From positions 1-64,000 of the forward strand of contig VXTP01000044.1 of assembly GCA_009837395.1 (NCBI GenBank): a stretch of DNA of 64,000 bases. The letters run 5' to 3'. Below are positions 1 through 64,000 of the stretch, piece after piece. The stretch's first letter is position 1; every line of letters starts with the position of its first letter. The DNA is from Gemmatimonadota bacterium. Its GTDB lineage: Bacteria > JAAXHH01. The position numbers and the translations under genes were made by a program. The notes below the pieces were generated by a model, which did not search any database, had not been told where the DNA came from, and saw nothing but the letters and a program-made list of their open reading frames with translations.

Positions 1-709
1 TCTGTTGGTCGTCGAGCTGGCGGTCGTGGTCGCACAGGGCCCGGCAGCAGTTGTGGGTGGCCAGCACGGGGCCGTTGAAGATATCCAGCGCTTCCCAGAA
101 GGCCTGCTCGGCCAGGTGGCTCACATCGAGGATCATCCCGGCCGCCTCCAGGGCTTCGAGCATGGGGCGGCCCCTGGGCGTCAGGCCGCCGGGCGCCTGG
201 GTCCCATGGGAATAGGAGCTGACCCCGTAGTGGCACAGGCTCACCACCCGCAGCCCTTCATCCCACCACTCGGCCACCTGTTCGGGTCCTACGATGCCGT
301 CCGCCCCTTCCATGCTGAGGACAAACCCCAGCGGGGTCGTCTGGGGATCGGCTTCCCACTCGGCCAGGTGGGCGTCGAGTTCGGCCCGGTTGCGTACCTG
401 GCGAAAGACCCCTTTGGCTTCCATCAACCGGTAGTAGGCCAGCTCGCCCATGCACCGGGCATAGGCGATGTCCTGGGTGCGCACCCCGGAGAAGCGCTTG
501 CCCATCGAAGCGATCCGGCAGTTCACCGTGACGAACATGAGCCCGATCCCGCCGCGGCGTAGCTCCTCGAAATTCACGACGCCCAGGCCGCGGCCCTTCT
601 GCGCCATGCCGGCTTCGGCCTCGCGGATTTTAGATATGGGCTGGAACAGGTCCCGGTCCCATTCGAGGGCGTTGTAAGCGATGTCCAGGTGGGAATCGAA
701 GATCAGCAT
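1..709 (-). CDS. Membrane dipeptidase (peptidase M19), 3' part missing
   Basis: Partial gene: the frame is open to the left edge, so only the first ~236 residues are present. They show the M19 metal site in order: the N-terminal HxD (DSHLD, H7/D9), the bridging glutamate in LSMEGAD, a DVSHL motif and a THNCC motif where most M19 enzymes have SHSN. The family hydrolyses dipeptides using a binuclear zinc site. The start ATG is preceded by GGGAG six bases upstream. There is no visible signal peptide, so a cytosolic enzyme is likely. It is transcribed divergently from the membrane protein at 895. Family assignment is firm; the substrate is unknown. Confidence 0.85.
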   Translation of the reverse strand, partial: MLIFDSHLDIAYNALEWDRDLFQPISKIREAEAGMAQKGRGLGVVNFEELRRGGIGLMFVTVNCRIASMGKRFSGVRTQDIAYARCMGELAYYRLMEAKGVFRQVRNRAELDAHLAEWEADPQTTPLGFVLSMEGADGIVGPEQVAEWWDEGLRVVSLCHYGVSSYSHGTQAPGGLTPRGRPMLEALEAAGMILDVSHLAEQAFWEALDIFNGPVLATHNCCRALCDHDRQLDDQQ

Positions 710-810
710 GGAGGTTCTCCCAGAGTCATGCCTGCGTATACCGCGTTTAAAAGCAATGCCAAACCAAGAAACTTGTACAAATTCGATCCGGAGGGTTACC
801 TTTGATTCAA

Positions 811-858
811 GGAAAGGCGCGCATCAACGAAAAAGCGCGCTAGAAAGGAAAGGCGCGC
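811..858. repeat. Short direct repeat in a divergent intergenic region
   Basis: The 12-mer GGAAAGGCGCGC occurs at 811-822 and again at 847-858, with the partly matching AAAAGCGCGC between them. The repeat lies upstream of the membrane protein gene starting at 895 and downstream of the divergent dipeptidase start. It could be a regulator-binding site or simple duplication; nothing distinguishes the two. Confidence 0.5.
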
Positions 859-894
859 TTCTAAGGAACGGCAAACCGAGAATAGGAGATCGGG

Positions 895-1566
895 ATGGCA
901 CCCGGACTGTTCGCCGCACTGGCGATCGTGCTGCTGGCGACGCTCGGTATCGGAACGCGTTACTATGTCTTCGGTGATCTCAACGCCATACACAGCCTGT
1001 TGAGTCTGTTTTTCTCGGCCAATCTGGTGATTTGCTACTGGGAGATCTGCCTGTTCCTCAAACGGGACTATATCGAGGAACGCACCGAATACTGGCGCGC
1101 CCGGCAGCGCGAAACGGGCCGTACCCCGGCGGTCGAGTTCCTTCTGACCAGGGTGCCGCTGAGGCGCATACTTGCCCCGACGGTCTGGGCGGATGTCTGG
1201 GCCACGTACTCACAGATCGACGGGTCGTTCTCGGACCGCCGCACATGGGGGTTCAACGTCGATGTCGCGAACGGCTTCTTTACACCGATTCCGACCCTGG
1301 TCCTCTACGCGGCTCTGACCTTGAACATCATGCCGGCTGTCCTGGCCGGCATGCTCGGGCTGGTACTTTCCTGGCAGTGGGCCTACGCCACGTCGGTCTA
1401 CGGGGTCAGCTTCTTCATGGCCGGCCGGCACCGACTCATCACCAGAACCGAGTTGCTTGGCTATATCGGCGCGCTGAACGCACCCTGGGTGCTCTTCGGG
1501 TTGCTGGGCATGTACGTGTCGGCGCGCCTGATCCTGGACGGCGACTACCGCGTGCTGGGCTACTGA
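895..1566 (+). CDS. Polytopic membrane protein, unknown; faint EBP/EXPERA-like look
   Basis: A 223-residue protein with about five hydrophobic segments (residues ~5-25, 33-53, 125-145, 145-170, 190-212). AGGAG seven bases before ATG fixes the start. I do not recognise it securely. A WATYSQIDGSF stretch, a QWAYATSVYG segment and an LNAPWVLFGLLGMY C-terminal helix recall the WxEYSKGDSRY / GQIYGDVLYF / MNALWLVLPG layout of emopamil-binding (sterol isomerase, EXPERA) proteins. That resemblance is by eye and could be chance. A sterol-reductase-like gene lies 5 kb away (6512-7651). Convergent with katG. Confidence 0.6.
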   Translation: MAPGLFAALAIVLLATLGIGTRYYVFGDLNAIHSLLSLFFSANLVICYWEICLFLKRDYIEERTEYWRARQRETGRTPAVEFLLTRVPLRRILAPTVWADVWATYSQIDGSFSDRRTWGFNVDVANGFFTPIPTLVLYAALTLNIMPAVLAGMLGLVLSWQWAYATSVYGVSFFMAGRHRLITRTELLGYIGALNAPWVLFGLLGMYVSARLILDGDYRVLGY

Positions 1567-1590
1567 TCACCGGTTTCTACACCAAGCGTC

Positions 1591-1630
1591 AGCGATCCGC
1601 GCCCGGCGCCAGTGGCCCGCACCCGGCGCC
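1591..1630. repeat. Two 20-bp tandem units just after the katG stop
   Basis: Two adjacent 20-bp units (1591-1610 and 1611-1630), both ending in CCCGGCGCC and matching at 16 of 20 positions, sit seven bases beyond the katG stop codon on the minus strand. This is one of several stop-proximal tandem repeats in the window. Confidence 0.6.
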
Positions 1631-1637
1631 CGCTTGA

Positions 1638-3809
<2,172 letters not shown>

Positions 3810-3993
3810 CTATAGGATTCGATGCTTGTCTGAAATCGGAACTTACAGCTAGGAAAAATACCGAATTCACCCGTACACAGGCAAGAGGAATATGGGGGAA
3901 AATGAACGGTTTCGAGGAACCATCCCGCCGTAAATTCGTCTTGATGATTCAGAGGGAATTTCGCAGGTTAGAATACGGTACCGATGGATCCAT

Positions 3994-4042
3994 CCAGGGC
4001 ATGTCCGCAATCAGTCACAACGCCTTCCAGGGCATGTCCGCA
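3994..4042. repeat. Direct repeat upstream of lipoprotein gene
   Basis: The 16-mer CCAGGGCATGTCCGCA occurs at 3994-4009 and 4027-4042 (period 33), ending just before the start region of the lipoprotein gene at 4059. In one frame the repeats read as coding sequence, but the lipoprotein signal begins after them, so they are treated as leader sequence. Confidence 0.5.
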
Positions 4043-4058
4043 TCGAGGGCACGACACC

Positions 4059-4928
4059 ATGCCATACTTTCATACTTCAACCAGTCGCTGCAAAAGCTAC
4101 GTTCTGCCGATCGTTGCGGCCCTTGTCATTACCAGCGTCTTCGCCGGCTGTGACGGCGACACGGACCCGACAGGACCCGGCCCGGACGGGCAGGAGTACA
4201 TCGAGACCCGGGTCGTTACCGTCGGCCCTACCCTGGCCAAATGCTACGGCGTGGGCCTGCGGACCTGCATGGTGGTCGACGGCGGTTTTTTCTACGATGC
4301 GATCGAAGGGTTCGAGTACGAGACCGGCTATACCTATCGCCTCCGGATCGGCAAGTACGATCCGTGGGGCGGGCGTGAGCCGCCGCAGGACGCAGGCCTG
4401 TACGCCTACCGGTTGCTGGAGCAGCTGGAGAAAACCCCGGCGCCTTCCACGGCGGTAACCCTGACGGTCGGTCCCGCCCGGGTTCTATGCACCCGGAGCG
4501 ACGACTTCTGTCCGGTGGTGAACGGCGTGCCGTATGACGACACCATCAACGACTTCGAGTATGAGGCCGGCTATCACTATGTCCTGGAGGCCAATCGGTA
4601 CAACGACGGCCGGTACGTCCTGACAAGTGTGGTATCGAAGACCAGGGCGGAAGGGACAGAGGAAGAGGAGATCACCATCGATTGGGGCCGGGTCGAATGC
4701 GGCGACGGCCATCCCGGGTTCTGCAAGGTCTATAGCGGCGTTCCCTACCGAGGAGAGATCGTGGGCTTCCACCCGAGGCACGAATTCAACTACCGCCTGC
4801 GCGTCGAGAAGTTCAGCATGTCTCCGGACGACATGACCGGATCACCCGACGGCATGACCGGATCACCTCTGGTTCCGGCTTACGGGTATCGCTGGCTGGA
4901 GACGCTCGAGGAAACACAAGGCGGTTGA
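4059..4928 (+). CDS. Lipoprotein with three DUF4377-like repeats
   Basis: The start was placed at the ATG preceded by GAGGG, which gives a hydrophobic signal followed by a lipobox-like VFAGC (C31); an upstream in-frame extension adds only non-signal sequence. The mature part holds three tandem modules, each with a paired-cysteine segment (AKC...RTC, VLC...DFC, VEC...GFC) followed by a GFEYEAGYxYxLRxxK-type strand. This layout matches my recollection of DUF4377 domains, which are usually single. Two cysteines per module suggest one disulfide each. Near the C-terminus a 21-bp in-frame duplication gives MTGSPDGMTGSP. Function unknown; probably anchored at the periplasmic face or outer membrane. 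Confidence 0.75.
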   Translation: MPYFHTSTSRCKSYVLPIVAALVITSVFAGCDGDTDPTGPGPDGQEYIETRVVTVGPTLAKCYGVGLRTCMVVDGGFFYDAIEGFEYETGYTYRLRIGKYDPWGGREPPQDAGLYAYRLLEQLEKTPAPSTAVTLTVGPARVLCTRSDDFCPVVNGVPYDDTINDFEYEAGYHYVLEANRYNDGRYVLTSVVSKTRAEGTEEEEITIDWGRVECGDGHPGFCKVYSGVPYRGEIVGFHPRHEFNYRLRVEKFSMSPDDMTGSPDGMTGSPLVPAYGYRWLETLEETQGG

Positions 4929-4952
4929 TCACGCCATTTCAATGAGGTGTTC

Positions 4953-5690
4953 ATGTTAACCGACGAACAGGTAATACAGTACCGGGAAGACGGGTTTCTC
5001 GTTTTTGAATCCCTGATACAGGGCGAGCGACTGGCCTGGTACAAGCAGGTATTCGATGAACTCGTCGCCAAGGGCAGTCGATTGACCGGGCAGACGCCGC
5101 ACTGGTCACTCGAGCTGGACGAAGGCGGCGAACCCAGGGCGGGTCTGCTGCACAAAGTCCAGGGCGTATGCGTGGTCGACGACCGCGTGCTGGAACTGGC
5201 GCGGGAACCGGCGATTGTAGACCGCGTGGCCGAGTTGATCGGCGAGAATCTCGACGTGTTCGGCACCAAGTTCTTTCCGAAGCTGCCCGATGGCGGAACC
5301 TCGACGGGCTGGCACCAGGACAACTTCTATTTCGGGACCGATACGGATCGCATCGTCAGTTGCGGGATTTACCTGGAAGATGCGGACGTGGAGAACGGTT
5401 GCCTGCGGGTGGTGCCAGGTAGCCACCGGATCGGTGAGATCGTCGAGCACCGCAGGGAGCTAAGCAGGCATGGCAGCTGGACGAAGGTCGATGAAGCGCA
5501 GGCCGTGGACCTGGTCATTCCCGCGGGCACGGTCGTGCTGTTTTCCGCCAATCTCCTGCACGGCGCCTACGACAACCACAGCAGCCGCACCCGCTACAGC
5601 ACGGCATGGCATTACATGCCCGAAGAACTCAATCCCGAGAAGTTCCTCAAAGGGGTCTACGAAGACCGGCACGTGGCGAGAAAGGTTTAA
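4953..5690 (+). CDS. PhyH-family Fe(II)/2-oxoglutarate dioxygenase (copy A)
   Basis: Cupin-fold oxygenase of the phytanoyl-CoA hydroxylase family, which couples 2-oxoglutarate decarboxylation to hydroxylation of a substrate. The iron facial triad is visible as H121 and D123 (TGWHQDN) and H203 (LLHGAYDN); R212/R214 just after it would hold 2-oxoglutarate. MLTDEQ is chosen as start because AGGTG precedes it; a GTG two codons upstream lies inside that ribosome site. 245 residues. Substrate unknown. It is 24 bases after the lipoprotein gene and may share its transcript. Confidence 0.88.
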   Translation: MLTDEQVIQYREDGFLVFESLIQGERLAWYKQVFDELVAKGSRLTGQTPHWSLELDEGGEPRAGLLHKVQGVCVVDDRVLELAREPAIVDRVAELIGENLDVFGTKFFPKLPDGGTSTGWHQDNFYFGTDTDRIVSCGIYLEDADVENGCLRVVPGSHRIGEIVEHRRELSRHGSWTKVDEAQAVDLVIPAGTVVLFSANLLHGAYDNHSSRTRYSTAWHYMPEELNPEKFLKGVYEDRHVARKV

Positions 5691-5710
5691 GCGCAGGAGG
5701 GTTTAAGCGC
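5684..5710. repeat. 16-bp-period duplication spanning the PhyH-A stop codon
   Basis: GGTTTAAGCGC at 5684-5694 recurs at 5700-5710. The TAA stop of the dioxygenase is inside the first copy, so the second copy carries a spare TAA. Confidence 0.6.
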
Positions 5711-5746
5711 GCTCTGACGAATGTAACCTCGAAGGGCTCATCTATC

Positions 5747-6445
5747 TCACTTCCGCAGTACACACTTGAAATCTGACTTCTTCAATTCTGGACTCACCAC
5801 CTGAAATGAAGATGCTTCCAGTTCTGCCATGAGATCTTCGGCGAAGAAGAAGTGCAGAAACTGGGGCGCTCCCAGCACGAATCCGTCTCCTTCCTCCAGG
5901 GTCTCGAAATCGGGAGCGAACTTACGATGGTTGTCATCGTACAGGTCTTCGTAACTCTCCAGTACGGAATCCAGGACCGTCTGCGATAGAAAAACCTTGC
6001 CATGTGGACGTAACACGCGTGCGACCTCTTCAAGAAAAGCGATGCGTGACGCACGGTGCGGGACATAGCAGTAAACATTTCCCATAAATGCAGCGGCAAA
6101 TGAGGCGTCGGGGAATGGCAGATTCGGCATCTCGTACTGTAGGAACGTCACGTCGACGCCTTCCGCTTCCGCGGTACGCCCTGCCTGTTCAATCTGTTTT
6201 TCGGCGACATCAATACCGGTGACGTCGTATCCCTGCCGCGCGAGTGCGAAGCATAATCGTCCTGTCGCGCATCCAATGTCCAGCAGGCGACTGTTTATCG
6301 GGTACTTTCCTGCGAACGCTTGTTCCGCTTCCCGGATACCGTTTTTCAGCTCGCCTTTTCGGATATCAAGTTCGTCAGGACCATTGTACTTGTCCTTTAC
6401 GGAGTGCAGTAATCTCAGGGATTCCTGTGTGCTGCTGGAGGTCAT
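5747..6445 (-). CDS. Class I SAM-dependent methyltransferase
   Basis: Rossmann-fold methyltransferase. The SAM-binding motif I is LLDIGCATGR near residue 54, followed by VTGIDVAEKQIEQA (acidic residue for the ribose), FLQYEMPNLPF (motif II region) and LRPHGKVFLSQTV. The start is set at the second Met: AAGGAG abuts the upstream ATG at 6454 with no spacing, but is nine bases from the ATG at 6445. Closest in style to Methyltransf_11/25 proteins; the acceptor (small molecule or other) cannot be told. Convergent with PhyH-A, and on the same strand as the sterol-reductase-like gene about 60 bases upstream. Confidence 0.85.
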   Translation of the reverse strand: MTSSSTQESLRLLHSVKDKYNGPDELDIRKGELKNGIREAEQAFAGKYPINSRLLDIGCATGRLCFALARQGYDVTGIDVAEKQIEQAGRTAEAEGVDVTFLQYEMPNLPFPDASFAAAFMGNVYCYVPHRASRIAFLEEVARVLRPHGKVFLSQTVLDSVLESYEDLYDDNHRKFAPDFETLEEGDGFVLGAPQFLHFFFAEDLMAELEASSFQVVSPELKKSDFKCVLRK

Positions 6446-6511
6446 TGGCGGCATCTCCTTGATGGCTGTCGGAACGAGAAGTGCCTGGAATACAAATGCC
6501 CCGACCCGCGC

Positions 6512-7651
6512 TCAATAAATCCCCGGTACGATCCGGTACTTCACCCGCTCCCGGTATTCCGCCCACTTTTCCGCGCCGTACTTCTCGGCGCAGTGACGGT
6601 CGTCGTCCCACTGCCGGTAGACGAACAGAGACACGATGAAGATGAAATAGGTCCACGCCCAGAAGTTGGTGAAGTAACCGAATATCAGGGCGATGGACAG
6701 GGAAAGGAACCCCTCGCCCATGTAGTTGAGGTGACGGGCGACGCCCCACAGGCCGCTGCACAGGATCCTGCGTTCGCCGGCCTGGATGTACTTCGGTGCG
6801 ATGAGGCCGAGGAACTTGCGGTCCGGCCATCGCTTGAAGGTGTATTTCTGCAGATTGGCGCCGCGCGAGATGCCCCATCCGAAAAGGAAAAGGGCGGTGG
6901 CGCCGATGAGCCAGACATTCGTCCAGGCGGGTGAGAACCCGGGGTTCGGGTACGCGGCCAATCCCCAAAGCGGGAGGATGAACAGCCAGCCGTAGACCAC
7001 GAGGCAGCCCCAGATCAGCTTGAAGCCGACATTCTCGTGGATCAGGTCGTAGGTATAGAGCTGTACGCGCTCGAAGACCATGTAGTCCATGATGTAGAAA
7101 GTGAAGAACGCCGCGTAGAGGATGACGCCCGGATTGGCTTTCTCGCCGAAGAGCTCGTAGTGATACACGGCGCCGGACAGGGCGTTGAGCGAGAGCATCG
7201 TTCCCCCGACGACGTACATGTACATCTTCACGTCGATGCGTTCCCTGAAGAACGATATCTCCTGGGCCCGGCCGAACCACCACGCCAGGAACCTGTTCTT
7301 CACCTTGCCTTCCGGTTGGGTGAACACGGCGATCAGGGTGAAGATGATGGCGAAGACCGTGCCCCCGGCTACTGAATAGACCGAGGACCGGTAGAACCAG
7401 TCGAGGGGCAGCCCGGTGAGTTCGAGCGCCCATACGACGATCGCGATCAAGAACACGAGCAGGCCGTTCAGCCGGTAATTGCGGGGCTCGCCCGTCCCCG
7501 GGTTGACGACGTAGCCGGGGACCCACCGGCCGGGAAGCATGAGCTGGACCACGAAAAACACGGCGTAGACGATCAGCGGGGTGAAGAATCCCCAGATCGC
7601 TTCCGTCCGGGACAGTTCGAAAAGGTGTTCGATACCCAGCCATTCGATCAT
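6512..7651 (-). CDS. ERG4/ERG24-type sterol reductase-like membrane protein
   Basis: 379-residue polytopic membrane protein, about nine hydrophobic segments. The C-terminus carries the family hallmark: LCSGLWGVARHLNYMGEG followed by RQWDDDRHCAEKYG and a final WAEYRERVKYRIVPGIY, the NADPH-binding end of delta-14/delta-7 sterol reductases. These enzymes reduce ring double bonds of sterol intermediates in the membrane. Bacterial members exist but are uncommon. No squalene monooxygenase or oxidosqualene cyclase is seen in the window, so the native substrate (own, scavenged or non-sterol isoprenoid) is open. Possibly co-transcribed with the methyltransferase just downstream. Confidence 0.85.
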   Translation of the reverse strand: MIEWLGIEHLFELSRTEAIWGFFTPLIVYAVFFVVQLMLPGRWVPGYVVNPGTGEPRNYRLNGLLVFLIAIVVWALELTGLPLDWFYRSSVYSVAGGTVFAIIFTLIAVFTQPEGKVKNRFLAWWFGRAQEISFFRERIDVKMYMYVVGGTMLSLNALSGAVYHYELFGEKANPGVILYAAFFTFYIMDYMVFERVQLYTYDLIHENVGFKLIWGCLVVYGWLFILPLWGLAAYPNPGFSPAWTNVWLIGATALFLFGWGISRGANLQKYTFKRWPDRKFLGLIAPKYIQAGERRILCSGLWGVARHLNYMGEGFLSLSIALIFGYFTNFWAWTYFIFIVSLFVYRQWDDDRHCAEKYGAEKWAEYRERVKYRIVPGIY

Positions 7652-7768
7652 GATCGAATTCCCCTTTCTTAAATGGTGTGTGGATGGTTTATGTTAGTCT
7701 GAATCATCCAGGAACGAAAGGGAAACGAAGAGACCTAAACGACGAATGGAATCGAAGAAAGGAAAACT

Positions 7769-9196
7769 ATGGAGTCGTCAAACCAGCTGAGCGCCGGCGC
7801 GGCGATGATCGACATATCCCCACCCGAAGGAACGCATCTGGCCGGCAGCGGAGCCGGTGACCACCGCCCGACGCAGACCGTGATCGATCCGCTCTATGCC
7901 AAGGCCATCGTCTTCGACGCGGCCGGGCGGCGCGTCTGCCTGGTGATCCTGGATCTCACCATCGTCACCGGCGACTACACGGACATGATCCGCGCGGAGA
8001 TCTCCGAGCACACGGGCATTGATCGGGATGCGATCATGGTCCAGGCGACGCAGACCCATTCCGCCCCGAGCCTCGGCTACTTCATGCTGGATCCAGATTT
8101 TCCATTGGTGACTACAGAGGAGACGGAATACCTGCGGGGGGCCGAACGCGCCTATGGCGACCGGGCCGCGGCCGCTGCGGTGGAGGCCGCGGCCCAAGCG
8201 GTGGGCAGGCTAAAGCCCGCGCGCATCGGGCTGGGCCGCGGCGTGATGGGTGACCTGGCTTTCAACCGGCGCGGCATACGCCGGGACGGCACCATCTTCA
8301 TGCCCCGACCGCTGGGCCGGGAGCAGCAACCCTTCGGGATCTCGGAAGTGTGCTACCTGGAGGGTCCGATCGATCCGGAGGTGGGCGTGTGCTGCGTCCA
8401 GGAAATGAACGGGAAGCCGCTGGCCTTTCTCCTGCACTACACGTGCCACCCGGTCAATGCGTACGGAAACCGCGAGACCTTCCTGGCGGCGTCGGCGGAC
8501 TGGCCCGGCGCCTGGTCCCGGGAGATGCAGCAAGCCTTCGGTGACGACGCCGTGCCGCTGGTCGTCAACGGATGCTGCGGGAACATCAACCCCTGGCATC
8601 CCTACGACCCGGAATTTCGGCCGGACCACCGGCGGATGGGCCGCGAACTGTCCGGTTTGAGCGAACGTATCGTGCACGACATGACGTACGCCGGCAACTT
8701 TTCGGACGAAGCCGCGCTGGATACCCGGATCGAAAAGATCGATCTGCCCTTTCGAGAAATCCCGGACGCCCGTTTGCGGGAAGTCGATGCAATCCTGACC
8801 GCGCATCCCCGGCCACCGCGCGAAGCGGACGGGCAGGTGGACCCGCGCTGGTTCCGGGCGGCATCGACCCGCAGCGTCGAACTGTGCAGAATGCGGGATG
8901 GCACGTTCAGTTACGAGATCCAGGCCTTTCGCATCGGCGACCTCTGTATTGTCGGCCTTCCCGGGGAACCCTTCGTGGAAGGTCAGCTGGCCCTCAAAGT
9001 AAACTCGCCGGCGCCCTACCTCTTTCCGGCCCACCTCACGACGCACTATGTAGGCTACCTGCCGACGCGGGAGGCCTATGCTCGCGGCGGGCACGAGGCC
9101 AACGAAGACGTCACCTACTGGGCGAAGCTCGCGCCCGGTAGCCTCGAAACCGTGATCGGGCGGGCGCGGGGACTGGTGCAGGAGCTGTTTGGATAG
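7769..9196 (+). CDS. Neutral/alkaline non-lysosomal ceramidase-family protein, active Ser replaced
   Basis: 475 residues matching the N-terminal domain of neutral ceramidases. Zinc-ligand-like histidines are visible in QTHSAPS (H97) and HYTCHPVN (H223, H227). In true ceramidases the nucleophilic serine sits in a G-D-x-S-P-N motif; here the equivalent segment is CGNINPWHP (N272-I-N274-P), so Ser is replaced by Asn. The C-terminal domain of eukaryotic/Pseudomonas ceramidases is absent. There is no clear signal peptide. This fits the broad hydrolase subfamily seen in Planctomycetes-like genomes rather than a genuine ceramidase. Substrate unknown. Divergent from the sterol reductase. Confidence 0.78.
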   Translation: MESSNQLSAGAAMIDISPPEGTHLAGSGAGDHRPTQTVIDPLYAKAIVFDAAGRRVCLVILDLTIVTGDYTDMIRAEISEHTGIDRDAIMVQATQTHSAPSLGYFMLDPDFPLVTTEETEYLRGAERAYGDRAAAAAVEAAAQAVGRLKPARIGLGRGVMGDLAFNRRGIRRDGTIFMPRPLGREQQPFGISEVCYLEGPIDPEVGVCCVQEMNGKPLAFLLHYTCHPVNAYGNRETFLAASADWPGAWSREMQQAFGDDAVPLVVNGCCGNINPWHPYDPEFRPDHRRMGRELSGLSERIVHDMTYAGNFSDEAALDTRIEKIDLPFREIPDARLREVDAILTAHPRPPREADGQVDPRWFRAASTRSVELCRMRDGTFSYEIQAFRIGDLCIVGLPGEPFVEGQLALKVNSPAPYLFPAHLTTHYVGYLPTREAYARGGHEANEDVTYWAKLAPGSLETVIGRARGLVQELFG

Positions 9197-9243
9197 CAGG
9201 AGTTGCTAGATAGCAGGAGCTGTCTGGATAGTAGGCGTTGCCG
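9191..9243. repeat. Three degenerate 17-18-bp tandem units over a stop codon
   Basis: Units starting GGATAGCAGG (9191), AGATAGCAGG (9208) and GGATAGTAGG (9226) follow each other; the TAG of the ceramidase-family gene is in the first unit and each later unit keeps a TAG. Confidence 0.65.
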
Positions 9244-9272
9244 GACGATCGCACCTGCTCGTGTAAAACCAA

Positions 9273-10043
9273 CTAACGTGGGCAGTCCTCGACATCCAGG
9301 ATATAGCGCGCCAGCGGGGACAGGCGTTGGGCGGTCGCGGGCCGTAGATACTCCCGTTGATTCGTCTGCTGGGGGTGTTCACGGGCGATGAAGGCGCAGT
9401 GCAGGGCGCGCCGCGGGGCATCGCTGCGGTTCACATAGGAACTGTGCCAGAGACTGCCGTTGAATACGGCCACCGAACCCGCGCGGCCCGTCAGGTGTAC
9501 CTGGTCGGGGTGGTCCGCCAGGCGATCGGCTACGTGGTCGGTAATGCGGCCGGGTATTCGGTGGCTGCCGGGCACGCAGCGCGTCGCGCCGTTGACCCGG
9601 GTGAAATCGTCGAGCATCCACATGGAGTTGACGACGTGATAGGGTCCGCCGGGTTCGGCGGGCTGGCCCCAATCGGCGTGCAAGATCTGCAATCCGCTTC
9701 CCGGCAGCGGGTCGTGCCCATTGAGCGAGTGCAGCTTGAAGGGCCGCTGCAGAACGTGGAAGACCGCCGTCAAAAGCTCGGGCTGCAGGTAGACCGCGTC
9801 AAACACCGATCCCTTGTTGACCAGATCGGCAAGCCGGCGCACGCCTTCCATCTGGGCGACCTCCTCGCCGGCCTTGTCGCCCTCGCGGTCATGAATCTCA
9901 TCGAAAGCGTGGCGCAACCCGGCAAGCCAGTCCAGCGGGATGATCTCCTCCAGCACGAGGAAGCCCTCGGTATCCAGCGCCCTTCGTTGCGCGGACGTCA
10001 GCGGCCGGAGTGAGAACCCCCGTTTTAGTAGTTCGTTGTCCAA
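9273..10043 (-). CDS. PhyH-family dioxygenase (copy B), TTG start
   Basis: Fe(II)/2-oxoglutarate dioxygenase of 256 residues: HxD in LHADWGQP, distal His in LWHSSYVNRS, and an RR pair shortly after for 2-oxoglutarate. The frame stays open far upstream, but the upstream part is arginine-rich, not family-like, and would overlap the SDR gene. A TTG preceded by AGGAAGG with six-base spacing gives MDNELLKRGFS and is the preferred start. It lies downstream of the SDR on the same strand, separated by 125 bases. Substrate unknown. Confidence 0.85.
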   Translation of the reverse strand: MDNELLKRGFSLRPLTSAQRRALDTEGFLVLEEIIPLDWLAGLRHAFDEIHDREGDKAGEEVAQMEGVRRLADLVNKGSVFDAVYLQPELLTAVFHVLQRPFKLHSLNGHDPLPGSGLQILHADWGQPAEPGGPYHVVNSMWMLDDFTRVNGATRCVPGSHRIPGRITDHVADRLADHPDQVHLTGRAGSVAVFNGSLWHSSYVNRSDAPRRALHCAFIAREHPQQTNQREYLRPATAQRLSPLARYILDVEDCPR

Positions 10044-10168
10044 TGCGGGCCTTCCTGAGGATTGATTCGGGTGGCTTGATTCCGGCAGGTTGACTACGGG
10101 TTTTCGTCGTGCGCTGCGCAGCGCGGCGTACGGCGCGCCGCGTGGTTGTCCGCGCGAGCACCACGTCC

Positions 10169-11194
10169 CTACGCGAGCGTCCCGACCCATTGTTCCGACT
10201 GTTCCCACAGGCGTTTCGAGGCGTCGGCGTCGAGGCTGTCCGCGCTCGGTTCGGCGACGTTGCAGCGCTCGTAGTATCTTCCCCCTTGCAGCAGACGCCG
10301 GCTCGCGCACATTACGATGGTCTGCGCCCCGGCATTCGGGGACAGCAGGACCAGCGAGGCCAGCGCGGAACTGATACGATGGAGTGCCTTACCAATCCAG
10401 CCTTCAATCGCCTGCGGCAGGGTCAGGTTGGTCATGACGACGCCCGGGTGTACGGCCATCCCGTGCAGGTTGTGGGATTCGGCGAATCGCCTTTCAATTT
10501 CAAAGGCCAGGTGATTCATCGCCAGTTTCGACTTCCCATAGGCGTCCCAGGAGTGGTAGCGCGGCCTATCGCGGGGTGACAAATCACGTTGCGGCAAATC
10601 GCTGTTCGGCCCCTTGTCGAACAGGTCCGCGTTCCCTACCCTGTCGTGCAGGCCGGAGGACACGTTGACGACCCGTGCGTCGCCGCTTTCGATACCGGAT
10701 TGTTGCAGGAGGGGCAGCAGCACCCGGGTCAGGTGAAAGACGCCGAGATAGTTGGTCCGCCAGTGCACTTCGAAGCCATCTTCGGTCAAAGGCACTTCGC
10801 TGCGCGGGGCCAAAGTCTTCCTGTGGATGCCCGCGTTGTTGACCAGCACATGGAGCTTGCCCTGGTGTCGGTCGCGGTACCAGGCGGCGAAGGCGTTGAC
10901 GCTGTGCGCATCGGAGAGGTCCAGTGCGTGTGCCGTGAGGTTGTCCGCGTTATCGCCGCGCCTGCGAAGGTCGTCTTTCAGCGCCGCTTCCATCAGGGCT
11001 ACGTGCCGGACCCGGGTCGCCACGACCTTGGCCCCCCAGCCCGCGAGGACCCGCGCGGTTTCGTACCCGAGCGAACCGGGTGACGCCCCGGTCACGATCA
11101 CGTAGCGCCCCGACATATCGACCGGCGCTGCCATCGGTTTGGGGAGGAACATGCGCACCAGGTGCTGGGCGGTTTTGATAACTGGATTGGGCAT
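10169..11194 (-). CDS. Short-chain dehydrogenase/reductase (retinol-dehydrogenase-like)
   Basis: NAD(P)-dependent oxidoreductase with Rossmann fold. The cofactor motif is VTGASPGSLG (residues ~34-43, a variant of TGxxxGxG), followed by LVNNAG, VNVSS and the catalytic WDAYGKSKL (Tyr-x3-Lys). At 341 residues it is longer than classical SDRs and resembles the WW-oxidoreductase/retinol dehydrogenase group, with an N-terminal amphipathic stretch (IKTAQHLVRMFLPKP) that may touch the membrane. The first PhyH gene downstream (copy B) is on the same strand and may act on the same substrate. Confidence 0.9.
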   Translation of the reverse strand: MPNPVIKTAQHLVRMFLPKPMAAPVDMSGRYVIVTGASPGSLGYETARVLAGWGAKVVATRVRHVALMEAALKDDLRRRGDNADNLTAHALDLSDAHSVNAFAAWYRDRHQGKLHVLVNNAGIHRKTLAPRSEVPLTEDGFEVHWRTNYLGVFHLTRVLLPLLQQSGIESGDARVVNVSSGLHDRVGNADLFDKGPNSDLPQRDLSPRDRPRYHSWDAYGKSKLAMNHLAFEIERRFAESHNLHGMAVHPGVVMTNLTLPQAIEGWIGKALHRISSALASLVLLSPNAGAQTIVMCASRRLLQGGRYYERCNVAEPSADSLDADASKRLWEQSEQWVGTLA

Positions 11195-11278
11195 ATCCGG
11201 GGGTGTCCTGGTGCGGGCAGTGTCCAGATACAGGCCCAGGCGCCGGCGTGGCCGTAGGCGGGCCGTGTCCGAGGACCT

Positions 11279-11326
11279 GTCCAGGTGCGGGCAAGTCCAG
11301 GCGCGGGCAAGTCCAGGCGCGGGCCG
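11279..11326. repeat. Three 16-bp tandem repeats next to the PhyH-C stop
   Basis: Units GTCCAGGTGCGGGCAA, GTCCAGGCGCGGGCAA and GTCCAGGCGCGGGCCG are exactly contiguous (11279, 11295, 11311). On the minus strand they begin one base after the stop codon of the PhyH-C gene. Related words are scattered through 11200-11280. Confidence 0.75.
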
Positions 11327-11327
11327 C

Positions 11328-12218
11328 CTACCGCGGCTCCCGCTTGACCACGTCCAGGTCCCAATCCCTCCAGTAGTACTTCACCGGGTCGTCCTCATCC
11401 CAATGTTCGTAGACCTGGTCCCACGTCAGCCAGTTCATGTGGGGCTGGAGAGAATCCTCCCGGACGGGGTGGCTTCTCGGCTGGTACCGGTAGTCGGAGG
11501 ACAGCCGGAGACGGTCCGTGGTCATGTTGTCCCGGCCCTGGTGAATCGTCAGGCTGTGCAGGATAATCACGTCGCCGCAGGCGTAGTCGCCACCGACCCA
11601 GGCGGAATCGTCCTCTACAGGAACCTGCCGCCCGCCCGGCCCCACGCCTTCGGTCGTCTCCAGCATGCCGCTACGATGGGATCCCCGGTTGACGGCGAGT
11701 CCGCCGAGTTCCTCCGGACAGTCACCCAGCGGGATCCAGCCCGTCCATGTCTCGTTCGAACCGCCGATGAAATAGTTGTCCTGGTGCGGCGGGGTCGAGT
11801 GGGTGTTCGTGTCCGGGAATACGAGGCGGCAGATGTTCCGGCTGTGGGCTAGCACGGGTTCTTCGAACAGCACTTCGAGCATGTGGATGACCGCGGGGTC
11901 GAGGGCCAGTGCGTGGAAGTCGCGGATCCGCTGGACATCGTCGTAGAAAGCAATCCAGCGCGGGTCGTCACCTTCGAAAACGCTGATGCCTGGATTTGCG
12001 ATGCCGGCCATGAGATCCGAGCCGGGGGCGAGCCAACCATGTTCCCGGCACACGCCGAGCACCTGGCGCCGGACCTCCATCACGCGCGCCGGATCGAGCA
12101 GTCGCCGAAAGAACAGGCAGCCGTGCTCCGCGGCGCGTTGCCGCAGTTCGTCGGGGCGTCTCAGCAGGTCCGTCGCATCTTCCAGCGCGTGGATCTGCTT
12201 CATGTCGACCATCGCCAT
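11328..12218 (-). CDS. PhyH-family dioxygenase (copy C)
   Basis: 296-residue Fe(II)/2-oxoglutarate dioxygenase: HxD in TPPHQDNYFIGG, distal His in LTIHQGRDN, and an RLRLSSDYRYQ segment supplying the 2-oxoglutarate arginine. GGGAGAGGA lies about eight bases before the chosen ATG (MAMVDMK); the upstream extension to 12254 has no ribosome site. The C-terminal extension (WLTWDQVYEHW...) is typical of a PhyH subgroup in Latescibacterota/Poribacteria-like genomes as far as I recall. Substrate unknown. Confidence 0.88.
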   Translation of the reverse strand: MAMVDMKQIHALEDATDLLRRPDELRQRAAEHGCLFFRRLLDPARVMEVRRQVLGVCREHGWLAPGSDLMAGIANPGISVFEGDDPRWIAFYDDVQRIRDFHALALDPAVIHMLEVLFEEPVLAHSRNICRLVFPDTNTHSTPPHQDNYFIGGSNETWTGWIPLGDCPEELGGLAVNRGSHRSGMLETTEGVGPGGRQVPVEDDSAWVGGDYACGDVIILHSLTIHQGRDNMTTDRLRLSSDYRYQPRSHPVREDSLQPHMNWLTWDQVYEHWDEDDPVKYYWRDWDLDVVKREPR

Positions 12219-12356
12219 AGCCTGTTCCTCTCCCGGTATTGCCCGCAAGATCAACCTGAAGTCATGTCCTCAACCGTATAGATGTCTCAAGATGGTATTA
12301 TGCGAGATTCGGACACGTTATGCCAGCGCTAAGTAGATGAGTACCCTGGCAATAAG

Positions 12357-13496
12357 CTACCGCTCATCACGGGGCGGCCACTGTCTTGCCATCTCGCCCG
12401 AGTAAAGAGATTCCGGACGAAAGATACGATCGACGGCCCGCTGCTCGATGCAGTGTGCTGTCCAGCCGGCGACGCGTCCCAAGGCGAACATGGGGGTGAA
12501 GAGGTCCGGGTGGAGCCCCAGCCCCTTGAGGAGAAGAGCGGTGTAGAACTCGACGTTGGTCTGCAGGCGCCGGCCGGGTTTGTATTCTTCGAGGAGTTCG
12601 AGGGCGGTTTTCTCGACGTGCACGGCCAGGTCGTACAGGTCGTACAGGTCGTACAGGTCGTCTTCACGGTCGTCGTCTTCATGGTCGAAGAAGGCGCGCG
12701 CGGCGCGCGAAAGGACGTCGGCCCGCGGGTCGCGAACCCGGTATACCGCGTGACCGAAACCCATGAGCCGTTCACCGGACTCAAGCCGTTCGCGAAGGTA
12801 GGATTCGGCGTTATCGGCGTCGCCGATCGCTTCGAGCATGGAAATGACGGGGCCGGGTGCGCCGCCGTGGAGGGGTCCTTTGAGCGCGCTGATCGCACCT
12901 GAAACGGCAGAAACGAAGTCCGAACGCGTGGAAACGATAACCCGCGCCGTGAAGGTGGAAGCGTTCATGCCGTGGTCGATCACCGTGTTGAGATAGGTCG
13001 TCAGTGCCCGTACTCGATCACCGCCGGGGATTTCGCCGTCCAGCATGTACAGCAGATTGGCCGCGTGGCCGAGACTGGCGTCGGGTGCTACCGGTTCTTT
13101 GCCGTGAAGAAGGCGCCAGTAGGCCGCCACGATGGTCGGCAGGCCGGCCACCAGGGACCGGGCGTCGGCTGTGTCGTCGATGGAAGGAAGGGAGGCCGCG
13201 GCCATGCGAACCACGTCGATGACAGGTCGGCGTTCCTTTGCCGCGCCGCGCAACAGATCGTGGGTGACCCCGGATAGCGGACGGCTCGCGGCCAGTTCAC
13301 TCGTGAATCCATCGAGGGCAGCCTCGGTGGGCAGCCCCCCGTGCCACAGGAGGTATACCATCTCCTCGTAAGTCGCCCTTTCGGCAATCTCCTCGAGTGG
13401 ATATCCCCCGATGACCAGTATGCCGGCTTCGCCATCGACATGACTCAGGCGGGTTTCCGCCGCTACGACGTCCTTGAGTCCGGGTGAAAATGACAT
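12357..13496 (-). CDS. Citrate synthase family protein with an internal 9-bp repeat
   Basis: 379 residues. The two substrate-binding/catalytic histidines are in IDHGMNASTF and GFGHAVYRVRDPRA. The third catalytic position, normally Asp in NVDFY, is Glu here (NVEFYTALLL), as in some actinobacterial-type homologues. Family members condense acetyl-CoA or propionyl-CoA with oxaloacetate. Between the second His and the C-terminal helices an acidic insertion contains three DLY repeats encoded by a 9-bp tandem repeat. The start is ATG with GGGAG; it lies two bases after the leuB stop, so the pair is probably translationally coupled. True citrate synthase, 2-methylcitrate synthase or another chain-extension enzyme cannot be separated by eye. 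Confidence 0.88.
   Translation of the reverse strand: MSFSPGLKDVVAAETRLSHVDGEAGILVIGGYPLEEIAERATYEEMVYLLWHGGLPTEAALDGFTSELAASRPLSGVTHDLLRGAAKERRPVIDVVRMAAASLPSIDDTADARSLVAGLPTIVAAYWRLLHGKEPVAPDASLGHAANLLYMLDGEIPGGDRVRALTTYLNTVIDHGMNASTFTARVIVSTRSDFVSAVSGAISALKGPLHGGAPGPVISMLEAIGDADNAESYLRERLESGERLMGFGHAVYRVRDPRADVLSRAARAFFDHEDDDREDDLYDLYDLYDLAVHVEKTALELLEEYKPGRRLQTNVEFYTALLLKGLGLHPDLFTPMFALGRVAGWTAHCIEQRAVDRIFRPESLYSGEMARQWPPRDER
12628..12662. repeat. 9-bp microsatellite inside the citrate synthase gene
   Basis: AGGTCGTAC is repeated three times and followed by a fourth partial unit. The unit length keeps the frame and encodes repeated Asp-Leu-Tyr. Copy number may vary between strains. Confidence 0.8.
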
Positions 13497-13498
13497 GA

Positions 13499-14578
13499 TC
13501 ACTCCCTTAACATTTCAACCACCAGATCGCCCATTTCCGACGTGGATACCCTCTGTTGACCGGGCGACCTCAGGATGTCCGCGGTCCTGTATCCTTCTTC
13601 GATCACCTTGCCGACCGCGCGATCGATATCGTCGGCGCCGTCGGGACAGTCCAGGCTGTACCGCAGCATCAGGGCGCCGCTCAGGATCGTTCCGATGGGA
13701 TTCGCGATGTTCTTGCCTTCAATGTCGTTCGCGCTCCCGTGTATCGGCTCGTACAGCGAAGTGCCGTCCAGCGGGATCTCCGCGGACGGGACCATTCCGA
13801 TAGACCCGGCAAGTACGGCCGCCTCGTCGCCCAGAATGTCACCGAACATGTTGGGCATGATGATCACGTCGTACTCGGCGGGCCGCTGGATCAGGTTCAT
13901 GGCGCCTGCGTCGACGATTTCATGCCGTGTATCGACATCGGGATATATCGGGGCCACTTCATCGACGACATCGCGCCAGAGCCTGGAGGATTCCAGGGCA
14001 TTCCACTTCGACATCGAGGTCAGTCTGCCACGCCTCTGCCGCGCCAGTTCGTATCCGTAGCGGGCCAGTCGTTCGACCTGGAAATCGTAGTACTCGATGG
14101 TATCGACGGCCCTTCTGCCGCTGGGGGTGACTTCGCTGAACTTGGGCCGTCCGTAGTAGGCGCCGCTGGAAAGCTCACGCAGTATGATGAAATCAACACC
14201 CCCGCTTATGAGATCGGCTTTGACTGCGGACGCGTCTTCCAGCCCCGCGTACAATCGGAACTGCCGTAGATTCGCGTAGACGTTTAGTTCCTGCCGTAGT
14301 CGAATCAGGGCATGGTCCGCCCGGTCCTGCATGTCCAGGTGGTCCCATTTTGGCCCGCCCACCGCGCCGAAGAGTACCGCGTCGCTGCGCCTGCAAGCCT
14401 CCACGAGTTCATGGGACAAGGCGACGCCCTGCGCATCGAGCAGCGCACCCCCGACCAGGTGGTGGGAGAAATCGAGATCCAGTTGGTGTCGCTCCCCCAC
14501 AGCCTTCAGAACCTTAACGGCCTCGCGGGTTATTTCAGGTCCGATCCCGTCTCCGGGCAGCACGGCGATCTGGTGCAA
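13499..14578 (-). CDS. leuB: 3-isopropylmalate dehydrogenase
   Basis: NAD-dependent beta-decarboxylating dehydrogenase of 359 residues. Visible are LPGDGIGPEI at the N-terminus, the arginines of LRQELNVYANLR, RELSSGAYYG, SKWNALESSRLWR with the catalytic Lys (usually in DKANVLESSRLWR), the Mg-binding NMFGDILGDEAA and the NAD-binding YEPIHGSANDIEGKNIANP. TTG start with AGGAGG six bases upstream. In leucine synthesis it oxidises 3-isopropylmalate; neither leuA nor leuCD is nearby. The partner here is a citrate synthase, so a related 3-hydroxyacid dehydrogenase role (e.g. on malate-type substrates) is possible. SKWN and SSGAYYG deviate from the commonest LeuB motifs. Confidence 0.85.
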   Translation of the reverse strand: MHQIAVLPGDGIGPEITREAVKVLKAVGERHQLDLDFSHHLVGGALLDAQGVALSHELVEACRRSDAVLFGAVGGPKWDHLDMQDRADHALIRLRQELNVYANLRQFRLYAGLEDASAVKADLISGGVDFIILRELSSGAYYGRPKFSEVTPSGRRAVDTIEYYDFQVERLARYGYELARQRRGRLTSMSKWNALESSRLWRDVVDEVAPIYPDVDTRHEIVDAGAMNLIQRPAEYDVIIMPNMFGDILGDEAAVLAGSIGMVPSAEIPLDGTSLYEPIHGSANDIEGKNIANPIGTILSGALMLRYSLDCPDGADDIDRAVGKVIEEGYRTADILRSPGQQRVSTSEMGDLVVEMLRE

Positions 14579-14628
14579 GTCGTTCCTCCTTTATCAGGCA
14601 GTTGTCCCGTCCGTAAACAAAAGGTGAT

Positions 14629-14662
14629 TTGACATATTGTCAATATTGATTAAAATATCAAT
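14629..14662 (+). promoter_or_regulatory. Promoter overlapped by two perfect inverted repeats
   Basis: TTGACA (14629-14634) and TAAAAT (14651-14656), 16 bases apart, form a good sigma-70-type promoter for the downstream HTH-citrate synthase gene. The -35 lies in the palindrome TTGACATATTGTCAA (14629-14643); the -10 is the centre of ATTGATTAAAATATCAAT (14645-14662). The palindromes also lie upstream of the divergent leuB gene, so one regulator, plausibly the HTH-citrate synthase itself, could control both directions. Confidence 0.65.
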
Positions 14663-14723
14663 CAACATATATTCTTGAAATGAGACACCCCACAACGGGC
14701 CGTATATACGAGAGGACATTGCA

Positions 14724-15947
14724 GTGAACAGCAGAAGATACATGACATCCACCGAAGCGGCTTCCGCGCTGAATATCAGCCCGTCGACGCTCTATGCGTA
14801 CGTTAGCCGCGGCATGATCCGGTCTGAAGCAAGCGGCGACGGCAGGCGGAAGCGGTTGTATCGCAGTGAAGACATCGAGCGGTTGAAGGCCCGCAAGAGA
14901 TCCCGCCGGAATCCGGGTTGGGCGGTAAAACGAGCCCTGTACACGGGGGATCCTATCCTGGAATCGGCAATTACGTTGATCACGGACGAGCGGCTGTTCT
15001 ACCGGGGCCGGGACGCGACGATCCTGGCGGCAAACGAATCGTTCGAGCGCGTTGCTGCCTTGATCTGGACCAATGATAAGCGGTTCTCTTTTCCGATTTT
15101 CTCAAACACCTACCAGAAGGACTACCGCGAAAGCTGGTTGAAATTGAACAACCTCAAACCCGTCGAACGCTTCCAGTCGCTGCTTCCCCTGGCCGAGGCG
15201 GATGACCTGGCCGCACTGGACCTGCGGCGGGACACGGTCGCCGCCACGGGCATGCGGATTCTCTGGTTCATGACAGGCGTAGCCACGGGCGAAGACCCGA
15301 TGGGCGGGATCGCCCAGGCCTTGCGAAGGGCCTGGGCGCCGGAGATTGATGGCGCGGCGGAACTGATCAATACGACCCTGGTGTTGTTCGCGGATCACGA
15401 ATTGAATGTATCGACCTTTACCGTGCGATGCGCCGCATCGGCGGGAACGACGCCCTACAGTGCGGTATGCGCGGGACTTGCGGCACTGCGCGGCTACAAG
15501 CACGGCGCAGCCAGCGAGCGCGTCGAAGCGCTGTTTCAGGAGGCGGAATCGATCGGCAGCGTTGAACGGGCGATCGCCAATCGGTTGCGGATCGGTGAGA
15601 AGATCCCCGGATTCGGGCACGCCGTCTATCGCGACGTGGACCCGCGGGCAAGCCTGCTGTTGCGCAAGCTGGAAGATCGGTTTCCGGGATCGAAGGACCT
15701 GCTACTCGCGCGGGAAATCATCGAAACAACCCATCGTCTGGTCCCGGACCGTTACAACATCGACCTGGCCCTCACGGCGCTGGTGCGCGTCCTAAATATG
15801 CCCGAAGGCAGCGCCATGGCCCTGTTCGCCCTCGGCCGCACGGCCGGCTGGATCGGACACGCGATCGAACAGTACGAAAGGGACCAGCTCATCCGGCCGC
15901 GGGCCAGATACACCGGGTTGCGGCCGCCGCAGATTTCCAATTCCTGA
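14724..15947 (+). CDS. MerR-type HTH domain fused to a citrate-synthase-family domain
   Basis: 407 residues. Residues ~6-60 form an excisionase/MerR-like winged HTH (MTSTEAASALNISPSTLYAYVSR then RLYRSEDIERLKAR). The rest is a citrate synthase fold with the catalytic triad intact: H in DHELNVSTF, H in GFGHAVYRDVDPRA, D in NIDLALTAL. GTG start preceded by GAGAGG. Citrate synthases with N-terminal HTH are known from genome annotation, but their role is poorly described. Position opposite a leuB-citrate synthase pair with shared palindromes suggests metabolite-sensing autoregulation, or an enzyme that moonlights as regulator (inference). Confidence 0.85.
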   Translation: MNSRRYMTSTEAASALNISPSTLYAYVSRGMIRSEASGDGRRKRLYRSEDIERLKARKRSRRNPGWAVKRALYTGDPILESAITLITDERLFYRGRDATILAANESFERVAALIWTNDKRFSFPIFSNTYQKDYRESWLKLNNLKPVERFQSLLPLAEADDLAALDLRRDTVAATGMRILWFMTGVATGEDPMGGIAQALRRAWAPEIDGAAELINTTLVLFADHELNVSTFTVRCAASAGTTPYSAVCAGLAALRGYKHGAASERVEALFQEAESIGSVERAIANRLRIGEKIPGFGHAVYRDVDPRASLLLRKLEDRFPGSKDLLLAREIIETTHRLVPDRYNIDLALTALVRVLNMPEGSAMALFALGRTAGWIGHAIEQYERDQLIRPRARYTGLRPPQISNS

Positions 15948-16349
15948 ATGGCGTCCAAAAAAACCGGCCCGGTTTGCGTCTGTTCACGCTTTCCCGGGAA
16001 CCTGTGAATTGCCATGGTCGTAAAACGGGGTAGAGACGCCGTCAACCTCGACGAGTCTGCGAGGAAAGGCCATGATCGGGATCTGGGTGTGCAAATGCTT
16101 CTCTTTTTTGCAGGACAGGCTGTCTCTGGACGGGTTGGTGGATTTGTGCGGTCTGCACGTCAACTCGTTGTCTCGCAAGATCCTGCTACCTGTCTCTTCG
16201 GCACCGGTCATTTTCGTCGATGACGATTCACACACAAAACACGGATTGCCAGATGTCATACGCAGCAGCTGGCAGTCGAGATCTCCTCCATGACCACATG
16301 TCCGTAGTTCCTTCCTGTTCTCATTCACACAGCAACAAGGGAGCTACCC
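15948..16349. other. Intergenic region, no gene recognised
   Basis: About 400 bases. A minus-strand frame at 15984-16328 and short plus-strand frames exist, but none has family-like sequence, a convincing ribosome site or a domain I recognise. The right end carries AAGGGAG, the ribosome site of the gene at 16350. Confidence 0.5.
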
Positions 16350-17144
16350 ATGTCACGGTCAAACTTCATTTCCTACTTTCTGGTCCCTTTAGTCGCGGTC
16401 ACGTTGGTGGTCGTCTGGATCGGATTCTCCGGTTCCACGACGTCACCGCAGGTGAAGCAGTCGACGGAGCCGGCGCAGCAGGCGCAGCCGGCGCTGCATT
16501 GGAAGCCGGCACCGGCCGTCTTCAATGCGATGTCCCTGGTCCGGCCCGTGCACCACGGTCCTAACCACCCTCCGGTCGTAAACGACCCGGTCTATGATAG
16601 TTCTCGCGTCGTCCAGTTCCCTGCGGGTCCCGGGACGGAACTGGAGTTCGAGGGGGATCCGGCGTCGGACTATGAGAAGGATGTTATTACCTACCGGTTC
16701 GGTATCGCGATTCCCGGCAGGCTGGGCATTCGATCCCCCGAGGAAGCGCTGCTCTGTGTCGATCGGTATGGCAGTCGATTCATCATCCGGCCCCGGAGTT
16801 CCGTAACGCCGGCTGAATTTGCGTCTGTATACGGAAACGTCGGTATCGTTCCCGTACTGCCGGCGGTCATCTTCGCCAGTGACGGCAAATCGGAAGGCAA
16901 ACCGGTGTTATTCAACCTTTCACTGGTGTATGACGCATCCACCGGGAATACGTCGCACTCCGAATCTATGGGAGAACATCCTGGTGAAACGTCCGGTACC
17001 ATTGACCGGTTTGAAGCCGAATACGATTCGATTGACGGAGCGTATGCAAAACTGGCCAGAATTTCGGCTGTATCCCGGGTGTGGCGACTTGATCCGCCGT
17101 TACCTTTCTCCGGAACAGTCCGTCCGTTCCAGACCACGAGGTGA
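16350..17144 (+). CDS. Secreted/membrane-anchored protein, unknown (possible cadherin-like fold)
   Basis: 264 residues with an N-terminal hydrophobic segment (YFLVPLVAVTLVVVWIGFSG, residues ~9-28) serving as signal anchor, then a linker rich in Gln/Pro/Ala. A segment starting NHPPVVNDPVYD with later LEFEGDPASDYEKDVITYRFG resembles the opening and calcium-site spacing of bacterial cadherin-like domains (pattern impression only). AAGGGAG upstream of ATG supports the start. The stop codon sits in an 18-bp tandem duplication. Probably acts outside the cytoplasmic membrane; role unknown. Confidence 0.65.
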   Translation: MSRSNFISYFLVPLVAVTLVVVWIGFSGSTTSPQVKQSTEPAQQAQPALHWKPAPAVFNAMSLVRPVHHGPNHPPVVNDPVYDSSRVVQFPAGPGTELEFEGDPASDYEKDVITYRFGIAIPGRLGIRSPEEALLCVDRYGSRFIIRPRSSVTPAEFASVYGNVGIVPVLPAVIFASDGKSEGKPVLFNLSLVYDASTGNTSHSESMGEHPGETSGTIDRFEAEYDSIDGAYAKLARISAVSRVWRLDPPLPFSGTVRPFQTTR

Positions 17145-17168
17145 AGGGACGCCACGAGGTGAAGGGAC
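17134..17168. repeat. 18-bp tandem duplication over a stop codon
   Basis: CCACGAGGTGAAGGGAC occurs at 17134-17150 and 17152-17168. The TGA of the preceding gene (17142-17144) is inside the first unit. Confidence 0.75.
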
Positions 17169-17202
17169 ACCTCGCATCGTGAACCGGCCCTACTTGACCA
17201 GG

Positions 17203-17231
17203 CGTGGCCCCGTGGATGGCGCGGGGCCACG
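17203..17231 (+). terminator. Strong GC hairpin between convergent genes
   Basis: CGTGGCCCCG (17203-17212) pairs perfectly with CGGGGCCACG (17222-17231) around a nine-base loop. It sits between a plus-strand gene ending at 17144 and minus-strand genes ending near 17262. No T-run follows on either strand, so intrinsic termination is uncertain; it may simply stabilise 3' ends. Confidence 0.4.
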
Positions 17232-17261
17232 TTATCCATGAACTCCACAGAAGAGTAGGTG

Positions 17262-17440
17262 CTAGATTTTGCCGACGATCTCGACGGACAGCACCAGCGT
17301 CCGCTGTACCGATTTCCAAGTTTCCGGATTCGTCGCACACAGCAGCCCCTTGCGGTCATCCACAGGGGTGTACTCGGTGTCGTCCAACCTTCGCACGAAA
17401 CCGCCCGCCTCCTGCGCAATCAGGACGCCTGGTCCGTGAT
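17262..17440 (-). pseudogene. Duplicated C-terminal fragment of the inositol-monophosphatase-like gene
   Basis: The minus-strand frame from HGPGVLIAQEAGGFVRRLDD to a TAG at 17262 matches the last 56 residues of the intact gene at 18249-19073; 45 of 56 aligned residues are identical by eye. Homology stops abruptly at 17440, nine bases downstream of the HTH gene stop. No start codon or 5' part of the phosphatase is present. The fragment has diverged mainly at the last codons (ends VEIVGKI rather than VSVVG), so it is not a very recent copy. Confidence 0.85.
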
Positions 17441-17449
17441 TATTTGCGC

Positions 17450-17689
17450 CTATCCGCGACGCCCGGGCTCTGCATCGACGAACTGAAACACTTTTTCGAG
17501 CGGCTCCCCGAATACGTGGGCTATCCGGAACGCGACCTCGAGCGACGGCGAGTATTTGCCGCCCTCGATCGCGTTGACCGTCTGCCGGGTGACACCGACC
17601 TGGTCGGCGAGTTGCTGCTGCGTCATCTCGCCGTGGCGGAACCGCAGGATCCGGATCTGGTTGCGGATGCTCACTCTCGATCTAGCCAC
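17450..17689 (-). CDS. Small Cro/CI-type HTH regulator
   Basis: 79 residues. The HTH is TQQQLADQVGVTRQTVNAIE with the typical GGKYSPSLEVAFRIAHVFG continuation and an EPLEKVFQFV tail, the YozG-like group of XRE regulators. The upstream open frame does not fit; GTG two bases after the stop of the membrane gene, with GGGGGA upstream, is chosen. It forms a two-gene unit with the membrane protein and likely autoregulates the promoter at 18160-18200. A paralogous unit lies at 29693-30282. Confidence 0.88.
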   Translation of the reverse strand: MARSRVSIRNQIRILRFRHGEMTQQQLADQVGVTRQTVNAIEGGKYSPSLEVAFRIAHVFGEPLEKVFQFVDAEPGRRG

Positions 17690-17691
17690 GT

Positions 17692-18111
17692 TCAGATCCC
17701 CCGGCGGTAGTAGACGATCTGCAACACGTTCTTCGTCACCTCGGATACGAACAACGAGATGAGAAGCAGGTGAGCCACCCAGACGCTGCCGACCGAAAAG
17801 ATCAGCGCAGTGATCGCGCCGATGACGCCGAAGCCCAGGATCCACGACGACCCACTTTCCGCGCGCCAACCGATGAGCCGATCACGCTCGTCGACCTCGT
17901 CCGACCGGCTGGTGGCTGCCGCGACGATGTGTCCTACGATATTTACGGCCACGATGAAGACGACCGCCACGGCGAAGACCGGCACGTAGGGTGGCAAGGC
18001 ACTGACACCGTTTGACAGCATGCGGCCGGCGACAATCAGGTAGCCGCCCAGGCCGATGAAGTAACTGACGAATTCAACCCAGACACTCTTCTCTTCGAAG
18101 GACATGTTCAT
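17692..18111 (-). CDS. Four-TM membrane protein paired with an HTH regulator (DUF2178-like)
   Basis: 139 residues, about four hydrophobic segments (~15-33, 42-65, 92-110, 112-130). The central DEVDERDRLIGWRAES motif and terminal QIVYYRRG are shared by small membrane proteins that routinely precede YozG-like HTH genes. GGGAG lies four bases before the first ATG (ten before an alternative ATG two codons later). Function unknown; the pairing suggests a membrane-sensing or self-regulating module. Confidence 0.8.
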   Translation of the reverse strand: MNMSFEEKSVWVEFVSYFIGLGGYLIVAGRMLSNGVSALPPYVPVFAVAVVFIVAVNIVGHIVAAATSRSDEVDERDRLIGWRAESGSSWILGFGVIGAITALIFSVGSVWVAHLLLISLFVSEVTKNVLQIVYYRRGI

Positions 18112-18159
18112 GCGTCTCCCAATGCGGATTAGATGACTGATATACTTGACATGGTGTAA

Positions 18160-18200
18160 AAAATACTAGACATTAACTGGCGTGTCAAGAATTTTTGACA
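18160..18200 (-). promoter_or_regulatory. Promoter and palindromic operator of the TM/HTH unit
   Basis: Read on the minus strand: TTGACA (18183-18188), 17-base spacer, TATTTT (18160-18165). The -35 is half of a perfect 6-6-6 palindrome TGTCAA/TTGACA (18183-18200), and a third TTGACA lies at 18146-18151. This is a plausible operator for the HTH protein encoded in the unit. Confidence 0.65.
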
Positions 18201-18248
18201 TCAGTATTTGTCCGGCACCTAAAGTCGTAGCAGAGCCTTACGCGGAGC

Positions 18249-19073
18249 CTAACCGACTACCGATACTGACGGCACCAGCGTCCGCTGTATCGACAACCAC
18301 ATTTCCGGATTCGTCGCGCACAGCAGCCCCTTGCGGTCATCCACCGGCGAATACTCCCTCCCATCCAGTCTGCGCACGAAACCGCCGGCCTCTTGCGCGA
18401 TCAACGCGCCCGGCGCGTGATCCCAGACCAGGGTGCGATAGAAGAACAGGAAGTGCAGTTCGTTCTTCGCGAAGGAAGGATAGTTATAGCCGGCGCACCG
18501 GGTACGTTCGATGTACAGGAAGGAACCCAGTACCGCTTCGGCGGTGGGTCGCAAGGAATCAGGCAGGTACCATGTCGCCACCACGCCGCGCATACGATCC
18601 AGGGGAACGGAGGATGGGTCAACGGTCAGGGGCCTGTCTCCCTGGAAGGCCCCGCACCCCCGTTCCGCACTCGTCAACTGACCGTCTATCGGGTTGAGTA
18701 TCCACGCTCCTATCGTCAAGCCCGACTGAATGAGGCAAACCATGATAGCAAACTCCGGTTGGCCTGCCGCGAAGTACTTTGTGCCATCCAGGGGATCGAT
18801 TACCCAGACAGGCGCATCCGTCTGCAGCGCGGCCAACAGGTCGGGATCGTCATAGACGCTCTCCTCGCCCAGGACCAGCGAGCCTTCGATCAAACCGGGA
18901 AGACGAGATGACAGGAAAGCCTCGCACCGGGTATCGGCCGACGTGGTCACATCGCCCGCGCTCTTCTCGGTGACGTCGTCCCGACCCAGATTCCTCCAGA
19001 ACGGCATGACAATTTGCGTGGCCGCTTCGCGAAGGAGGGCCTCGACCTGGGCGTGGGGGATATTCACGTACAT
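18249..19073 (-). CDS. Inositol-monophosphatase family phosphatase
   Basis: 274 residues with all three metal motifs: GEES (residues ~69-72), WVIDPLDGTKYF and WDHAPGALIAQEAGG. Mg-dependent phosphatase of the IMPase/HisN/CysQ superfamily, cytoplasmic. The substrate cannot be read from motifs: inositol-1-phosphate, histidinol-phosphate or 3'-phosphoadenosine 5'-phosphate are all possible. hisG-hisC elsewhere in the window makes a HisN role conceivable but not supported by linkage. GGGAG precedes ATG. A degraded copy of its 3' end lies 0.8 kb downstream, beyond the TM/HTH unit. Confidence 0.88.
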   Translation of the reverse strand: MYVNIPHAQVEALLREAATQIVMPFWRNLGRDDVTEKSAGDVTTSADTRCEAFLSSRLPGLIEGSLVLGEESVYDDPDLLAALQTDAPVWVIDPLDGTKYFAAGQPEFAIMVCLIQSGLTIGAWILNPIDGQLTSAERGCGAFQGDRPLTVDPSSVPLDRMRGVVATWYLPDSLRPTAEAVLGSFLYIERTRCAGYNYPSFAKNELHFLFFYRTLVWDHAPGALIAQEAGGFVRRLDGREYSPVDDRKGLLCATNPEMWLSIQRTLVPSVSVVG

Positions 19074-19109
19074 CGTCTCCCGTCGTGGTGTCGTTCGCGT
19101 GCCAATTTC

Positions 19110-19922
19110 TTATCGAAAAATAAACTCGAACACGCTCTGCCAGGTTCCCATTTTCTCCCGGTCGGGATGCTCGAGGCCATAGGCGCGGAAAAACGGGGAG
19201 ATCCACTCCTCGCCCAGGTTTCTCTGTATCGTCCAGCTCGCGGACACGAAATCCAGGTACCTGTCGCCGACACCTGCGAAACCAAGGTCTATGAATCCGG
19301 TCAGTTCGCCGTCCTTGAACAGGACGTTGGGCAGGCAGTAGTCGCCGTGTGTGAAGACCAGGTCCTCCTCCTCGGGCAGAGCGGCTTTGATCGCGTCGAG
19401 TTCTTCCCTTAGACCGTCTCTGGTACCGCCTGCCGGGATCCGATCGTCGAACACACCACCGTCGATCAGGTCCGCCGACCACTGAAAGAACCGCGACATG
19501 CGCCAATCCATGGGACAAGATCCGATGTCCAGTGCGTGTATTTCGCGCAGGCCCCGTGCGAACTCTCGCACGAGATGTGCTGGATCGTCGGTCACGTCCG
19601 GATGTATCCCTGTTACGCCTTCCAACTGTGTCATGAGCAGGTACTGGATATCGCCTTCCACGTGAAAACACCGGTACTCGGGTACGGGCAGTTTGTCTTG
19701 CAACCACGTCAGGGCCACGGTCTCCGCCAGCAGGTCCGGTTCTTGTGGCCTCAATCGGACGTCCCGTGTCTTCAGGATCAGGCCGCTCTTCAGGGGGTGC
19801 GTATAGAGGAAGACGTCCGAACAGGATTCGGTCCTCTGATTGCGGCCGTCGGAAATGTATCCCCTCAGGCGATCACGGATGGGTTCGGGAAGGTTATTCG
19901 GAGTAGGCGGATGGGAACGCAT
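19110..19922 (-). CDS. APH(3')-like aminoglycoside phosphotransferase family kinase
   Basis: 270 residues, the usual APH(3') size. The catalytic loop is FTHGDYCLPNVLF (catalytic base D194) and the Mg-binding loop GFIDLGFAGVGDRYLD, both very close to the APH(3') consensus HGDxCLPN...GfIDlGraGvaDryxD. Such enzymes phosphorylate the 3'-OH of kanamycin-type aminoglycosides; chromosomal relatives in environmental bacteria may have other substrates. It lies 37 bases upstream of the phosphatase gene on the same strand, suggesting co-transcription. Resistance is not proven by sequence alone. Confidence 0.85.
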   Translation of the reverse strand: MRSHPPTPNNLPEPIRDRLRGYISDGRNQRTESCSDVFLYTHPLKSGLILKTRDVRLRPQEPDLLAETVALTWLQDKLPVPEYRCFHVEGDIQYLLMTQLEGVTGIHPDVTDDPAHLVREFARGLREIHALDIGSCPMDWRMSRFFQWSADLIDGGVFDDRIPAGGTRDGLREELDAIKAALPEEEDLVFTHGDYCLPNVLFKDGELTGFIDLGFAGVGDRYLDFVSASWTIQRNLGEEWISPFFRAYGLEHPDREKMGTWQSVFEFIFR

Positions 19923-19993
19923 GGTTTTCTCTTAAAACTGCAGGCAATCGATGCAGGAGGCTGCAGGAGGTTATTACGATTCGGCACAGGGAG

Positions 19994-20680
19994 TCAGTTA
20001 GCTAGCGAGTTTACCGCGTCCGAAACTTCACGCACATCGGCCACGGTCGTATCAGGAGCCTCATCCGGTGTGCGAGGTTCCATCATACGATAACGCCCCC
20101 ATCGTAACCAGATCGTTTTCATGCCGATTCGCCTGGCCGGTATGATGTCGTTGTCGAGCCGGTCTCCGATCATGATTGCTTCGGACGCCTTCGTGTCCGC
20201 ATTCGCGAGGATGGTCTCAAAGAAGCGTTGATCCGGTTTCTTTACTCCGATACTCCCGGATACGTCGGTGTGGGTGAACCGGTGCAATATGCCAAGTTCC
20301 ACCAGAAGTTCTCGAACCGATGCAGGCGCGTTTCCGGCAAGACCAAGCGTATAAGCGTCGGCCAACTTTTCCAGTAGCCTATCTACGCCGGGATTGAGTC
20401 TGATTTCAATCTGCCTGATCTCATCATAATGCGAACGTATCTTGCGGGTAATGTCGTCGTGCAGGCCTTTATCCGCTTTCGCAAAATGCCACGTAATCGC
20501 ATGCATCGCACTGGGCACGAAGGACCTTATCATCGCATCATCCAGCTGCCGGTATTCGTCCTGCGATATGGAAAAACCGAAGTCCTCCAGGACGTTTCGA
20601 TGCACTTCCATCAACGCGTCCATCTGTGGTCCGGCGTCCAGGATGGTTTCACCGATATCGAAGAACAACGTTGTAGTCAT
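19994..20680 (-). CDS. HAD-superfamily hydrolase
   Basis: 228 residues from the chosen ATG (MTTTLFFDIG); a GTG seven codons upstream lacks a ribosome site. Motif I is FFDIGETIL, with the nucleophile D but Gly at the usual second Asp, a variation common in haloacid-dehalogenase-type members. Motif III/IV are KKPDQRFFE and IMIGDRLDNDIIPARRIGMK. A helical cap sits between motifs I and II. Probably a small-molecule phosphatase or dehalogenase; substrate unknown. Confidence 0.82.
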   Translation of the reverse strand: MTTTLFFDIGETILDAGPQMDALMEVHRNVLEDFGFSISQDEYRQLDDAMIRSFVPSAMHAITWHFAKADKGLHDDITRKIRSHYDEIRQIEIRLNPGVDRLLEKLADAYTLGLAGNAPASVRELLVELGILHRFTHTDVSGSIGVKKPDQRFFETILANADTKASEAIMIGDRLDNDIIPARRIGMKTIWLRWGRYRMMEPRTPDEAPDTTVADVREVSDAVNSLAN

Positions 20681-20740
20681 CAAGGTCCAACCGGGGATCA
20701 CCGATCAGGATTCGTCTGCGAGGCGGAATCTGGTCGCACG

Positions 20741-21607
20741 TCAGCCGTGCCTGGATGCGTCCGCTGTTTCCTCCGCCCTCCATTCCCCGTCGAAACCCGT
20801 ATATCCGTCGGTGAAATGCTTGAGGCGATCGGGAAGCCGTTCGGCGAGGGCGGCGGCGGAAGCGGGAAGGGGCCATGGCGCGTCGATGCGCCACGCTTTC
20901 GGGCGGAAACCGATTCCGCAGGAGTAGCGTCTTTCGCGGGTGGCCATGTTGGCATGCCAGGTGAGTGCGGCGAAGCAGATCAGGTCTCCGGGGTCGGCGA
21001 GGACCGGGACGCAGCCGGGCACGGACATGGGGTCGTAGGGCGTATCGGGCGTACCACCTTCGGGGTACAGACCGACCCGGTTCGGTCCCATTACGAACCC
21101 ATCGGGGCCGTCCCACTCGAGATGGTGGGATTTCTCGATGACCGCGATGCCGCTGCGGTCCGGATGGCTTCCGTTGAGATAGAACCAGCAGCCGCTGGGG
21201 ATGGGATAGCGGTTGAGGACGTCATTGGCCCGTTGCGGGTTGTCGATGTGTCCCCGGTGGTCCTGGTGCCAGCGGCCCATGCCCTCGCCCGGTGTGCGCA
21301 GGATGGCCGCGGACCGATGCAGGCAGAGGTCGTCGGTGCCGTGGATAGTGCGAATGAATCCCATGTAGGCCGGGTGGTCGACCAGGTCCCAGACAGGTTC
21401 GCTGTCCTCGGCGAAGGACATGTGGTACCGGTTGGACGCCGGGGCCAGGTCACCCTCCGGATCCAGGTGCCGGTCGATGGAATCCTTCAATGCGGTGACC
21501 ATGTCCCGGTCGATCAGCTGCCGGATGACGCAGAAGCCGTACTCATCCAGGCAGGCCAGGGCCGCCTCTATGTCGTCTCGATCAAAATGATAGTTGTAAT
21601 CGGGCAT
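20741..21607 (-). CDS. PhyH-family dioxygenase (copy D)
   Basis: 288 residues from MPDYNYHF. The iron site is HxD in GRWHQDHRGH plus a distal His in LTWHANMATRERR, with arginines for 2-oxoglutarate following. GGAG is seven bases before this ATG. An alternative GTG at 21679 overlaps the stop of the upstream HAD gene (TAGTG) and would add a Thr/Glu-rich repeat tail (15-bp repeats); translational coupling there is possible. Substrate unknown. Confidence 0.87.
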   Translation of the reverse strand: MPDYNYHFDRDDIEAALACLDEYGFCVIRQLIDRDMVTALKDSIDRHLDPEGDLAPASNRYHMSFAEDSEPVWDLVDHPAYMGFIRTIHGTDDLCLHRSAAILRTPGEGMGRWHQDHRGHIDNPQRANDVLNRYPIPSGCWFYLNGSHPDRSGIAVIEKSHHLEWDGPDGFVMGPNRVGLYPEGGTPDTPYDPMSVPGCVPVLADPGDLICFAALTWHANMATRERRYSCGIGFRPKAWRIDAPWPLPASAAALAERLPDRLKHFTDGYTGFDGEWRAEETADASRHG

Positions 21608-21678
21608 GGTGTGCTCCGTCGCGGTTTCCTCCGTCTCGGTTTCCTCCGTCGGGGTCTGTTTCAACGTAGCGTGCTCCA

Positions 21679-22377
21679 CTACAATTCCGCCCCCGGACGG
21701 TAACCGCCCTGTCGCCTTCCAGCGTCATATACCATCTGTACAACCTTCCCCGGATGGTCCACGCCTGCATACGGGCCGATCCCGGCAGCGGCCTGCTCGA
21801 AAGCCAGCGTATCCGATTCGGATTTCGACCACAGGGCCGCATAGAAAGAGACCCCCGCGGCCGTCGCGGCTTCCAGGTCATCGACGGAATCGCCGACGTA
21901 GACGGTATCAGAAGGTGAAGCGCCCAGATTGCTCATCGCCTTCACGAGACCTTCGCAATCCGGTTTGGGCGCGGATACATCGTCATCGAAGACCAGCGTA
22001 TCGAATGGGCCCAACCGGGCGTGTTCGCGGGTGATCGCCCAGGCGCCCCGGCTCTTGCCGGAAACGATACCCATCTTGATACCGCGACTACGCAGCGATG
22101 TCAACAGTCCGTCGACGCCGGGATACACGCCATCGAAGTAACTGGCGTGTAGGCCTCGGTAGTTTTCCAGGAATCGTCGATGGGCGCCTTCAACTTCATC
22201 CGACGGATAGAAATGGGCCATCAGGCGCGGTTCGGAATTCAGGCGGAGCGACAGCACTTCTTCCAGGGACAACAGGTTGTGTCCGGTCGCCTGCAGCGTC
22301 TGGACGACCGACTGTACGTACAGGTTCAACGTGTCGATCAGCGTTCCATCCAGATCGAAGAGGACAAACCGGGTCAT
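21679..22377 (-). CDS. HAD-superfamily phosphatase (phosphoglycolate-phosphatase-like)
   Basis: 232 residues from MTRFVLFDLDGTLID. All HAD motifs are intact: FDLDGTL, IVSGKSRG (motif II Ser), a Lys in SAPKPDCEG, and YVGDSVDDLEAA. The helical cap and overall length match Gph/PpaX-type enzymes that dephosphorylate phosphoglycolate or related metabolites. The upstream open frame is discarded because it overlaps the Nudix-like remnant; the chosen ATG overlaps that remnant's TAA by one base. Confidence 0.87.
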   Translation of the reverse strand: MTRFVLFDLDGTLIDTLNLYVQSVVQTLQATGHNLLSLEEVLSLRLNSEPRLMAHFYPSDEVEGAHRRFLENYRGLHASYFDGVYPGVDGLLTSLRSRGIKMGIVSGKSRGAWAITREHARLGPFDTLVFDDDVSAPKPDCEGLVKAMSNLGASPSDTVYVGDSVDDLEAATAAGVSFYAALWSKSESDTLAFEQAAAGIGPYAGVDHPGKVVQMVYDAGRRQGGYRPGAEL

Positions 22378-22559
22378 TACTTGTTGGATCTCCGCCTTGC
22401 GAGCAGGGCCTCGATGGCGCGGGCCGTGTACCGGTCGATAGGAAGTGTCAGCGCTTCTTCCGTCGTCTCGCCGAGTTCGATATGCCCGCCAGGTATGGTG
22501 TACAGGTTCCAATGAGAAAGCGATAGAAGGGAAACAATTAGATCGAGCTGTGAGAAGAC
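22377..22559 (-). pseudogene. Nudix-like remnant without a start codon
   Basis: Between the S9 peptidase stop and the HAD start, an open frame of 60 codons contains WNLYTIPGGHIELGETTEEA, matching the first half of a Nudix box (G-x5-E) with the usual preceding W/IPGG. The REUxEE half is missing; LPIDRYTARAIEALLARR follows instead. There is no ATG, GTG or TTG in frame. It is in frame with the peptidase after its stop. Most likely the eroded remainder of a Nudix gene with an internal deletion. Confidence 0.45.
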
Positions 22560-24260
22560 TTACGCCGCGTTGCGATCGACGAACTGCGAGACTTTCGCGA
22601 AGATCTCGGCCCGATGTTTCGCGAGGCCGTGGGTATCGTCAGGGTAGACCACCAGGGAACAGTCGCCGCCCGATTCGTTGATGCTTTCATGCAACCGGCG
22701 CATGTCACTCGTCGATGCTACGGTATCCAGCTCTCCGTGAAAGAGCAATACAGGTACTCTGATCCTTTCGACGTTACGCCGTACGGATCTTTCCTCCAGC
22801 GCCCTCTCCCGCTCGATTGCGCCTGGCGGAAGCAACGTGCCGTGGCGACCAGGCAGCACACGGAGATTCATGCAGCAACAGGTCGCTACGACGCACGAAA
22901 ATGGCGATTCAGGATGCTTGACAGCCATCATGCCGAGATACCCGCCGTAGCTGTTTCCGAACAGCGCCAGATCGCGGCCTGCGCCGAAATGATTATGCCA
23001 TGCAATCCCGGTATCGATCACATCCTGGACGTCTTTGACTCCCGCGACGCCCCGGTTTGCCTGGAACAGATTGTCGCCGAATCCTCGCGATCCGCGATAC
23101 GCCACGCGGACCACTTCAAACCCTTCGCGCACAAGACACATCGCCCACGAGTCGGTCCGGTTCAGGTCACCCCCCGGGCCTCCGTGGACGTATACTACGG
23201 CCACATTGCGCGGAGAGGCGGGTACCAGGCGCTGCGCGGGCAATTCCAGCCCGTCGGACGCGGTGACGACGAACTCCTGCAGGCTGTATTCCGGCGCCGG
23301 TTCATCGTATTCGGCGAATACGGCGCACCCGGCTCCTTTCTCCCCGAAATAAACCTTGCCGTCCGTACCGATAAAATACACACACCGGCCATGATCCCCG
23401 AAGGCGACCTTGTGCCAGGTCAATTCCTTCGCTACTTCGACTCCTGGCGGGAGCTGGATTGACGCGCACTTTCGCCCGGAGGGAACCTCGTGCCAGGCCA
23501 CCTCGCCCGTGTCAATGCAAAGCAGCTCGGTCGAACCCGGTTCGGACGAAAAAACACCCTCCCTCCCGGGAAATTTCAGGCAATCGGCAGCCTGCCCGGA
23601 AAGATCGACGACGCGGGTGCGGTATCCCGATTCGGTACGTTCGCTGAGTGAGAACCATCTCTCGTCGGTGGACCAGGGAGACAGGCCGAAATGCTGACTG
23701 GTGGTTCCTTTCAGAACGGGCCGGACCGATTTCCGTGTCCGGTCATAAATACAGGCCTCCTGGGGCTTCTCGTCTTCATCAAGGTCTCCCCGGTGAAATG
23801 CGATCTGTCTGCCGGAAGGCGACCATGCGGGAAACCGGTCCACGAAGTTGTCCGAATTAGTCAGCCTCTCTGTAACTCCCGTCGCGATTTCATGGCGGAA
23901 CAGGTCCGGAGGCCGGGTGAAACCGTGCTCCGTGATATGCCGGCCATACGCGGTGAAGGCAAGATGCGACCCATCGGGTGACCACCTGCTGAAACCCGCT
24001 TGCATTCGATTGTCGTCGTATATGATCGTGGTTTCGTCCCTGGAAACGTCATGTACGGCAATACGGCCGTCGTTACCCGAGAAGGTCAGCTTCTTGCCGT
24101 CCGGAGACCAACGCGGGTGATGGGGCAGATAGTTCGGCGGGATCCGGCGAATTGCCTCGCCGGCCGAATTTCGTATCTCGATCCACCGCTCACCGGTGAC
24201 GCCCCGGCACAGCAGCGCGATGCGTCCTGATCCCGGATCGAAATCGAAATCGTCAATCAT
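22560..24260 (-). CDS. S9 prolyl-oligopeptidase-family serine peptidase
   Basis: 566 residues. The N-terminal ~330 residues form a beta-propeller of WSPDG-type (TolB/DPPIV-like) repeats (PRWSPDGKKLTF, SRWSPDGSHLAF, PAWSPSGRQIAF). The C-terminal alpha/beta-hydrolase has catalytic S437 (FGNSYGGY), D512 (HGELDTV) and H544 (DDTHGL), plus the YVHGGPGG oxyanion region. Such enzymes cleave short peptides or act as acyl-aminoacyl peptidases. No signal peptide, so cytosolic. GGGAAG precedes ATG. It is 12 bases downstream of the sulfatase gene, implying one transcript. Confidence 0.9.
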   Translation of the reverse strand: MIDDFDFDPGSGRIALLCRGVTGERWIEIRNSAGEAIRRIPPNYLPHHPRWSPDGKKLTFSGNDGRIAVHDVSRDETTIIYDDNRMQAGFSRWSPDGSHLAFTAYGRHITEHGFTRPPDLFRHEIATGVTERLTNSDNFVDRFPAWSPSGRQIAFHRGDLDEDEKPQEACIYDRTRKSVRPVLKGTTSQHFGLSPWSTDERWFSLSERTESGYRTRVVDLSGQAADCLKFPGREGVFSSEPGSTELLCIDTGEVAWHEVPSGRKCASIQLPPGVEVAKELTWHKVAFGDHGRCVYFIGTDGKVYFGEKGAGCAVFAEYDEPAPEYSLQEFVVTASDGLELPAQRLVPASPRNVAVVYVHGGPGGDLNRTDSWAMCLVREGFEVVRVAYRGSRGFGDNLFQANRGVAGVKDVQDVIDTGIAWHNHFGAGRDLALFGNSYGGYLGMMAVKHPESPFSCVVATCCCMNLRVLPGRHGTLLPPGAIERERALEERSVRRNVERIRVPVLLFHGELDTVASTSDMRRLHESINESGGDCSLVVYPDDTHGLAKHRAEIFAKVSQFVDRNAA

Positions 24261-24272
24261 CTTCAGCTTCCC

Positions 24273-25778
24273 TCATGCTTTCCGTTCACGGTCATCATTA
24301 CAGAAAGGTACCGCGGGTGAAGGCCTTACCGCGATGTCTTCCGACTTCACCAGTTCCAGCATCCGTGACATCTCCCGGACGAGTTCCGGATGGTCGCCGT
24401 ACCGGTTTACCCGTTCCGAGATGTCCTTGTCGAGATCGAAGAGCTCGCCGGGGAAGTCGTGGGCGATATAACCCCGCTCATCCTTGAACCAGTCGGGTTC
24501 GCGGTTGTCGTCTCCGTCCGGAGCATCGATGAAGACCCAGTTGTCTCTACGGATGGCGAAGGTGCCGTGGCAACTGTGGTGAACGGCAAAGTCCCGCACC
24601 GGAGCCTGCGTCTCGCCTTGCAACAGCGGCAGCATGCTCACGCTGTCCTCGCCTTCGTCCTCCCGCAGGTCGACGCCGGTCTGGTCGGCGCAGGTCGCCA
24701 TGAAGTCGCCCAGGGTGGTGAGCTGGTCGCAGACCGATCCGGCGGGCACAACACCCGGCCACCGAGCGAGGAAGGGGACGCGGTGCCCGCCCTCCCACAC
24801 GTCGCGCTTGACGCCGCGCAGGTTCCCCATGCTGTAGTGGCCATGAATTCGTGCGTGTTCGTAGCTCCCGCCGTCCGCGGCCGGGGCGCACTCCGGTCCG
24901 TTGTCGCTCGTGAAGATCAGCAAGGTGTCGTCGGCGATCCCGCGGCGCTCCAGGGCCGCCATGATCTGGCCCACTACCCAGTCCACTTCGCACACGAAGT
25001 CGCCGTAAAGCCCCGAACCGCTCCGTCCGATGAACGGCGCGTTGGGCACGATGGGCGTGTGGGGCGACGTGAGCGGGAAGTAGAGGAAGAACGGATCGGG
25101 CCCGGACGATTCGATGTAGTTCACCGCGCGGCGTATGAACGCGGGGATCATCTCCTCGAGCGACCAGCCCGGTTTCATGACGCCGGGCCATCCGAACATG
25201 TCGTCGGGCTTTGGTACGGTCGGCTCCCCGGCGAGCCGGTCCTGCTCGAACCAGGTGTAGGGCGGGAAATTCGGCACATCCACGCCGAAGTACGTGTCGA
25301 ATCCGCAGTCGACCGGCCCCCCGCGCATGGGCGCACTGAAATCGACCTGCCGTTCCCGTTCCTCCCGCAGTTCCCGGTCCAGTCTGCCCACCGCCGTCCC
25401 CTCGTGGGCGGGCTTCCCGTCCAGGGTAGCCCATTCCCATCCCAGGTGCCATTTTCCGATGCACGCGGTGCGGTAACCCTGCTCGCGAAGCAATTCCGCC
25501 GCGGTAAGGCGGCCGGGCTCGATCAGGGGCGGGTCGTAGGGCCAGAGGACGCTGTTCTGCAGGGGCGTGCGCCAGCAGTAGCGGCCGGTCAGCAGGGCAT
25601 ACCGGCTCGGTGTGCACACGCTCGAAGGAGCATGGGCGTCGGTAAAGCGCATGCCTTCGCCAGCGAGCATGTCCAGGTGGGGCGTCGGGATCTTGGAACC
25701 GGGGTTGTTGCACCCCATGTCGCCGTATCCCATGTCGTCGGCGAGGATGTAGATGATGTTGGGCGTGGAATTGGGCAT
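24273..25778 (-). CDS. Type I sulfatase (formylglycine-dependent)
   Basis: 501 residues from MPNSTPNII. The metal-binding ILADDMGYGD (D14, D15) and the modification motif SVCTPSRYALLTGR (C55-x-P-S-R59) identify an alkaline-phosphatase-superfamily sulfatase whose Cys is converted to formylglycine by FGE or anSME; no maturase is in the window. Later motifs include FTSDNGPE and the GGHRVPFLARWPG segment. It hydrolyses sulfate esters, most often of glycans or small aryl esters. No signal peptide is seen at the chosen start. The upstream open stretch to 25817 lacks a start with a ribosome site. Co-directional with the S9 peptidase. Confidence 0.92.
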   Translation of the reverse strand: MPNSTPNIIYILADDMGYGDMGCNNPGSKIPTPHLDMLAGEGMRFTDAHAPSSVCTPSRYALLTGRYCWRTPLQNSVLWPYDPPLIEPGRLTAAELLREQGYRTACIGKWHLGWEWATLDGKPAHEGTAVGRLDRELREERERQVDFSAPMRGGPVDCGFDTYFGVDVPNFPPYTWFEQDRLAGEPTVPKPDDMFGWPGVMKPGWSLEEMIPAFIRRAVNYIESSGPDPFFLYFPLTSPHTPIVPNAPFIGRSGSGLYGDFVCEVDWVVGQIMAALERRGIADDTLLIFTSDNGPECAPAADGGSYEHARIHGHYSMGNLRGVKRDVWEGGHRVPFLARWPGVVPAGSVCDQLTTLGDFMATCADQTGVDLREDEGEDSVSMLPLLQGETQAPVRDFAVHHSCHGTFAIRRDNWVFIDAPDGDDNREPDWFKDERGYIAHDFPGELFDLDKDISERVNRYGDHPELVREMSRMLELVKSEDIAVRPSPAVPFCNDDRERKA

Positions 25779-25945
25779 GGTTAGGTTCTGGCGATAAGGG
25801 AAGCGGTCCGGGGCCACCTGCTTCCGGTTGATACGGTAGTAGCAGGCACCGGTGCAGACCCTGTCAGTGACGTTGACGAAAATGTTGGCGGATTCATCCT
25901 GTACCTAATATGTCGATCGATTAAGTTAATGACAAGTTGCAAGGT

Positions 25946-25990
25946 CCCAAACCGTGTCGCGGGAGACCCAAACCGTGTCGCTGGAGACCC
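25946..25990. repeat. 21-bp tandem repeat in the leader of the decarboxylase operon
   Basis: CCCAAACCGTGTCGCGGGAGA is repeated with period 21 (25946 and 25967). The second unit contains the GGAG ribosome site of the gene at 25995 and the first contains an equivalent GGGAG, so the duplication doubled the ribosome site. Confidence 0.7.
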
Positions 25991-25994
25991 GGAC

Positions 25995-26840
25995 ATGAGA
26001 CTCAAACACGATGACGGTTGGAACATTCCGGCGGGGAGCCCCTTCTATCCCCCGCTTCCGGCGGTCTATCGAAACGTGCGATTCCAGTTTGTCTTCTTCC
26101 ACGCCGCGCCGTCCGCTGTGCAGGACTTTCTCCCTGAGCCCTTGAAGGCGGCGGAGGACGGAATGTGCGTGGCTTCCGGGCTGGAGGTGCCAGATTGTAA
26201 AAACTACGGCCCCTTCGAAGAGTCTTTCATCGTGATGAAGTGTCATTTCCGGGATCAGACCGGGTTCTATTGCTCCCATGTCTTCCACAACGGTCCCGCA
26301 GGCATCGCCGCGGGCCGGGAGATCTACGGGACGCCGAAGGTTTGCGCGGAAATGAAGGTAACCCATGGGGACCGGTCCATGGTGACGGAGACCTCCTATG
26401 GCGGGGTGCCGGTATTGCGCATTGCCTCAAGTGTGGAAACCGGCGTTCCCCGGGATGCCGTTGCCGGCCAGGCTGCCGGCGCTTCGCAGGATGCCGGCAC
26501 CGCGCCCGGCACTTGTCCCGCACCCGATGCCGGTGCTGGCCTCGACGCGATGCCGGCCCTTACTCCGGCCTGGCGCTTGAAGATCATACCCCGGGCCGAC
26601 GGTCCGGGGCCTGCCATCAAACAGTTGATCGACTGCACCAAAACGGCTCGGGACGTGGAAGTGCATTCTTTCGCGCAGGGGAAGGGCACCATCGAACTCG
26701 ACGCTTCCCCTCGGTGCGACCTCACCCCGCTGAAGCCGCTCGAATACGGCGACGCCTTCCACATGGAGAGTAGCTATACCGAAGGATATGCGCGGGTTGT
26801 TTACGACTATTTGCGCGATGGACCGTCCGAGAAACCGTAA
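25995..26840 (+). CDS. Acetoacetate decarboxylase family protein
   Basis: 281 residues. The Schiff-base lysine is K115 in GREIYGTPK, preceded by the hydrophobic/acidic pocket seen in the family. GGAG eight bases before ATG sets the start. Residues ~155-190 are an Ala/Gly/Asp-rich insertion (GASQDAGTAPGTCPAPDAGAG) interrupting the domain, of low complexity. Family members decarboxylate acetoacetate or act as pyruvate-type aldolase-dehydratases. It leads an operon with an Asp/Glu-racemase-family protein (3-base gap) and DUF3830, so a role in breakdown of a beta-keto or malonate-like acid is likelier than solvent formation (inference). Confidence 0.88.
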   Translation: MRLKHDDGWNIPAGSPFYPPLPAVYRNVRFQFVFFHAAPSAVQDFLPEPLKAAEDGMCVASGLEVPDCKNYGPFEESFIVMKCHFRDQTGFYCSHVFHNGPAGIAAGREIYGTPKVCAEMKVTHGDRSMVTETSYGGVPVLRIASSVETGVPRDAVAGQAAGASQDAGTAPGTCPAPDAGAGLDAMPALTPAWRLKIIPRADGPGPAIKQLIDCTKTARDVEVHSFAQGKGTIELDASPRCDLTPLKPLEYGDAFHMESSYTEGYARVVYDYLRDGPSEKP

Positions 26841-26843
26841 CCG

Positions 26844-27569
26844 ATGAGCGACACACTAAAGGTCGGCATTCTATACCCGCTCTATTCCGCGGAGGATGAC
26901 TACCCTCGCCTTGCAGCCGCGCTGAAGCCTGCGGTGGATGTCCGGATGGTCCATACCGACAGTCCCAACCTGCATCGTATCGACGAGACGCAGATCACCG
27001 GCAGCCGGGAATTCCTGTTGGCGGGCGCGGACGAACTGCGTTCTCACGACGTCGACGTCTGTATGTGGGCGTGCACGAGCGGGAGTTTCGTCTTCGGGGT
27101 GGAAGGTGCCCGACGCCAGGCGCAGGATCTTGCCGATGCACTCGGCGTTCCGTCATCGAGTACGTCGCTGGCGTTCTTGAGTGCCTGCAAAGCCCTCGGG
27201 CTCAGAAAGGTCGCCGTCGCCGCGACCTACCCGGAAGAACTGTCGAAAGCCTTTCGCTCTTTTCTCGAGGCAGACGGCCTCGAAGTAGTCCACATGGGAT
27301 GTCTTGGTGTATGGACGGGGGATGAGTCCGCGCTCATTGAACGCGACGAGGTCCTGCGCTTCGCACGAGCTAACGATCATCCAGACGCGGAAGCAGTCCT
27401 GATTCCCGACACCGCATTGCACACTGTGGGTTTCCAGTCTGAACTCGAGACGGCGGTCGGCAAGACGGTGCTGACGGCAAACCAGGTGACGATGTGGGAA
27501 GCCCTGCGGCTTGCGAACCGTCTGACACAGCAGTCCGGTTTGGGACAGTTGATGGAAGTCACCGCTTGA
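26844..27569 (+). CDS. Asp/Glu racemase superfamily (maleate isomerase / arylmalonate decarboxylase-like)
   Basis: 241 residues of the two-lobe racemase fold. The first catalytic cysteine is C77 in CMWACTSGSF, the position used by maleate isomerase. The second cysteine position of racemases/isomerases appears to be Asp/Thr (LIPDTALHT), so a symmetric two-Cys racemase is unlikely; decarboxylase-type chemistry or another one-base reaction is possible. Starts three bases after the decarboxylase-family gene; 28 bases before DUF3830. The linked trio suggests a catabolic pathway for a small di-acid or hydantoin-like compound. Confidence 0.85.
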   Translation: MSDTLKVGILYPLYSAEDDYPRLAAALKPAVDVRMVHTDSPNLHRIDETQITGSREFLLAGADELRSHDVDVCMWACTSGSFVFGVEGARRQAQDLADALGVPSSSTSLAFLSACKALGLRKVAVAATYPEELSKAFRSFLEADGLEVVHMGCLGVWTGDESALIERDEVLRFARANDHPDAEAVLIPDTALHTVGFQSELETAVGKTVLTANQVTMWEALRLANRLTQQSGLGQLMEVTA

Positions 27570-27597
27570 CGTTTGACGGAAACCTAAGGAGACCGGC

Positions 27598-28083
27598 ATG
27601 GATCGTTTTATTGAAGTGACCTTGAAGAAACGCGGTGTGAGCTGCATAGCGCGATTGCTGGACGACCTCGCGCCCAGAACATGCGAGGCGATGTGGAACG
27701 CCCTCCCGCAGGAGGGAGATGCCTTTCACGCCAAGTATGCGAGCAACGAAGTCTATACCCTCGTCCCATCCTTCGCGCCAAGCGAGATCGGTATGGAGAA
27801 TCCCACAGTTACGCCGATCACCGGCGATCTGCTTTACTTCTTCTTTCCCCCCGGCGCCGTTAATGTGCCATCGTTGCGCGAGGCCGCGGTCAGTACGGGT
27901 CTGGTCGATCTTGCGATCTTCTACGGACGGGACAATCTGATCCTGTCGCCCAACATGGGCCTGGTCCCCGGTAATCGCTTTGGCGAGGTTACGGAGAATC
28001 TCGAGGAGATGGTGGAGGCGTGCACGAGCGTCTGGCGCGAGGGATTCGCCGGAGAGCGGCTGGCGTTCAGCCGGGTGGAGTAG
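27598..28083 (+). CDS. DUF3830 cyclophilin-like protein
   Basis: 161 residues. MDRFIEVTLKKRGVSCIARLLDDLAP and GDLLYFFFPPG with a C-terminal LEEMVEACTSVWREG helix are characteristic of DUF3830, small beta-barrel proteins related to the cyclophilin fold. AGGAG six bases upstream supports the start. The family recurs beside racemase/amidohydrolase catabolic genes; biochemical function is unknown to me. Third gene of the decarboxylase operon. Confidence 0.82.
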   Translation: MDRFIEVTLKKRGVSCIARLLDDLAPRTCEAMWNALPQEGDAFHAKYASNEVYTLVPSFAPSEIGMENPTVTPITGDLLYFFFPPGAVNVPSLREAAVSTGLVDLAIFYGRDNLILSPNMGLVPGNRFGEVTENLEEMVEACTSVWREGFAGERLAFSRVE

Positions 28084-28138
28084 ATCGGATCAGTTCACCC
28101 ATCGTATCGCTCTTTAGGGTTCTTTCGTTGAGCCTGCC

Positions 28139-28720
28139 TTATGGATTCTGATTGGGATGAATCGGGCGTTGCCGGACGTATTCCGATCGCGTGATCTCGA
28201 AATCCAGCTTTCTGTCCGACGATTCGCCTGCGATTCTCAGTCCACAGGCCCGCCATAGCGCGACGGAACGGGCGTTGTTCACGGAAACATCTATGGGACG
28301 AAGCCGGTCGATTTCCAGCACCTCAAACGCGTACTCCATCAAACAGCATACTACTTCCCTGCCATATCCTCGGCCCCACAAGGACTTGTCCCAAATCCCG
28401 ATCGGCATGCGCATCACCTTCTCGTCCGGAATCTTTGCGCGGTCCAGATTCATCCACTGAAGGCATACCTCGCCGATCGTCCTGCCGCTCGCCTTTTCCA
28501 CGATGGCAAAAAGAAACCCTTGCTCTGCCATGATCCTGCCCACCCGTGTGAGCGAATCCGCCGTCGGCGGATCGGCCGGCGGTTCTCCTTCCATGGCATT
28601 CAGGAATTCGGAATCCCGGTAGTAGGCCTCCGCGATCTCGAAATCTGCCTCCCGGAAAGGACGAAGTTGCAGGCGCGCGGTTTGCAGATGGACCTGGTGC
28701 CCGGCAAAGTGATCTTGCAT
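28139..28720 (-). CDS. GNAT N-acetyltransferase (RimJ/RimL-like)
   Basis: 193 residues with LQTARLQLRPFREAD at the start and the acetyl-CoA-binding segment WDKSLWGRGYGREVV (the R/Q-x-x-G-x-G/A loop) followed by IDVSVNNARSVALWRACGLR. This is the arrangement of the RimJ/RimL group that acetylates protein N-termini or small molecules. Substrate not deducible. Faces the DUF3830 operon convergently. Confidence 0.85.
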   Translation of the reverse strand: MQDHFAGHQVHLQTARLQLRPFREADFEIAEAYYRDSEFLNAMEGEPPADPPTADSLTRVGRIMAEQGFLFAIVEKASGRTIGEVCLQWMNLDRAKIPDEKVMRMPIGIWDKSLWGRGYGREVVCCLMEYAFEVLEIDRLRPIDVSVNNARSVALWRACGLRIAGESSDRKLDFEITRSEYVRQRPIHPNQNP

Positions 28721-28774
28721 GTCCGAATGATGTTCCTTGACCGTGATTTCACGTGAATACGTTTTGAATCAGGC

Positions 28775-29467
28775 TCAATCCAGACTTAACAGGGCAGGGA
28801 GGTCGGTCAATGTAGCGATTTGGCAATCGGGTTCTATTCCCGTATCATTGAATGCGCCATTGCGATTCAACCACACCGCACGCACACCAACGGCCTGCGC
28901 GCCTCCGACGTCCGTTTCCAGCGAATCGCCCACGTGTAACAGTTGGTCCAGGCCACAGCCTGCCCTCTGTGCCGCGATCTGAAAGGTTTCCGGATCCGGT
29001 TTCTCGATTCCGATATCCTGTGCGTAGACGGCGAAGTCGAAACGTCCGTCGAGTCCGAAGTACTCCGGGTAGTTGTTGCCATTCGACAGCAGGCCGAGTT
29101 TGAAACGCGGGGCAAGGGCATCGAGCATGGGCACGACGTCCTCGTAGGGTTCGATGTCGTTGTACCGGTGTTCCAGGTATACTTCGTTAAGACGTGTCGA
29201 GAGATCGGGTCCCGTGTATCCTACGTAATCAAGCATTTTGTAGAAGGACCTCCGCCGGATCTCGTCGAAGTCTCTTACCTTTCCCACGTAATATTTCTCT
29301 TCCCGGTCACGAATAGACCACATCTGCTCAACCGTCAGGCTCTGGGATCGCTTGCCCGGTACGCGCTTTATCAGTTCCTCACGAACGGATTCCATGGATC
29401 GCATGATGACCAGGTCTGTGTCGATCAGGGTCTGGTCGACGTCGAAGGAAATTGCGGTGATGTTCAC
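28775..29467 (-). CDS. HAD-superfamily hydrolase (haloacid dehalogenase/YjjG-like)
   Basis: 230 residues. Motifs: SFDVDQTLIDTD (nucleophile and acid Asp both present), LLSNGNN (motif II), KPDPETFQIA (motif III Lys) and HVGDSLETDVGGAQAVG (motif IV). A long helical cap lies between motifs I and II. Likely a nucleotide or small-molecule phosphatase. Divergent from the TM/HTH unit at 29693. Confidence 0.86.
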   Translation of the reverse strand: MNITAISFDVDQTLIDTDLVIMRSMESVREELIKRVPGKRSQSLTVEQMWSIRDREEKYYVGKVRDFDEIRRRSFYKMLDYVGYTGPDLSTRLNEVYLEHRYNDIEPYEDVVPMLDALAPRFKLGLLSNGNNYPEYFGLDGRFDFAVYAQDIGIEKPDPETFQIAAQRAGCGLDQLLHVGDSLETDVGGAQAVGVRAVWLNRNGAFNDTGIEPDCQIATLTDLPALLSLD

Positions 29468-29567
29468 GGTTTACCCCAGGTAGCTTCGGTGAAAGCCATA
29501 CAGACAGATTTAGACCGGAAAATTGCACTTCAGCATAAAGTACAGTATTAGGAAGTAGTGATCACCC

Positions 29568-29617
29568 TGTAAATAATGTATATAAAACTTGATAAAATGA
29601 TTATATATATTTACATT
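29568..29617 (+). promoter_or_regulatory. A/T-rich promoter region of the second TM/HTH unit
   Basis: TTGATA (29589-29594) and TACATT (29612-29617), 17 bases apart, make a weak sigma-70-type promoter. It is flanked by inverted TGTAAATA (29568-29575) and TATTTACA (29608-29615), a candidate operator for the HTH protein. The surrounding ~100 bases are strikingly A/T-rich against the GC-rich background. Confidence 0.45.
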
Positions 29618-29692
29618 ATGTCATAATAACTCGACACGGCGATTACTTCAGTACATTACAAATTCAATCTTCGAGTGAGGAGGCAGCACACG

Positions 29693-30073
29693 ATGAGACA
29701 AACTACAATACGTTATTTGCTGGAATTCGGCGGCTCCATGCTGGCCTATGTAGTCGTACAGGTAGCGTCGCTGATGTTTCTGAGAGAGAACCTCGATTCA
29801 CCCTGGCGGATCCCGGTTACGGTGGCGCCGGTGATCCCCTTCGTGTTCATGATGCTGGCCGTGGTTCGTTTCGTTCGGCGTATGGATGAAATGCTCAGGC
29901 ACTTACATCTTGAAGCGGTTGTGATCGCGTACATTGCCACCCTGATATTCTGTTTGAGCTACGGGTTGCTGGAAAACGTGGGATTTCCTTCCTTCAACAC
30001 GATGTGGGTTGGCTTTGTCATGATTCTGCTTTGGAGTATGGGGCAACTCGTCGCCGGCAGGAAGTACCGATGA
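29693..30073 (+). CDS. Small membrane protein paired with an HTH regulator
   Basis: 126 residues with about four hydrophobic segments (SMLAYVVVQVASLMF, VTVAPVIPFVFMMLAVV, AVVIAYIATLIFCLSYG, MWVGFVMILLWSMG). GAGGAGG nine bases upstream of ATG fixes the start. Its stop overlaps the HTH start (ATGA). Same two-gene architecture as 17450-18111 but without the DERDRLI motif, so the membrane partner differs in sequence. Function unknown. Confidence 0.8.
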   Translation: MRQTTIRYLLEFGGSMLAYVVVQVASLMFLRENLDSPWRIPVTVAPVIPFVFMMLAVVRFVRRMDEMLRHLHLEAVVIAYIATLIFCLSYGLLENVGFPSFNTMWVGFVMILLWSMGQLVAGRKYR

Positions 30074-30282
30074 GAAACCGTCTGAAGGTATTGCGCGCCG
30101 AAAGGGACTGGACCCAGGCCGAACTGGCGGATCGTTTGAAAGTCTCGAGGCAGACAGTGAATGCCATTGAGAAAGGCAAGTATGACCCGAGCCTGTCCCT
30201 GGCCTTCAAGATCTCCAGGTTATTTGATATGCCGATTGAGCAGGTGTTTGTTGAAGAGAAGATTACGAATCTTGAGCAGTAA
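30070..30282 (+). CDS. Small Cro/CI-type HTH regulator (YozG-like)
   Basis: 70 residues; HTH is TQAELADRLKVSRQTVNAIE followed by KGKYDPSLSLAFKISRLF and MPIEQVF. Clearly paralogous to the regulator at 17450-17689 (shared SRQ/TRQTVNAIE core and PSL-x-x-AF-x-I motif). Translation is coupled by a 4-base overlap to the membrane gene. Probably autoregulates the A/T-rich promoter upstream. Confidence 0.9.
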   Translation: MRNRLKVLRAERDWTQAELADRLKVSRQTVNAIEKGKYDPSLSLAFKISRLFDMPIEQVFVEEKITNLEQ

Positions 30283-30435
30283 ACCGTAGAGATTGACCAT
30301 TGCTGGCACATCAAGTCCTCAGGCCTTTGTCACCAACTTAGTCCCTGGATGAGGCCGAACTTCGTGCTCCAGGCGACCTGCTGAATGTCGCCTTGCTACT
30401 TATGGTCTCTTACTTGTGTATGAATGGCTGAGACG

Positions 30436-32097
30436 CTACGCACGTTCCGGCAGCCACTCTTCCCGGATCCACTCATTCCATCGGCGCGCAAGATCCAGCC
30501 GCGATGCACGGAGGTCGTCGGAGTAGAACGGCTCTCCATGCCTGTAAGGCGGCGTCATTTCCAGCCGGTGAGCCGTTATTGCTTCCAGCGCATTCCTTCG
30601 AGTTGCAAAGCTCGAAATTCGATTCGCCCGGGCGTCCTCCTCCAGGCCGGCCAGGATTGCACAGGCCATTCGCGGATCCGCCATCTGTACGGCAAGCTGG
30701 AGGGCCGCGTAGCGGACATCCGGGTTCGTATCATTGAAGAGGTCGGGTAACGCCGTGGTGCATTCTGTCCAGAGATCCGAATGTTTACGCAGCAGAGATA
30801 TGATGGCGGCGCGGACGAAAGGAGAATCGTCCCTGAACGCTTCGATGATCTCGGAAGCGTTTATCGAGGAGCGTCCCATGGCCAGGGCACACGACGCAGC
30901 GGCTCGGACGCGGGGATCCGTATGTCGCAAACACGTCCGGAAGGGTATCAATACATTGTCAGGGAGCGCGTTCTCGTCTCCGACAAAAGAGAGAATGGCT
31001 GCTTTAACGTGTTCCGGATCGCTATCTCCCAGCATCCCCAGTCTGGACGCTACGGATAGCGAGCGTAACACGGTCCAGGGCTGGCGGGGCCAGATTCCGT
31101 GGTCACGACGGGTTGCCGATGGCGTTGAGCCCAGGGCGGCGCGGACCGAAACGAGACCGGCGCGCAGGTCGGTCCATCCCGGCTGTTGTATGGACGATTC
31201 GATGAGGGCCGACTTCATTTCCTGGCTCGTCCATTCGGGTCGCGCCTGCCACAGACAGGCCGCGACGCCAAGGACTATCGGTCCGGCGAACGAGGTGCCG
31301 TGCAGTCGCGCGTATCGACGGGGCAGATCGTCGATCTTCCCGTAGTAGTGGTGCTCAATCTCTTTATCGGTTCCATGCGGCAGCACGATGTTCGCTGCGG
31401 GCGCCAGGATTTCGGGTATCCACTTCCCTTCGAAGGTCGTTCCCCGGCATCCGGGAAAAACATCCGCGCTCCCAGGATCTCCATTCGATGGAATCACGAC
31501 CCCGCCGACAGAAAGAGCGGAAGGAGCCGCTGCTTCTGCCAAAGCGGCCGTCCGGTCAGATAGGTTTCCCGAACCGGATACGACAAGAACCCCCTCGGAC
31601 GCGATTTCCTCGCACAATACCCTGACTGGGTCCGACTGCCAGGGTAGAAGGCTTGCGTCCAAAGCGCTTTTTCTAGCCGTTAAAACTCCGCGAATCTCAT
31701 ACTTCCGCCAATTGTCCCGGATCCATTCCAGGGACCTGAGATGCGCTTCATCTATTTTTCCCGGTTGCCGGCTCTGTCCGGGAAAATAACGGGCGACGAG
31801 AAACAGATCCGCATCGTGGGCCACACCCTTGTACAGCCCCCTGGATTCGGCGCCGGAACTTGCCGCGGCGGCCGCGGCCCAGAGACCGTGGGCACCGCCT
31901 TTCCACGGTCCGGATTCAACGTTAAACTCCTTCGGAACCAGATCTGGATCCATCACCATTACTTTGTGGGAAGTACGGTGTTGGTTCGTAGTGATATCTG
32001 GATGATTCGGAAAATCGCCGTCGACAATCGCGATACGGACACCTTTTCCGGTCAATTCATCGGGAACGTTCAGAAAGTCCCGCAACGCTGGCCACAT
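30436..32097 (-). CDS. Subtilisin-family (S8) protease with C-terminal HEAT-like repeats
   Basis: 553 residues. Catalytic triad by motif: D26 (IAIVDGDF), H70 (GGAHGLWAAAAAAS), S269 (LHGTSFAGPIVLG); oxyanion Asn in VSGSGNLSD. After ~residue 330 come helical repeats (VRAAASCALAMG, VRAAIISLLRKH, VRYAALQLAVQM) of HEAT/armadillo type. There is no signal peptide and no inhibitory propeptide, so it appears to be an intracellular protease with a protein-binding tail. GGAGG precedes ATG. Divergent from the ECF sigma factor. Target unknown. Confidence 0.88.
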   Translation of the reverse strand: MWPALRDFLNVPDELTGKGVRIAIVDGDFPNHPDITTNQHRTSHKVMVMDPDLVPKEFNVESGPWKGGAHGLWAAAAAASSGAESRGLYKGVAHDADLFLVARYFPGQSRQPGKIDEAHLRSLEWIRDNWRKYEIRGVLTARKSALDASLLPWQSDPVRVLCEEIASEGVLVVSGSGNLSDRTAALAEAAAPSALSVGGVVIPSNGDPGSADVFPGCRGTTFEGKWIPEILAPAANIVLPHGTDKEIEHHYYGKIDDLPRRYARLHGTSFAGPIVLGVAACLWQARPEWTSQEMKSALIESSIQQPGWTDLRAGLVSVRAALGSTPSATRRDHGIWPRQPWTVLRSLSVASRLGMLGDSDPEHVKAAILSFVGDENALPDNVLIPFRTCLRHTDPRVRAAASCALAMGRSSINASEIIEAFRDDSPFVRAAIISLLRKHSDLWTECTTALPDLFNDTNPDVRYAALQLAVQMADPRMACAILAGLEEDARANRISSFATRRNALEAITAHRLEMTPPYRHGEPFYSDDLRASRLDLARRWNEWIREEWLPERA

Positions 32098-32264
32098 AGT
32101 TCCTCCTGGCGGAGTCTCGTACGGTGGAATGATCAGTCACGACAGCATGATTGCCGCGTCCCGCACTGTATTGACTTGCCTGGCTGAGTTTTGGTTTCGT
32201 CTACTCGAATTTACATTCTTTTTTCAAACGGTTCCTCATCGTGGATCGTCGTAGATAGTAGACG

Positions 32265-32385
32265 GCCACCCGCGGCGGGGCGCCACCCGTGAGAGGCCGT
32301 CACCCGCGGTGGAGCGTTATCCGTGACAGAACATCACCCGCGGCAGCGAGGCACCAACGGAGGAGTGCTACCCGCGGCAGCGCGC
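32265..32385. repeat. Degenerate CACCCGCGGC-type repeats in a 360-bp intergenic region
   Basis: The divergent gap 32098-32461 holds about six imperfect copies of a (C)ACCCGCGG(C/T) or ATCCGTGA word spaced mostly 16-23 bases apart. No gene or promoter consensus is obvious inside. The repeats lie upstream of the ECF sigma factor gene and may be regulatory or slippage products. Confidence 0.55.
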
Positions 32386-32461
32386 CCTGGACGCCAGACC
32401 GCCATAGGCATGAGAACCGCTTCGATTTTATTTGCTCTCAGGTTGATGATCGGATCCGCGC

Positions 32462-32974
32462 ATGACTGTCGGTGATCTTTATGAAACGTATGCCGCTCAA
32501 CTGATGAAGCACGCTCGACGGCTGACAGCGGACGAAGACAACGCGGATGATCTGCTGCAGGAAACGTTCATGAGAGCCATGAGAAACCTGGGTCTGCTCA
32601 AATCGCTGTCGTCCCACCGGAGGCGTGCCTGGATGTTCAGGACCATGGGCAATCTGTTCGTGGACAAGCAACGTGCCCGGCGGAGAGAAAGGGCATTCCT
32701 CGGGACACTACACCAAATCCTAAAGGAGGAGTCGATCCATAAAACCGCCGGATGGCGGTCTGATACGGATGCACACATTTTCGAAACGATCAGCATACCG
32801 GAGATGATGAGGCACATACCGGAGAAAGATCACGATCTCTTTCATATGCGTTTCGTAACGGGAATGACCAGCGAGGAAATCGCCAGTCGGACGGGAATTC
32901 CGGCTTCGACGGTCCGTTTTCGCCTGCACGTGGCCATCAGGAAACTGCGTGCGCGAAAATCCCGGTTCGCCTGA
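32462..32974 (+). CDS. ECF-type RNA polymerase sigma factor
   Basis: 170 residues. Region 2 is DLYETYAAQLMKHARRLTAD then DDLLQETFMRAMRNL and WMFRTMGNLFVDKQRARRR; region 4 is FHMRFVTGMTSEEIASRTGI with PASTVRFRLHVAIRKLRAR as recognition helix. No obvious anti-sigma factor follows; instead the next gene encodes a repetitive protein of unknown function, which may be its target or partner. No ribosome site stronger than GGATC is visible upstream of ATG. Confidence 0.92.
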   Translation: MTVGDLYETYAAQLMKHARRLTADEDNADDLLQETFMRAMRNLGLLKSLSSHRRRAWMFRTMGNLFVDKQRARRRERAFLGTLHQILKEESIHKTAGWRSDTDAHIFETISIPEMMRHIPEKDHDLFHMRFVTGMTSEEIASRTGIPASTVRFRLHVAIRKLRARKSRFA

Positions 32975-33076
32975 CGATGCGTCGGTATCGAATCCCCGAG
33001 AGCACGATGCCGAGTCACCTCAGTTACTGGTTCCCGGTTGCGGATGCACGCCACACCAAAGGACAGGAGGAAGACC

Positions 33077-34348
33077 ATGAAACTCGAAGAGCGCGCCCCC
33101 CGTTCGGTTCGAATCAATTGCGGCACACTGGACATGCGGGAAACCACGGAACAGGTAGCGTCCAGGATCTTGCATGTCAATGCCGGCACCGTACTGGTGA
33201 CGCCTGAAACCAGAGATTTCCTTTCGATGTTTTCCAATAACATGGGAACCCTGATCGAAGTCCCCAAAGAGGTCAGGCTGAAGACGGTCATGGCAGATGA
33301 GATCCTGGGCAGGGATGCGTTTTCAGGTGAACCAGAGCCGTTTCTTATCCTGAATATGAGCAATATCACACTGGAACCGGATGTCACCGCTGAAGGAGTG
33401 GAAGGTTCATGGAGTGAAATCATCAACATGGGGAACATCCTGTACCCGGAACACGTGGCCGGACCGATCACGAACAAACTGACGTCCAATATGGGCGGTC
33501 TCGCTTCGTACAGGACCTCCGCGCAACTTATCAACGGCGACGTTGTGCTGGATGAAGTCTATCTGGCGACACTGCCCGACGGCGTGGACCTGGTCATCAC
33601 CGGGAATCTCAGGATTCCGGAGCCCGTGCCGAACGACGCCCTCGACCGGAAGCTCAATACGGTCCACGTCAGGGGCGATGTCCTCTGCCGCGCGGGAAAC
33701 GTTCGCATGCTTCGCTCCAAATATGATCCCGGGGCCGGTACTCCGCAGACGACCGTTGTGCCCGACGACCATGAACTGGTCGAACGCGACCTGTCCCTGA
33801 CCGCCGGAAGCATCCGATCATGGAAGGGGAGGAAGATCTATGCTAACGGGGACGTCACGATTCATGACGACATAGACGCAGACGCAATGGAAAGGGCGCT
33901 CGACAGTCTCGTATGCACGGGCAGGGTCCTGTGCCCGGAACCGCTGAGCGAAGTCTTTTCGGGCACCTGCGATACTTTGAACACCGATGTCGCCTTCTAT
34001 GAGGGCGCCCTCTGGGTCGTGGAAACCGACCTCACGCTTCGCCAGTCGCGCCTGGATCTGATCGAAGGGGCCGCCACACTGTACAATTCGGGAAACCTGA
34101 CCATTGAAGAAGACGTAGACGCCGGGCAACTTCATGATCGTCTGGCCGCAGTTTACAATTGGGGTACGATAACCTGCTTTCCGGACCAGATGAGCGCGGT
34201 TGAAGCCAGAATGGTCGTCAATGAAGGCACGATGCACGATGCGGCCGAAGGGACGGAAAGTAACGAAGAGGAGCAGGAGGAACACGAGGAGCACGAGGAA
34301 CACGAAGACGGAACGCTCACCATCAACGCCGGGAACTACAAGCTGTAG
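33077..34348 (+). CDS. Repetitive protein of unknown function (probable beta-solenoid)
   Basis: 423 residues beginning MKLEERAPRS after a perfect AGGAGG. It is built of about eight imperfect modules, each with a short strand and an NxG turn (INCGTL, VNAGTV, NNMGTL, INMGNI, SNMGGL, INGDVV, ANGDVT, YNSGNL, YNWGTI, INAGNY) alternating with amphipathic helix-like stretches (VAGPITNKL, AGQLHDRLAAV). A Glu/His-rich patch (EEHEEHEEHE, near residue 405) precedes the last strand and could bind metal. No signal or TM segment. I recall similarly patterned proteins beside ECF sigma factors in Clostridia, but I cannot name a family. Third partner, if any, is unclear. Confidence 0.7.
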   Translation: MKLEERAPRSVRINCGTLDMRETTEQVASRILHVNAGTVLVTPETRDFLSMFSNNMGTLIEVPKEVRLKTVMADEILGRDAFSGEPEPFLILNMSNITLEPDVTAEGVEGSWSEIINMGNILYPEHVAGPITNKLTSNMGGLASYRTSAQLINGDVVLDEVYLATLPDGVDLVITGNLRIPEPVPNDALDRKLNTVHVRGDVLCRAGNVRMLRSKYDPGAGTPQTTVVPDDHELVERDLSLTAGSIRSWKGRKIYANGDVTIHDDIDADAMERALDSLVCTGRVLCPEPLSEVFSGTCDTLNTDVAFYEGALWVVETDLTLRQSRLDLIEGAATLYNSGNLTIEEDVDAGQLHDRLAAVYNWGTITCFPDQMSAVEARMVVNEGTMHDAAEGTESNEEEQEEHEEHEEHEDGTLTINAGNYKL

Positions 34349-34532
34349 CCGGGGTGAAGGGCTGCCGGGTGTGATTCGCGGATAGACGCCACGAGTCGTT
34401 TGAGTTTATATTTGAAATGTGTTCGATGAGAATCGTCTACCAGACGGGACTACGCCAGTTTGAACCCTTCCGCATCATTTTACTCGAAATACCCGGAACG
34501 CCCGGGATAGCCGAGAATGTCAGCATAGCGCC

Positions 34533-36935
34533 ATGTTCAGAAACTACTTGAACACCGCCATAAGGCACCTGCTCCAGTACAGAGGCTATTCGGCGATCAA
34601 CGTGCTCGGATTGGCTATCGGTATAGCCGCCTGCGTGTTGATCATGCTCTATGTGCAGGACGAACTCAGCTACGACCAGCACCACGAGAAGAAGGAACGG
34701 ATTTATCGCCTGGCGATCTCCGAGATGGCGGGTGGCAAACCGGATGAATGGGCGATGTCGCCTCCGTCCTGGGCCCCTGTACTGGCGTCGGAATTCCCGG
34801 AAATCGAACACTTCACGCGGATAAAGCCGCCGAACACCGGTTGGCTCGTTCGCTACGGCGAAAAGCGGTCCTATGAGAAGTATTTCGTCTTCGCGGATTC
34901 GTCGGTCTTTGACATTTTCACTGTCCCCCTTGTTCAGGGAAATCCAAAGACAGCCCTGGCGGGACCGCACGCCGTGGTGGTTTCGGAAGCGATGGTGGAG
35001 AAGTATTTCGGGGATGAAAATCCGATTGGCAAAGTCATCGCCGCTGACGACCAGTACAACTTTACGGTTACGGGGATCATGCGGGACATGCCTGCAAATT
35101 CGCATTTCCACGCCGACTTCCTGGCCTCCTTCGCCACCATGGCGGTGGATGGCATATACTTCGAGCCGACCACGATGAGGAACCTGAACTCCTCCATGTA
35201 CACGTATCTTCTGCTCAAGGAAGGACGTGCCGCCGAAGATCTGGAGAAGAAACTTCCTCAGTTTCTGGATAGACATGTGGGTGAGCAACTGAAGGCACTG
35301 GGCATGGAAATGAGACCGTTCCTGCAGTCTCTTACCGATATACATCTGCACTCCCATCTGAAGCTCGAGATCGAAGCGAACAGCGACGTACGGTATGTTT
35401 ACATCTTCTCCTCGCTGGCCGCTTTCATCTTGCTGATTGCCTGCGTAAATTTCATGAACCTGGCCACCGCCCGTGCCGTCAGAAGGGCGCAGGAGGTCGG
35501 CATCCGGAAAGTACTGGGCGCCCACCGGGTCCAACTGATCAAGCAGTTTATCGGAGAGACGGTATTCTTTTCCCTGATCGCGCTGATCGTCGCACTCGCA
35601 CTGGTCCACCTGTTCCTGCCGCAGTTCAACCAGTTGTCCGGTAAAGCGCTGGAAATGGACTATCAGTCAACATGGCTGGTGCCGACCCTCGGGGCGATAA
35701 TCCTTTTTACGGGAATCGCTGCCGGCGGATATCCCGCGCTCGTCCTTTCGTCCTTCAGGCCGGTTGCCGTACTGAGTGGCGAGTTGAAAGCGGGAGGCTC
35801 CCTGTCCTTTCTGAGAATAGCGCTGATCACCTTTCAGTTCATCGTCTCGATTGTCGTGATTATCGGAACGGCTACCGTGCTCGGGCAGGTGGAGTACATG
35901 CGGAACAAGAAGCTGGGATTCGATAAAGAACACGTGGTAGTCATACGACTTCCCGATAGAGAGGCTGTGCTTGGCTATCCGGTATTCAAGCGCGAGGTCA
36001 TGCAGTATCCGGAAATCTTAAACGTGAGTTCATCGGCCAGCGTACCCGGGACGGCACCCTCGCTCAATTCGATTCAACCAGAAGGATTCCCGGAGGATCA
36101 GACGCCTTTGGTCGCCACGATCTGGGCGGACTTCGACTTCCTGGAAACACTGGACATCGAGATCAAGTCCGGCCGTTCGTTTTCGCGGACTTTCACCTCC
36201 GATAACAACGCCGTCGTGATCAACGAAACTGCCGCACGGACTTTTGGATGGATAGACCCGATCGGAAAGACCTTCAGGCAGCCGGGCGCACCAGATACTG
36301 CTCCATCCAGGAACGTCATCGGCCTGATGGCGGATTTTCACCACCAATCGCTGCATCAACGCATTGAGCCCTTGATCGTAATGTACTGGCGAGAAGGCAG
36401 GTTTATGGTGGTCAGGCTGCAGGGACAGGACCTTCCCCGCGGACTTGAAATCCTTCAGGACCAGTGGCGGACAACGTATCCAAGCCATCCCGACATGGAT
36501 TTCTACTTCCTGGACCAGGAACTCGAGCGACTGTACGATGCCGAGCAAAGGCTGGGATCCGTCTTCGTCGCCGGCGCGGTGCTTTCCATTCTGATCGCGT
36601 GCCTGGGACTTCTGGGACTGGCATCCTACATGGCGGAGCAGCGGACCAGGGAAATCGGCGTACGCAAGGTCCTCGGCGCTACGATTTCGAACGTCATACT
36701 GCTGTTGTCCGGGAACTACACTAAGCTGGTCCTGCTCGCATTCGTGATTGGCGCTCCGGCAGGTTTCTTCGGTATGCAGGCGTGGCTGGAAAACTTTCCC
36801 TATCGTATCGAACTGAGCCTGTGGGTTTTCGTGTTTGCCGGCCTTGCAACGCTTCTTGTTACCTGGTTGACGGTGGGATACCACGCGTTGAAGGCCGCCA
36901 CGGCCAATCCAGTCGACGCGTTGCGTACCGGGTGA
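34533..36935 (+). CDS. MacB/FtsX-type ABC transporter permease, 800 residues
   Basis: Duplicated permease architecture: TM1 (AINVLGLAIGIAACVLIMLYV), a MacB periplasmic core domain (~residues 45-280), three TM with the FtsX segment ARAVRRAQEVGIRKVLGA, a second periplasmic domain (~430-670) and three TM with QRTREIGVRKVLGATI. No ATPase gene is adjacent, so it must pair with a subunit encoded elsewhere. Such orphan 800-residue permeases are abundant in Gemmatimonadota/Bacteroidota-like genomes, possibly mechanotransmission or lipoprotein/peptide export. A same-length paralogue lies at 38816-41218. The start has no strong ribosome site. Confidence 0.9.
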   Translation: MFRNYLNTAIRHLLQYRGYSAINVLGLAIGIAACVLIMLYVQDELSYDQHHEKKERIYRLAISEMAGGKPDEWAMSPPSWAPVLASEFPEIEHFTRIKPPNTGWLVRYGEKRSYEKYFVFADSSVFDIFTVPLVQGNPKTALAGPHAVVVSEAMVEKYFGDENPIGKVIAADDQYNFTVTGIMRDMPANSHFHADFLASFATMAVDGIYFEPTTMRNLNSSMYTYLLLKEGRAAEDLEKKLPQFLDRHVGEQLKALGMEMRPFLQSLTDIHLHSHLKLEIEANSDVRYVYIFSSLAAFILLIACVNFMNLATARAVRRAQEVGIRKVLGAHRVQLIKQFIGETVFFSLIALIVALALVHLFLPQFNQLSGKALEMDYQSTWLVPTLGAIILFTGIAAGGYPALVLSSFRPVAVLSGELKAGGSLSFLRIALITFQFIVSIVVIIGTATVLGQVEYMRNKKLGFDKEHVVVIRLPDREAVLGYPVFKREVMQYPEILNVSSSASVPGTAPSLNSIQPEGFPEDQTPLVATIWADFDFLETLDIEIKSGRSFSRTFTSDNNAVVINETAARTFGWIDPIGKTFRQPGAPDTAPSRNVIGLMADFHHQSLHQRIEPLIVMYWREGRFMVVRLQGQDLPRGLEILQDQWRTTYPSHPDMDFYFLDQELERLYDAEQRLGSVFVAGAVLSILIACLGLLGLASYMAEQRTREIGVRKVLGATISNVILLLSGNYTKLVLLAFVIGAPAGFFGMQAWLENFPYRIELSLWVFVFAGLATLLVTWLTVGYHALKAATANPVDALRTG

Positions 36936-36978
36936 GGCCGTACAAGGGTGAGGCCGTACAAGGGTGAGGTCGAACAGG
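36931..36978. repeat. Three 16-bp tandem repeats over the permease stop codon
   Basis: GGTGAGGCCGTACAAG at 36931 and 36947 and the variant GGTGAGGTCGAACAGG at 36963. The permease TGA (36933-36935) is in the first unit and each later unit repeats it. Confidence 0.8.
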
Positions 36979-37021
36979 GGAACTCACAAATCCGATAACT
37001 GGTCTGATTCCTGCCTGCCAT

Positions 37022-37336
37022 TTACGCTTCGACGCCTATGCGCCGAGGCTCGATCGCCGCCAACTCGCGGGCTTCTGACCGCATAGCGTGATACAAGTCC
37101 CAACGTAGCTGTAGATTCAGCCAGAATGAGGGCGACACGTCGAAGTACTTGGCCAGGCGCAGCGCTGTGCTGGGTGTAATACCGCGACGGGCGTTTACCA
37201 GTTCGTTCACGCGCTGGTAGGGAACGTTAAGTGCGTCTGCCAATTCACGCTGCGTCAACTTCATAGGTATCAGGAACTCTTCCAGCAGCATTTCACCCGG
37301 ATGGGTTGGAATGCGATTTGTAGGAACACGTACCAT
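37022..37336 (-). CDS. higA: HigA-type antitoxin (XRE family)
   Basis: 104 residues from the ATG preceded by AGAGG. RIPTHPGEMLLEEFLIP followed by TQRELADALNVPYQRVNELV and ITPSTALRLAKYFDVSPSFWLNLQLRWDL is the standard VapI/HigA pattern. It binds and neutralises the HigB toxin and represses the operon. The toxin gene lies immediately upstream (21-base gap), the toxin-first order usual for higBA. Confidence 0.93.
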   Translation of the reverse strand: MVRVPTNRIPTHPGEMLLEEFLIPMKLTQRELADALNVPYQRVNELVNARRGITPSTALRLAKYFDVSPSFWLNLQLRWDLYHAMRSEARELAAIEPRRIGVEA

Positions 37337-37357
37337 AATAAACACCTCTAACTTGTT

Positions 37358-37651
37358 TTAATGATAGTCGACGATTTCAACATCCCGCGGTCCAGCATCC
37401 GACCAGACGAAACACACGCGGTATTGGTTGTTGATTCGAATGCTGTACTGCCCGGAACGCGCACCTCGCAAGGGCTGGAGACGATTGCCTGGGGGCTTGT
37501 TCATGTCACGTAGTTTATCAACCGAATCCAACTGTTCAAGTTTAAGTACAGCAACAGACCATAGTGAGGACGGACATGTGGAGCGCGCAGCACGTGTTTC
37601 GCGTCCATCGAAGATATCTTCAGTTCCTTTACTGCGGAACGACATTATCAT
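37358..37651 (-). CDS. higB: HigB-type toxin (RelE superfamily mRNA interferase)
   Basis: 97 residues. The diagnostic segment is LRDMNKPPGNRLQPLRGARSGQYS with RINNQYRVCFVW and a terminal DVEIVDYH, as in HigB/RelE toxins that cleave mRNA on ribosomes. The start is MIMSF or MSF two codons later; the promoter -10 lies only seven bases upstream of the first ATG, so the message may be leaderless. Followed by higA. Confidence 0.9.
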   Translation of the reverse strand: MIMSFRSKGTEDIFDGRETRAARSTCPSSLWSVAVLKLEQLDSVDKLRDMNKPPGNRLQPLRGARSGQYSIRINNQYRVCFVWSDAGPRDVEIVDYH

Positions 37652-37657
37652 TATAGC

Positions 37658-37686
37658 ATAATAGCCCCGCATCCATGCTACGTCAA
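37658..37686 (-). promoter_or_regulatory. higBA promoter, apparently giving a leaderless mRNA
   Basis: Minus strand: TTGACG (37681-37686), 17-base spacer, TATTAT (37658-37663). The expected transcription start falls on or next to the higB ATG at 37651. No ribosome site fits between them. Confidence 0.65.
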
Positions 37687-37878
37687 CAGGTCAGATTGTA
37701 ATCTACCTGGACGGAGTTATTGCCCGGAGATGGACAGCAGCGTTAAGCCTGGTTCTGTGTTGTATAGTTTAAGACTGTTCTGGGCTCATTTTGACCAAAT
37801 CGCCAGATACATTGCCGCTCCTTCTGATGACCACACTCTCCAGAGAAGAAAGGCGGATCGATCATACAGTACCCGTTT

Positions 37879-38808
37879 GTGACAATCTGTGATGTTAAAA
37901 ACCTGCTCATCAGCCTCGGACTGGATCACGGACGGGTCCATCCCATCGCGGGAGGCTGGTCGTACTGGACCTTCGAAGTCGAGCACAGGGGCCACGATGA
38001 GCAGGCCGTGTCCTCGACTCCGGGCTGGATCTTTCGATTTCCAAAAAACAGTGTCGTCGCTGAAAACCTGAAAAAAGAGCAAACGGTTCTGTCAGTAGTC
38101 GCTCCACAGGTCGAGTTCGCCGTACCGTGTTTCGAGTATGTGGGAACCTGGCGTGATCAACCCTATGCGGGGTATTGGCGGATTCCGGGTCGTCCTCTGT
38201 CCAGCCTCCAAATGTCCGGCGTCAAGCTCGCTGCTGAATTGGCCGGATCCATAGCGGCCGCGCTCTCCTCACTTCATGCCATTCCCGCCTCGCTGGTCGC
38301 TGAGGCCTGTGGCGTTGAAGCCACCGTCGAGGCATGGCGGCAGCGCTACCAAGAGTTGAGGGAAACGGTACGCGCCACGGTTTCGCCCTTACTGGATACA
38401 CGCACACTCAACGCGGTCGAACGCGGTTTCAACCGGTTTCTCGACGAGGAACTCACGACGCTTGATTACGTCGCCCTGGTGCACTGCGACCTGGGTTGCG
38501 AGCATATCCTGATCGTCGAGGACGGGATGGCCGTGACCGGGCTGATTGACTTCGAAGACGCGACCATCGGCGATCCGGCGATCGATTTCGTCGGTATTTA
38601 TGTTACTTACGGCATGGAGGCCGTTGAGAGGATACGAACCGGTTATCAGCACGCACTGGACGTCAACTTTGTGAACAGGCTCCGGTTCTACACCTGGATG
38701 GCTTCCTGTCACGAGGTCATCTACGGTTTGGAGGAAGGAAGAGCGGATCTGGTGGAGGAAGGTATTGCGGGCTTGCAGGCCCGACTCGGCCACGCCGGAT
38801 TGCTTTGA
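37879..38808 (+). CDS. APH-family phosphotransferase
   Basis: 309 residues with a protein-kinase-like fold. The catalytic loop is LVHCDLGCEHILI (unusual Cys and Gly where HGDLxxxN is common) and the metal loop is GLIDFEDATIGDPAIDF. Phosphotransferase enzyme family (APH/choline kinase) related to APH(2'')-type or MPH-type kinases; substrate unknown. GTG start. It ends seven bases before the convergent permease gene. Confidence 0.82.
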   Translation: MTICDVKNLLISLGLDHGRVHPIAGGWSYWTFEVEHRGHDEQAVSSTPGWIFRFPKNSVVAENLKKEQTVLSVVAPQVEFAVPCFEYVGTWRDQPYAGYWRIPGRPLSSLQMSGVKLAAELAGSIAAALSSLHAIPASLVAEACGVEATVEAWRQRYQELRETVRATVSPLLDTRTLNAVERGFNRFLDEELTTLDYVALVHCDLGCEHILIVEDGMAVTGLIDFEDATIGDPAIDFVGIYVTYGMEAVERIRTGYQHALDVNFVNRLRFYTWMASCHEVIYGLEEGRADLVEEGIAGLQARLGHAGLL

Positions 38809-38815
38809 AGCCGCC

Positions 38816-41218
38816 CTACTCATACCGCAGCGTGTCCACCGGGTTCGCCCGGGCCACGCCGACGACACGGAAACTCACCGTAATCAAGGCAATGGCCAGG
38901 ACGACCGCGCCGGCAGCAAAGAAGGCGGCGGGACCGACGTCCGCCCGGTAGGAGAACAGCTGAAGCCATTGGCGCATGGTGAAGTAGGCGATGGGCGCGG
39001 CCATTACCGTAGCGATCAGGACCAGGTAGACGAATTCCTTCAGGAGCAGACCCGCCGTCTGGACGACCGTGGCACCGAGTATCCTCCGCATGCCCACTTC
39101 CCTCGTACGCTGTGCCGTCATGAATGAGGCCAGGCCGAACAGCCCGGCGCAGGCCATGAAGACCGCGACAGACGAGAAAACGCCGAAGACCTCGCGGAGT
39201 GTCGCCTCGGCCGCGTAAAGCCGGCCGTAATCCTCATCGAGAAACGAATACACCATGGGGACGTCCGGCATCTGTCGCTTCCAGGTTTCCTGGATCCATG
39301 AGACCGTGCCGGTCACGTCCTCGGATTGGATCCGGATCGCGTAGAAGGGCAGGTTTTCCCTGGGCCAATGCCGAATGATCATCGGTTCGATGCGATGGTG
39401 CAGGGACCGCATGTGAAAATCCGCGATCACCCCGATGATCCGGCGATCGTGCGCCCAGGGATGGCCGATGTGGATCAGCACCTCCTGATCGATGGCCTCT
39501 TCGGGCGCGTTCCATCCCAGCTGCCGCATGGCGGTTTCGTTGATCATCACGGCTTCCCTCCGATCCGCCAGGCGCGAACTCGACAGACTCCGGCCGGCCA
39601 GCAGTTCCATCCCGAATACTTCGACGAAATCGTCGGTGATCGCCCAGTCGAGCATGTTCTGCGGGTCCGCCTGCGGCCGGTCGGTCCTCCGCGTTCCCGT
39701 GGTGGCGAGCAGGCCCTTGCGTCCCGTGCGGCCGGGCAGCATGAGGGTGGTACCGACGCTTTCGATCCGGGGATACTGCTCGAGCGTTTCCCTGAAAACC
39801 GGGTACTGATCCACGAAGGTCGGGAAACTGGAGGGCCCCACGAGCACCCGTTCCGGCTGCAGGCCCAGCCGTTTGCCCTGGATGTAGTCCAGTTGCGCGG
39901 TGAACACCCAGGTGCTGCCGAGCAGCAGGATCACCATCATGCACTGGCCCATGACAAGCAGCCTTCGCACCAGGTGGCGTGTTAGGCCGGTCCCGGTCCG
40001 GCCCTTCAAGTGTTCCGCCGGCGTGAAGGCCGCCGTGAAGAACGCGGGATAGCTGCCGGAAACGAACCCAACCAGGAGGGTTACGGCGGCGATGCCCATC
40101 CAGAACTGCCAGGACCGGAAGATATCGAGCGCGATGGTCTTTCCCGTGAGCTCCTGGAAGAACGGCAGACTGAGCGCGACGAGGATCAGTGCGGTCACGA
40201 TGGCGACGCAGGTGATCCCGAAGGATTCACCCATGAACTGGCGGACCAGCTGCCCCCGGATCGCGCCGAAGGCCTTCCGAAGCGCGACCTCGCGGTTACG
40301 CGTGAGCGAGCGGGCGGTCGCCATGTTCATGAAGTTGAAACAGGCCAGCAGGACGATGACGACGGCCAGGGCGCCGAGGAGCAGCAGGTACGTGCCGTTG
40401 CCGTTCTCGCCAGCCTCGTTCTCGAGTTGGGAGTAAAGGTAGATGTCGGTCAGCGGCTGCAGCCGGAGGTCCATCGTGATGTTCTCGGCTTCCCACCGCG
40501 CGCCAAACCTTTCTTCGAGCACATCCGGCATTTTCTGCGCGAAGGCGATGGGATCCACGTCCGGTGACAGCAACAGGTAGGTATAAAACGAAGGCCAATC
40601 CCATTGCTCCAGGTAATCATCTCCCAGGATATCGAGCGACCCCTCGATCCCAAGGAAAAAGTCCGCCTGGAAATGCGAGTGATCGGGCATATCCCGCATC
40701 ACCCCGGTGACGGTGAAGGGATACGTATCCAGCGATACCGTCTCGCCGACGGGGTCGGCGCTTCCGAAGTACTTGCGCGCCATGGACTCGGTGATGACGA
40801 CCGTCCCCGGATCCTGCAGCGCCTGTGCGGGATTGCCCCGCACCAGCGGAAAGGAGAAAACCTCGAAGAGCTCGGGATCCGCCCAGAACACGCGGTCTTC
40901 GAAGTACGATTGGTCTTCATAGCGTATGATCCACCCGCCGAAGGGCGGACTTATGCGGGCGTATGACTGGACTTCCGGTAGGAGTTCATGGATGGCGGGA
41001 CCGAGGGCGGGGGTCGTCTTCGCATTGGTCCCGTTTACGACGCGGTAGATTCGGTCCGCATTCTCATGGTACCGGTCATAGGCCCGTTCGTCTTGTATAT
41101 ACAGGCCGATGAGGACCGCACAGGCCATGCCGACGGCCAGGTTCAGGATATTGAGCGCGGCATAGGGCTTATGCCTGAGCAGATGTCTCGCACTGATCGT
41201 GTAGTAGTGTTTCAGCAA
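38816..41218 (-). CDS. MacB/FtsX-type ABC transporter permease, 800 residues (paralogue)
   Basis: Same architecture and exact length as the permease at 34533. TM1 is ALNILNLAVGMACAVLIGLYI; the FtsX segments are RSLTRNREVALRKAFGAIRG and AQRTREVGMRRILGATV. Periplasmic MacB-core regions lie between. No ATPase subunit is adjacent. It is 12 bases downstream of the HAD gene on the same strand. Sequence similarity to the other copy is moderate, so the duplication is old. Confidence 0.9.
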   Translation of the reverse strand: MLKHYYTISARHLLRHKPYAALNILNLAVGMACAVLIGLYIQDERAYDRYHENADRIYRVVNGTNAKTTPALGPAIHELLPEVQSYARISPPFGGWIIRYEDQSYFEDRVFWADPELFEVFSFPLVRGNPAQALQDPGTVVITESMARKYFGSADPVGETVSLDTYPFTVTGVMRDMPDHSHFQADFFLGIEGSLDILGDDYLEQWDWPSFYTYLLLSPDVDPIAFAQKMPDVLEERFGARWEAENITMDLRLQPLTDIYLYSQLENEAGENGNGTYLLLLGALAVVIVLLACFNFMNMATARSLTRNREVALRKAFGAIRGQLVRQFMGESFGITCVAIVTALILVALSLPFFQELTGKTIALDIFRSWQFWMGIAAVTLLVGFVSGSYPAFFTAAFTPAEHLKGRTGTGLTRHLVRRLLVMGQCMMVILLLGSTWVFTAQLDYIQGKRLGLQPERVLVGPSSFPTFVDQYPVFRETLEQYPRIESVGTTLMLPGRTGRKGLLATTGTRRTDRPQADPQNMLDWAITDDFVEVFGMELLAGRSLSSSRLADRREAVMINETAMRQLGWNAPEEAIDQEVLIHIGHPWAHDRRIIGVIADFHMRSLHHRIEPMIIRHWPRENLPFYAIRIQSEDVTGTVSWIQETWKRQMPDVPMVYSFLDEDYGRLYAAEATLREVFGVFSSVAVFMACAGLFGLASFMTAQRTREVGMRRILGATVVQTAGLLLKEFVYLVLIATVMAAPIAYFTMRQWLQLFSYRADVGPAAFFAAGAVVLAIALITVSFRVVGVARANPVDTLRYE

Positions 41219-41230
41219 AGCGCGACTCCG

Positions 41231-41935
41231 TTAACGAGCATGCAGCATCTCCATGAATACATTCTGGTTCGAAAAGTCTTCGACCCAGCATGTACACCTG
41301 CCCTTAAGCCGCGGTCCGACGCCGATGAAATGCCATCCCAGTTCCCGGGTCGCCCGAACATCCCATTCGGCATCGCCTACGTATACGATTCGCTGGAAGG
41401 AGTTCCCCTTGGCATCCAGCGTATCCAGGCACTTCTGCATGATACCCGTGCGCTCCTCACTGTCATCGCTGGAAGCCAGGACGGCGTGCTCAAGGTTGAA
41501 TCCAGCATGTTCGAGTTTCATTCGGGCGGTATGACCCCATCCACCGGTGGCGAATCCGACGGCAAAGCCGGGGGCTGCACGAAGCTCGTCGATCAGGTCG
41601 ATCGCCCCATCTATCGGATTGCATTCGCCGCCGTCTCGGAGGTACTTTCTGACCAAGTCGCCGAATCTGGCGCGGACTTCCCGGACCAATCCCTCGCCTC
41701 GAATCCGGTGCTCGCCCCGCCTCCTGTCCTGGCCGCGAATCCGGTGCTCTTCCATGATTTGACGCAGAATGCCCGTGTCGGTTACGTGTCTGTATGTATT
41801 CCACGCTTTGCGGATGCACACATCCCCCAGCACGTCTCTTACCGCGGCGATGTACAAGTCGTCTTCGAATCCGGAACTCTCGACCAGGGTCCCGTCGATA
41901 TCGAATATCACGGCGGTGTTTGTTGTTGATTTCAT
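41231..41935 (-). CDS. HAD-superfamily phosphatase with an internal duplication
   Basis: 234 residues: FDIDGTLVESSGFE (motif I), FATGGWGHTARMKLEHAGF (motif II), a Lys-containing QKCLDTLDAKG stretch and VYVGDAEWDVRATRELGWH (motif IV). In the cap a 30-bp in-frame duplication gives EHRIRGQDRRRGEHRIRGEG. Phosphatase of unknown substrate. It lies directly upstream of the permease and divergent from hisG. Confidence 0.85.
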   Translation of the reverse strand: MKSTTNTAVIFDIDGTLVESSGFEDDLYIAAVRDVLGDVCIRKAWNTYRHVTDTGILRQIMEEHRIRGQDRRRGEHRIRGEGLVREVRARFGDLVRKYLRDGGECNPIDGAIDLIDELRAAPGFAVGFATGGWGHTARMKLEHAGFNLEHAVLASSDDSEERTGIMQKCLDTLDAKGNSFQRIVYVGDAEWDVRATRELGWHFIGVGPRLKGRCTCWVEDFSNQNVFMEMLHAR

Positions 41936-42116
41936 TTGTTCGAATGATGCGGCGTCAGCGTGAAGAGGTGATCAATCCCGATTGGGTGCTGATTTCAATA
42001 GTAATGGACATTCCCGGCGGGTCGTGCTATTTTCAGGCGGTTTTGAAATCCCTGAGACATATTGGAAGGTAACAAAGGGAATCGATCCCTACAAGAGTCA
42101 CGAGGAGCATACTAAG

Positions 42117-42986
42117 ATGTTAGTCAAACTGGCGCTGCCGAAAGGAAGCCTGCAGGAATCCACCTTTGAGCTCATGCGCAAGGCGGGTTTTCATTGCACG
42201 GTCAGCAGCCGGTCCTATTCCCCCTGGGTGGACGACGAAGAGCTGGAGATCATGCTGATCCGGGCGCAGGAGATCGGCCGTTACGTCGAGGACGAGGTCT
42301 TCGACGCGGGGCTAACGGGCAAGGACTGGATCGTGGAGACCGGGGCGGACGTGGTGGAGGTGGCGGAGCTGGTCTATGCCAAGCATACCCGGCAGCCCCT
42401 GCGATGGGTGCTGGCCGCGCCCGAGGCTTCGGACATCCACAGCGTCCAGGACCTGGAAGGAAAACGCATCGCCACGGAAGTCGTTAACATCACGGAAGAC
42501 TACCTGAAGAAACACGGCGTGAACGCGAAGGTGGAGTTTTCCTGGGGCGCCACGGAGGCCAAGGCCCCGGAACTGGCGGACGCGATCGTGGAAATCACCG
42601 AAACGGGCGGCTCGATCCGGGCCAACAAGCTTCGGATCCTCGATACCCTGATGGTGTCCACCAATCGGCTCATCGCGAACAAGACGAGCTGGCAGGATCC
42701 GGACAAGCGGCGCAAGATCGAGAACATCGCCCTGCTGCTCAAGGGCGCCATGCTCGCCGAGGAGATGGTCGGCCTTAAAATGAACGTGAAGCGCGCCGAC
42801 CTGGATGCCGTGGCCGACCTGCTGCCCGCGTTGCAGAACCCGACCATATCCCCCCTGGCCGACCATGAGTGGGTGGCCATCGAGGTGATGATCGAGGAGC
42901 ACACCATCCGGCAGTTGATTCCCGCGCTCAAGCGGGCCGGCGCCCAGGGCCTGGTGGAATATCCGCTGAACAAGGTGATTTATTGA
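42117..42986 (+). CDS. hisG: ATP phosphoribosyltransferase, long form
   Basis: First step of histidine synthesis: ATP + PRPP to phosphoribosyl-ATP. 289 residues, the HisG(L) size, with [20 protein letters not shown] at the N-terminus, [10 protein letters not shown], the PRPP loop region [16 protein letters not shown], and a C-terminal ACT-like regulatory domain (~residues 215-289), so it should act without HisZ and be histidine-inhibited. GAGGAG nine bases before ATG fixes the start; the longer open frame lacks family sequence. hisC follows after 13 bases; the other his genes are not here. Confidence 0.93.
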
Positions 42987-42999
42987 CGGTGGCCGCACC

Positions 43000-44091
43000 A
43001 TGGATCAGAAGCTTCGAAACGCCGACGCTCCCGGGGTGAAGTCAGCCGTCCGCGCCATGTCCGGTTACACGCTGGTCCAGCCGGACTGCCCGGTCAAGCT
43101 CAACCAGAACGAATGCCCCTTCGACGTGCCTGCGGAACTCAAGCGGGAGATCGTGGACGAGGCCCTGGCAAGCAACTGGGGCCGATATCCAAGTTTTGTG
43201 CCCGGCGAGGTCAAGGCGGCCATCGGCGAGCGGCACGGGCTGGGTCCCGAGCACGTCCTGATCGGTAACGGCTCCAACGAACTGATCCAGTCGATCTTCC
43301 AGGCTGCAGTCTCGACGGGCGATGCGGTGGTGTTGCCCGCACCGACCTTCACCCTGTACGCGCTCATGGGCAGGATCTCGGGCGCCGAGATCCGGACGGT
43401 ACACCTCAAGCGCGATTTGAGCTTCGACGTCGATCGGCTAGAGGAAGAAAGCGCCCAATCGGACGTCAGGCTGGTGGTGCTGTGTTCGCCGAACAACCCG
43501 ACCGGCTCGATGATTTCACCGGAAGATACGGCGCGGATCGCCGACGCGACCGCGGGCCTGGTCGTGGTGGACGAGGCCTATTTCGAGTTCGTCGGTGTGT
43601 CGTGCATTGAACTGCTGGAACGCCATCCCAACCTGGTGATTACGCGCACCTTCTCGAAAGCCCTCGGCGCGGCCGGCCTTCGGCTGGGATATCTCGTCGC
43701 CGATCCTGCCGTGGCGCGAGAGCTCGAGAAAGTCAAACTTCCGTACAACGTAAACATCATCTCCCTGATCGCCGCGCGGAAGTTGATCGGCCAGGATGCA
43801 CTGATCGAGGAACGTGCGTCGATGATCCGGTCTGAAAGGCAACGGGTCTTCGAGGCCCTGCGGGGCCTTCCGGGCATCAAGCCCCATCCCTCTCACGCCA
43901 ACTTCATTCTGTTCGAGGCGGAACGACCGGTCGCCGGGATCTTCCACGGTCTCATCGAACGGGGCGTGCTCATCCGCGACGTCAGCCGCTATCCCATGCT
44001 GGAACGGGGCATGCGCGTGACGATCGGCTTGCCGGAAGAGAACGACGCCTTTCTCGAAGCGTTGCGGGAAGTGCTGGCCACGCAGGATTGA
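43000..44091 (+). CDS. hisC: Histidinol-phosphate aminotransferase
   Basis: PLP-dependent class I/II aminotransferase of 363 residues. Visible: KLNQNECPFDVP near the N-terminus, LIGNGSNELI, CSPNNPTGSMI, VVVDEAYFEF and the Schiff-base K220 in TRTFSKALGAAGLRLGY, then an R in MRVTIGLPEEN. The set matches HisC. It converts imidazole-acetol phosphate to histidinol phosphate, or may act in phenylalanine/tyrosine synthesis. It is coupled to hisG and its stop overlaps a possible TTG start of the next gene. Confidence 0.92.
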   Translation: MDQKLRNADAPGVKSAVRAMSGYTLVQPDCPVKLNQNECPFDVPAELKREIVDEALASNWGRYPSFVPGEVKAAIGERHGLGPEHVLIGNGSNELIQSIFQAAVSTGDAVVLPAPTFTLYALMGRISGAEIRTVHLKRDLSFDVDRLEEESAQSDVRLVVLCSPNNPTGSMISPEDTARIADATAGLVVVDEAYFEFVGVSCIELLERHPNLVITRTFSKALGAAGLRLGYLVADPAVARELEKVKLPYNVNIISLIAARKLIGQDALIEERASMIRSERQRVFEALRGLPGIKPHPSHANFILFEAERPVAGIFHGLIERGVLIRDVSRYPMLERGMRVTIGLPEENDAFLEALREVLATQD

Positions 44092-44120
44092 GTGCGTTCA
44101 CCGAAGTCGGACGATTCCAC

Positions 44121-44573
44121 ATGCACGTCAGACAAGCCGTTCCAGAAGACACCGATCGCCTGCTCGAACTCATGAAGGGACTGGCGCGGTACGAAGACTA
44201 CATCGACCAGTTCGCCGTGATGCGGGAGAGCATCCTCGAGCACGGATTCGGAGATGAGCGGTTGTTCACCGCCTTCGTCGCCGAACACGAAGACGATCTC
44301 GTCGGAATGGCGGTTACCTATCCGATCCTTTGGACCTACACGTTGCGGCCGAAGCTCGTGCTCAAAGAACTGTTTGTTGCCGAGGCTGCCCGGAATATGG
44401 GCGTGGGAAAGGCTTTAATGGTGTCGGTGACCGCGCATGCCCGGTCCATGGGTGCGACCGAAGTCATCTGGACGGTCATGTCCGGGAATGCCGACGCCGA
44501 GGCGTTCTACCGGTCACTGGGTGGCCTGCCGGATCTGAAGTGGAACAACTGGACGTTGCGTCTCGATACGTAG
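44121..44573 (+). CDS. GNAT N-acetyltransferase
   Basis: 150 residues from MHVRQAVPED. The acetyl-CoA region is LKELFVAEAARNMGVGKALM (motif A, R-x-x-G-x-G/A) followed by IWTVMSGNADAEAFYRSLGG (motif B). This looks like the diamine/PaiA-type GNAT group. A TTG at 44088 overlapping the hisC stop (TTGA) would add 11 residues and is an alternative, coupled start. Probably co-transcribed with hisGC; substrate unknown. Confidence 0.82.
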   Translation: MHVRQAVPEDTDRLLELMKGLARYEDYIDQFAVMRESILEHGFGDERLFTAFVAEHEDDLVGMAVTYPILWTYTLRPKLVLKELFVAEAARNMGVGKALMVSVTAHARSMGATEVIWTVMSGNADAEAFYRSLGGLPDLKWNNWTLRLDT

Positions 44574-44628
44574 TGGTCGGCGGATCGGTGATCGCCAGCC
44601 CAAGATCGCCAAGATCGTCAGCACAGGA

Positions 44629-44655
44629 CGCCAGTCCAGGGTCGCCAGTCCAGGG
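44629..44655. repeat. 14-bp-period tandem repeat downstream of the GNAT gene
   Basis: CGCCAGTCCAGGG occurs at 44629-44641 and 44643-44655; related words (GATCGCCA) precede it at 44590-44620. The repeats fill the gap between two convergent genes. Confidence 0.55.
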
Positions 44656-44679
44656 CCGTCAACCTCTGACATACAGCAG

Positions 44680-44883
44680 TCACTTCTTCCGCGACCTTAG
44701 CCTGGCCTGAACGATGTAAATCACGAGCGCCAGCACCCCACCGTAGATCGCGAAGGCAGGCGTATCCGCGCCTTGCTCGCCCAACATGAAATTGAATGCG
44801 CCGCCGGCCAGGATGCCGAACATCATGGCGACCAATGCCTTCACGAATGCGGGCATTTGGGGACGGGGTCTGCGTTCTGTCAC
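44680..44883 (-). CDS. Two-TM small membrane protein
   Basis: 67 residues, GTG start with AGGAGG six bases upstream. Two hydrophobic segments (VKALVAMMFGILAGGAFNFML and AFAIYGGVLALVIYIVQARL) and a basic tail RLRSRKK. Its start overlaps the stop of the 46-residue ORF upstream (GTGA). No family recognised; it could be a housekeeping membrane peptide. Confidence 0.7.
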   Translation of the reverse strand: MTERRPRPQMPAFVKALVAMMFGILAGGAFNFMLGEQGADTPAFAIYGGVLALVIYIVQARLRSRKK

Positions 44884-45020
44884 TTTGCGTCCTCCTTTTT
44901 AACACCCTCCAGTTCCGCCAGCCGTTCCCGCAGGGCTTTCTCCAGCAGTGCCTCCGGAAGCGAAGCCAGGTACGCGTCCACCTCGTACGGGGCGTGTCGA
45001 GTCGGCTTCGGTTTACTCAC
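44880..45020 (-). CDS. 46-residue hypothetical protein, overlapping both neighbours
   Basis: GTG start inside the last codons of the VOC gene (8-base overlap) and TGA overlapping the next GTG. Sequence begins MSKPKPTRHAPYEVDAYLAS and ends LEGVKKEDAK; mostly a charged helix (LLEKALRERLAELEG). The double overlap and the good AGGAGG located in its 3' end for the next gene argue that it is a real member of a translationally coupled trio. Function unknown. Confidence 0.6.
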   Translation of the reverse strand: MSKPKPTRHAPYEVDAYLASLPEALLEKALRERLAELEGVKKEDAK

Positions 45021-45489
45021 CGCGGAAGGCCCTATCCAGTTCGGCGATGTCGAGCTTGCTCATCTCCATAAATGCCGCCGTTACTCGTTCGACCGCCGCC
45101 GGATCATCGCTGGCCAGCATTTCGCCGAGTCGGGCGGGCACGATCTGCCAGGACACGCCGAAGCGATCGACCAGCCAGCCGCAGCGGCTTTCCTGGCCAC
45201 CGCCGGAAACTAGCCCCTCCCACAACCTGTCCACCTCGTCCTGGTCGGCACAGCTGACGCAGAGCGACATGGCCGGACTGTGCTTAAAGTGGGGGCCGCC
45301 ATTGATGATCGTGAATGTCTGCCCAGCCAGTTCGAAGTGCGCGGTCATAATGTCTCCCGGGGTGCCCATGCCGGCTTCATTGTGCCGGGTGATGCCAAGG
45401 ACGCGCGAATCAGGCAAGAGGGAGGTGTAGAGATCCAGCGCTTCTTCAACGCGCCCGTCGAACCAGAGATTGGTTACGATCTTTTGCAT
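45013..45489 (-). CDS. VOC-superfamily protein (PhnB/3-dmu-9 3-mt type)
   Basis: 158 residues: TNLWFDGRVEEALDLYTSL, AHFELAGQTFTIINGGPHFKHSPAMSLCV and CGWLVDRFGVSWQIVP are the hallmarks of the '3-demethylubiquinone-9 3-methyltransferase domain' subgroup of the glyoxalase/VOC fold. The name is historical; most members have no proven activity. Followed by two overlapping small genes. SnoaL-like gene starts the cluster just upstream (3-base gap). Confidence 0.88.
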   Translation of the reverse strand: MQKIVTNLWFDGRVEEALDLYTSLLPDSRVLGITRHNEAGMGTPGDIMTAHFELAGQTFTIINGGPHFKHSPAMSLCVSCADQDEVDRLWEGLVSGGGQESRCGWLVDRFGVSWQIVPARLGEMLASDDPAAVERVTAAFMEMSKLDIAELDRAFRGE

Positions 45490-45492
45490 GGA

Positions 45493-45882
45493 TCACCGAC
45501 CCTCGTCTACGGCGATCGAGTACGAGGTCATGGTCTTTATCTTCATGCTCGACGCACTGGTGAACTGAACCACATCGCAGAAGGCGTGGGCCTGGCCCGA
45601 GTTCGACCGGATCACGCCGTTGACGGCCGCTTCCCGACCATGAGTGATGATGGATTCGATGACCAGGTCACTCGTTCCGACACCCTGCATCGCTTCCAGC
45701 AATGCGCGGACATTATCTTTTCCCTCGATCACGCTGTCACCCACCAGGTTCCAGACGATATCGTCGCTCATCGGCAACAGGATGCCGTCGATGTCGGCGT
45801 GCGCGAAGGCAGAGATGAAGTCCCGCAACAAAGCCTTCTTCGGCGCGTTCTTGCAGTCGGGTTTAACAGTGATGTTGGGCAT
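45493..45882 (-). CDS. SnoaL/NTF2-like protein
   Basis: 129 residues of alpha+beta-cone fold: LLRDFISAFAHADIDGILLPMSDDIVWNLVGD then IEGKDNVRALLEAM and a C-terminal strand pair with FCDVVQFTSAS. Typical of nuclear-transport-factor-2-like proteins, which include polyketide cyclases, isomerases and many of unknown role. Its stop is three bases before the VOC gene start, so the two are co-transcribed. Confidence 0.8.
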   Translation of the reverse strand: MPNITVKPDCKNAPKKALLRDFISAFAHADIDGILLPMSDDIVWNLVGDSVIEGKDNVRALLEAMQGVGTSDLVIESIITHGREAAVNGVIRSNSGQAHAFCDVVQFTSASSMKIKTMTSYSIAVDEGR

Positions 45883-45990
45883 GACCTGGCCTTTCGATTA
45901 TGGACCTGACTTACCTGCGGTTGTAAGCCGGACCTGCAGACAGTCATAGACCAGACCTGAAAACCATCCAGACTGGACCTGCAGGCCATC

Positions 45991-46872
45991 TCAGGTTTCG
46001 AGTAGCGAATGCACGGCCTGGCGTACGGCGGGCCACGTCACGGAGCCCGGTACCATGAACTCGTGGTGGCCGGCGTTCGGGATGACGACGTGTTCGACAG
46101 GGTCACCGGCCGCGCGGCACGCCGCCGCGTAGGCTACTCCCAGTTCGGGCGGCACGACCCAGTCGTGTTCCGCGCTGATCATGACCTGTGGAAGACCCAG
46201 GGGCAGCAATGCTACGGGCGATCCGCATCGATATCGACTTTCCGCACGCCCCTCGGGCTCTTCGGATGATACGCCAGGATCGCCAAGCAGTTCCGAAACG
46301 ACGTCCTGCCGGCATTCCGCATCCGCGTGAGGTGTGAAACCTCTCAGATCGCCCGGTCCGCCCAGTACGACGGTCCCTCGCAACGGCAACGGATCCGCGG
46401 TCCAGAGCGGGCTTTCACCGGGCAGGCGGTGGCGCGCTGCCGTCCAGAGGGCCAGGTGGCCTCCCGCCGAGTGGCCGATGGTGATGACGCGATCCAGGTC
46501 GAGATCGTGATCGCCAGCCAGCGTGCGCAGGTAGTCTGTCGCGCTCCCGGCGTCGAGAAAGGTCCCCGGCCATCCGCCGCCCTCCTGATCCACGCACCGG
46601 TATTCCACGTTCCAGGTAGCGATGCCCTCGTCCCGTAGGGCGTCGGCCAGCGCATCCGCGTTGCGCAGGTCCGCGTAGATCGACAGCCAGCAGCCTCCGT
46701 GCAGGACCACGGCCACCGGATGGGGACCTTGGCCGGCCGGCAACCGCAATTCCCCAAATTGAGACAGCGCTGGTCCATATGACGATCTGACGTCCGCGGG
46801 TTTGCTGGGCAGCGCGTTGACGATGTCGGGGGTCGCGAAGGGATGATTATCGGAGGTGAATCTGGCAGTCAT
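45991..46872 (-). CDS. Alpha/beta-hydrolase (esterase/arylformamidase-like)
   Basis: 293 residues from MTARFTSD. Oxyanion HGG in VVLHGGCWLS, nucleophile Ser in TIGHSAGGHLALW, acid Asp in ISAEHDWVVPP, His in PNAGHHEFMVP. This order fits the hormone-sensitive-lipase/BD-FAE group. No signal peptide. A start eleven codons upstream is possible but neither start has a clear ribosome site. Substrate unknown. Degenerate CAGGTC(C/T)-type repeats follow the stop. Confidence 0.86.
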   Translation of the reverse strand: MTARFTSDNHPFATPDIVNALPSKPADVRSSYGPALSQFGELRLPAGQGPHPVAVVLHGGCWLSIYADLRNADALADALRDEGIATWNVEYRCVDQEGGGWPGTFLDAGSATDYLRTLAGDHDLDLDRVITIGHSAGGHLALWTAARHRLPGESPLWTADPLPLRGTVVLGGPGDLRGFTPHADAECRQDVVSELLGDPGVSSEEPEGRAESRYRCGSPVALLPLGLPQVMISAEHDWVVPPELGVAYAAACRAAGDPVEHVVIPNAGHHEFMVPGSVTWPAVRQAVHSLLET

Positions 46873-46958
46873 GATGTGAGGGTCGCGAAGAGCGTGACGA
46901 CACAAGACGGACGTTCAGGACATAAACCGTTGTTCGGAACTTCAACCGTTGTCGCCCG

Positions 46959-47450
46959 TCACAGCAGAAACCGACCGCGCTCTTCGGGCGTGGGCAGCCT
47001 GCACGCGTCCCGTCTGCCGAACCAGCGGTACCGGTTACGTGCGACAGTGCGATAGACACAATCGCGCAGTGGACGTGGAAAAACATACAGCACGGCGATC
47101 AGCCGCCATGCGCCGCCCAGTCGTGCCATGGCGTGCAGGACAGCGTCGGATTGTTCGAAACGCCCGTCTGTATCGAGGAAAATGAAAGATCGGGGTTCGT
47201 CGGACGGAAGATCGCCCGCCTGGGAATCTCTTGACGTTGGATCGTCCGGCTCGTCGTCCCCGGCCTCGTCCTCCACCCCCAGCAATCGTCGCGCCGTTTC
47301 GCCCTGCAGCGGCGCAAACCGGAACCGGTGCTGGCTATCGGTCCGTAGCATAAAATCGACGAAGCGGTTGCAGAGGCCGCACACGCCATCGAAAAACAGG
47401 ATTGGCTGCCTGTGTTCCGCTTCACTGTGGGCCGAGTCGTTCACCGCCAC
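46959..47450 (-). CDS. DCC-family thiol-disulfide oxidoreductase-like protein (DUF393)
   Basis: 163 residues. The family motif is ILFFDGVCGLCNRFVDFML (DxxCxxC, a CxxC redox-like site), followed by RFRFAPLQGETAR and a C-terminal AVLHAMARLGGAWR / YRTVARNRYRWFG. A hydrophilic insertion (EDEAGDDEPDDPTSRDSQAG) interrupts the middle. Role in thiol redox is assumed for the family. It is last in a same-strand run below the dioxygenase. Confidence 0.88.
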   Translation of the reverse strand: MAVNDSAHSEAEHRQPILFFDGVCGLCNRFVDFMLRTDSQHRFRFAPLQGETARRLLGVEDEAGDDEPDDPTSRDSQAGDLPSDEPRSFIFLDTDGRFEQSDAVLHAMARLGGAWRLIAVLYVFPRPLRDCVYRTVARNRYRWFGRRDACRLPTPEERGRFLL

Positions 47451-47491
47451 GCGTCCTTCACCGGGCCGAATCCGTTACCGCACCGGGCTGG

Positions 47492-48346
47492 TTACCGGGC
47501 CCAGGTCTTGTTCTCGAGAACCGACTGGGTCTCGTAGATCGAACCGCCTCGTTCCGGTCCGGGCAGCGGCATGCGTACGGGCAGGTCGGCCATGCGCGGC
47601 ACGTTGGTCGGTTCGCCCCGGAGGAGGTTGCCGTTGAAGACGTCCCAGTCGCCCGCTCCCGTGAGCGGCCAGGCGTCGGCGGCAGCCATCTGGAACAAGA
47701 GCAAGCGCCGTGGTGCGCCCGAATAGTTCGGCGCTGAACCATGCAGTGTTCGGACGTGATGGATCGAAATCCCACCCGCGGGCACTTCGAGCGCTACGAC
47801 GTTATCCGGGGTGAAGTCGGGATCGTTCACCGCGCCGCAGAACCGGCCGTCCTGGTGATGGTTGTAGGTGGGGCCTTTGTGGGAACCGGGAATCACCAGC
47901 AGGGCGCCGTTGGCTTCGTTCATCTCATCGATGCAGACGCCCACGGCGAGAATGTCGTCGTTGGTGTGGGGATAAAAGGACCAGTCCTGGTGCCACTCCA
48001 CCGGGCTGCCGTAGTCGGCGGACTTCATGTTCAGCTTGTTGCCGTTGGTCCGGATGTTGTCGCCGATCAGCTGCGCCACGATGTCGAGGATGCCGTCGTG
48101 CTCTATGGTGCTCCGGTACACGTCGTGGTGGTCGATCGGGCTCTTCAGGCGGCGCACCTGTGGATCATCCGCCGAGTGACCGGGTTCGAGGTCGTAGAAG
48201 TCCGTATGTTCGGTGATGACCCGGGCCTTATCTACGAATTCGTCTGTCACCCGCTGCAGGTCCGCGACCTCCGCGTCGGAAAGCACCTTGTCGACAGTCA
48301 TGTAACCGTTCTCGTGGTAGAACTCAACCTGCTCCTGGGATAACAT
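47492..48346 (-). CDS. PhyH-family dioxygenase (copy E) in the GH172 operon
   Basis: 284 residues from MLSQEQ; GGAGGT four bases upstream. Upstream open frame is antisense-type shadow of the GH172 gene. Iron site: HxD in VEWHQDWSFYPHTN and distal His in RTLHGSAPNYSGAPRR, which also supplies the 2-oxoglutarate arginine. It starts 29 bases after the GH172 gene, so it likely acts on the same or a derived substrate, e.g. a hydroxylated sugar or aglycone (inference). Confidence 0.9.
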   Translation of the reverse strand: MLSQEQVEFYHENGYMTVDKVLSDAEVADLQRVTDEFVDKARVITEHTDFYDLEPGHSADDPQVRRLKSPIDHHDVYRSTIEHDGILDIVAQLIGDNIRTNGNKLNMKSADYGSPVEWHQDWSFYPHTNDDILAVGVCIDEMNEANGALLVIPGSHKGPTYNHHQDGRFCGAVNDPDFTPDNVVALEVPAGGISIHHVRTLHGSAPNYSGAPRRLLLFQMAAADAWPLTGAGDWDVFNGNLLRGEPTNVPRMADLPVRMPLPGPERGGSIYETQSVLENKTWAR

Positions 48347-48375
48347 CTGTACCTCCGTGATGGGACTGCTTGCCC

Positions 48376-49455
48376 TCAGCCGTACCGCTCCTCGTTCGGC
48401 CGCGGCAGGCGTTCTTCCACCGGCAGCAGGACCGGACCGCCGCGCCGAGGCTCGGAGAGGTAGTAATAGGCCGTGCTGGCGTAGTCGTTGCTCAGCTTGT
48501 TCGCATGGCCATGCTCGATGGACATGCGGAAACTTTTCCGGAACCGGATCGGATCTTCTATGTGATACCGGTAAACGGTGTTCTTGCCCTTGAACCTCCA
48601 GTCCGGGTTGCCGCTGTAGAGAATGATCCCGTGGTACGGCGCCTGGAACTCCGTCGTCGGGCCGTATGCGCCGTGATACCAGTCTTCGGTGCCCGTGCCG
48701 TGCAGCGACGGGGGCCACGCCTCGCCGTCGATGAACATCATGTCGTCGCCTTCGCCGTACCAGTCGTTCGGGTTCCGCTGAAAGCAGTCGATGTCCAGGT
48801 GGGCGCCGCAGTAGATGCCGTCGCCCTCGACGTCGCAGATGACGTAGTTGTCCTTGTCGCTCGTGTTCAGCCAGCGCGGGTCGTTCCGGTATTCGTCGGG
48901 TTTGAGCCCTTCCTCGAAGGCCCAGCCCTTCGTATCGGCCTCCCGGCGCCACTGTACGTGAAAATACGCCTGATCCGCCACCGCGTCAACGGTGGGATAG
49001 GCCTCGCAGTCGATGTAGAAGTAGTGGAAGTAGCCTTCGTCGCCCTGGTTTTCCACTTCCACCACGGCCTTCTCACTGAATGGCATGGGCCACCACGCGT
49101 TGAATCCCTTGCCGTCCTGGGGGCTCATCTGCAGCGGGGCGGTGATGAAATCCTTGCGCATGCCGTGCCCCAGGCCGAAGAAATCGCCGATGGGACACTC
49201 CACGCTCGGCTCCGCGCAACCGTCCCAGTACATGCGCAGCACGATGCGACGGCAGTAGTCCTCAGACGGGATCCCGAGCGTCATCCAGATGTGCTTGATG
49301 CAGCCCGGACCGTCGATCTGTCCGATGACGCGTTTCTCACCGGCCTCGATCCGCCAGGCGTCGGTGTTGGCGCCCGTCGTGTCCCAGCTCGAAATCCGGT
49401 GGCTTTTATACGTGCGCAGCGTGGGCAGCGACGCCAGGCTGGTCTGACCGATCAT
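48376..49455 (-). CDS. GH172 / DUF2961 glycoside hydrolase (copy 1)
   Basis: 359 residues, GGGAGG five bases before ATG. Single-jelly-roll DUF2961 domain. The two conserved carboxylates are in DWYGEGDDMMFIDGE and HGTGTEDWY; in GH172 alpha-D-fructofuranosidase/D-arabinofuranosidase the equivalent glutamates are nucleophile and acid/base. No signal peptide, so it acts in the cytoplasm. Nearly the whole protein is alignable with copy 2 (49494-50576), with the same N-terminus MIGQTSLASLP. GH172 enzymes work as oligomers (trimer/hexamer), so the two copies could form mixed assemblies. Confidence 0.9.
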   Translation of the reverse strand: MIGQTSLASLPTLRTYKSHRISSWDTTGANTDAWRIEAGEKRVIGQIDGPGCIKHIWMTLGIPSEDYCRRIVLRMYWDGCAEPSVECPIGDFFGLGHGMRKDFITAPLQMSPQDGKGFNAWWPMPFSEKAVVEVENQGDEGYFHYFYIDCEAYPTVDAVADQAYFHVQWRREADTKGWAFEEGLKPDEYRNDPRWLNTSDKDNYVICDVEGDGIYCGAHLDIDCFQRNPNDWYGEGDDMMFIDGEAWPPSLHGTGTEDWYHGAYGPTTEFQAPYHGIILYSGNPDWRFKGKNTVYRYHIEDPIRFRKSFRMSIEHGHANKLSNDYASTAYYYLSEPRRGGPVLLPVEERLPRPNEERYG

Positions 49456-49493
49456 GGATCCTCCCTTGCAGGTTGGTGGACGCGGTCCGTCCG

Positions 49494-50576
49494 TCACTCT
49501 CCGTAGTGCGGTTCGTCCGGACGCGGAATCCGGTCCTCGACTGGCAGCAGGGGCGGTCCGCTGCGCCGCGGTTCGGACAGGTAGTAGTACGCCGTGCTCG
49601 AGTAGTCGTTGCTCAGCTTGTTCGCGTGGCCGTGCTCGATGGAGATGTGAAAGCTCTTCCGAAACCGGATCGGATCCTCGATATGGTAGCGGTAGACCGT
49701 GTTCTTGCCCTTCCACCGCCACTCGTCGTTACCACTGTACAGGATGATGCCGTGATAGGGCGCATTGTACTCGTCGGTCGGGCAGTAGGCGCAGTGGTAC
49801 CAATCCTCGGTGCCGGTTCCGTGCAGCGACGGCGGCCACGCCTCGCCGTCGATGAACATCATGTCGTCGCCTTCGCCGTACCAGTCGTTCGGGTTACGCT
49901 GAAAGCAGTCGATGTCCAGGTGGGCGCCGCAGTAGACGCCGTTTCCTTCGACGTCGCAGATGACGTAGTTTTCTCGCTCGCTCAAATTCGCCCAGCGCGG
50001 GTCGTTCCGGTAGGCTTCCGGCTTGAGTCCTTCCTCGTAGGCCCATCCCCGGGTGTTGGCTTCCCGCCGCCACTGCGTGTGAAAATACGCCTGGTCCGCT
50101 ACCGCTTCGGCCGTGGGATACGTCTCGTAATCGATGTAGAAGTAGTGGTTATATCCGTCGGTCCCCTGGTTCTCCACTTCGATCACGGCCTTGTCCCTGA
50201 AGGGCATGGGCCACCAGGAGTTGAACCCCTTACCGTCCTGCGGGCTCATCTGCAACGGCGCCGTGATGAAATCCTTGCGCATGCCGTGACCCAGGCCGAA
50301 GAAATCCCCGATGGGGCACTCCACGCTCGGCTGCGCGCTGCCGTCCCAGTACATGCGCATTACGATGCGGCGGCAATAGTCCTCCGCCGGGAGCCCGAGC
50401 GTCATCCACAGGTGCTTGATGCATCCCGGTCCGTTGATCTCACCGATCACCCGTTTCTCGCCGGCTTCGATGCGCCAGAAATCGGCATTCTCGCCGGAGG
50501 TATTCCAACTGGAAATCCGGCGGCTGTCATAAGCGCGCAGCGAGGGCAGCGACGCCAGGCTGGTCTGACCGATCAT
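49494..50576 (-). CDS. GH172 / DUF2961 glycoside hydrolase (copy 2)
   Basis: 360 residues, first gene of the operon. Catalytic-type glutamates E235 (WYGEGDD) and E257 (HGTGTEDWY), 22 apart, close to the spacing in characterised GH172 members. Differs from copy 1 by scattered substitutions (for example SDKDNYV vs SERENYV; GAYGPTTEF vs CAYCPTDEY near the active site), indicating a tandem duplication followed by divergence of the substrate pocket. GGAA before ATG. Confidence 0.9.
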   Translation of the reverse strand: MIGQTSLASLPSLRAYDSRRISSWNTSGENADFWRIEAGEKRVIGEINGPGCIKHLWMTLGLPAEDYCRRIVMRMYWDGSAQPSVECPIGDFFGLGHGMRKDFITAPLQMSPQDGKGFNSWWPMPFRDKAVIEVENQGTDGYNHYFYIDYETYPTAEAVADQAYFHTQWRREANTRGWAYEEGLKPEAYRNDPRWANLSERENYVICDVEGNGVYCGAHLDIDCFQRNPNDWYGEGDDMMFIDGEAWPPSLHGTGTEDWYHCAYCPTDEYNAPYHGIILYSGNDEWRWKGKNTVYRYHIEDPIRFRKSFHISIEHGHANKLSNDYSSTAYYYLSEPRRSGPPLLPVEDRIPRPDEPHYGE

Positions 50577-50608
50577 GGATTATTCCTTTCGGATTGTTGA
50601 CGATACCA

Positions 50609-50640
50609 GTTATAATTTTCGTGAATATCAGCTATAATTT
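50609..50640. repeat. Direct (G)YTATAATTT repeat upstream of the GH172 operon
   Basis: GTTATAATTT (50609-50618) and GCTATAATTT (50631-50640) repeat with a 22-base period in the 142-bp gap between the MBL gene and GH172 copy 2, an A/T-rich island suited to promoter function, although no clear minus-strand -35/-10 pair is seen. Confidence 0.45.
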
Positions 50641-50718
50641 ATTGAAATAACGGAACTTTATACACGACCGCCTCGGCAGCTTCACCACATCGCCGCGCTT
50701 CGATCCGGCACGCCGGAC

Positions 50719-52578
50719 CTACCACTTCGGCATGCCAACCGTCACCAGAGCCTCGGTCACCTGCCCGAAGGGCCGCCCGCCCACGGTCAGGTTCAGCGCC
50801 ACGGGCTGCCGCCGGCATTGCGTGTCCTCCGGAACGTGCAGCACCAGGCGGATCTCCTTCTGTTCCCGTGGACCCAGGAACAGGGTCGCCGTCTCGCTCT
50901 GCCAGCCATCGGGCCCCACCAGCCGGATGCGGGCCGGCTGCTCCGTGGGAAAGGGATTGAGCACCCATCCGCTGAACTCGATCGGTCCGCCCTCGGGCGC
51001 GTGGGCCCGGTACGGCACCAGCTTGCCGCCCTGGGACTCGGCGCCGAAGTGGGCGTCGTCGTCATCCAGCAGCATGAGGGTGGTGTGCACGTCGTCGAAG
51101 GCTTCCGCGGCCCGGCCGATCTCGGCGTACCATTCGGGTGATGTGCGGTAGGGGCGTGTATGGCCCGTGATGACCAGTTCCGGCTCGAAACGTTTCAGAT
51201 CTTTCAGGAACCGTTTGTAGCACCCCAGGTCGAGCCCGTTCTTGTAGACGTGGTTGGTGAACATGCGCGCGCCGGCCTCGTAGCCCACGCCGCCCCCCGT
51301 GTTGAAGAAGGCCTGGTCGCCCGTGTGGGCTACGCGGGTCCCGTCGATCTCCATGCAGATCAACGTGGCGAAACGGGTGTGACCCGACATGGGATAGAGC
51401 GTGATGGGGATGTTCTCCCAGTGGACGGTTGTCCCGTTGGGGATGTGCCGGCCCACCCGGATCGGCTCGTGCCAGAGACAGGGCCGGTCGTATTTCACCG
51501 GGTGCTCGAGCAGGTCACTGAACTGTTCGCCCGCCAGGACCTCCGTCCCGTAGAGACGCTGGAGCATGGGGATGCCGTTGACGTGGTCGTCGTGGAAATG
51601 GGAGACGAGCGTCGCGTCGATCCGGTCGATCCCGAAGCGCTTTCGGAGCCCGTTGATCCCGTGAAGGATCGGCCTTCGGTTGGATACATGTGACTTGCCG
51701 GGCTGGAACCCGGTCTTCACGTTGTAGCCGTAGTCGATGGACATGACCTTGCCCGTGTCGCTCAGGACGAAGTGGGTCTCCGCGCCGGCGTACTTCGAGC
51801 GGTACAGGTGGGGCAGGATCTCTTCAATATCGTCCCCGTCCGGGTCCTCCATCGGTTCGGCGACGCCGGGCTGGATCTCCTCGAGGCGTTTCAGGTTCGC
51901 CTTGAAGGCCGCGATGGCGCCGGCCGGGTCGTCCACCGGGTCCCCCAGGCTCGGGAGCAGACGGTCCGCCTCGGCAGCAAGCAGGCGGTTGACAGCGTGG
52001 TACAGGTTCCACGCGCCGGTATAGTCGTTGTAGTTGTACTGCAGCGGCGCCAGGCGGGTCGTCTTCCCGGTCCCGCAGATCACTTCTCCCACGAATCCGA
52101 TGCGCCGGCCGCCAACAGTGACAACGTAGCTGCTCGCGCCGTTGGTCATGCCGGGCGTGGGCACGACCTCCCACGACAGCCCCGCGATGCCGCGCGTCTC
52201 GTAATCCATCAGCCAGCCGTCGACCGGAACGGGACGGACAGGCGAGAAGCGGTCCCACCGGTTGTCGTAGGAGTTCCAGTGCTGCCGTTCGCGGAAGTGC
52301 TGCTCCGGATCGACGAGATACTCCTGGTCCCAGTAGGGTCCAAGTATTCGGGCCCCCTTCTCGCGCAGCCTGATGGCGCCGTCCGTGTGGTCTCGGAAGT
52401 GGTGGGTGAGCAGGACCGTCACCGGCCTGCCGCCCGCGAGCTCGTCGAGGTAATCTGCGGCCTCGCCGGTGCCGGCGTTGACCAGCACGACCCCCTCCGG
52501 CCCTTCGACGGCGTAGACGATGCAGCTGTCCTGAAATCGGTAGATACCTTCTTCGAGTCGTTCCCAGTGGGAAGGCAT
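50719..52578 (-). CDS. Double metallo-beta-lactamase-fold hydrolase
   Basis: 619 residues. Domain 1 (~1-240) has THHFRDHTDG (residues 58-67): the second His of the canonical THxHxDH is Phe61, so its metal site looks degraded. Domain 2 (~265-510) has SHFHDDHVNG (H327, H329, D331, H332), YPMSGHTRF, THTGDQAFF-like AHTGDQAF and VITGHTRPY, an intact two-zinc site. Residues ~525-619 form a C-terminal beta-sandwich-like tail. No signal peptide. Resembles a glyoxalase-II/lactonase-like fusion; upstream of the GH172 operon on the same strand. Substrate unknown. Confidence 0.85.
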   Translation of the reverse strand: MPSHWERLEEGIYRFQDSCIVYAVEGPEGVVLVNAGTGEAADYLDELAGGRPVTVLLTHHFRDHTDGAIRLREKGARILGPYWDQEYLVDPEQHFRERQHWNSYDNRWDRFSPVRPVPVDGWLMDYETRGIAGLSWEVVPTPGMTNGASSYVVTVGGRRIGFVGEVICGTGKTTRLAPLQYNYNDYTGAWNLYHAVNRLLAAEADRLLPSLGDPVDDPAGAIAAFKANLKRLEEIQPGVAEPMEDPDGDDIEEILPHLYRSKYAGAETHFVLSDTGKVMSIDYGYNVKTGFQPGKSHVSNRRPILHGINGLRKRFGIDRIDATLVSHFHDDHVNGIPMLQRLYGTEVLAGEQFSDLLEHPVKYDRPCLWHEPIRVGRHIPNGTTVHWENIPITLYPMSGHTRFATLICMEIDGTRVAHTGDQAFFNTGGGVGYEAGARMFTNHVYKNGLDLGCYKRFLKDLKRFEPELVITGHTRPYRTSPEWYAEIGRAAEAFDDVHTTLMLLDDDDAHFGAESQGGKLVPYRAHAPEGGPIEFSGWVLNPFPTEQPARIRLVGPDGWQSETATLFLGPREQKEIRLVLHVPEDTQCRRQPVALNLTVGGRPFGQVTEALVTVGMPKW

Positions 52579-52942
52579 GGGGGAAAATCGCTCCTTGGTT
52601 GGTCTCGGCCGATCGTCCCGGTCGTCGGCCGGGTCGTCTTCCGAGCCTGTGGTCTCGGTCAGTGGTTGGCCGGTTTGACGGGATTCTGGCCAGTTTGACC
52701 GGTTCCCGGGTCACGCGGCGGAAACGCCACGCACAACCTCGTCCATTATGCATGGGAACGAACCCGCGGGCAACCCTTACCGCATGACACCGGTACAAAT
52801 GTATTGTAATCCGTCCCGGAAACGTATAAGTTCAATGCAGCGATTGCTTTATTCCCCCGGAATCTGATGCTCGCCCGTACGGATTCCGGGTCGCATTCGT
52901 ACGGAAACCGATACGTGTTCCCGCCACTGCCGGGGTCCGATC

Positions 52943-55123
52943 TTGGCCGACGTCGAAACCCTATACGACCGCTACTTCCTCGAATACGCCACCTACGTCG
53001 TCAAGAACCGGGCGATTCCGGAGATCGACGACGGCCTGAAGCCCGTTCAGCGCCGCATCCTGCATACCCTCTTCGAGATCGACGACGGTAAGTACCACAA
53101 GGTAGCCAACGTCGTCGGCCAGACCATGCGGTTCCATCCCCACGGGGACCAGTCCATCTTCGGCGCCCTGGTCTCGCTCGCCAACAAGGACCTGTTCATC
53201 GACAAGCAGGGCAATTTCGGCTCGGTGCTCACGGGCGGCCAGGCCTCGGCCGCGCGCTACATCGAATGCCGGCTCACGCCCCTCGCCCGGGAAGTGCTGC
53301 TCAGCCCGGAGATCACGGAGTACGTCGACTCCTACGACGGGCGTGCCCGCGAACCCGTGGTCTTCCCGGCCAAGGTCCCGGTCGCTCTCATCCTCGGCGC
53401 CGAAGGCATCGCCGTGGGCATGTCCACCCGCATCCTGCCTCACAACCCCATCGAGGTCATGGAAGCCCAGGTGTCCTGCCTCAAGGGTGAGCCCTTCCAC
53501 CTGTATCCGGACTTCCCCGCCGGTGGGCTCATGGACGTGAGTGAATACGAGGACGGAAACGGGTGCGTATATACCCGCGCGCGGCTGGAGCCCCGGGACG
53601 ACGGCGTGGTCATGGTCCGCGCGCTACCCTTCGGCGAGACGACCGAAAGCCTGATGAAATCTATCGAGGAGGCGGCCCGGGCGAAGCGCATCGCGGTGTC
53701 CGGAATGACCGACTACACCACCGGCGACGTGGAGATCGAGATCCGGACGGACCCCGGCGCGGAAACCGCGGACATCAACGACATCCTGCAGGGCCTCTAC
53801 GCCTTCACGTCCTGCGAGGTCGCCCTCGCCGCCAACCTGCTGGTCATCTCAGGCGGTCATCCCCGCGTGATGACCGTGACGGACATGATCCGGCACAGCA
53901 CGACCCGGCTGCGGGAGATCCTCGAAGCGGAACTGAAGATCGAGGAGCGGGACCTGCGCGCCCAGCTCCGCGCCCGCAGGCTCGAGCAGGTCTTCATCGA
54001 GAACCGGATATACAAAGATATCGAGGATATCGACCACATCGAAGGTGTATACGCCGCCGTGCGCGAGGCTATCGCGAAGTATAGCCCGGTTTCGACCACG
54101 GCCCGCGCCGTGGACCGGGGCATGATCGAACTCAACGACGCGCCGCTGGAGATCCGCGACGCGGCCCGCAGTCTGCTGACGACGGTATACCGCAGCCTGG
54201 ATTTCGAGCACTACGGTCCGAGCCGCGAGATGATCGCCCGGAACCTGGACGCGGTCGGCCACGGACCGGAGCCGCACAGGCGCCTGGTGCGGTCGCTGCT
54301 GGCGGCGATCCGGCACGAACTGACCGCGACGCGACGCATGGCCGCCGTGGAAGACATCATCACGGCCGACAGCCTGACGAAGGAGGACCTGGACCGGCTC
54401 CTCGACATCCCTATCCACCGTATCACCCGGTACGGCATCGACCGGGCCGAAGCCGAGATGCGGGAGATCGAAGGCCAGCTCCGGACGGTGCTCCACAACC
54501 TCCATCACCTGACGGATTTCGCCATCGATTTCCTGGAGCAGCTCATCCGCACCTACCGCGACGAGCATCCCCGCCGCTCGGAGGTCAAGCCCTTCACGCC
54601 GGTGCAGGAACGCGACGCCGCGGCCCGCGACCTGGTGCTCCGTTACGACACCGAATCCGGGTACATGGGCTACACCATCGAGAGCGGCCGGCCACTCTTC
54701 AACGTCTCCCTCTACGACCGGGTCGTGATCGTGCGTTCCGGGGGTGTCGCGGGCGTCCACAATACCCTTGACAAAATGTACGTCGATCTCGATATCCTGT
54801 ACTGCGCCATGGAGGAACCGGGCCGCGTGTTCACCGTCGCCTACCGCGATCTCGAAGGCTACGCCTGCATCAAGCGCTGCACCATGGACCGCTGCCGGAT
54901 CAACCAGCTCTACGAACTCGTTCCGGGGGATTCGGAGTTACTGGATTTCACGCCGGAGGCCGATCCGGAGATTGTGTTGAGTGTTTTGGGTGCGAAGGCC
55001 GGGGAGGAGACCCGCGAGATCCTCAAGGCGGACGATTTCTCCATCCGAAGCCACCGTGCGAGAGGCGACCGGATCGAGCGGACCGATGTCGTGGGTGTGA
55101 AGTTTGTGATACAGGACGATTAA
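52943..55123 (+). CDS. parC: DNA topoisomerase IV subunit A (ParC/GyrA family)
   Basis: 726 residues, shorter than GyrA because the C-terminal pinwheel is reduced. The catalytic tyrosine is Y106 in ASAARYIECRL. The helix facing quinolones reads HPHGDQSIFGALV: the usual Ser (GyrA S83) is Q70 and the usual acidic residue (D87) is G74. A coiled-coil segment (ILEAELKIEERDLRAQLRARR) and tower/gate regions follow. TTG start. No parE or gyrB is adjacent. The sequence resembles the Bacteroidota/Chlamydiota ParC type more than E. coli ParC. Decatenates daughter chromosomes. Confidence 0.88.
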   Translation: MADVETLYDRYFLEYATYVVKNRAIPEIDDGLKPVQRRILHTLFEIDDGKYHKVANVVGQTMRFHPHGDQSIFGALVSLANKDLFIDKQGNFGSVLTGGQASAARYIECRLTPLAREVLLSPEITEYVDSYDGRAREPVVFPAKVPVALILGAEGIAVGMSTRILPHNPIEVMEAQVSCLKGEPFHLYPDFPAGGLMDVSEYEDGNGCVYTRARLEPRDDGVVMVRALPFGETTESLMKSIEEAARAKRIAVSGMTDYTTGDVEIEIRTDPGAETADINDILQGLYAFTSCEVALAANLLVISGGHPRVMTVTDMIRHSTTRLREILEAELKIEERDLRAQLRARRLEQVFIENRIYKDIEDIDHIEGVYAAVREAIAKYSPVSTTARAVDRGMIELNDAPLEIRDAARSLLTTVYRSLDFEHYGPSREMIARNLDAVGHGPEPHRRLVRSLLAAIRHELTATRRMAAVEDIITADSLTKEDLDRLLDIPIHRITRYGIDRAEAEMREIEGQLRTVLHNLHHLTDFAIDFLEQLIRTYRDEHPRRSEVKPFTPVQERDAAARDLVLRYDTESGYMGYTIESGRPLFNVSLYDRVVIVRSGGVAGVHNTLDKMYVDLDILYCAMEEPGRVFTVAYRDLEGYACIKRCTMDRCRINQLYELVPGDSELLDFTPEADPEIVLSVLGAKAGEETREILKADDFSIRSHRARGDRIERTDVVGVKFVIQDD

Positions 55124-55243
55124 GAAAACGGTGGGCAGGCCACGGACGGTCAGAAACCGAACGATCGGGTTTTGGACGACAAGGCATTAGGCGACCAGAA
55201 CGCTTCAAGCCAATAACGGCATCAACCAGGAAAGGTGATCTTC

Positions 55244-56041
55244 ATGTCTTCATGGAATCTGTTGAGCTGGAACGTGAACGGGGTAAGGGCGGTGGCGAAG
55301 AAGGGATTCATCGAGTGGCTCCAGGGGGAGGCGCCGGACATCCTGTGCATCCAGGAAACCAAATCCCAGGAGTCGCAGCTGGACGCCAAGATCACGGATG
55401 TCGACGGATACACGAGCTACTGGTCGGAAGCGGAGAAAAAAGGATACAGCGGCGTAGGTGTCTATACGCGCCACGAACCCATCAGCGTCGAGAAGGGGTT
55501 CGGCGAAGAGCGGTTCGATTCAGAAGGCCGGACCCTGGTGCTGGAGTATCCCGATTTCACCCTGTTCAACGTGTACTTCCCGAATGGCAAGCAGAACGCC
55601 CAGCGGCTGCAGTACAAGATGGACTTCTACGACACGATCCTCGCACACTGGGAATCCCTTCGCGCCGACGGCAAGAAACTGGTCATCTGCGGCGACGTAA
55701 ATACAGCCCATAAAGCGATCGACCTCGCCCGGCCCAAGGACAACGAGAAGATCTCCGGGTTCCTGCCCATGGAGCGCGAGTGGATCGACAAGATCGTAGA
55801 TATGGGTTACGTAGATACTTTCCGACAATACGACGAAGGGCCGGACAACTACACCTGGTGGCACCTCATGTCCGGAGCGAGAAAGCGGAACGTGGGCTGG
55901 CGCATTGATTACTTCTACGTAACCGAGGACCTGATGCCCTCAGTCTCCAACGCGTGGATCATGCCGGACGTCATGGGATCGGATCACTGTCCGATCGGGA
56001 TTGAGGTGGGGGTGGGTTTGGTGACATTGTCCTCAGTGTGA
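55244..56041 (+). CDS. xth: Exodeoxyribonuclease III (AP endonuclease)
   Basis: 265 residues. Exonuclease-endonuclease-phosphatase fold: SWNVNGVRA (N), CIQETKSQE (metal Glu), LFNVYFPNGK, VICGDVNTAHKAIDLARP (D-x-N), NVGWRIDYFYVTEDL and GSDHCPIGIEV (catalytic D-H). Cleaves abasic sites and degrades DNA 3' ends in base-excision repair. ATG is chosen over a GTG three codons upstream; AAAGGTG lies in front. Last GC-rich core gene before the A/T-richer defence-like block. Confidence 0.94.
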   Translation: MSSWNLLSWNVNGVRAVAKKGFIEWLQGEAPDILCIQETKSQESQLDAKITDVDGYTSYWSEAEKKGYSGVGVYTRHEPISVEKGFGEERFDSEGRTLVLEYPDFTLFNVYFPNGKQNAQRLQYKMDFYDTILAHWESLRADGKKLVICGDVNTAHKAIDLARPKDNEKISGFLPMEREWIDKIVDMGYVDTFRQYDEGPDNYTWWHLMSGARKRNVGWRIDYFYVTEDLMPSVSNAWIMPDVMGSDHCPIGIEVGVGLVTLSSV

Positions 56042-56192
56042 AATTGGCTTGAATTCGATGCAGTTTATCTGAGTGTGTTTACTTGCCGATGCTGAGTAAC
56101 GTATATCTTAATGCAAAACAGTAGCGATCTGGTATCTGGATCTGACTGAATATCCATGAAAGATCAATTGGATCAGAGAACGAAAGAGTCAT

Positions 56193-59100
56193 ATGACACT
56201 GGAAGACCTTCAGGCCAACTCCTCGGTAAGTGGAGTGCTCCCCGATAGTTACGTCACAGTAGTCAGCGTTCAGTGGTATGGTACGGATGCGCTAGAGTTG
56301 ACCTACAAGACACCGACTGGTAAGGTCGCAAATGAGCTACTGTACCGTGACGATGAACAACGTCTCGAAATCGTAGAAGAAGGTCGACCTTGGAGTTTCG
56401 ACGGCGACGGTAAGCTTTTTCGCTTGGTCTCGGAAGCTCAGCGTATCCGCCTTGCTCACCTTTTTGATCCAGTATTAGCCGTACATACCTCTGTAGTTGA
56501 GCCATTACCCCATCAGATTACAGCAGTCTACGAATCCATGTTGCCAAGGCAACCACTGCGCTTTCTGCTCGCCGATGATCCAGGCGCAGGGAAGACCATC
56601 ATGGCGGGACTGCTTATGAAGGAGTTGATTGCCCGAGGCGATCTTCAGCGCTGTCTTGTTGTATGTCCCGGCAGCTTAGCAGAGCAGTGGCAAGATGAGC
56701 TCAATCGTAGGTTTCATTTGCCCTTCGAAATCCTAACGAACGACAAACTTGAAGCAGCCCGAACGGGGAACTGGTTTCTTGAAGCGAACCTCGTAATAGC
56801 CAGACTGGACAAGCTATCACGCAATGAGGACGTGAAGCAGAAGCTACAAGCGCCGGACTGTCGCTGGGACCTTGTTGTATGCGACGAGGCGCATAAGATG
56901 TCTGCTTCGTTCTTCGGCCGAGAGATCAAGTACACGAAGCGCTACCAACTGGGTCAACTGTTATCGGGCTTAACCCGTCATTTTCTTTTGATGACAGCCA
57001 CCCCGCACAACGGGAAAGAAGAAGATTTTCAGCTTTTCATGGCACTTATCGATGGTGATCGTTTCGAAGGACGGTTTCGTGATGGCGTTCATGTCGCGGA
57101 TGTTTCTGACCTGATGCGGCGCATGGTAAAAGAGAATCTGCTTAAGTTCGATGGAACCCCACTTTTTCCTGAACGAATCGCTTACACGGTACCTTACAAA
57201 CTGTCCGATGAGGAAGCCCATCTTTACCGGGCCGTTACCGAGTACGTACGTGAGGAGTTTAACCGCGCTGAAGCGCTTAAAAACGATAAGCGAGCCGGCA
57301 CCGTCGGCTTCGCCTTGACAATCCTGCAACGCCGATTGGCCTCTTCGCCAGAAGCAATCCACCAGTCCCTACGTCGACGTCGTGAACGTTTGGAAAGTCG
57401 ATTGAGGGAGCTAGAATTGCTGCAGCGAGGTAGTCAGACCGATTTCCCATTTGATTCTGCCGGACCGGAACTTGACGCAGAAGATGTCGAGGACCTCGAC
57501 GAAGCGCCTGACAGTGAGGTCGAAGCGGCCGAGGAGGAAGTTCTAGACCAGGCAACCGCAGCGCGATCAATCGACGAATTGAAGGCCGAGATAAATACAC
57601 TCAAGAAACTGGAAAGTCTTGCCCTTGGCGTACGACAAAGCGGGTCCGACACCAAATGGCGGGAGCTAGCAGATCTCTTAGGTGAGATATTCACCACGGG
57701 CGGGTCTACAGGACGAATTGCCGAGCCGGATTTACCGTACCGGGCTGGGGAAATCCCCAAACCCACCTCGTCTGCAAGACAAAAACTGGTCATCTTTACC
57801 GAACATAGGGATACGTTGCGTTATCTGCAGGGACGAATAACGACTCTGCTGGGACGTGAGGAGTCCGTCGTGCTGATACACGGAGGCGTGGGACGTGAGG
57901 AACGACTTAAAGCACAGGAAGCTTTCCGTCACGACCCCGATGTGCAGGTGCTGCTTGCCACCGACGCGGCGGGAGAAGGTATAAATCTGCAACGTGCGCA
58001 TTTAATGGTGAATTACGATCTGCCTTGGAACCCCAATCGATTGGAACAACGCTTCGGGCGAATACACCGTATCGGTCAGACCGAAGTTTGTCATCTTTGG
58101 AACTTGGTCGCGAACGAAACGCGCGAGGGCGACGTATATAGCACACTCCTCGAGAAGCTGGAGCAAGCCCGTCAAACTCTCGGTGGTCAAGTGTTCGACG
58201 TACTTGGAAAGCTGCAATTTGAGGGGCGGCCCCTACGCGATTTATTAGTCGAGGCGGTACGATACGGGGAGAGACCGGAGGTTCGAGCCCGGTTGACTAC
58301 CGCGGTCGATCATGCCCTTGACCGTGATCGGCTTCAGGATCTATTGGATGAGCGTGCTCTTGCGCACGATGCTATGGATTCAAGCGGTGTACACCGAATA
58401 CGTGAGGACATGGAACGGGCCGAAGCACGCCGTCTGCAACCCCACTACGTCGAGTCGTTCTTCAGTGAGTCGTTCAAATTGCTGGGAGGAACAGTAAAAC
58501 AACGCGAAGCTCGTCGATACGAGATCACCCATGTTCCCTCGTCAGTTCGGAACAGGGACAGATTGATTGGTATCGTTGAACCGATACTGCCACGGTATGA
58601 ACGTATAACCTTCGAGAAATCGCTGGTCGCACCTCAGGGTCAGCCGCTGGCTGCATTTGTTTGCCCAGGACACCCTTTGCTCGATGCAGTAATCGACCTG
58701 ACGCTGGAACGAAATCGTAATCTCTTGAAACGTGGAACAGTTTTAGTCGACGAAAGTGATTTTGGTGATAAGCCCCATGTACTTTTTTATCTCGAGCATG
58801 CAATCCAGGATGCGAGCCAGACGCGCTCGGAGGAACGCCGAGTCGTCTCCAGACGCATGCTGTATGTCGAGATTGATTCGGAGGGTGTGGCACGGCCTGT
58901 GCATCACGCGCCTTATCTAGACCTTAGACCACTTTCCGAAGATGAACCCAGCTTGGAAGCCGTACTGGGCCGACCGGAGTGTGCTTGGATCAACCGGGAG
59001 TTGGAAAAGAAGGCACAAAGCTATGCCGTTGCTAATGTGGTTCACGAGCATTTGACAGAGATTCGCGATTCAAAACTAGCCCTGATATCTAAGACTGTAG

Positions 59101-59771
59101 CCGCGGTAAAGGACCGACTCACAAAGGAGATCACCTACTGGGATCATCGAGCAGAACAGCTCAAGCTACAGGAGCAGGCCGGAAAGACCGGCGTCCGTCT
59201 GAATTCCGGCGAGGCACGTAAAAGGGCCGACATGCTACAAGCGCGCCTGCAGAAGCGGCTGGAGGAACTTGAACTCGAAGCACAGATCTCTCCTCTGCCT
59301 CCGGTTGTATTGGGAGGACTACTGGTTGTGCCTAAAGGACTCATCGATGAGATGGTCGGGCGTGATTCGACGGATAGAGTTTCAGCTTTAGATACGCAGG
59401 AATCTGCCGCACGTGCTCGTAACATTGTCATGGAAGTCGAGCGGAGTTTAGGATATGAACCAGTCGACCGAGAGTTCGAGAAACTGGGTTACGACATCGA
59501 AAGCGTAGTACCTGAAAGCGGAAAGTTAAGGTTTATCGAGGTAAAGGGTCGTATCAGCGGGGCATCAACGATAACGGTGACCCGTAACGAAATCCTCTGT
59601 TCCCTCAATAAACCGGATGACTATATCCTAGCCATCGTGGAATTCAAGGATGGAACAGACTATCAGGTTCACTACGTACGCGAACCTTTCAAACGTGAAC
59701 CAGACTTTGGGGTAACGAGTGTCAATTATGATTTTGGCGAGTTGCTCGATCGGACACAAGATCCGTCTTAA
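56193..59771 (+). CDS. SNF2/DEAH-type helicase with DUF3883-like C-terminus (defence-associated)
   Basis: 1192 residues. N-terminal ~100 residues unknown; Walker A LADDPGAGKT (K134), DEAH at 231-234, motif III TATPHNG, acidic insertion (~420-450, DAEDVEDLDEAPDSEVEAAE), helicase C-terminal domain with VLLATDAAGEGINLQRAH and RFGRIHRIGQ (motif VI). After ~residue 730 a long helical region leads to a nuclease-like DUF3883 module (REFEKLGYDIESVVPESG ... RFIEVKGR, E-x-K). This layout matches helicases of DISARM-like and other anti-phage loci (DrmD-like, COG0553). First gene of the A/T-rich block; weak AAAGAG site before ATG. Confidence 0.87.
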   Translation: MTLEDLQANSSVSGVLPDSYVTVVSVQWYGTDALELTYKTPTGKVANELLYRDDEQRLEIVEEGRPWSFDGDGKLFRLVSEAQRIRLAHLFDPVLAVHTSVVEPLPHQITAVYESMLPRQPLRFLLADDPGAGKTIMAGLLMKELIARGDLQRCLVVCPGSLAEQWQDELNRRFHLPFEILTNDKLEAARTGNWFLEANLVIARLDKLSRNEDVKQKLQAPDCRWDLVVCDEAHKMSASFFGREIKYTKRYQLGQLLSGLTRHFLLMTATPHNGKEEDFQLFMALIDGDRFEGRFRDGVHVADVSDLMRRMVKENLLKFDGTPLFPERIAYTVPYKLSDEEAHLYRAVTEYVREEFNRAEALKNDKRAGTVGFALTILQRRLASSPEAIHQSLRRRRERLESRLRELELLQRGSQTDFPFDSAGPELDAEDVEDLDEAPDSEVEAAEEEVLDQATAARSIDELKAEINTLKKLESLALGVRQSGSDTKWRELADLLGEIFTTGGSTGRIAEPDLPYRAGEIPKPTSSARQKLVIFTEHRDTLRYLQGRITTLLGREESVVLIHGGVGREERLKAQEAFRHDPDVQVLLATDAAGEGINLQRAHLMVNYDLPWNPNRLEQRFGRIHRIGQTEVCHLWNLVANETREGDVYSTLLEKLEQARQTLGGQVFDVLGKLQFEGRPLRDLLVEAVRYGERPEVRARLTTAVDHALDRDRLQDLLDERALAHDAMDSSGVHRIREDMERAEARRLQPHYVESFFSESFKLLGGTVKQREARRYEITHVPSSVRNRDRLIGIVEPILPRYERITFEKSLVAPQGQPLAAFVCPGHPLLDAVIDLTLERNRNLLKRGTVLVDESDFGDKPHVLFYLEHAIQDASQTRSEERRVVSRRMLYVEIDSEGVARPVHHAPYLDLRPLSEDEPSLEAVLGRPECAWINRELEKKAQSYAVANVVHEHLTEIRDSKLALISKTVAAVKDRLTKEITYWDHRAEQLKLQEQAGKTGVRLNSGEARKRADMLQARLQKRLEELELEAQISPLPPVVLGGLLVVPKGLIDEMVGRDSTDRVSALDTQESAARARNIVMEVERSLGYEPVDREFEKLGYDIESVVPESGKLRFIEVKGRISGASTITVTRNEILCSLNKPDDYILAIVEFKDGTDYQVHYVREPFKREPDFGVTSVNYDFGELLDRTQDPS

Positions 59772-60017
59772 ATCTGTCAAAGAACCCAAGAAACAATAAA
59801 AACAGTGCACCTCAACGAAGACTATCTTACAAATTGACCGATTAACTTTGCAACTGAAATGGTTGAGTCCATTCGATACTGGCAATCGGATACATTGAGT
59901 TTTGGTTTACACAGCGGTAATTTGTAGCAACACGGTCGATACCGAAATCCAACACTAACAAGCCGGAAACTTGCGAGTATAGTAACCGTAATAGATTACC
60001 CGAATGGAGAATACACC

Positions 60018-61535
60018 ATGAACGGTTTAAACATCGAAGAACCTCTCGACCTCGAAGTGACTGATTTCGGTCCGATCGTTGAGGCAAAGATCGATCTGCG
60101 CCCATTGACTGTATTCGTTGGACCAAGCAATACAGGGAAATCCTATCTGGCGATACTTATCTATGCACTACATCGAGTTTTCAGTGGCGATGAAATGTGG
60201 AGATCTTCTAGGCACTTTGCCTCAAGGCATCGAATGTTGCGACGTAACAGATCAAAGAATCTGTCGCAAAAAGCAATCACTGCTATTTGGGAATTGCTGG
60301 ATAAACTGGTTGCAGACAAAAATAGACTTAAATCTGGAGGAAACTTTGTTCTCCATCCCCCAGTATTAGATGCGATTCATTCTGCGTATGCGGTAAGCGG
60401 TAACCAACTTGGCAATGAATTTGATCGATGCTACGGCATTGACGCAGGCACACTGATTCGTAAGGGAAGCAGAAAGGGCACACGTCTTGCTTTTCGAAAA
60501 CCACTATCTAACGATTCGGCACCTATTGAATACGAGCTAGAAATTAGAGCGAACAACATCGAATACGGAATGACAATCCCCCAAGATGCATCGATACAGA
60601 TTGATGTCGAGAAGGGGAACATGCTGATGGAGAACTTTCTATTTGATTCCAACGAGCTTGTAGCCATGGGGCGCCAAGGATCCGAAGAGAGACACGAAAT
60701 AGCTTGGTACCTGATGGATGCTCTTTGTGATCTCGCCTGGCCTCAACTTACAGGTCCTCTATATCGACCTGCATTTTATCTTCCTGCCGATCGGACTGGA
60801 GTAATGCACGCACACCGTGTAGTCGTAAGCGCCATGATCGGAAGCGCGCGGATGACAGGATTGCGTCCTACAGGACAAACGCCCATGCTCTCTGGAGTTC
60901 TGGCAGATTTTCTTCAGCAATTAATCGATATCGACCATCCGCCTAGTGGACGCCGAAAGAAACAAGGTGATCTCGGCAGCAGTATCGAAGAGTCGATTCT
61001 TGGAGGATCAGTACGAGTCGATAGATCAGAGATGATCGATTACCCTCACTTTACCTATAAACCTAGGGGATGGAAGGAACCGCTACATTTGATGAATGCT
61101 TCGTCTATGGTTTCGGAACTTGCACCGGTGGTGCTGTACCTGCGACATGTAGTGGAACGCGGCAATCTCCTAATTGTCGAGGAACCGGAATCGCATCTAC
61201 ATCCGGCAATGCAGGTCGAGTTTACCCGCCAACTCGCATTGCTTGTACAAAAAGGGGTCAGGGTGATAATAACGACGCACAGCGAATGGATACTGGAGGA
61301 ACTCGCCAATGTAGTACGGCGCTCTGAACTGCCTGATACTCGACGTCAAGAAGTCTCACAAGGCAATTACTCATTAAGTTCGGATCAGGTAGGTGTGTGG
61401 TTATTCAAACCACAGTTAAAGCCCAAGGGATCGTTGGTAGAGGAAATCCCTATTGACGATTCGGGTCTATATCCATCTGGTTTCGAAGTGGTAGCGACCG
61501 CACTACATAATGATTGGGCCGAAATTTCTAGATAG
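60018..61535 (+). CDS. AAA15/OLD-type ABC-fold ATPase without TOPRIM domain
   Basis: 505 residues. Walker A FVGPSNTGKS (K41), a central helical/variable region, signature-like NASSMVSELAPVVLYL, Walker B LLIVEEPESHLHPAMQ and an H-loop TTHSEWILEELAN. These are the hallmarks of OLD/AAA15-type ATPases that partner nucleases in systems such as Septu or Gabija; here the TOPRIM nuclease domain is absent. GGAG eight bases before ATG. Stop is 14 bases before the small nuclease-like gene, pointing to an ATPase-nuclease pair. Confidence 0.88.
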   Translation: MNGLNIEEPLDLEVTDFGPIVEAKIDLRPLTVFVGPSNTGKSYLAILIYALHRVFSGDEMWRSSRHFASRHRMLRRNRSKNLSQKAITAIWELLDKLVADKNRLKSGGNFVLHPPVLDAIHSAYAVSGNQLGNEFDRCYGIDAGTLIRKGSRKGTRLAFRKPLSNDSAPIEYELEIRANNIEYGMTIPQDASIQIDVEKGNMLMENFLFDSNELVAMGRQGSEERHEIAWYLMDALCDLAWPQLTGPLYRPAFYLPADRTGVMHAHRVVVSAMIGSARMTGLRPTGQTPMLSGVLADFLQQLIDIDHPPSGRRKKQGDLGSSIEESILGGSVRVDRSEMIDYPHFTYKPRGWKEPLHLMNASSMVSELAPVVLYLRHVVERGNLLIVEEPESHLHPAMQVEFTRQLALLVQKGVRVIITTHSEWILEELANVVRRSELPDTRRQEVSQGNYSLSSDQVGVWLFKPQLKPKGSLVEEIPIDDSGLYPSGFEVVATALHNDWAEISR

Positions 61536-61549
61536 AGTGGAGAGGTCAA

Positions 61550-62029
61550 ATGAACGGGTTGGTGGCAATGGTTCGCAATAAAGTCCACGAATCGTGTTTG
61601 ACAAACGGACGCATCAGAAAAAGCGGATGCTCTGCGAATCTAAATGGAGCACCGCAGCCGCGTTTAATTATAGATTTCGATAGACCCGGCGCACCAATTG
61701 GTCCTAGCCAGGGACGCTGCGACTATCTGTTCGTGGCGACTGGCGAAGAGAGTTGGGATTGGGTCGCACCTTTAGAATTAAAAAGGGGTGACTTTGACGC
61801 CAGCCAAATAGTCGGACAGCTTAAAGCAGGTGCTCGTTCCGCAGAGAACCTAATCCCTCAGAATGCACCGGTAGAATTCCGACCTGTCGCTGTATTTGGC
61901 GGAGGAATACGTAAAGCAGAACGAAACGCACTAAAGATAAGGTCCAACCGCGTGCGGTTCCATTTAACTTACGAATCCATAAGGTTAATAAAGTGTGGTG
62001 GCCTATTGACCGGAGGCCTTCATCCGTGA
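61550..62029 (+). CDS. Small protein with a PD-(D/E)xK-like nuclease signature
   Basis: 159 residues, GGAGAGG five bases before ATG. D58 (GRCDYLFVA) followed by E76-x-K78 ([12 protein letters not shown]) and then [13 protein letters not shown] fits the core D...ExK...Q/K of the PD-(D/E)xK nuclease fold (residues ~55-95), as in small restriction-type nucleases. No other domain is evident. Lies between the OLD-type ATPase and the methylase and overlaps the latter's start by four bases (GTGA). A nuclease partner for the ATPase is the simplest reading; not experimentally known to me. Confidence 0.65.
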
Positions 62030-64000
62030 ATTCGATTGTAGCTAAAACTCGAAAAAAGCTCATCGAGGTAGCTCTCCCTCTCGACGCCATCAACATAGCC
62101 TCGGCACGAGAGAAGTCTATCCGGCACGGGCATCCTAGCACGTTACACTTGTGGTGGGCACGGCGGCCATTGGCAGCCGCGAGGGCTGTCATTTTCGCGC
62201 AAATGGTCGACGATCCTTCGAGCTCGCCTGATTTATTCACAACAGGAAAGGCGCAAGAAAAGGAGCGTCGTCGACTATTTCGCATTATTGAAGAACTGGT
62301 GAAGTGGGAAAACACCAACAATGAGCAGTTACTACAGCAGGCTCGCGACGAGATCTGGCAGAGTTGGCGGCGAGCTTGCGCAGAGAATTCCGATCATCCA
62401 CAGGCCAGGGAACTGTTTGAGCGGTACGAACTTCCTGCGTTTCACGATCCCTTTGCCGGTGGTGGTGCACTGCCACTTGAAGCGCAGCGGCTTGGTCTCA
62501 AAGCCCATGCCAGCGACCTAAATCCAGTAGCAGTACTTATTAACAAAGCAATGATCGAAATCCCACCGAAGTTCGCTGGTAGAACACCGGTGAATCCGGA
62601 AACTCGACCTGGTGGTGTTTCCGATAAGGGAACTCTAATAGAGCACGACTGGATGGGCGCGAAGGGTCTAGCCGAGGACATACGCTACTACGGTCAGTGG
62701 ATGCACCGCGAAGCCGAGAAACGGATCGGTCATTTGTATCCGAAAGTTGAGATCACCGATGAAATGGTCCAGGAAAGGTCTGATCTTGAACGATTCAAAG
62801 GTAACAAACTGACAGTAATTGCGTGGCTATGGGCTCGAACTGTGAGAAGTCCGAATCCTGCGTTTGCTGATGTTGATGTACCGTTGGCTTCCTCATTTAT
62901 GCTTTCAACAAAAAAAGGCAAAGAGGTCTATGTTGAGCCCGTGATTGAAGGAAAGGAATACCGGTTTGTGGTAAAGATAGGTAAGCCGAAGGATGTAGAT
63001 GCCAAAAAGAGAGGGACCACGTTAGGTAAGCGCCAGGCATTTCGATGCTTGATGTCTAACACACCAGTAACATATGACCATATCCGAGCAGAAGGTAAAG
63101 CCGGACGTTTGGGTAGGCGATTGATGGCCATTGTTGCAGAAAGTGATCGTGGTCGTATATACCTTACTTCAACATCCGAACATGAAATAGCGGCGTCAAC
63201 AGCAACACCGAACTGGAAGCCCAATATCCAACTACCCATAAACCCAAGAGATTTTATGACCCCTAATTATGGCATAGATACCTTCGCCGATCTCTTTACT
63301 GATCGTCAACTTGTTGCACTTACCACCTTCTCTAATTTGGTATCTGAAGCGATGGAGCGTGTAAAGCGGGATGCCAGTATCGATATAGCACAGGACAAGC
63401 GACCACTGCGGGAAGGAGGTGGTGGTGTGACGGCGTATGCTGAGGCGGTAGGAGTGTATTTGGCGATGGCGGTGAATCGTATGGCAAATACTCTATGTAC
63501 AGTTGCACGTTGGACCACGGGACGTGAGCAAACAGTTACTGCATTTGCGCGACAAGCAATTCCAATGACCTGGGATTATCCTGACGTTAATCCATTTGCT
63601 GGTGCTGCTGGTGACTATGCTGTGTCCGTAAAGGGAGTAGTTAAGGGAATAACAAGTGTCACTGATGTCGATGGCAGTGCAAACCTCGAAGATGCATCAG
63701 TTCAAACCGTCAGTGTCTCAAAAGTCATCTCCACCGACCCACCATACTATGATAACATTAATTACGCTGACCTCTCCGACTTCTTCTACGTTTGGTTGCG
63801 ACGTGCTCTACGTCCTATTTTCCCTAACCTCTTTTCCACCGTCGTCGTCCCCAAGACTGAAGAATTGGTTGCCACTCCCTATCGGCACGGTAGCAAGGAA
63901 AAGGCGGAGACGTTCTTTCTCGACGGTATGACACGAGCAATGGGGCGTCTCGCAACGCAATCACATCCATGTTTTCCAGTCACGATTTACTATGCATTCA
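62026..64000 (+). CDS. DUF1156-type N6-adenine DNA methylase, cut by right edge
   Basis: 658 residues visible, frame open to the edge. The N-terminus [20 protein letters not shown] then [20 protein letters not shown] is the DUF1156 signature. Motif I is DPFAGGG (D141) in [14 protein letters not shown]; the catalytic motif IV is DPPYYDN (571-577) in [19 protein letters not shown], the adenine-N6 type. A long insertion lies between them. COG1743-like methylases occur in defence islands. GTG start with GGAGG nine bases upstream, overlapping the previous stop. The C-terminal part is outside the window. Confidence 0.9.

Follow-up and report, generated by a model that had tools for sequence, protein, structure and literature searches.

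The best solved-structure match to the protein described here is MaSR1, the Delta14-sterol reductase of Methylotuvimicrobium (PDB entry 4QUV). Clustered steroid genes, in which ERG24 stands with CYP51 and lanosterol synthase (LSS), have been described in Ircinia symbionts, and horizontal transfer of them is reported (PMC9531527). Orphan sterol reductases are known from Coxiella (Stmp1/CBU1206 and CBU1158), where the rest of the pathway is missing and host sterols are thought to be the substrate (PMC8787468). Sponge-associated chlamydiae also carry orphan sterol reductases thought to act on host sterols (PMC9666466). The idea of an orphan sterol reductase in a bacterium therefore has precedents. 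Two other bacterial sterol reductases, 8,14-Bsr (NTF2 fold; PMC13277303) and Bsr (GGR family; PMC12004948), belong to protein families unrelated to that of the window protein. SMTs of bacterial sponge symbionts have been shown to be active (PMC10070321).

The window, a stretch of 64 000 nucleotides (bases 1–64000 of one contig), was taken from a MAG of 3.80 Mb in 47 contigs with a completeness of 95.6%. The reductase gene (P0001) is located at 6512..7651 on the minus strand, which the earlier sequence-only reading had left unstated. Its ORF starts with an ATG at 7651, stops at 6512 and encodes 379 residues; the plus strand of the same interval is interrupted by stops. A Shine–Dalgarno-like purine-rich stretch, AAGAAAGGGG (7661..7670, minus strand), was read by eye just 5' of the ATG. 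Since copies with 91–97% identity are found in six more genomes of the genus and copies with 73–78% identity in five MAGs outside it, the ORF is not due to chance. The gene is present in seven of the 12 genus genomes (91–100% identity) and missing from the other five, and is therefore dispensable. In genome G006 (L149:1-4000, compared with window positions 3984-9196) the gene row is kept and the reductase alone is missing, with a 374-base gap between its neighbours, which indicates a single-gene loss or gain inside the genus.

Sequence, fold and conserved residues agree in supporting the assignment to the ERG4/ERG24 family that had been proposed from the sequence. Pfam profile PF01222 (ERG4_ERG24) was matched at its positions 65–432 of 432 by residues 14–379 (137.4 bits, cut-off 27, 8e-40). 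The same scan gave a weak match to DUF1295 (32.1 bits, 1e-7) and none to the ICMT profile at 1e-3, and the NCBIfam scan returned no family. Searched against the PDB using phmmer, the protein matched 4QUV at 1.2e-35 and 9L5R_c at 3.5e-18; with the profile of alignment A3 the values were 8.1e-60 and 3.3e-41, respectively. The AlphaFold2 model (mean pLDDT 88.2) consists mostly of long helices and was aligned with 4QUV over 347 residues (TM 0.78, Z 34.5, r.m.s.d. 3.1, 30% identity). The sequence-only reading had named placement with ICMT-like proteins as the outcome that would speak against it. The PF01222 and 4QUV matches, together with Z scores for the same model of 34.5 for 4QUV versus 12.5 for ICMT and 11.9–12.0 for the steroid 5-alpha-reductases (SRD5A), point the other way, and an ICMT or DUF1295 identity was rejected. 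These families share a common C-terminal core with the window protein (DUF1295 32 bits; Z 11.9–12.5), but they are shorter and match far more weakly, whereas the window protein spans PF01222 from position 65 to its end.

Comparison of 83 subclass rows with five canonical rows (4QUV and sterol-cluster enzymes) revealed 38 near-invariant positions common to both, many of them in the C-terminal half shared with MaSR1. Among them are K269, W302, R306, H307, N309, Y310, R346, D350, Y358 and Y366, which we take to form the C-terminal NADPH site. Nine otherwise conserved positions differ by class; the window protein has K211, C216 and H164 where MaSR1 has M266, D271 and Q220. The C-terminal signature noted earlier is present and the protein ends in ...YRIVPGIY, but the earlier wording, essentially eukaryote-like, needs qualifying: the subclass is bacterial, and the Delta14-reductases form a separate clade.

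Relatives were gathered by scanning GTDB contigs with two peptide patterns, by which 102 were confirmed and 80 kept. The confirmed relatives are spread over many phyla, which, even with two patterns only, tempers the earlier statement that sterol reductases are rare in bacteria. The nearest records are Gemmatimonadetes IRC1 (97%), Latescibacterota Plut_88884 (91%) and Gemmatimonadota RHO1 (78%), followed by Dadabacteria (77%), Acidimicrobiia (74%) and bacteria RHO1/RHO3 (73%). The labels IRC, RHO, COS and SB in MAG names presumably denote sponge studies (Ircinia, Rhopaloeides, Coscinoderma), from which we infer that the nearest relatives are sponge-derived MAGs and that the window genome is that of a sponge symbiont. 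Members of the subclass also occur in free-living bacteria (Frankia, Archangium, and MAGs from groundwater and a fen), where the reductase often adjoins an SDR gene at loci without a visible sterol gene, so its ancestral substrate may be a non-sterol. Of the 80 loci of relatives, 22 have an SDR gene next to the reductase, and most of these lie outside the window clade (e.g. L084:5141-5986, L077:5255-6049 and L066:3597-4604).

The tree was calculated from 91 rows. Eleven of 93 collected reductase sequences (L001, W, L025, L027, L002, L020, L021, L009, L053, L067 and L097) were dropped as duplicates or partial frames; the remainder was supplemented with the window, two regions from the PDB, one outgroup and five rows from sterol clusters, of which those of L021 and L141 are partial. 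The row set is without eukaryotic DHCR7, ERG4 and LBR and without Coxiella. In this tree, where the bootstrap had not fully settled and the root lies on a very long outgroup branch, 4QUV, 9L5R_c and the sterol-cluster ERG24 copies (seven rows) form a clade of their own with support 95/83. The genus reductases form a second clade (81/88), the five MAGs with 73–78% copies a third (95/80), and 19 Gammaproteobacteria and Acidobacteria MAGs a fourth (100/99). The window gene therefore belongs to a separate bacterial subclass, and in this tree it did not group with the canonical Delta14-reductases (ERG24/TM7SF2). Genomes G097, G115 and G120 hold both types, each with one subclass copy (L045, L068 and L088) and one sterol-cluster-type copy.

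Profile searches of the window's own genome found no SQHop_cyclase_C, no SQHop_cyclase_N and no squalene epoxidase. The search for squalene epoxidase and oxidosqualene cyclase that had been suggested earlier thus returned neither, and the observation that sterol-cyclisation genes are absent from the window holds genome-wide as far as these searches go. Squalene epoxidase and SQHop_cyclase_N were also not found in 11 of the 12 genus genomes. In the twelfth, G011, epoxidase and cyclase are found solely on contig C185 (3,478 bases), which also carries a P450 and part of an ERG24-type gene. A second sterol-cluster-type ERG24 piece in G011 is on contig C195 (3,194 bases); C185 and C195 are either foreign contigs or a fragment of a real cluster. 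The window's genome does contain HpnE, which scores 427.7 bits against a cut-off of 283, as well as an HpnD-type synthase at 272.7 bits, just under its cut-off of 278.6. Squalene is therefore probably made and, as no epoxidase or cyclase was found, the pathway would stop there. Most likely the bacterium does not make sterols, although the missing cyclase is not absolute, given that completeness of the MAG is 95.6%. The earlier reading had allowed for environmental or native sterols as substrate; the first are favoured, as acquired sterols, and the second are disfavoured by these searches.

Among the 47 genomes behind the relatives, two of which repeat genus members, the cyclase search gave no match at all in 28 and a match over the cut-off in 16. 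None of the five genomes of the nearest outside clade (G078 and G080–G083) has a match over the cut-off, with G078 just under it at 24.9 bits. Single frames joining a squalene epoxidase (FAD_binding_3 and SE) to an oxidosqualene/hopene-type cyclase were observed at L137:6369-9749 (G115) and L139:7134-10589 (G097), and similar long frames were observed in G100 and G120.

About 5 kb from the reductase, the plus strand encodes a membrane protein of 223 residues (895..1566) with a predicted EBP (EXPERA) fold. EBP had been suspected from sequence patterns by eye, ahead of the fold computation. A model calculated from family alignment A4 (20 rows; mean pLDDT 90.1) gave VIA Z scores of 16.4 and 15.8 with human EBP (PDB entries 8w0r and 6oht) over 176–182 residues and of 11.3 and 11.1 with the sigma-2 receptor, the next unrelated structure scoring 7.0. 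Foldseek also placed EBP at rank 1 (probability 1.00, E 0.057). No Pfam match was found at 1e-3, and none to the EBP family; the sequence search of the PDB gave no relevant match, hhalign against EBP gave a probability of 1.5, and 13 of 60 masked shuffles scored as high as the real sequence. Proof of EBP homology from sequence thus failed in every test made (PDB, hhalign and shuffles) and the link is through the predicted fold. By eye, both this protein and human EBP, a Delta8–Delta7 sterol isomerase, contain WxxY[AS]xxDxx[YF], and NxxW is found near the C-terminus; sequence similarity between the two is not significant, and by our reading the window protein lacks a His where EBP has H76. On the basis of the model it is a candidate sterol isomerase or sterol-binding protein. 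The gene was found in ten of the 12 genus genomes, in none of 61 unrelated genomes and in 30 of the 48 genomes of the searched set (28 of 46 distinct genomes, as G077 and G079 repeat G008 and G003).

An SMT-like protein with the Sterol_MT_C domain (PF08498) was found in 38 of 47 genomes, including 11 of the 12 genus genomes, and in none of the 14 named controls. The copy in the window's genome (G000; C36:310438, corresponding to L166:8578-9630) is without YExGWGxSFHF, which we take to be the canonical SMT motif. Approximately 1 kb beyond it lies a Rieske oxygenase gene with a KshA_C domain (L166:10607-11791), the closest solved structures to which are KshA (3.2e-22). A KshA_C Rieske match was obtained in all 39 genomes searched and therefore discriminates poorly; its unrelated-genome control consisted of the 14 named genomes only. 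On the same contig (C36), a single frame at L166:6420-8540 combines a cytochrome P450 with a GPP34 (Golgi phosphoprotein 3) domain. It lies between an AcrB/HlyD efflux set, located upstream, and the SMT-like gene, which follows closely downstream, and its solved P450 relatives include CYP51 (4e-17), with others closer.

The reductase and EBP-fold genes share a contig, 4.9–8.2 kb apart, in six of the seven genus genomes that have both. The EBP-fold gene adjoins an SMT gene in G001, G004 and G006, and in G006 this SMT has the canonical motif (YEYGWGQSFHF). At four Bryobacterales/Terriglobia loci (L038–L040 and L042) roughly 2.4 kb separate the reductase from the EBP-fold gene; between them lie a Rieske/KshA_C and a DUF1295 gene, which are annotated in L042 and have homologues in L038–L040. 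An SMT-like gene follows the 77%-identical reductase in L028, and a distance of about 1.5 kb separates the EBP-fold gene of L137 from the fused squalene epoxidase–cyclase gene. By context only, these recurring associations in unrelated phyla tie both the reductase and 895-1566 to sterols.

We consider it reasonably probable that the window protein is an integral-membrane, NADPH-dependent sterol double-bond reductase, which would use acquired sterols as substrate and form part of a dispersed tailoring set. Sterols would be taken up from the host or the surroundings and remodelled by the reductase, the EBP-fold protein (895-1566), the SMT-like methyltransferase and the KshA-type Rieske oxygenase, which may work jointly. 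By analogy with MaSR1, the sterol would enter the reductase from the bilayer, NADPH would be bound by the cytosolic C-terminal half, and one C=C bond of the membrane sterol would be saturated through transfer of the NADPH hydride and addition of a proton. Our best guesses for this bond are Delta7 or Delta24(28). Both are favoured over Delta14 because scavenged sterols would normally already be saturated at C-14 and because G097, G115 and G120 carry the subclass alongside a separate Delta14-type copy. Delta7 is common in sponge and dietary sterols, and Delta24(28) is the bond created by SMT. Counted against the reading are the nine class-specific positions, the occurrence of the subclass in free-living bacteria, the dispensability of the reductase, the reliance of the EBP link on a predicted fold, the incompleteness of the MAG, the poor discrimination by the Rieske match and the lack of the canonical motif in the genome's SMT-like protein.

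Other readings of the gene were weighed against action on acquired sterols. That the subclass reduces a non-sterol isoprenoid or another polycyclic lipid, the sterol context being incidental, is unlikely. The presence of the subclass in Frankia, Archangium and many non-sponge MAGs, the many family genomes without a cyclase (no match in 28 of 47) and the SDR gene adjoining 22 of 80 loci would fit such a substrate, but SMT-like, EBP-fold, Rieske and DUF1295 genes are linked with the window clade, and the C-terminal half and the fold are conserved with MaSR1. Steroid catabolism, in which host sterols would be degraded for carbon after preparation by the reductase, was regarded as the main competitor and is judged improbable to a slightly greater degree. 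A KshA_C Rieske oxygenase is present, and an enrichment of steroid degraders in sponges has been reported (PMC5790920). Against this, the SMT genes build rather than degrade, and the HsaC-type ring-cleavage dioxygenase, the sole catabolism marker searched, reached 213–344 bits in G085, G088 and G115 only; it was at best about 50–66 bits per genus genome, a level to be read with the below-cut-off matches in five of the 14 named control genomes, and was absent from G080–G083. Catabolism is thus disfavoured on the HsaC-type marker alone.

The least probable of these readings takes the protein for a canonical ERG24 (Delta14-sterol reductase) belonging to a native pathway, the other genes of which were missed or are absent from the assembly. 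It would account for a Delta14-reductase being the best solved-structure match, for a genome that probably makes squalene and for the 3.5 kb contig of G011 with cyclase, epoxidase, P450 and ERG24-type pieces. Neither cyclase nor epoxidase was found in the other 11 genus genomes, however, and the genuine ERG24 copies of sterol clusters fall into a clade of their own, with both types present in G097, G115 and G120; a hidden native pathway was therefore disfavoured.

The reductase of acquired sterols favoured here resembles MaSR1 in family and fold, but belongs to another clade and to a genome in which no sterol pathway was found. With the ERG24 of Ircinia symbionts (PMC9531527) it has in common the PF01222 family and, presumably, a setting in sponge symbionts; it differs in subclass and in having no CYP51 or lanosterol synthase with it. 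Compared by description only, the Coxiella and chlamydial enzymes are likewise sterol reductases in bacteria without the rest of the pathway. Theirs are intracellular bacteria, whereas the window genome adds SMT-like, Rieske and EBP-fold partners. In the open-licence literature we recognised no report of the reductase subclass, of a bacterial EBP-fold family, or of the subclass being coupled, where a cyclase is missing, with EBP-fold, Rieske and SMT-like genes. What is added is a set of bacteria that apparently modify sterols but do not synthesise them, a reductase subclass apart from the known Delta14 enzyme and an unannotated EBP-fold family. A wider reading, given a little under an even chance, is that sponge bacteria of many phyla are sterol auxotrophs with a horizontally spread remodelling set (the reductase subclass, the EBP-fold protein, SMT-like methyltransferases and a KshA-type Rieske oxygenase) that reworks host sterols, and that 895-1566 founds a bacterial EBP-like isomerase family. 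If this is true, part of the so-called sponge sterols may be joint host–bacterial products; the origin of unusual sponge sterols bears on the earliest biomarkers that have been proposed for animals (24-isopropylcholestane).

Several other neighbours in the window were annotated. The gene downstream of the reductase and co-directional with it (5747..6454, minus strand, 57 bp gap) encodes a SAM-dependent methyltransferase of 235 residues (Pfam Methyltransf_25/11), the synteny of which is kept in the genus. It has 27–31% identity to SMT-like proteins over 100–168 residues and no Sterol_MT_C domain, and its identification as an SMT is not supported. Three PhyH (phytanoyl-CoA-dioxygenase) family genes were identified by Pfam within 8 kb around the reductase (4947-5690, 9273-10310 and 11328-12254). 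The divergent neighbour at 7769-9196, conserved in the genus, weakly matches the N-terminal part of neutral ceramidase, with a score under the Pfam cut-off. Two citrate-synthase-like proteins, named by eye, are encoded at 12357-13502 and 14724-15947 and match the same genes in relatives weakly (29–34%); the latter has an apparent DNA-binding-like N-terminus, also by eye.
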